DNA of 21,036 nucleotides from a virus. Both the position numbers and the translations under genes were made by a program. Every line of letters starts with the position of its first letter. Within the stretch, counting starts at the first letter, position 1. This document shows positions 1-21,036 of the stretch, piece after piece. Location: the IMG/VR virus record IMGVR_UViG_3300035698_006287, positions 1-21,036 of that record. One strand, written 5' to 3'. The notes under the pieces were generated by a model. The model was not told the DNA's origin, searched no databases, and saw nothing but the letters and a program-made list of their open reading frames with translations.

Positions 1-1487
1 TTAAAAGTAACCCCTACTGATTCATTTCCGGTACAAGTAGTACCACCAACAACCGAAGTCTCTGTATGAATACAGGCTATCCCTACTGGAGCAGAACCAG
101 TGTTCGGGGTAAGTGTCAGCCCTGCATCTGTTATCTCAGTATATGTAGAAACGTCTCCAACACCAAGAGAAGGATTCGCACCACTTATATATCCAGCTAC
201 AAACCAATCTGTTTTATCTTTGTAGATTTTGGATTTGGGAGGGTAATATTTAATATAAATTTCAAACTCTGCTGCACTGGTTGTTATCCGTGAATTATCA
301 CCACTTACTACATCTTGCTGCACTTGCCATGTTACATTTGTTTGAGCTGTTGAATAAGAAAATCTACCCGTGATTGTGCCTTGATATGGCACAGGATCAA
401 GTGTAGCAAGCTGGCTAAAAAGACCGGCATATTGCAATGAAGTATGTGTTGTCCCATCACTGAAACGCCACAAACTTCTTGCGGCAGCACCATTATCCTC
501 GTATGTATTAAAACCACCTATTGCTATAATTTCATAATCACCTGCTGGCATAGAAGCAAACTCAATTTTTGGAACTTGTCCATCAGCATCAGCAGCAGCA
601 GTTCCCGAGGTTACATGACCCAACCCATCCGTAGCAGTTCTGGCATTATCATCACATTCCGCATCAGCACTGAAATTAGTTGGAGATGTTGCCGTACCAC
701 TCCATTCACAACTAGCAGTTGCATCCCACTTTAGACTCCCAAATAATCCAGCTTGAGCAATCTCAGGTGTCATTGTTGCTGGCATTGCACCGATGAAAAC
801 ATTTTTTACATCAAAGGCATCATCTTCCAAGGGAAAATCTGCAAACCATCCATTACTTGTAGTATCTGCTACAAAAGGTATTACGTATTCGTGCCATCCA
901 TCTTCTATTATATCTTTACAGGCACCAGCTAATTCACTTCCATTTGCATAGACGCAAAACTCTCCGCCTGGATCTGTAGTCTTAATCCATGCAGTAAGAA
1001 CCATTTGAACACCAGTAAATTGTACTCCAGTGGTTATTACTTCATCCCCACACCCACCAGTATCAGTACTAAGAGTGCAAGTTAAAACATTAGTACCACC
1101 ATTAAAAACATTTGCTGTTCTTGAGGCTACAGCATCAGTGGTATCAATCATCGTAAGATCTGAAGATTCAAAATCTGCATTGTTCATTAAGTTTGAATTG
1201 TTTAATGTACCCGAAGCACTTTGCATTGATTGTGCTATCACGTTCCCCATAGAATCTATTGAAGCGACTTCAGCCGAACTATTGTTCTGGACCGAGAACT
1301 TATTAACCCCTACGTCATCACCTAGATCTATTTCAAAGTCTCCGGAGTTATCCTTTAAGGTTATATTCTGCGATTGAAATTGAAATTCATCTTTAAATAC
1401 CTTTACACCATTTCCAGAAAAAGTTCCGAACCCGGCAATCGCAACCGCCGTATAAAGGAGAATAAGAAACGCAAATAGTTTTTTCAT
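1..1487 (-). CDS. Secreted-type, fibre-like protein (partial, runs off left edge)
   Basis: An open frame of 495 codons with no stop begins at an ATG at 1485-1487 and continues past base 1, so the C-terminus is missing. AGGA lies about 8 bases upstream and the previous gene stops 4 bases before. The N-terminus MKKLFAFLILLYTAVAIAG is a textbook Sec signal peptide (two lysines, hydrophobic core, AIA before the likely cut). Next comes a segment with NKFSVQNN and EVASIDSMGNV, a pattern common in tail-fibre shaft repeats. Then a beta-rich part (NADFES near residue 110, WIKTT, later GWHEYVIPF) resembles carbohydrate-binding jelly-roll domains. The rest is rich in Thr, Gly, Asp and Asn with scattered Cys. 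Its place at the end of the late operon suggests a receptor-binding or appendage protein, but a signal peptide is odd for a virion part assembled in the cytoplasm. The frame is certain; the role is inferred. Confidence 0.8.
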   Translation of the reverse strand, partial: MKKLFAFLILLYTAVAIAGFGTFSGNGVKVFKDEFQFQSQNITLKDNSGDFEIDLGDDVGVNKFSVQNNSSAEVASIDSMGNVIAQSMQSASGTLNNSNLMNNADFESSDLTMIDTTDAVASRTANVFNGGTNVLTCTLSTDTGGCGDEVITTGVQFTGVQMVLTAWIKTTDPGGEFCVYANGSELAGACKDIIEDGWHEYVIPFVADTTSNGWFADFPLEDDAFDVKNVFIGAMPATMTPEIAQAGLFGSLKWDATASCEWSGTATSPTNFSADAECDDNARTATDGLGHVTSGTAAADADGQVPKIEFASMPAGDYEIIAIGGFNTYEDNGAAARSLWRFSDGTTHTSLQYAGLFSQLATLDPVPYQGTITGRFSYSTAQTNVTWQVQQDVVSGDNSRITTSAAEFEIYIKYYPPKSKIYKDKTDWFVAGYISGANPSLGVGDVSTYTEITDAGLTLTPNTGSAPVGIACIHTETSVVGGTTCTGNESVGVTF

Positions 1488-1491
1488 AAAA

Positions 1492-3081
1492 TTATCCTAT
1501 AAAGTTTGCAGTTAAATCACCCAGTACAATATCCGTATCTTCCATATTTCTTAAACCTATAACTGTGGTAGCAGCTAGAGAACAAGGCGTTGTCTCGTTA
1601 CTACCCGCACCTATAATACATTCAAGTAAAGGAGTTCCTGCAGGATCAGAGTAGATCCCTATCTTTGCTCCGGTAGTATCGAAGAATTGAATCTTCTTAA
1701 CCACTGCAGCTAGTGAAGCTACTACTGTCACAGGAGTTCCGTTAGATGACTTAGGAATTGTTGTGGTCCCACAAACATGTAAAGGAACATCGAAGAAATC
1801 TACAGTGTCTTCTACCGCTTCTTGAGCATTCTTTATTGCTGTTAGCGCTGTATTAGCGTCGTCATCTCTAACCTGAAGTTCGTTTGATGCGTTGACGTTT
1901 GCTGTCTCAACACCATCAGATATTTTTACATTACCAATCAGTTGAGTTCCTGCAGGGATTTCACTTGCAAGATCTACGTCACCTATGTTTTGAGTTCCAG
2001 CGGGTAGTTCCGCTACAATGTCACACTGGTATTGTCCACCTGTTACAGCAGCGGATAAAATAGAAGTGTCGGCATCAATCAATGCTAGAGTTGTTTGGGT
2101 AGCAATGCCACCAATATCGACTAGATCTACCTGATATTGACCGCCTGTTACAGCAGCGGATAAAATAGAAGTGTCGGCATCAATGGTTCCGAGAAGTGTA
2201 TTTCCATCATCATCCCTAACCTGAAGTTCATTACTAGCATTGATGTTTGCAGTCTCAACACCATCGGATAATTTTACATTACCAATTAGCTGAGTACCCG
2301 CAGGAATTTCTGCAACAATGTCACACTGGTATTGTCCACCCGTTACAGCAGCAGAAAGAATAGAAGTGTCGGCATCAATGGTTCCTAGAAGTGTATTAGC
2401 GTCGTCATCTCTGACTTGCATTTCACCTGATGCGTTAACTAGTACTACTTCCGTACCATCTCCAATTTGCATTGAATCTGGGTTTGCTCCAGTGTGGGTA
2501 CACTGAACATTGATGTCTTCAGCAGTTATATTAATATAAGCAGATGTCCCCATTATTTTAACAGGAACAGCTATGTTGTTACTTGGAGTGTCTTGGTCAT
2601 CTAGTATAGTCGTTGCTACAGTTGATCCCCCAGACAAAACATTAATCTGTATAGGAGGAGTAGTCACTGACGAAAGTGTCGCTCCGGATTCATCTAGTCT
2701 TTGAGAGATAGGACGAAGTAAATCTACAGTGTCTCCCGCAGAAAAATCAACGGAAGCAAGCCCATTGAGTTCTAACTCATTTGCATTTGTGATTGATTTA
2801 ACTGAAATCTCTACTTCATCAAATGTATTAGAAGTAGTCTTCGGTCTAATAATGTCACCAACTTTTGCGGTGTGTGCAGTAATCTTAACTGTATGGTTAT
2901 CTGATCCAGCTAGGATTACAGCGTTTTCTGTAACGCGATAGTTTCCTACAGGCATAACATCTAGTGCTACACGCTGTGAACCTCTACTCGAAACTGTTAC
3001 AAAATCTTTGTGTTTTAGATCAACGCTATCCGTAGCGTCTGACATTTTCCCTGAAAAGGGCATTCCCCATAAGTTTGACAT
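1492..3081 (-). CDS. Repeat-containing tail/appendage structural protein
   Basis: 529 residues. The start follows a strong GGAGG seven bases before the ATG. The protein is mostly predicted beta-rich (Thr, Val, Asp, Gly, Ala) with no signal peptide. Its middle holds internal repeats: IDADTSILSAAVTGGQYQ occurs at about residues 235, 300 and 335, and a block with IPAGTQLIGNV, SDGVETAN and ELQVRDDD is repeated between them. The C-terminal part (from about 430) is non-repeated and contains several Cys. It directly follows the largest internal virion protein, where T7-like phages carry the tail fibre gene, so a tail spike, fibre or adaptor role is likely. I recognise no named domain and no catalytic motif. 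The function is inferred from position and repeat architecture only. Confidence 0.8.
   Translation of the reverse strand: MSNLWGMPFSGKMSDATDSVDLKHKDFVTVSSRGSQRVALDVMPVGNYRVTENAVILAGSDNHTVKITAHTAKVGDIIRPKTTSNTFDEVEISVKSITNANELELNGLASVDFSAGDTVDLLRPISQRLDESGATLSSVTTPPIQINVLSGGSTVATTILDDQDTPSNNIAVPVKIMGTSAYINITAEDINVQCTHTGANPDSMQIGDGTEVVLVNASGEMQVRDDDANTLLGTIDADTSILSAAVTGGQYQCDIVAEIPAGTQLIGNVKLSDGVETANINASNELQVRDDDGNTLLGTIDADTSILSAAVTGGQYQVDLVDIGGIATQTTLALIDADTSILSAAVTGGQYQCDIVAELPAGTQNIGDVDLASEIPAGTQLIGNVKISDGVETANVNASNELQVRDDDANTALTAIKNAQEAVEDTVDFFDVPLHVCGTTTIPKSSNGTPVTVVASLAAVVKKIQFFDTTGAKIGIYSDPAGTPLLECIIGAGSNETTPCSLAATTVIGLRNMEDTDIVLGDLTANFIG
1851..2460 (-). repeat. Internal DNA and protein repeats in the tail protein gene
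   Basis: Three near-identical copies of a roughly 55-bp segment encode IDADTSILSAAVTGGQYQ (about 2319-2379, 2131-2184 and 2023-2078). A longer unit of about 110 bp, encoding ELQVRDDD, SDGVETAN, IGNV and IPAGTQ in coding-strand reverse order, lies at about 1851-1962 and 2199-2311, with a partial copy near 2393-2460. The copies stay similar in DNA as well as protein, which points to recent duplication or gene conversion within the gene. Confidence 0.85.
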
Positions 3082-3131
3082 ATTAGACCTCCAATTCCAT
3101 TTAGGATCTTCTTAGTATCTACTAGATAATT

Positions 3132-6100
3132 CTACTGTCCTTCAGTTAATTTATCTATAAAAGATTTCTTTTTTGCGTTAATAAAGTCTCTAATATCAGG
3201 ATTCTCCATCTCTAATTGTTGCTTTGCCATCCTTCTATATAGAGATACCCACTTCTTTATTGCCATGCGTCTACCTTGATCGCTAGATCCGCTTCGACCC
3301 ATGAACTGTCTGAATCCGTTTTCCATGTCTTTAGCTATAGCATCCTTTAAAGTAACCCCGTTAGTTCCTCTAAGCTCATGTCCTGAAGCAAGCTGAATGT
3401 ATCTATCGTACTGCTTAGGAGTTAAGTTTCTCGATACTTGCTGTCCAGCTATACTAGATGCCATCGTCTTCTTAGGCATGGTTATTTTAAGGAATGACTC
3501 CCCTTCAGCAGGTTGGTCTATGTCTAAAGCACTGACCATTCCAAGACGGAGTATTTCTTGATCAACTTTATCAGGTCTCTTTATTGTATGAATTGGAGAT
3601 TCAAATTCAGTACCTAGAGGATATAGGATTTCTTCTCCCCATAAATTTCTTCTAGGAGGAAGTCCCTTAGACGCCCAAGGAATACCATTTAAGAATTTGT
3701 CTTTAAGATCATCCCAGTAACAATCATCTGGGAATTTAGTATCACGTTGAACAGGATCCACTTGTTTTCTAGCTGCTCTAAGAAGGGCACTAAGTGGAAC
3801 CGCTGTACTTGTTAGCAGTCCTTGAGACATGCTACGTATTGATTTCTCGTCACCATTTAAAACGGATAGAAGATCTGATGTTGTATCAACTAAAAATTCA
3901 GGGGTAACGAAGTTTGTAATAGCGTTAGTTAAAGAAAGTGCGTAGGCTTCATAGTCTGTTTCTCTTCCTTCATGATATGCATCCCTACTTACTTCTACTG
4001 CATCGGCATAAAGACCCATGATCTTCCCATAAATATCATCTTGTTTGTAGTTGATTCGAGCAAAGCCTAGATCCATTGTGTAGGGTTCTTTACCTAGTGA
4101 CTTCCATAGTTTCTGAGTAGTAGGATCTTTAGGACCACTTCCAGTAATCATTCCGGAGTATGCCATAATTCCTGAGACTGTTCCTACCATAGAACCCATT
4201 GTTAATTTTGCTAGGGCCATATCCGCGTCTCTACCGCCTGTCTTTAATGCCTTATATAATGAAGTATTAAATGGAGTTCTTTGAGCAGCATACCCGACTA
4301 GGTTCACGGGAGTTCTATAGAAAGGATAGAGCATCTTAAGACCCCAACTACTTTCAATAGTAGCACCTGCTTTTCTAAAGAATTCTCCTCGTTTGCCTTG
4401 CTGTTTAAGATTACCACTTTCTGATAGAGCGGATTTTGTAGCAGTCTTCCCTAGTGGATTAGTGAAGGTTTGAACTTCACCATATTCGATTGCTTGCTTA
4501 ATCATTCTAGAACTTGGGTTTTGTGTCTTTTGTTTGAATAGCGCCTGAACTTCATCTTTAGTTAATTCTTTTTCAATCCCTTCTGAATATGCTTCTCTCC
4601 AAGCCGATGCATTTATTTCTGCATTTACATTTATGATCTTAGAGAATTGGTCAGCTTGAGTTAGAGCTTTTCCTGGTAGACCATATCCACCAAGTATTTT
4701 CCCGAAGGTTGATTGTGCCCACTCAGGATCATTCATTGTTCCCATTTTAGTATTTTCTGAAAGCGCATTACCAAACATCTTTCCTTCAGCTTCTACAATA
4801 CCTTCAGATATCTCATTAACACTTTGTTTTATATTTTTACCAAACCTAGTCTTCTTGATGGCTTGTTTTGCTTTAAGCTGCATTGCTTTAAGTCCTGAAG
4901 AGTATCCTTCAAGTGTTCCCTGAAACATTGCTCCTACTTCGCCTTTAACAACGCCGTCTAAGCTATTGCCTCTAAGTTTAGTGATGCCTCTTCCAATAGC
5001 TCTTTCCCCAAATGATGTCCATGTTACTAGCTGGTTAGTTACAAAGTTCTTCATGTGAGTTGTGGGTGAGGATAGAAGTCCGTTAGCTCTCATCCAAAGA
5101 GAATAGTCTTTGAAGTTTGATAGGTGTCTTCCAGCTCTCATAGCTTTAGGATCAACTTTAGTGACAGCTTCTAGAACTTCTTTGATAGTATCACTTCCAC
5201 CATAGGATTCTTCAACGCCTTTATAGTATCGTGCTAATTCTGTTTCACTTAGCTTTCCAGGATTCTCTTGAGTCATCCTAAGAAGTCTAGCACTTTCACT
5301 TACCGATCCAGATGCCTGAGCATGTAGTTCTCTGTATCTGTTTAAAGCATTTAATGCTCTAGCTTGATCTTGAATGTTGCCTGTCTTGACGGCTACCTTA
5401 CGCTTAATCTCATAGTCTAATCTTCCGTACTCAACGATCTTGGCTGATTTCCATTGCTGCTCAGGAGTAAGAATAGTCCCTATCTTTCTAGCTCTTAGTT
5501 CTTCGGGACTGTAGCCTGTAACAGACGAAAGATTATCCATTGCTTCAACTTCAATCTTCCCACGTTTGGCCTCATCTATTAGATCAATATCGTTTACTAG
5601 TTCATCAAGATTCTTACCTTCTTCAAGCCCTTTGTTTATCCTGGCAAATTCATCGCTACCCTCTATTTCTTTAAATTTAGTTAGTGGAGAAGGTTTGGCT
5701 TTCAATCTGCCAGCTTTTATTTCTTCTTTAATAAGTTTAACTTCTTTACCCGCTTTCTCAATGTCAGCAATATCTACTTTCTTAGAGACTACTCTTTTCT
5801 CTAGTTCGATCGCTTCCTTGAACTGGTTCTTCATTACCCTGGCCTGTCTTAGTGCTCCAAGAGAAGCCGAAACTGCTTCTATAGCAGTACCTATTCCTAG
5901 TCCTTCTAAGGCATTCTTTAAGCGATTAGTCTCAGCAGTGTTCTTAGGATTCGTTGCCATGAAAGCATTCACTGGATTGCTTAGCATTGGATACTTCTGA
6001 ACAAGATTGGATAGATTTTCTTCATAAGGATCAAACGCAGCAAACGCTACGGAAGCAGCAATGGCTTCGGTTTTCATGAACTTAGAAAATTTAGAAATGG

Positions 6101-6695
6101 CCTGTATTCCTTTAGTGGCTTTAGACATCCCTGCAAATGGTGCCACAAATTGAGCAATCCCTGCAGTTAAATTCTGTACAGCACCTTCTGGCTGATACAC
6201 ATATTCTGAATTATGGGTGTAGTTTAATCTCTCCATATCAGCTAACGGAGCTTTAACATCTTTGAATCCCATTTCATCATAGAACTTTTGTGTTGCTTGA
6301 GAAGCATCAATAAACATATTGGCAGTGGATTCTATTCCACGAAGTATCCCTGTTCCTACTGCTGGAATTGTTCCAGGCAGTTTCTTAATTTGTTCCCCTA
6401 CTTTCGCAACACCCTCGGGTACTTTTACCCCTATTTTTCCAGCAAGTGAGTTTGGTGGGGCATCTACTCCAGGTTGTTCGGGTTGAGAAGCTTCCGGAGG
6501 TGGGGCATCTTGTCCCTGTAGTTGGGAGTTAATATTAGCTTCATCTTTTTGTTCTTCCATTGGTTCTGGAGTTTCATAGGCACCGATACCGTATTTCTTT
6601 TCCAGTGCAGATGTTTCAACGTCTTCACTGTTAGCTATAGTTCTTTTTCTGTATGTCTCTTGCAGGATAGGAGATTGTTTGATCATGTCTTCCAT
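3132..6695 (-). CDS. Large internal virion protein (T7 gp16-like position)
   Basis: 1187 residues, close to the 1318 of T7 gp16 and in the same place, last of the internal core genes. The start codon abuts the previous stop (TAAATG) and has an AGGGGAAG ribosome binding site. Residues 40-80 are Pro/Glu/Gln-rich and probably disordered. Several Ala/Gly-rich amphipathic or hydrophobic stretches follow, for example GAVQNLTAGIAQFVAPFAG, AIAASVAFAAFDP near 220 and a hydrophobic helix near 822-850. The C-terminal third (about 670-900) carries YPFYRTPVNL, LWKSLGKEPYTMDLG and a YGKIMGLYADAVE segment. I associate this pattern with large podoviral core proteins (perhaps the LPD38-type region). No lytic transglycosylase motif is evident at the N-terminus, unlike T7 gp16. 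Likely role: an ejected core protein that helps carry DNA through the envelope. The assignment rests on position, size and the C-terminal pattern. Confidence 0.8.
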   Translation of the reverse strand: MEDMIKQSPILQETYRKRTIANSEDVETSALEKKYGIGAYETPEPMEEQKDEANINSQLQGQDAPPPEASQPEQPGVDAPPNSLAGKIGVKVPEGVAKVGEQIKKLPGTIPAVGTGILRGIESTANMFIDASQATQKFYDEMGFKDVKAPLADMERLNYTHNSEYVYQPEGAVQNLTAGIAQFVAPFAGMSKATKGIQAISKFSKFMKTEAIAASVAFAAFDPYEENLSNLVQKYPMLSNPVNAFMATNPKNTAETNRLKNALEGLGIGTAIEAVSASLGALRQARVMKNQFKEAIELEKRVVSKKVDIADIEKAGKEVKLIKEEIKAGRLKAKPSPLTKFKEIEGSDEFARINKGLEEGKNLDELVNDIDLIDEAKRGKIEVEAMDNLSSVTGYSPEELRARKIGTILTPEQQWKSAKIVEYGRLDYEIKRKVAVKTGNIQDQARALNALNRYRELHAQASGSVSESARLLRMTQENPGKLSETELARYYKGVEESYGGSDTIKEVLEAVTKVDPKAMRAGRHLSNFKDYSLWMRANGLLSSPTTHMKNFVTNQLVTWTSFGERAIGRGITKLRGNSLDGVVKGEVGAMFQGTLEGYSSGLKAMQLKAKQAIKKTRFGKNIKQSVNEISEGIVEAEGKMFGNALSENTKMGTMNDPEWAQSTFGKILGGYGLPGKALTQADQFSKIINVNAEINASAWREAYSEGIEKELTKDEVQALFKQKTQNPSSRMIKQAIEYGEVQTFTNPLGKTATKSALSESGNLKQQGKRGEFFRKAGATIESSWGLKMLYPFYRTPVNLVGYAAQRTPFNTSLYKALKTGGRDADMALAKLTMGSMVGTVSGIMAYSGMITGSGPKDPTTQKLWKSLGKEPYTMDLGFARINYKQDDIYGKIMGLYADAVEVSRDAYHEGRETDYEAYALSLTNAITNFVTPEFLVDTTSDLLSVLNGDEKSIRSMSQGLLTSTAVPLSALLRAARKQVDPVQRDTKFPDDCYWDDLKDKFLNGIPWASKGLPPRRNLWGEEILYPLGTEFESPIHTIKRPDKVDQEILRLGMVSALDIDQPAEGESFLKITMPKKTMASSIAGQQVSRNLTPKQYDRYIQLASGHELRGTNGVTLKDAIAKDMENGFRQFMGRSGSSDQGRRMAIKKWVSLYRRMAKQQLEMENPDIRDFINAKKKSFIDKLTEGQ

Positions 6696-8267
6696 TTACT
6701 TCTTCCCCTCGTTTAATCTTTTTTCTGCTTCTACAGCTTCCTTCTTTGCTTGTGCTGCTGCGACAATACCATCCAAAGATCTAAGGTAGTGACTGTATTC
6801 TCTTTGTGAAATTTTTCCACCATCAAGGCTCTTTTTAAGCTTCTTGCCTATGTTCGTCTGGTTCTCTTCGTTGATCATGTAGTTATAATCTCTAGTAGCT
6901 CCAGGAGCTATCCCAGGAATTACTGGCTGTGCCCCTAAGTCACCCATGTATTTACCAATAACTTTTCTCGATAGATCAAGTGGATCCGCATCTGGATTTT
7001 CTTTAATAAGTTTATTTAGTTCTGGAACTGCCTGGTAGTACATCTCTAGCTTTTCTATAGGAGGGGACATTCCGTATTGAGAGACAGCTCTAAGTCCTGC
7101 CTTTAAATTATTTCTAGCATTTGTTATTGTGCTAGTTCCTGTTTTAGCTTCCTTCTTTTTGCTTCTAATAAGATCCATTAGTCTTAGTTTAGAATCAGAA
7201 AGAAGACTTTGGTCTTTAATCATATCGCGCATTACTCTATTAGGATCTTCTGTCTCAAGTCTAACTTCATAGTTAAGCTCGTATCCCTTAGAGGAATCTT
7301 TACTTCTACCACTAGCTAAATTGCTTTTAATGGTTCTAATGCTTTTAATGTCTAAACCAAACTTTCTACTGTACTCGGGAAGCTGATCACTTGGATCTTC
7401 CCCTTCTTCTACACTTATTAGAATTGCTTCTAGTTCATTTAACTGCTCATCATACAACTGTTCTTCAACTTCTACTTCTTTAGAATCTTCATTTAAAAGT
7501 TCTGAATTAGTTACAGTTAATTGTTGTTCTCCAAGAATATCTAATTGCTGTTCCTTCTCACCTTCAGGAAGTAGATCACCAAAGTTATCTAGAAGTTGTT
7601 CAGCAGCTTTAAATTCTTTCATGTCTTTAAGACCGTAGACGTTACCGAGTAGTACGCCTTTTCTAGCTTCTTGCTTATACTCTTCTGCCCGGTCAGCATC
7701 CCATTTAATTCCTGTACCAGCATCAATAAAAGTTTCTCTTTCTCTAAGAGTATCCCTTGCTCCTACAGGATCCGGTTGGTTGTAGTAGTGAAATGCAAGA
7801 TCATCATTTTGTCTTTTTATATCTGATTCCCAGAATTCTGCTTTCTTTCCGTTCTCATAGTTAAGCGCCTGAGAAACATATTCTGATCGTTTACCATTAG
7901 CGTACTCATCAAATTTACCTTCTGCAATTCCCGGAGCACCCTTTCTTCTTTGCGAAGAATCTTTAGCAATCATACCCTCTACTGCTTTAGCATATCCCGC
8001 ATGGTCCCCTTGAAATTGAAGCTTTAACTTCGCTACTTGAGTGTCATATTTGATCCTCATGTCTGCAGCATTGGAAGATAGAAACTGCTGTCCTTCGGCT
8101 AGATTTCTTTTCTTTCCAATTGTAACAGCAAGACTTTGAACTTGACCTGCAAGTTTCATCTTAGCATCTTCTACAATCCCGGTCTGTCCAAGAGGCTGAG
8201 TAGGTGTTCGAGGAACATCCATACTTAGTCTTCCTTTACCGCCTGTTAGTTGAGGTATCTTTGCCAT
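6696..8267 (-). CDS. Internal virion protein (T7 gp15-like position)
   Basis: 523 residues, shorter than T7 gp15 (747), and almost entirely helical and charged. The start follows AGGAATAATT before the ATG. A Gln/Glu-rich central part (about residues 235-285) looks like coiled coil, and the C-terminus ends in an Ala/Lys/Glu helix. No signal peptide, membrane segment or catalytic motif is visible. It lies between the gp14-like and gp16-like genes with gaps of 11 and 0 bases, the same order as the T7 core proteins. Likely role: part of the internal core ejected with DNA and forming the trans-envelope channel. No family-specific motif is recognised, so the call rests on synteny, size and composition. 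Confidence 0.75.
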   Translation of the reverse strand: MAKIPQLTGGKGRLSMDVPRTPTQPLGQTGIVEDAKMKLAGQVQSLAVTIGKKRNLAEGQQFLSSNAADMRIKYDTQVAKLKLQFQGDHAGYAKAVEGMIAKDSSQRRKGAPGIAEGKFDEYANGKRSEYVSQALNYENGKKAEFWESDIKRQNDDLAFHYYNQPDPVGARDTLRERETFIDAGTGIKWDADRAEEYKQEARKGVLLGNVYGLKDMKEFKAAEQLLDNFGDLLPEGEKEQQLDILGEQQLTVTNSELLNEDSKEVEVEEQLYDEQLNELEAILISVEEGEDPSDQLPEYSRKFGLDIKSIRTIKSNLASGRSKDSSKGYELNYEVRLETEDPNRVMRDMIKDQSLLSDSKLRLMDLIRSKKKEAKTGTSTITNARNNLKAGLRAVSQYGMSPPIEKLEMYYQAVPELNKLIKENPDADPLDLSRKVIGKYMGDLGAQPVIPGIAPGATRDYNYMINEENQTNIGKKLKKSLDGGKISQREYSHYLRSLDGIVAAAQAKKEAVEAEKRLNEGKK

Positions 8268-8278
8268 AATTATTCCTA

Positions 8279-8728
8279 TTAAGCATATATAGAAGCTACA
8301 GAACCAGCTCCCTGTAAAAATATTCCTGCATTTTGAAATTTTTCAGATTTCTTAATATCTCCGGCTAGTTTAGTATCTATATCAGCTCCAGCAAATAGTT
8401 GATCTGCTTTAAATGTAGCTTCACGTCTTTGAAAATCAGCTTCTTTTCTTATAGTAGCCGCAGTTTGTTCTAGCACACCTAGAGGAGTTCCCTCTAAATC
8501 AAAGCCGCCTTTCATGAAAGCCGCTGCTTGTTTAGACTTGAATGCTTTTCCTTCCAATTTAAGTTCATCTAAATTTACTTCCAAGCGATCAAGTATCTCA
8601 AAGGCCTGAAGTCTTTTAGCATTACCTTCTGCTTCGGCGGCTGCTTGCTGTGCTTTCTTTTGCTTGTGGTTTTCCACAAGTGTTGCTGCCGTTGCAGCTA
8701 CAGTAATTATTGCTGCTCCTGCCGCCAT
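8279..8728 (-). CDS. Internal virion protein (T7 gp14-like)
   Basis: 149 residues from the ATG at 8726-8728. That start has AAGGTGG about six bases upstream and begins one base after the previous gene's stop. A longer frame to 8776 exists but would add 16 residues overlapping the upstream gene without a ribosome binding site. The N-terminus (MAAGAAIITVAATAATLV) is a hydrophobic helix, followed by a long Ala/Gln/Glu/Lys helical body with KKAQQAAAEAEGNAKR and later TIRKEADFQRREATF, and a Gly/Ala-rich end. This plan, an N-terminal membrane-like helix plus an amphipathic body, matches T7 gp14-type core proteins (196 residues in T7), which enter the outer membrane on infection. Position after the gp13-like gene supports it. 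Confidence 0.78.
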   Translation of the reverse strand: MAAGAAIITVAATAATLVENHKQKKAQQAAAEAEGNAKRLQAFEILDRLEVNLDELKLEGKAFKSKQAAAFMKGGFDLEGTPLGVLEQTAATIRKEADFQRREATFKADQLFAGADIDTKLAGDIKKSEKFQNAGIFLQGAGSVASIYA

Positions 8729-8729
8729 A

Positions 8730-9170
8730 TTACACCACCTTTGCAAATAAGATATGGTCTCTTCCGTGAACATCAAATGATTTCATTACACCTTCAGCTT
8801 CAAAACCAAGCTTCTCGGCCCATTTGATTCCTTTCTTCCAGCCATCAAGTATTGACATCTCTAGTCTGTAGTAGCCTAGATCCTGGAAAACGTACCCATA
8901 TATTAGTCTGTAAATTGCTTTAAAAAATCCGTTCTTATACTTATCTACCGGAGTACCTGCTAAGATCCAAAGTTCACCAACACCATTCCTACGTTTAGTA
9001 ACTCCTGCAATACATAGGTTCTCACCTGTTTGTTCATTATAAACCGTAAGCATAGCCACGCCTGGATTGCAGAAATTTTTCAACATGTCGTTATAGAATG
9101 AGTCTGTAAACTTTTCTTTGAATTCAACATTCACTAGGTCTTCCATTTTAAAGTGTCTTGCTTTAATCAT
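8730..9170 (-). CDS. GNAT-fold protein, T7 gp13-like
   Basis: 146 residues, against 138 for T7 gp13. The ATG overlaps the end of the tail tube B gene by 8 bases (ATGATTAA) and has AGAGG upstream. The C-terminal half reads like a GNAT acetyltransferase: a beta strand YYRLEMSIL at about 100-108, then IKWAEKLGFEAEGVMK at 115-130, the usual end of the fold. The canonical acetyl-CoA loop (R/Q-x-x-G-x-G/A) is not clear; the equivalent region reads VDKYKNGFFKAIYRL (75-89). Many podoviruses have this protein between tail tube B and the core genes, and in T7 it is needed for virion morphogenesis. It may be a structural or assembly factor rather than an active enzyme. Fold fairly sure, activity doubtful. 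Confidence 0.8.
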   Translation of the reverse strand: MIKARHFKMEDLVNVEFKEKFTDSFYNDMLKNFCNPGVAMLTVYNEQTGENLCIAGVTKRRNGVGELWILAGTPVDKYKNGFFKAIYRLIYGYVFQDLGYYRLEMSILDGWKKGIKWAEKLGFEAEGVMKSFDVHGRDHILFAKVV

Positions 9171-11367
9171 AAGAGTTTCCTCTTAGAACCATACCAAGTA
9201 AATTAAATGGATAGGGTTGATCATGAACAATCTCAACCTTTATTTCTTCATTCGCTGCACATCCAAATCCAGGACTTTTCTTACCACTGAATAAAGTAGT
9301 GTCAGCATATTCTAAATTCTGTTTACTAGTGTCGTCTTCAGTACCGAATGATCCGCCTTGTGATTTGTATAGTTTGAAAGTTACTTTATCTACTTCCTTA
9401 ATCTCACCCTGAGTAGAACCCTCGTTATCTTCTCCAGCTTCTATGTCTTGGATTCTCATCTTAGAGGAATAGTTTAAACCAACAATAACTATGTCCCCTG
9501 AAACATAATCTTTATCTAATGTTATCTTTCCGGAAGCTACAGTCTTACTGGTATGCTCAACACCATTAACAGTAACATCACATGTCTCACCTTCAAGGTG
9601 ACTTAATCCAGTAACTTGATCAGTAGTAGATCCAAGTACGACTCTTATTCCACTGTCCGCGAACCACGGATAATCATCCGTATCGGTAGAAGTACTGGCC
9701 ACGTTAGTGTGTTTAAAATCAGCACCCATTTTCTCTAGGTAATAAACTGTACTAGAATTTATTGTCCTACCTATGCTTAACCATAGTTCATTGTAGGATC
9801 CATCGCTATTAGGTATTACAGCAACCCCATAAACTTTTACATCGCTACCACCGAAGGTATGTCGATGCCATGCTGTAGCGCCTTTCCTTACGTCGAAGGT
9901 ACATGCTACTAATTCATTGCTGCTGGTTATACACCAAATAATCTTTCTATTTGATTGATAGGTTATTTGAACAAACTCAAGTCCCGCATAGCTAGAAGCC
10001 GCTGCTCCGTCAAACCCATGCGCTACTATATGTTCCGCCAAAACATTTACGTCGTCAGTTACATAGGAACCATTTGCCTCATTGTATCTAAAATCGTACA
10101 GACGCTTTCCATCTAACCCAACAAAGATAATATCATTCCCTACTTTTATTGCCATAACAGGAGATGAACCTGTAGTTGTTTGTTCTTTATTTTTAGCTGA
10201 AGATCTACTTAATATAGAATCACCACCGGTTATGATGTGTTCAGCGCCCATAGTTCCCATGACTAAAGTGTTGCCAGATATAAGCCATGAGACGTTATTG
10301 GATTGCTGACTAAGCGGAGTAAGAGCTAGTGGGTCAGTGTCCACTTCGTCGGTTCCTCTTCCACCATATTCTAGAAGATCCCTAGCAAGTCCGGCACTCG
10401 CCTGAGTAAATCTTTTAGTCATCATGTGGAATAAGTTTCCGTTAGCTGAGGCATATATTGAATCTTTCTTTAGTCCTGTTCCACCCCAAAAAATTCTTCC
10501 TTCATACAACGTAACACTTCTAGGCCATCCCTGGTAATCACTCCATGCAGATTCTTCCCAGTTATCAGAAGCATTGGAAGCACCAAAGGTTACTTCAACG
10601 GTTGCTGTTACTTCGGTAGCACTAGTATAGGCGGTTACTTTAGCTATTCCAGTTATACTGGTTCCGGAATCAGTTACCCTGAATCTTGCCCCAACATGTG
10701 TTGCTACAAACAACGCGGCACTGGCAGTCAATGTTATACTCGCACCAAGGGCAATTCCACCACCTGCAATCTCAGCAGGGGTTATAGTTATAGCACTTAG
10801 ATTTGGATCAAGGTAAGGCATGTGCATACATGCCGCTACGTTAATATCTGGAATCACTCTACTGTATGTATTAACTGTATAGTTATAATGATAGAAAGTA
10901 ATCACTCCGTTAATAACAGTCTTCACTAAATAAAATGGTTCCACTGTTCCACTGTTATGTGTGACAAATAAAATGTTACCCGCTTGAGCGAAATGCCATC
11001 CATTATGATCTAGTGTTGTGGCGTAGGTTACAGCAGTTTTAAAAATTAATAGTTTAGCCACTCCTGCTGAATCAAATATTTGAATTGGTGCTGTAGTACT
11101 GGATATAACTCCGTTGGGTCTAATGACCACAACATAGCTTTCTTTTTTACTCATAATAAAGGGTAGCAAATCGGGATTTATTAAATCACTTATATCTACA
11201 ATATATCTGGTTGATGGTCTTTTAGAAACACCCCTTTGAATTAAAGGAAAGAAGTTTTCTAGGTGTTCACATGATCTATCGTACTCTTCAAGATCAATAC
11301 ACATTCTAGCTTCATTTGATATTTCACCAGCAATAAAGTTATTGTATAGTTTTTTAAATTTTGCCAT
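9163..11367 (-). CDS. Tail tubular protein B (T7 gp12-like nozzle protein)
   Basis: 734 residues (794 in T7 gp12). The N-terminus contains the family signature NNFIAGEISNEARMCIDLEE, then YDRSCEHLENFFPLIQRGVSKRPSTRYI (residues 9-56). It marks podoviral tail tube or 'stabilisation' proteins. The remainder is beta-rich, with blocks such as GRIFWGGTG, LSQQSNNVSWLISG and the C-terminal KSPGFGCAANEEIKVEIVHDQPYPFNLLGMVLRG, also typical of this family. The start shares one base with the stop of tail tube A (TAATG), so the two are translationally coupled, and AGAGG precedes it. It forms the distal nozzle of the short tail below the gp11-like adaptor. Confidence 0.92.
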   Translation of the reverse strand: MAKFKKLYNNFIAGEISNEARMCIDLEEYDRSCEHLENFFPLIQRGVSKRPSTRYIVDISDLINPDLLPFIMSKKESYVVVIRPNGVISSTTAPIQIFDSAGVAKLLIFKTAVTYATTLDHNGWHFAQAGNILFVTHNSGTVEPFYLVKTVINGVITFYHYNYTVNTYSRVIPDINVAACMHMPYLDPNLSAITITPAEIAGGGIALGASITLTASAALFVATHVGARFRVTDSGTSITGIAKVTAYTSATEVTATVEVTFGASNASDNWEESAWSDYQGWPRSVTLYEGRIFWGGTGLKKDSIYASANGNLFHMMTKRFTQASAGLARDLLEYGGRGTDEVDTDPLALTPLSQQSNNVSWLISGNTLVMGTMGAEHIITGGDSILSRSSAKNKEQTTTGSSPVMAIKVGNDIIFVGLDGKRLYDFRYNEANGSYVTDDVNVLAEHIVAHGFDGAAASSYAGLEFVQITYQSNRKIIWCITSSNELVACTFDVRKGATAWHRHTFGGSDVKVYGVAVIPNSDGSYNELWLSIGRTINSSTVYYLEKMGADFKHTNVASTSTDTDDYPWFADSGIRVVLGSTTDQVTGLSHLEGETCDVTVNGVEHTSKTVASGKITLDKDYVSGDIVIVGLNYSSKMRIQDIEAGEDNEGSTQGEIKEVDKVTFKLYKSQGGSFGTEDDTSKQNLEYADTTLFSGKKSPGFGCAANEEIKVEIVHDQPYPFNLLGMVLRGNSYD

Positions 11368-11993
11368 TAGCCTCTATTGCTCCTGTCTCTAGGATTACTT
11401 CTTCTGGAATCTAACCATTGTGATGCACCCAAATCGTAAGGCAGTGTACCCTCTTGTGTTTCAATTGATCTAATGTCCGCAAGTTCAACGTCTGCAAGAG
11501 CACGCATATTTTTAGCGACTTCAATACTTTTAATTAATGGGTAAGATAACTTCTCGGCTAACTTATAAGAAAATCCCATATCGAAATCGGTAGTGAATAA
11601 AGTTGTGTCGGTTACTTGGTATATATACTTGGCAGTAGCATCACTGCTATTTGTAACCAGGAATTTTTCTCCCCCAACATCTTCCATTGCCCAATGAACT
11701 TGGTCCTGTTCTTCTATCTCAAGAATTCTCAGGTTGTCTGTAGGAAGAGTGAAAGCATTTTCCCATTGATAGCCAAGCGCAGATAGTACTGCACTAGCGG
11801 TAGCGTCCTCTACCAAAGCGACTCTCTTTGTAGCAAAGTCCCATTTGTACGAACGAAGTAATTGGTCTCTTAGGGTAGCGTAGAATAGGTTGCAGAAATT
11901 AGCTCTCTTTGTTCCGTCTGTTAAAGCCGTAATCGGATCTTGTCCAAGATGAGTTAGAGCTAGGTTGCATATTTCAACACTGTTTGCTGCCAT
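11367..11993 (-). CDS. Tail tubular protein A (T7 gp11-like adaptor)
   Basis: 208 residues from the ATG at 11991-11993, chosen because GGAGG sits five bases upstream and the protein then begins MAANSVEICNLALTHLGQDP, the usual opening of this family. A longer frame to 12032 would add 13 residues running through a hairpin and past the ribosome binding site. The motif FYATLRDQLLRSYKWDFATKRVAL (about residues 38-60) is characteristic: helices that pack under the portal ring, with the WxFA signature. Length is close to T7 gp11 (196). It joins the portal to the nozzle protein encoded next, with which it overlaps by one base. Confidence 0.93.
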   Translation of the reverse strand: MAANSVEICNLALTHLGQDPITALTDGTKRANFCNLFYATLRDQLLRSYKWDFATKRVALVEDATASAVLSALGYQWENAFTLPTDNLRILEIEEQDQVHWAMEDVGGEKFLVTNSSDATAKYIYQVTDTTLFTTDFDMGFSYKLAEKLSYPLIKSIEVAKNMRALADVELADIRSIETQEGTLPYDLGASQWLDSRRSNPRDRSNRG

Positions 11994-12013
11994 GGCAACC
12001 TCCAATAAAGGTA

Positions 12014-12029
12014 CGCCCCCGGAGGGGCG
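12014..12029 (-). terminator. GC-rich hairpin after the candidate cement protein gene
   Basis: A perfect stem of six G/C pairs (CGCCCC and GGGGCG) with a four-base loop lies in the 51-base gap between the candidate cement gene and tail tube A. On the transcribed strand it is followed only by TACCTTTATT, not a real U-tract. It could be a weak terminator, or a 3' end stabiliser that lowers tail expression relative to capsid. Confidence 0.5.
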
Positions 12030-12044
12030 CACATTGTAGATTTA

Positions 12045-12494
12045 TTAATCAATCAAGTAGAAAACGCACCAGGAAATTGTACCTGATGTAGCTGTGGTTG
12101 CTTCTACCATATACAAGGCAACCTGAGTTTCTGATTCAAAACGATATCCAATGCCATCTTCATCCCCAGGGGCAACGCCCGCTCTAGCGAAAACTTCAGC
12201 AGCGCCGTGATCACATTCATCTACGAACGCATCTAAGTTTTCAGAGTCGGAATCATTTGCGAAGTGACCCATTGAAATTTTACCAGCTCCGCCGCCATCT
12301 GATGCATGAATATAAGCATCAACAACCATAGAATCTTTTGGAAGTTTAAGACTGCTGATTTCTGTAGTGATAGGAATAACTGCAGTATACACATAGGTAT
12401 CCTTAATACAGCGAACTTTCCCGCCCAATTCTCCTGGATCTATTCGATCAGAAGGAACCGTTTGAGACTTTGCATAATTTACACTATTTACCAT
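12045..12494 (-). CDS. Candidate capsid decoration/cement protein (Bbp16-like position)
   Basis: 149 residues. The start has GAGAGGTAAGAA before the ATG and a leader almost identical in layout to that of the capsid gene. The protein is beta-rich: KVRCIKDTYVYTAVIPITTEI, then LPKDSMVVDAYIHASDGGGAGKISMGHF and a C-terminal hydrophobic strand pair (TISWCVFYLID). No signal peptide or membrane segment is present. It lies directly behind the major capsid gene and is of the size of BPP-1 Bbp16, the cement protein stabilising that capsid. The segments DTY, a run like LPKGA, and a final strand region fit my memory of that family. Likely role: trimeric or dimeric outer capsid stabiliser, expressed at capsid-like levels. 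Confidence in structural role is high, in exact family moderate. Confidence 0.7.
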   Translation of the reverse strand: MVNSVNYAKSQTVPSDRIDPGELGGKVRCIKDTYVYTAVIPITTEISSLKLPKDSMVVDAYIHASDGGGAGKISMGHFANDSDSENLDAFVDECDHGAAEVFARAGVAPGDEDGIGYRFESETQVALYMVEATTATSGTISWCVFYLID

Positions 12495-12513
12495 TTCTTA
12501 CCTCTCGGTGAAA

Positions 12514-12524
12514 GTTAATATTAA
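12514..12524 (-). promoter_or_regulatory. Leader element of the cement gene (copy 1)
   Basis: The minus strand reads TTAATATTAAC, then 19 bases including the GAGAGGTAAG ribosome binding region, then ATG. The same element at the same spacing precedes the major capsid gene (13529-13539). An A/T-rich, unstructured element upstream of the binding site could recruit ribosomal protein S1. Confidence 0.5.
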
Positions 12525-12561
12525 TCAAATTCATAATTCCCCTTAAGCATTAATGATCCGT

Positions 12562-13509
12562 CTACGCTGGATCGTAACAGTCAACTTCAACTACGCCGAC
12601 TTCTTCAAGTCTTGTAGAACCTACAGATTGTGCAACATAAATTTGTGTTGAGAATCGTTTGTCTGCTCTAGGAGCAATCTCAACCTTCATGTCTTGAGCT
12701 GTAGCAACAAGTAGTCTATCACTTACGAAAGCAAAACAACGTCTTGAATTAGCAGCAACAAGAGTTCCTGTTCCTGTAGTATGCGCTCCGGTGTCTTTGT
12801 TGTAAGTAATGTTTGTAGCTGATCTTGGAAGTCTTTCACTTCTTACGAACTTAAAGCCCATGAAAGAATCAACTTGACCCTGAACAAGTGCTTTAATTGC
12901 AGCATAGTCTGCACTAGTGACTTCTGTTTCACCAAGAAGATTTTGGCGTTGAATTGATCCATGAATAAAATAAATCATGGCATCGTCTTCAACATCATTA
13001 CTATCAAATTTAGCTTTGACAGCTCTAAGCGTACGAACATTAAGACCAACACCCGTTAGTGTTGAACCATCATGACATACAACTTTTTGACTTGTCGGAA
13101 GAACAGTAGCGGTAGCTCCTGCTTTTCCCGCATATGCGCTTCCTAAAGCAGCAGTGATGATTTGATCATCAATTTGACGGCCTAATCCCCAAACAGCTTC
13201 AGTTACATAAGCATCGTCTGGACTTATAATCATTTTAACTCTGTCGAGTTTGTCGATTAAGTCTCCCCATTCTGCATCAGTAAGCACAACCATACGTCTT
13301 GTGTGCTCGATGTTTAGAACAGGAGTATCACCGTGTCTACTAGTGATAACTTGGGCAGTAGCAGATCCGATTCTTTCATAGAATCCTGCTTCGCCGTTTT
13401 GCACTTCATTTCTACAAAGTGATTTTAACCTTGAACCTTTTTGTTGGCTAAGGTGCATGATGTTGGATTTGTAAGTGTTTACAAATGCCGTGTCGATTGT
13501 GAAACTCAT
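12562..13509 (-). CDS. Major capsid protein (Phage_capsid_2-like, HK97-fold type)
   Basis: 315 residues. The opening MSFTIDTAFVNTYKSNIMHL with SQQKGSRLKSL is the typical start of the BPP-1 Bbp17-like capsid family (which I recall as PF19821). Further family-like parts are IEHTRRMVVLTDAEWGDLIDKLDRVKMIISPDDAYV (about 80-120), VKAKFDSNDV near 165, and a C-terminal DKRFSTQIYVAQSVGSTRLEEVGVVEVDC. That ending fits the last strands of an HK97-type fold. There is no visible scaffold or protease fusion. The start has GTGAGGTAGATA before the ATG. A promoter at 13643-13672 should supply extra transcript. The gene follows the scaffold and precedes the cement gene, as in BPP-1. It builds the icosahedral head. 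Confidence 0.93.
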   Translation of the reverse strand: MSFTIDTAFVNTYKSNIMHLSQQKGSRLKSLCRNEVQNGEAGFYERIGSATAQVITSRHGDTPVLNIEHTRRMVVLTDAEWGDLIDKLDRVKMIISPDDAYVTEAVWGLGRQIDDQIITAALGSAYAGKAGATATVLPTSQKVVCHDGSTLTGVGLNVRTLRAVKAKFDSNDVEDDAMIYFIHGSIQRQNLLGETEVTSADYAAIKALVQGQVDSFMGFKFVRSERLPRSATNITYNKDTGAHTTGTGTLVAANSRRCFAFVSDRLLVATAQDMKVEIAPRADKRFSTQIYVAQSVGSTRLEEVGVVEVDCYDPA

Positions 13510-13528
13510 TATCTACCTCACAGTTTTC

Positions 13529-13539
13529 GTTAATATTAA
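13529..13539 (-). promoter_or_regulatory. Leader element of the capsid gene (copy 2)
   Basis: TTAATATTAAC on the minus strand is followed by 19 bases (with GAGGTAG) and then the capsid ATG, the same layout as at 12514-12524. The pair suggests a shared translation-boosting leader for the two most abundant head proteins, perhaps copied by duplication. Confidence 0.5.
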
Positions 13540-13593
13540 GTAAGTACATGTTAAGACGGTTGAATTGTCCTAAATGGATTCTACCTAACATTC

Positions 13594-13618
13594 CCCTTTG
13601 AAGGGTCTGTGAAACAGA
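13594..13618 (-). promoter_or_regulatory. Two small hairpins in the capsid mRNA leader
   Basis: Two back-to-back inverted repeats lie in the untranslated leader that would follow the promoter at 13643-13672. On the plus strand they are CCCTT-TG-AAGGG (13594-13605) and TCTGT-GAA-ACAGA (13606-13618). Neither has a U-tract, so they are more likely message stabilisers or processing sites than terminators. Alternatively they may be chance pairings in a 177-base gap. Confidence 0.4.
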
Positions 13619-13642
13619 TTGTCCCAGGAATATCTATCTTTA

Positions 13643-13672
13643 ATTGTAAAGGGGTATTGCAGTTTGTGTCAA
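13643..13672 (-). promoter_or_regulatory. Sigma-70-type promoter upstream of the capsid gene
   Basis: On the minus strand a perfect -35 TTGACA (13667-13672) and a -10 TACAAT (13643-13648, five of six consensus bases) are separated by 18 bases. Transcription would start near 13636 and leave a leader of about 127 bases before the capsid ATG. It lies in the only sizeable gap of the late operon and would boost capsid and cement gene transcription over upstream genes. A host-polymerase promoter inside a late operon is plausible for a phage that lacks its own polymerase. Confidence 0.7.
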
Positions 13673-13678
13673 TACCCC
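13651..13678. repeat. Perfect 9-bp inverted repeat overlapping the capsid promoter
   Basis: GGGGTATTG (13651-13659) and CAATACCCC (13670-13678) are exact reverse complements with a 10-base loop that contains part of the -35 box. A competing, shorter hairpin uses AATACC (13671-13676) with GGTATT (13683-13688), which overlaps the scaffold stop codon. On the transcribed strand the long hairpin is followed by only three Ts. It may be an operator, a weak terminator of the scaffold transcript, or an attenuator. Confidence 0.6.
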
Positions 13679-13686
13679 CGAAGGTA

Positions 13687-14568
13687 TTACTTTTTATTGG
13701 ATAGTGTTGAAACTGGTTGATTCCCATGAAGACTGCCTTGGAGTTTCAGCATTCTATTCTTCCAAGCTCCGTGGTCTGGGTGATGCTTATTCATGAAAGG
13801 ACTTCCATCCTTATACATGCCATTGATTTCGTTACGCATTTCTTCCGGTGTCTTACCAAAATCATTCCTTATATGCTCATCGTCAAACTTATCTTCGCTG
13901 ATTGCTTTGCCTATTTTAGCAAATAGCTTGGTTACTCTGACATCCTTTAGAAATCCAGCATCCCTCATGTATTCTATATCTGCTTCAGAAGCAAATTGTT
14001 TAGCTCCTTCTTCAGCATATTTAATTTGATTAGCATACCCTTCGCCCCATTCAGCTTTAAGTCCATCAAGTTCTTTTTGATAATTTAATTGGGCCGACTC
14101 GTTTTGTGTCTTGTTTGCATTGCCCACATGTTCGTTGAAAAATTCAACTACACCCTGTGCTTGCTTAGGAAGAATTCCTAGATCATATGCTTTATCTTTG
14201 TACGCACTAAAGAAATCTTCATTAGCTGTCTGACCTTCTTTTAAAATGTTTTCAATTTTATACTCTTCTTTTTTATCCGGAAGGCCTAACTTATGTTGTA
14301 CCTGTCTCCATTCATCATCAGTAGAATCCTTTGTAGGAATAGCTACTTTATCTCTACCAAGTGTCTTCTGAGCATGAACATAACTCTTAGCTAGGTTGGC
14401 ATAGTTAATTTTTCCTTCAGCTATGAAAGGCTGTAAGGAAGCATGCCCCTTTAAACTTGTATCAAATCCTTCAGGGTATTCTGTATTGTCCACTGGTGGT
14501 GGATCTACCACATCATTCGCGAGTGTTGGCGCAGGTGCCTGTCCATCTAAAAAATTGGTTGGGTCCAT
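13687..14568 (-). CDS. Capsid scaffolding protein
   Basis: 293 residues, close to T7 gp9 (307). The ATG at 14566-14568 has AGGAG six bases upstream. An out-of-frame ATG four bases earlier is too close to that site. The protein is acidic and helical. The Pro/Asp-rich N-terminus (QAPAPT, VDPPPVDNTEYPEGFD) leads into SLQPFIAEGKINYANLAKSYVHAQKTLG (near residue 45-70), a pattern seen in podoviral scaffolds. The C-terminus is short and basic (KLQGSLHGNQPVSTLSNKK), as expected for capsid binding. It sits between the portal/Bbp19 region and the capsid gene. It directs head assembly and is then lost. No protease residues are seen. Confidence 0.87.
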   Translation of the reverse strand: MDPTNFLDGQAPAPTLANDVVDPPPVDNTEYPEGFDTSLKGHASLQPFIAEGKINYANLAKSYVHAQKTLGRDKVAIPTKDSTDDEWRQVQHKLGLPDKKEEYKIENILKEGQTANEDFFSAYKDKAYDLGILPKQAQGVVEFFNEHVGNANKTQNESAQLNYQKELDGLKAEWGEGYANQIKYAEEGAKQFASEADIEYMRDAGFLKDVRVTKLFAKIGKAISEDKFDDEHIRNDFGKTPEEMRNEINGMYKDGSPFMNKHHPDHGAWKNRMLKLQGSLHGNQPVSTLSNKK

Positions 14569-14577
14569 TCATGTCTC

Positions 14578-14865
14578 CTAGTTATTATCCCATTTGTATT
14601 GGTTATCTTTTTCCTCACCTTTGGCCACATACTCCTCTAGTGATTTAATATCTGTTTTAAGTACTCTAAGAATATAAAGTACGAGTTCTCTCTTGCCTTC
14701 GTTTTTGTGACAACCAATATCGCTCTTGGGATCGTGAGTTGGCGATAGAATAAATCCATTCTTCATTAGATCGTAGATCACTGCCTGTCCATCAGGTCCA
14801 GCGAATACTCTATTATAAGTAGACGCAAGATCTATCTTTTGCTTCTCCCTTGAAAAAATGCCCAT
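14578..14865 (-). CDS. Bbp19-like small phage protein
   Basis: 95 residues with GGGGG five bases before the ATG. The core YNRVFAGPDGQAVIYDLMKN (about residues 17-36), followed by FILSPTHDP and NEGKRELVLYILRVLK (to about 70), matches the pattern of the Bbp19 family of BPP-1-like phages: an aromatic/Phe-x-Gly-x-x-Gly start, a short variable loop, and G-x-R-x-x-x-x-x-I-L. In those phages it likewise lies beside the portal gene. Its role is not established; a helper of portal or head assembly is a reasonable guess. The C-terminal 20 residues are charged and probably flexible. Confidence 0.75.
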   Translation of the reverse strand: MGIFSREKQKIDLASTYNRVFAGPDGQAVIYDLMKNGFILSPTHDPKSDIGCHKNEGKRELVLYILRVLKTDIKSLEEYVAKGEEKDNQYKWDNN

Positions 14866-14874
14866 TGTACCCCC

Positions 14875-16470
14875 TTATTGTTGCATCACCGGACCAACTT
14901 TAGAAATTGTCTCAGCCCCGGCCTGTGTCTCTGCCATCTCCTGAGCTTTCTTTTGTTGTGCCGCTCTCTTCTGTCTGATAGATGCCTTTTGATCAGATGT
15001 ATTTAAAACTTCTTCTGGAAGAGAATACAATTCTGAAACATGTCTGACAATATTATCCGTGTTAAAATTGTCCATAACATCTGGTGCCATCTCAGCAATA
15101 GGTCCAATAGTAGCGATCGCTTTATTGAAATCCTGTGCCATATTGATTCTTTGTGCTTTTGCAATTTGGGATGTGAAGAAAACCTCTAGATTAATCCTCT
15201 CAAGCTGCTTTGGAATATCAGGAGGAAGGAGATCCTTTCTCTGCATAATTCCAATAGTTCTAGCAATGAGCGGTTTAAGAAGTTCAAAGTGAAGTCTACC
15301 AAGCAACGGCCCAAGAAATCTTAGCTGTATGTCTACACGCGTATTGACTTCTGTCGCAGTCATCTGTGGTCCTTCAGCCAGTTGAAGTTGATCTACAAAG
15401 AATGCCGCTTTAACTCTCTCGCGAACATCCCTAATCATATCAAGACCAAGCCCAGGATTAGATCCTGTCTGTATTGGTTCAATCTTATCGGTCATTCCAG
15501 CACGCTTATAATTTAAAGCTCCCGGTGCTGTTTTGAATGGATGCATAATTCCGTCATCTGGAAGAAGCATAGGTGGTCTTGTATTAAGTTGAGCACCGAC
15601 AATCGTATCTTGCATCATTGCATTCAACATACGAATGTCTGAAAGGGATTTCATAGCAGGAGATCTTCCGTAAATTTCTCCGGATAGCTTACTCCATCTA
15701 GGAAATAGTATTGGGAATTCTTTAAAGCCATGATTCTTTAGAACTGATCCATTTTCTTTTAGAACATATATAGATGTGAACGGAAATCTCTTAGGCATTA
15801 CTCCGCCCGCTTTAGCATCTTTTCTTGGTTCTATTGCTTGAAGCACATGTATTTCGGAATCTAACTCTTTTAGAAATTCTCTATTCTCTTCTGTTTCAAA
15901 TACCTTCTGTCCAAACTTTTGAACGCCTTGTCTAACAGTCATTACATGTTCTGTATAAGCAGTGTCTACTTCGCCATGATGATTTTCAGCAATGTAGTAT
16001 TCGTATATAGGTCTAGATTGAAATCTTAAATAAATATCGTCATCATCTTCTACCCTGATAGATCCTGTTCCTAGACAGCCTATATCCAAATAGACTTCAT
16101 GTATTTCAGTTTGGAAGTTTGAGTTGTTATAAAGCTGATGCATTCTAAGAACTAATCTTTGAAGGTACTTTCTAACTACATCAATCCGATCAATTTCGGG
16201 AACGCCTGTGGATAGTCCAAAAAAGATTTGACTTGGATTTGTAAGCATTCCGTGTAGAGCAGAAGCGAGTAGTTCGTTATAATGTTCAGGAGATGAATCA
16301 TATCTCTCCATCCCTTTTTGTTCACCTTTAGTTTTATTATACTTTGTCCAAACAGCATCCTTTCTAGGCATAACTAACTGAGCAACATCTTCCCAATGTG
16401 TATCCCAGTTTTGTCTGCTACCCTGCAGTTTACCGAATCTCTTTACGACATAATCTCCTGCTATACTCAT
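14875..16470 (-). CDS. Portal (head-tail connector) protein
   Basis: 531 residues, almost the length of T7 gp8 (536). The start has AGGAAG before the ATG. The N-terminal RQNWDTHWEDVAQLVMPRKD (about residues 18-37) is the family signature. It is followed by GMERYDSSPEHYNELLASALHGMLTNP and later FPRWSKLSGEIYGRSPAMKSLSDIRMLNAM (about residues 255-285), which is also typical, then KAAFFVDQLQLAEGPQMTATEVNTR near 355-380. The C-terminal 50 residues are Gln/Ala/Lys-rich, matching the extended C-terminus of podoviral portals. Twelve copies form the ring through which DNA is packed and ejected. It lies downstream of the large terminase with one small gene between. Confidence 0.95.
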   Translation of the reverse strand: MSIAGDYVVKRFGKLQGSRQNWDTHWEDVAQLVMPRKDAVWTKYNKTKGEQKGMERYDSSPEHYNELLASALHGMLTNPSQIFFGLSTGVPEIDRIDVVRKYLQRLVLRMHQLYNNSNFQTEIHEVYLDIGCLGTGSIRVEDDDDIYLRFQSRPIYEYYIAENHHGEVDTAYTEHVMTVRQGVQKFGQKVFETEENREFLKELDSEIHVLQAIEPRKDAKAGGVMPKRFPFTSIYVLKENGSVLKNHGFKEFPILFPRWSKLSGEIYGRSPAMKSLSDIRMLNAMMQDTIVGAQLNTRPPMLLPDDGIMHPFKTAPGALNYKRAGMTDKIEPIQTGSNPGLGLDMIRDVRERVKAAFFVDQLQLAEGPQMTATEVNTRVDIQLRFLGPLLGRLHFELLKPLIARTIGIMQRKDLLPPDIPKQLERINLEVFFTSQIAKAQRINMAQDFNKAIATIGPIAEMAPDVMDNFNTDNIVRHVSELYSLPEEVLNTSDQKASIRQKRAAQQKKAQEMAETQAGAETISKVGPVMQQ

Positions 16471-16479
16471 AGTGACTTC

Positions 16480-16887
16480 CTATACCGCAGCTTTTCTTCT
16501 GGCATCTGCTTTATCTTGTTCTTCAGGTCCGCCAAAGAATGTTTGTTTTGGTTTTTTCTTAATGTTGTTTGGATTTAACATGAACTGACTTCTTCCAGGT
16601 CTTCTTCTTTTAGATGCGATTGATTCCTTCCTATCGGAGAATGCTCTCACCGCTTGTTCGATAATATCATCGTCTACCGTAAATAGCTCAGGGGTATCTT
16701 CAAACATCAAAGCAGCCGTGTCTTCTGAAACAGCACCACCCTTTCTACTCTTTTTAAATACTTGTTTAGTAGGAGCACCCAAGGAATCTAATGAACCCGC
16801 TTGGTTTGCATCTTGAAAGAATTTGTCAAGATCTTTTTTAAAGAATCCTTCTTTTATTAACTCAGTGGTTGTTGATGCACTTCCCAT
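16480..16887 (-). CDS. Small basic protein of unknown function between terminase and portal
   Basis: 135 residues with a GTGAGG binding site before the ATG. It fits tightly between the large terminase (gap 7 bases) and the portal (gap 9). The N-terminus (about 1-30) is amphipathic, the middle (85-100) predicted helical, and the C-terminal third very basic (ASKRRRPGRSQF, NNIKKKPKQTF) and disordered. Basic small proteins at this spot in related phages are virion or head-completion candidates, and DNA binding is possible. I recognise no family, and no catalytic motif or membrane segment is visible. Confidence 0.75.
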   Translation of the reverse strand: MGSASTTTELIKEGFFKKDLDKFFQDANQAGSLDSLGAPTKQVFKKSRKGGAVSEDTAALMFEDTPELFTVDDDIIEQAVRAFSDRKESIASKRRRPGRSQFMLNPNNIKKKPKQTFFGGPEEQDKADARRKAAV

Positions 16888-16894
16888 ATAAACC

Positions 16895-18427
16895 TCACGC
16901 TATGTTTCCAAATATACTATAATCGGTCTCAGCCATTCTTGGCAAATCATTATAATACGATTTAAAGTGACCCGGACGGTCATCGAGTGCCGAGTACCCA
17001 AAAGCTGTGGAACCATGACTAGACCAATCATGTCTGGGCGTATTTCTAAATACCCTTAACTTATTATCGAACTCTCTCTGATAATTGTAAAGACATTCAA
17101 TCCCACGCTCACACTTGGTGACATCTATATAAGATGTGCGAAGCCTGGTCCGCGTCGCTTGGATCCTATCACTGACTGCTTGTCTCGGTTGAATCTGTAC
17201 CGTAAGTCCCATGCTCTCTGCAACCTCTTGTCTACTTTGCCCACTTCCGAATTCTCTCACCCTTCCATCGTGCGGCCATACGTGCTTACCATAACTGTAA
17301 GGCTTCTCGTTGATTACTTTATAGTAATGCTCAAGTCCTTTCCCTCGGTTCTCGTAATAATCTATGTAGTGCCAATTAGGACCAACTTTCTGTCTGAACC
17401 AAATTACAGTTTGGTCATTCACACCAAGATCCCAAAAGGTATCGACAGGATGCCCTGGATGCCAAGGAACGTGGGTGATTTGATCGTTCTTCCTTATATC
17501 AGCTAAGATCTCACCGAAGTAAGCACCTATGATCGCGGCGGTGAAGTCACACTCGAGTTCCTGATTTCGTTCTGATTCCGTCATGTCCAGAACCATTTCA
17601 TCCATCTCATCTCTATCAAGAATTCCAGTCTCACTTGCCTTGTGTATGATCGAGTACCATTGCGCACTGGCACGGTACTTTCTATATTCGTTGTACTTCT
17701 CTCTTTCAATATTTGGAACTGCCCCTAAAATCTCTTTTAACTTTACTTCGGGTAAGTGTTGATGTATGCCGTTGTCCTTATCAAACTGTAAAACCCACCG
17801 CTTCATTTCCGCAACATCAAAAGCACGTTCATAGTACTGGGCAAATGCCATCGCATCTTGTGCCGCTCTATACCTTAAGTAGAAATGATTCTGCCCCTTG
17901 GGTGTTCCAATAAAAATAGACCAGCCTTTTCTATCAGCTAAAGCAGGTCTTACAATCTGACCCCAAACAATCGGATCACATTGTGCGAACTCATCTAGAA
18001 TCCCACCATCCAAGTAGATCCCTCTAATAGCTTCTGGGTCATCGGAACCAATACACATCAATTTAATTTGATCTGCTTCGTAACTCCTCCCCTGAACAAT
18101 TCTCTTAGGTCTATCGAGATAAACCGTCAACTCTGTCTTATTTGGATTGTACCCTGGAAGATCTTTAGTGAACTGATTAAGAGGATCCCACGCAATTCGT
18201 TTAGCCTGTTTGTATGTTGGAGCAATGTAAGCGTACTGAGGATTATATAGATTATTATGAACCGCCCTATCAATCATCTCATTAAGAGAGAATATAGTCT
18301 TACCAAAACGACGGTGACATACAAGTACATTATGCCGATGAAGATCACCATGCAAATCGTTTTGCAAAGGTCTCGGCACATAACCAGTACTGACTTCTTT
18401 AACAATCGCTTCACTTACTTGATTCAT
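16895..18427 (-). CDS. Terminase large subunit (DNA packaging motor)
   Basis: 510 residues. The ATPase part shows the Walker A-like CHRRFGKT (37-44), the Walker B GGILDEFA with Asp145-Glu146, and the coupling segment IFIGTPKG (171-178). The nuclease part has the acidic sites WDLGVND (Asp333), PHDG (386-388) and HDWSSHGSTAFGYSA (466-480), as in RNase H-type terminases. Between GTPKG...YRAAQ and WYSIIHKASETGIL there is an extra, largely helical stretch at about residues 193-257 that I do not expect in close relatives. The gene overlaps the preceding coiled-coil gene by 17 bases. The motor cuts and pumps DNA into the head through the portal. The host-side partner is the small terminase encoded upstream. 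Confidence 0.95.
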   Translation of the reverse strand: MNQVSEAIVKEVSTGYVPRPLQNDLHGDLHRHNVLVCHRRFGKTIFSLNEMIDRAVHNNLYNPQYAYIAPTYKQAKRIAWDPLNQFTKDLPGYNPNKTELTVYLDRPKRIVQGRSYEADQIKLMCIGSDDPEAIRGIYLDGGILDEFAQCDPIVWGQIVRPALADRKGWSIFIGTPKGQNHFYLRYRAAQDAMAFAQYYERAFDVAEMKRWVLQFDKDNGIHQHLPEVKLKEILGAVPNIEREKYNEYRKYRASAQWYSIIHKASETGILDRDEMDEMVLDMTESERNQELECDFTAAIIGAYFGEILADIRKNDQITHVPWHPGHPVDTFWDLGVNDQTVIWFRQKVGPNWHYIDYYENRGKGLEHYYKVINEKPYSYGKHVWPHDGRVREFGSGQSRQEVAESMGLTVQIQPRQAVSDRIQATRTRLRTSYIDVTKCERGIECLYNYQREFDNKLRVFRNTPRHDWSSHGSTAFGYSALDDRPGHFKSYYNDLPRMAETDYSIFGNIA

Positions 18428-18686
18428 TCTTCTTTCCCATTAAAACTTGAAATCCCCTCTTAAGGATAGTATCTCTAGCAGAGTTAGCTCGATTTTTGAG
18501 CATTCTGATTTCTACCTTAAGTCTTTGGTTCTCAATTTGTAATGAGGTTAAATCTTTAATCGTAGCTAATGCTGCTGATAACTTCTGCTTATACTGCCCT
18601 AGTTCACTAATATCCTTCTTCTCTTGTACGGCAATATCGACAAGCTTACCGTGCTGGTTAAGCACACGCTCATTGTGTTGATGCAT
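18411..18686 (-). CDS. Coiled-coil protein between the terminase subunits
   Basis: 91 residues with AAGGA before the ATG, starting two bases after the small terminase stop and overlapping the large terminase start by 17 bases. Heptad-like leucine/isoleucine spacing runs through KQKLSAALATIKDLTSLQIENQRLKVEIRMLKN (about 32-65), a good coiled coil, with a basic C-terminus (LKRGFQVLMGKKNESSK). No membrane segment or signal is present, so it is not a spanin. Location suggests a packaging accessory factor or DNA-binding partner of terminase, but no family is recognised. Confidence 0.7.
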   Translation of the reverse strand: MHQHNERVLNQHGKLVDIAVQEKKDISELGQYKQKLSAALATIKDLTSLQIENQRLKVEIRMLKNRANSARDTILKRGFQVLMGKKNESSK

Positions 18687-18688
18687 AA

Positions 18689-19279
18689 CTATTCCTTGTT
18701 ACTTCGATTAATTCCAGTGTTGATATTAAAAACTACAGGAAGGTCTTTGTCACCTACAACTTGTGTCTTATGTCCGAACTCATCAGGATTGTCTTTCTCC
18801 GCTAGGTACTTTAATTGCTTAAACTTTAAGGTCATGCCCGGAGCTTCTTCCTTACTAACATGTTTGTCCATGGCATTCTTTTCTATCTCATCCCGGTAAA
18901 TCTCAGCTCTAGCTTTCTTGGCCAGATCTATTGCTCTGGAAATGGAAGGGTATTCCCCACGCCACCTATATAAAGTAGCAATGGACGGCATTCCCTCCTG
19001 TTTGCAAATATCAGTTAATCGCTTTCCTTCCATAATTCCTTGACAAATAATATCCGTAAAGACAGGGGAGTAACGCCAAACAAGCTTTCGACCGGTCCGT
19101 GCGCTAAGGTGCTCGTCGCGCGTGACCACCAGCTTCTCATGCTCGGAAATATCCTTCTTGTCTAGAATGTCTCCGGTTACTCGGTCAATTGCCCAGACCT
19201 CACGGTCATGTCTTTCATAAATAATGTTAGGGGAATCATCAGTCTCGGCTTCAACTACTTCGGGTAGATTTTCTGTCAT
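18689..19279 (-). CDS. Terminase small subunit-like protein (Sf6-type helix-turn-helix)
   Basis: 196 residues. The helix-turn-helix region RYSPVFTDIICQGIMEGKRL, then TDICKQEGMPSIATLYRW (69-106), has the pattern of Sf6-type small terminases: I-C-x-x-I-x-x-G-x-x-L, then ICxxxGMPSxxTLYRW, and a long helix (120-135) after it. The first 60 residues are acidic and unlike the core. The ATG at 19277-19279 has no Shine-Dalgarno sequence, and a TAG lies in frame just upstream, so no earlier ATG start is possible. A terminator-like hairpin ends about 14 bases upstream. It recognises the packaging site in concatemeric DNA and hands it to the large terminase. Confidence 0.85.
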   Translation of the reverse strand: MTENLPEVVEAETDDSPNIIYERHDREVWAIDRVTGDILDKKDISEHEKLVVTRDEHLSARTGRKLVWRYSPVFTDIICQGIMEGKRLTDICKQEGMPSIATLYRWRGEYPSISRAIDLAKKARAEIYRDEIEKNAMDKHVSKEEAPGMTLKFKQLKYLAEKDNPDEFGHKTQVVGDKDLPVVFNINTGINRSNKE

Positions 19280-19293
19280 AATAAAATGCTAAC

Positions 19294-19327
19294 AAAAAAC
19301 CCTTCTAGACGCAAATCTAAAAGGGTT
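19294..19327 (-). terminator. Intrinsic terminator between the DUF5675 gene and small terminase
   Basis: On the minus strand a stem of seven pairs (AACCCTT/AAGGGTT), then a 1x1 mismatch and four more pairs (TCTA/TAGA) around a six-base loop, is followed by TTTTTT. The T-tract overlaps the end of the stem. It would stop transcripts entering from the DUF5675 gene, unless an antiterminator acts. Confidence 0.75.
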
Positions 19328-19368
19328 CCTGTATCGGAGAACGATGATTATGAACAACCACCGTAACA

Positions 19369-19776
19369 TCAATATACTATAAGTTCAAAAAAATCCGTGT
19401 CTGCCATGCGGTGCATGAACTTCCTAAAGGTAACTCCAGAATTAATAAGGGTAAGCTTCTTGTGGTCCGATAACTTCCAAAGCGATTCGCCCAATAAAAT
19501 ACAGCCCGCCGTATCGTGTACCGTGTTCCCTGCGTGAAACAAAATGTGACTCCGCTCCGGAACCTTAACCTCAAAGGTCTCCTTAAATCTGGGACTGATT
19601 ACCCGATCGCAAGAATATGCTTTATCCACTGTCATTGGGATGCAGGACACGTTCAGAGCATTATCCTTATAAGGAAGCTCCAAAGTGCAGCAGAAGGGCA
19701 CCTCGTTAACCAGGAGAAGCCCTAGCGTGCCGCGTGCCGTGCGTGTCGTTATATGTAGTTGTAGCTGTGGTGCCAT
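19369..19776 (-). CDS. DUF5675-family protein, possible peptidoglycan/lysis role
   Basis: 135 residues from the ATG at 19774-19776. This start is preferred to an in-frame ATG at 19854 because the family-like sequence begins here (MAPQLQLHITTRTARGTLG) and AAAGGA lies about ten bases upstream. The extra 26 residues of the longer frame have no binding site. The C-terminal core SHILFHAGNTVHDTAGCIL, then LGESLWKL, resembles the DUF5675 family, with a His-x-Gly-Asn and a Gly-Cys pair (His81, Asn84, Asp88, Cys92). The arrangement is reminiscent of L,D-transpeptidases. No signal peptide is present. It lies alone before the terminator, outside the structural genes. Function is inferred only from the family's typical phage setting. 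Confidence 0.75.
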   Translation of the reverse strand: MAPQLQLHITTRTARGTLGLLLVNEVPFCCTLELPYKDNALNVSCIPMTVDKAYSCDRVISPRFKETFEVKVPERSHILFHAGNTVHDTAGCILLGESLWKLSDHKKLTLINSGVTFRKFMHRMADTDFFELIVY

Positions 19777-19914
19777 AAAAAGGAAGTCCTTTAAAAGTGC
19801 CGAGGTACTGGGTAGGTTGATACTTTTCGCTCGGCGCTCGGTAATAGTACACATGTTGTAAGATGCACGGTACTCGGGACAGTAGCAAAATATTATTCAA
19901 TAGCCAAGCATAAC

Positions 19915-19926
19915 AGTCTCGAGACT
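19915..19926. repeat. Perfect 12-bp palindrome AGTCTCGAGACT
   Basis: An exact palindrome sits two bases before the first GTAC-N7-GTAC dyad (19928-19942), so the two may form one composite protein-binding site. Confidence 0.6.
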
Positions 19927-19927
19927 A

Positions 19928-19942
19928 GTACGATATTAGTAC
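19928..19942. promoter_or_regulatory. GTAC-N7-GTAC dyad, copy 1 (GTACGATATTAGTAC)
   Basis: One of three 15-bp elements with consensus GTACKATMTTMGTAC. It is the copy nearest the late operon, about 150 bases upstream of the preferred DUF5675 start. Candidate operator for a dimeric regulator. Confidence 0.5.
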
Positions 19943-20032
19943 CTATGTATTGCTGCTACGAGTCATAGTATATTCTATTTTTATCACAAGTGAGTATTCG
20001 CGAAATAAAGAACGCGCGTACCGAGCTACTTT

Positions 20033-20046
20033 GGGGGGTACCCCCC
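20033..20046. repeat. Perfect 14-bp palindrome GGGGGGTACCCCCC
   Basis: Six G, TA, six C: an exact palindrome in otherwise mixed sequence. No T-tract adjoins it on either strand, so it is not a standard terminator. Confidence 0.6.
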
Positions 20047-20061
20047 GACAAATACATTGCA

Positions 20062-20083
20062 CCGCGGTCCGCGGACCTTTTTT
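20062..20083 (+). terminator. Possible intrinsic terminator, plus strand
   Basis: CCGCGGTCCGCGG forms a five-pair G/C stem, or GGTC/GACC with a CGCG loop, followed by TTTTTT at 20078-20083. It would end a short plus-strand RNA from the control region. No obvious promoter for such an RNA was found, so this is tentative. Confidence 0.4.
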
Positions 20084-20246
20084 AAAGACCCACGTTTCGG
20101 GGCATTAGTGAGGTGCTGAAAACCCTAGCGACGCGCTGCTCGGCACACGGTGCGGTGCCTTATCATAGTACGCACGTAGATACGGAGCTGGGTAAATAAC
20201 TTACATTACGCATGGTCAATATCGTGCTCGAGTCATGGTGCGTTAT

Positions 20247-20308
20247 GAGCACGCCCCTAAGTGCTTGATACCCTTGGGTTTTTTGTCCAAAAAACAGGGC
20301 GTGTGCTC
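20247..20308. repeat. Long imperfect inverted repeat with A/T-tract core
   Basis: Outer arms GAGCAC-GCCCC (20247-20257) and AGGGCGTGTGCTC (20296-20308) pair with a two-base bulge. The inside holds an exact repeat GTTTTTTG-TC-CAAAAAAC (20278-20295) with T- and A-tracts. It could be a bidirectional terminator, a structured RNA or an extruding cruciform. Confidence 0.5.
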
Positions 20309-20355
20309 CGTGCTCCAGGGGTAGCCAACTCCGTAGAGTAACCCCTCTCTAACTG

Positions 20356-20384
20356 GTACTATATTCGTACCGCTATGCACCATA
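20356..20384. promoter_or_regulatory. GTAC-N7-GTAC dyad, copy 2, with ATGCACCATA
   Basis: GTACTATATTCGTAC (20356-20370) is followed four bases later by ATGCACCATA (20375-20384). The same bipartite arrangement recurs at 20556-20581, starting exactly 200 bases later. Confidence 0.55.
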
Positions 20385-20396
20385 AAATGGATACCT

Positions 20397-20420
20397 CTCT
20401 CTTTACTATAGAATAGAGAG
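20397..20420. repeat. Inverted repeat CTCTCT ... AGAGAG
   Basis: CTCTCT and AGAGAG arms flank about 12 bases that themselves contain CTATAG. It lies 13 bases after copy 2 of the bipartite repeat. Purpose unknown. Confidence 0.4.
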
Positions 20421-20555
20421 TAGTAGAGCGCAGTAGCATGCGCCGTGCGCCAAGTAGAATGAAAACAGTAACATACCCCCGCGCTCCACCATCCCATTTA
20501 GCGAGCACACCATCAGCACGCGAGCACGCACATTTCAAGCACTTACACCAAAACA

Positions 20556-20581
20556 GTACGATCTTCGTACAATGCACCATA
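20556..20581. promoter_or_regulatory. GTAC-N7-GTAC dyad, copy 3, with ATGCACCATA
   Basis: GTACGATCTTCGTAC has exact arms GTACGA/TCGTAC around three bases, the most symmetrical of the three copies. ATGCACCATA follows at 20572-20581. It ends 28 bases before the -35 of the promoter for the 20703 gene, a typical place for an activator or co-operative repressor site. Confidence 0.6.
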
Positions 20582-20609
20582 TAACATTTACACGTAGTAT
20601 CAACCCCAT

Positions 20610-20638
20610 TTGACACACGTCGCATAATGATGCATAAT
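20610..20638 (+). promoter_or_regulatory. Sigma-70 promoter for the 20703 gene
   Basis: Perfect -35 TTGACA (20610-20615), 17-base spacer, -10 CATAAT (20633-20638, five of six). The start would be near 20645, leaving a leader of about 58 bases. The 10-mer ACACGTCGCA occurs in the spacer (20615-20624) and again at 20647-20656, spaced 32 bp or about three helical turns. This suggests a repressor binding the same face on both sides of the -10. Confidence 0.8.
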
Positions 20639-20702
20639 GCAAATCAACACGTCGCACCCAAATCTTACATCAATAAAAACGCGACTTAAATAGGAGTACT
20701 AC

Positions 20703-21005
20703 ATGAACAACTTTACAGATTATCTTAAACTAGTAGGCATTGCAGCAACGACTATCCTTTTCTTTTTATTGGTAACTACCAACGGTCACGCGGCATGCAG
20801 CCTGACACTTACCAAATTGAACCCATCGACCAAGAGTGCTTACTTAGACGGTGTGTCAATCAGTGAGAAGATACAGTCGGCCATCTCTAAGCATTGCAAT
20901 GTTACGGTAAGGGCAATGAACTTTGAGGAAAGACTTGTACATGAAAAGGCAGCGTATGAGCGGAAATTGAATAGACTAAACAAAATGAAAGGGTTCTATA
21001 AGTAG
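20703..21005 (+). CDS. Small exported protein of unknown function
   Basis: 100 residues, the only convincing plus-strand gene here. GGAG lies eight bases before the ATG. The first 30 residues form a Sec signal peptide: a short N-region (MNNFTDYLK), a hydrophobic core (LVGIAATTILFFLLVTT) and the cut motif GHA-A near residue 30. The mature part is about 70 residues, with Cys at the start (ACSLTL) and near residue 65 (SKHCNV) that could form one disulfide, then a basic, helical tail (ERKLNRLNKMKGFYK). It is not a good lipobox. It is likely periplasmic, possibly an early host-takeover or superinfection-exclusion factor. No family is recognised. A conserved promoter with operator-like repeats suggests tight control. 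Confidence 0.75.
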   Translation: MNNFTDYLKLVGIAATTILFFLLVTTNGHAACSLTLTKLNPSTKSAYLDGVSISEKIQSAISKHCNVTVRAMNFEERLVHEKAAYERKLNRLNKMKGFYK

Positions 21006-21036
21006 GATGGACGTGGTCTTACTTTAGATTTGTGAA

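Follow-up and report, generated by a model that had tools for sequence, protein, structure and literature searches.

A Sec signal peptide at a fixed late-operon site on fibre-type proteins of uncultured podoviruses

The tails and fibres of tailed phages are assumed to fold in the cytoplasm and to be assembled there, and we know of no exported fibre in Caudoviricetes. M13 pIII is a receptor-binding virion protein made with a Sec signal peptide. The locus described here is similar in joining such a signal to a candidate receptor-binding protein of a virion; M13, however, is a filamentous phage that assembles at the membrane, and both the protein and the virion are unrelated. T5 Llp and lambda Lom are phage-encoded envelope proteins. 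Like the product studied here they are sent to the envelope (for Lom, PMC12309495), but they are a small lipoprotein or a beta-barrel, not fibre-type receptor-binding modules. No description of a signal-peptide-bearing tail fibre was found in the open full-text literature searched, and the phage targets of diversity-generating retroelements have been reported without signals (PMC6199706). Tail fibres of the T7 gp17 type have the same late-module position (TubA-TubB-internal virion proteins-fibre), and one adaptor type of the present group, in contig G021, weakly matches the gp17 N-terminal domain (PF03906, E 0.0012, under the cut-off); unlike in T7, adaptor and shaft/tip are here encoded by separate genes, and it is the shaft/tip gene that has the Sec signal peptide. 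An anchor with a second fibre is also found in the branched receptor-binding proteins of other podoviruses (K1-5, G7C, KP32), in which the second receptor-binding protein docks by an N-terminal peptide of 7-11 residues (PMC6872550); no export signal has been described for those second fibres, and a comparable docking is proposed for the present group. Finally, the mosaic adhesive trimer (MAT) proteins of Bdellovibrio bacteriovorus are signal-bearing, trimeric and phage-fibre-like, and have been shown on the surface of the predator; the TNF-like tip of one of them, Bd2734, has been solved (8OKW; PMC10769870). MATs share with the locus a Sec signal peptide, a phage-fibre-like body and a homologous TNF-like tip, but they are bacterial surface proteins, typically of about 1,000 aa, outside any phage late operon, and their conserved N-terminal domain, compared by the published description, was not recognised in our protein.

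The DNA analysed here, a 21,036-base record of an uncultured virus, is referred to as the window; its terminase, capsid and tube point to a distant relation to HTVC010P-type podoviruses. Its late genes lie on the minus strand in the order small and large terminase, portal, scaffold, capsid, decoration, tail tubular proteins A and B (B at 9163-11367; phrog_376, E 6.5e-111; the anchor of our synteny comparison), GNAT, gp14-, gp15- and gp16-like internal virion proteins (the last 1187 aa, 3132-6695; phrog_6651, E 7.5e-27), a 529-aa repeat-bearing protein (1492-3081) and a 495-aa open reading frame (ORF) at 3-1487. The last gene thus stands after internal virion proteins and a tail adaptor, as the tail fibres and receptor-binding proteins of podoviruses do. 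The 529-aa gene is tail-adaptor-like, lacks a signal peptide and has a C-terminal domain that is conserved between phages, unlike a variable receptor-binding tip; its AlphaFold model was weak (pLDDT 43), and a fold search with it gave no decisive match. The tail-fibre-like repeats that an earlier note had assigned to the last gene belong instead to this adaptor: all direct repeats of at least 24 nt within 1-3081 fall at 1849-2460. The same note had proposed to recover a 5' extension past the window edge; the gene being on the minus strand, what is missing at that edge is its 3' end, and with it the C-terminus. Rfam gave no matches. Elsewhere in the window, the large terminase (16895-18427) carries an insert of about 62 aa (around residues 191-256) that is missing in two relatives, and a 100-aa ORF with a signal-like N-terminus (..FLLVTTNGHAACS) lies at 20703-21005 on the plus strand, upstream of the late genes and in the opposite orientation.

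The 495-aa frame was annotated as a signal-peptide-bearing fibre protein from its ORF, its start and Shine-Dalgarno (SD) sequence, a PDB match and syntenic signal-bearing relatives. It opens with an ATG that has AGGA just before it and is separated by 4 nt from the stop of the late gene ahead of it, and its N-terminus reads MKKLFAFLILLYTAVAIA up to the predicted cleavage site and GFGTFSG after it. Residues 1-18 (1434-1487, minus strand) form a predicted Sec signal peptide, identified from the sequence and a signal-peptide scan, with a KK n-region, an uncharged hydrophobic core and cleavage between AIA and GFG (small residues at -3 and -1). Its score was among the highest of all genes scanned; signal peptides of all proteins were called with a home-made scorer and inspection by eye, rather than with SignalP. 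A downstream start codon, the explanation that the earlier note had itself named as fatal to the signal, was ruled out by a scan for starts and SD sequences: codon 1 is followed by no further ATG, GTG or TTG until codon 80, and the next start is without SD. With canonical features and one credible start, the clear signal peptide which that note had read on the last late gene is borne out.

Relatives were collected by baiting with the upstream gene and with the terminase; whole contigs were then fetched and mapped. The position is covered in 11 related uncultured podoviruses, and in nine of them the gene that immediately follows the tail-fibre adaptor bears a Sec signal peptide: the window, G007 (458 aa), G013 (736 aa), G014 (264 aa or more), G018 (691 aa), G019 (385 aa or more), G021 (1290 aa), G025 (646 aa) and MW202898 (906 aa). 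G023 and G028 are the negatives. Adaptor and signal-bearing gene are 2-9 nt apart or overlap in all nine, and G026 and G027 are arranged as in G025. A tenth case, G011, encodes a 1568-aa signal-bearing fibre behind a collagen-like adaptor remnant, its upstream context being lost; complete signal-bearing proteins thus span 458-1568 aa. The signal peptide of G032 was doubtful and was excluded from the count. None of 196 conserved late genes has a signal peptide (9/11 vs 0/196, Fisher p 3e-14, the phages being related and hence the data points dependent), so that the signal at the adaptor-adjacent site is more than chance, the same feature recurring in related phages. It was absent from this site in all five reference relatives with cultured hosts (HTVC010P, HTVC203P, Baldr, MEP301 and Vibrio 1.182.O), and the relatives of the adaptor domain in other kinds of phage contig had a signal-bearing neighbour in none of eight cases. 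In a quick terminase tree, with many forks open, the signal-bearing phages are scattered over the uncultured clade and do not fall on a single branch. MW202898 is a deposited circular genome, in which the annotation gives the 906-aa protein an upstream start and calls it a caprin-2 domain protein; the deposited start (L158:35733-38486, MW202898.1) lies 11 codons upstream of an SD-preceded ATG and masks the signal peptide.

Signal-bearing genes were also observed away from the fibre site. In related phages they encode short proteins of 172-222 aa (L017:9458-10126, L100:2657-3226, L103:2279-2839 and L149:831-1349, all on the plus strand), several of which are interrelated and resemble virion decoration domains. 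At L038:8641-10236 (+), the interval from capsid to TubA contains two adjoining signal-bearing genes (129 and 401 aa), the 401-aa protein having a tail-fibre-like N-terminal motif.

The signal-bearing proteins have modules in common with one another, and their shafts and tips are common to ordinary, signal-less tail fibres. G013 and G018 match phrog_24210, G021 matches phrog_16641 (E 1e-30), G011 matches C1q (with C1q in G021 just under the cut-off) and MW202898 has BclA_C under the cut-off; matches to tailspikes and tail fibres of cultured phages were found as well. The fibre of Sulfitobacter phage pCB2047-A, which has its tip in common with G013 and G018, is without signal and without cysteine. 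A 949-aa tail fibre without signal matches residues 41-646 of G025 at 87% identity and has no counterpart of the cysteine pair present in the exported form. The contig of G025 shows a step in GC and resembles two phages fused within a shared fibre module, so the pairing of N-termini with tips is uncertain there; this signal-less fibre, a second homologue of the G025 signal fibre, apparently belongs to another phage joined in assembly. In contigs of 70 kb and 104 kb (L123-L129), GC jumps from 42% to 56% and a further set of structural genes is present, apparently two podoviruses joined via the shared fibre module.

Several marks in the group are those of exported proteins. The number of cysteines in the mature part is even in nine of ten signal-bearing proteins (p 0.01; three of the ten are truncated), a statistic of modest strength. 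A positive n-region and an AxA-type cleavage site are found in nearly every case despite differing hydrophobic sequences. Behind a window-type adaptor the first mature residues are alike (QWF, QWF, QWY, VWV and GFG), a short motif that the product of the window (GFG) fits only loosely; in G011 and G021 they are KY, and there the mature N-terminus is well conserved and the signal region far more diverged. Small genes, themselves signal-bearing, overlap the fibre stop in G007, G013 and G011 (L018:10915-11133, plus strand; L134:1389-1610, minus strand; L132:5531-5971, plus strand; 72, 73 and 146 aa), the L018 and L134 products being clearly related. Because this overlap is the usual place of a fibre chaperone, we suggest them as candidate exported fibre chaperones, and only as a suggestion. 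Given the canonical signal, its one credible start, the recurrence across the group, the even cysteine counts and the cysteine-pair contrast of G025, the fibre-type product of the window is probably exported via Sec.

The mature window protein begins with an N-terminus and short stalk (about residues 19-94; 1206-1433, boundary by eye) with an aromatic residue at mature position +2. Residues 95-245 or so (753-1205) are likely a jelly-roll domain of carbohydrate-binding type, delimited by eye and containing Cys 137, 146, 178 and 190; Pfam gave no match in this stretch, and the low-confidence AlphaFold model has strands at 122-216. A TNF-like tip follows (residues 247-401; 285-749; phmmer to 8okw_C, E 4.9e-13), 41% identical to the tip of Bd2734 (alignment A1), with two common cysteines, Cys260 and Cys278 aligning with those of Bd2734; the cysteines of the window protein occur in pairs. 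Residues 412-495 (3-254) are the start of a further C-terminal domain, seen as ORF and cut by the window edge. The description of the product as fibre-like with a carbohydrate-binding-like region therefore stands for the binding-type region, through the 8OKW match, the jelly-roll resting on inspection by eye. The structure prediction that the earlier note had proposed was uninformative for this protein (pLDDT 36), predictions for the window being poor because relatives are few. Pfam, PHROGs and NCBIfam gave nothing weighty for the protein; the whole sequence had no relatives in viral contigs, 50,697 phages and plasmids, and the tip no believable match in phages. Scans with alignment A1 of the genome and viral collections, with the Bd2734 tip of genome contigs, and with the window internal virion protein as bait were likewise without matches.

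The earlier note had suggested that the product may be secreted, and the sequence supports export; it does not choose among the roles proposed there, namely coating the host surface, acting as a decoy, working outside the cell or being part of the virion by an unusual route. We favour the last because of the position after the adaptor, the conservation in most of the group and the shafts and tips in common with tail fibres. Specifically, and at somewhat less than an even chance, we propose a split tail fibre, of which the window gene and its relatives would supply the distal part; this receptor-binding half would be exported, oxidised in the periplasm and joined to the virion at lysis. The proximal half would be the upstream adaptor, made without signal in the cytoplasm and carried by the tail. 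The product of the next gene, the distal half, would be exported via Sec and cut by signal peptidase I, exposing a short mature N-terminus; it would fold and be oxidised in the periplasm, and would dock on the adaptor once lysis mixes virions with periplasm. This arrangement is suggested by the short adaptors without evident tip, the conserved adaptor C-terminus, the tight coupling of the genes and the podovirus precedent for docking peptides. The signal peptide, its fixed place and the modules common with ordinary fibres are supported at the level of sequence; from these we infer export in the cell, disulfide formation, N-terminal docking and receptor binding. Against a split fibre count the cytoplasmic assembly of tails, which would put off joining until lysis, the shortness of the mature N-terminal motif, and G023 and G028, which do without a signal-bearing gene. 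In a fuller version, possible though on the unlikely side, the fibre would be built in two compartments, with a cytoplasmic adaptor and a Sec-exported tip oxidised together with an exported helper and fitted at lysis, and could be the ancestor of the MAT adhesins.

The main rival is an exported receptor-binding module that acts off the virion: late in the periplasm or at the surface, or freed at lysis, it would occupy the phage receptor and so exclude other phages or stop progeny from sticking to debris. We regard it as a possible but minority explanation. The signal-bearing proteins have no virion-attachment domain of their own, and G025 offers what a blocker would need, an exported module that has 87% identity with the receptor-binding region in the fibre of another phage. 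G007 and G013 encode an additional cytoplasmic fibre (P0002-like) that could serve the virion, and because of it their signal-bearing fibre is not the sole receptor-binding candidate; in G019 and MW202898, by contrast, the adaptors are short (270-305 aa) and without evident tip, and no other tip-bearing fibre was seen adjoining. Typical exclusion genes come and go, whereas this one is nearly group-wide and at one fixed site after the adaptor; a late operon position is also late for exclusion, and with no outer-membrane translocator or lipobox recognised, a large trimer would be kept in the periplasm until lysis.

The sole solved relative of the window tip being a MAT tip, the gene could alternatively encode a MAT-type adhesin carried by phages of predators, giving the host a surface fibre with changed prey binding, or MAT genes may descend from phage fibres. 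MATs are indeed signal-bearing, trimeric, fibre-like proteins of the predator surface (PMC10769870). A related phage carries, at L017:14804-15205 (+), a lipoprotein gene with poly-glycine after the lipobox (LLSSCGGGGGG), a possible host clue. We associate lipoproteins of this type with Bdellovibrionota, and a Bdellovibrio-like host is a lead. We nevertheless find this reading doubtful: in MATs the signal is followed by a conserved beta domain of about 130 aa, and the window protein leaves only about 80 aa ahead of the next domain; the other signal fibres tested matched no MAT structures, and the fixed position after the adaptor points to a phage function.

It is also improbable that the hydrophobic N-terminus is a docking helix kept on a virion fibre and not a working signal. 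Short hydrophobic N-terminal peptides do occur on some podovirus second receptor-binding proteins (MALxxLV in KP34viruses; PMC6872550), but the retention of n-region and cleavage site over different hydrophobic sequences, the divergence of the G011/G021 signal region relative to the adjacent mature part, and the paired cysteines all argue for a signal. An artefact joining phage DNA to a bacterial adhesin gene at the contig end is hardly credible, even though the contig ends within the gene and the tip is similar to a bacterial protein, since the gap to the upstream phage gene is 4 nt with an SD, GC is even, and synteny in independent contigs and in the deposited circular MW202898 rules out a chimeric contig.

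A Sec signal on a fibre-type protein at a fixed site would mean either that these virions mature in two compartments, with disulfide chemistry, or that these phages systematically secrete receptor-binding modules against their own receptor. Either would, as far as we know, be new for Caudoviricetes. The locus also provides a concrete lead on the origin of the phage-like MAT adhesins of predatory bacteria.
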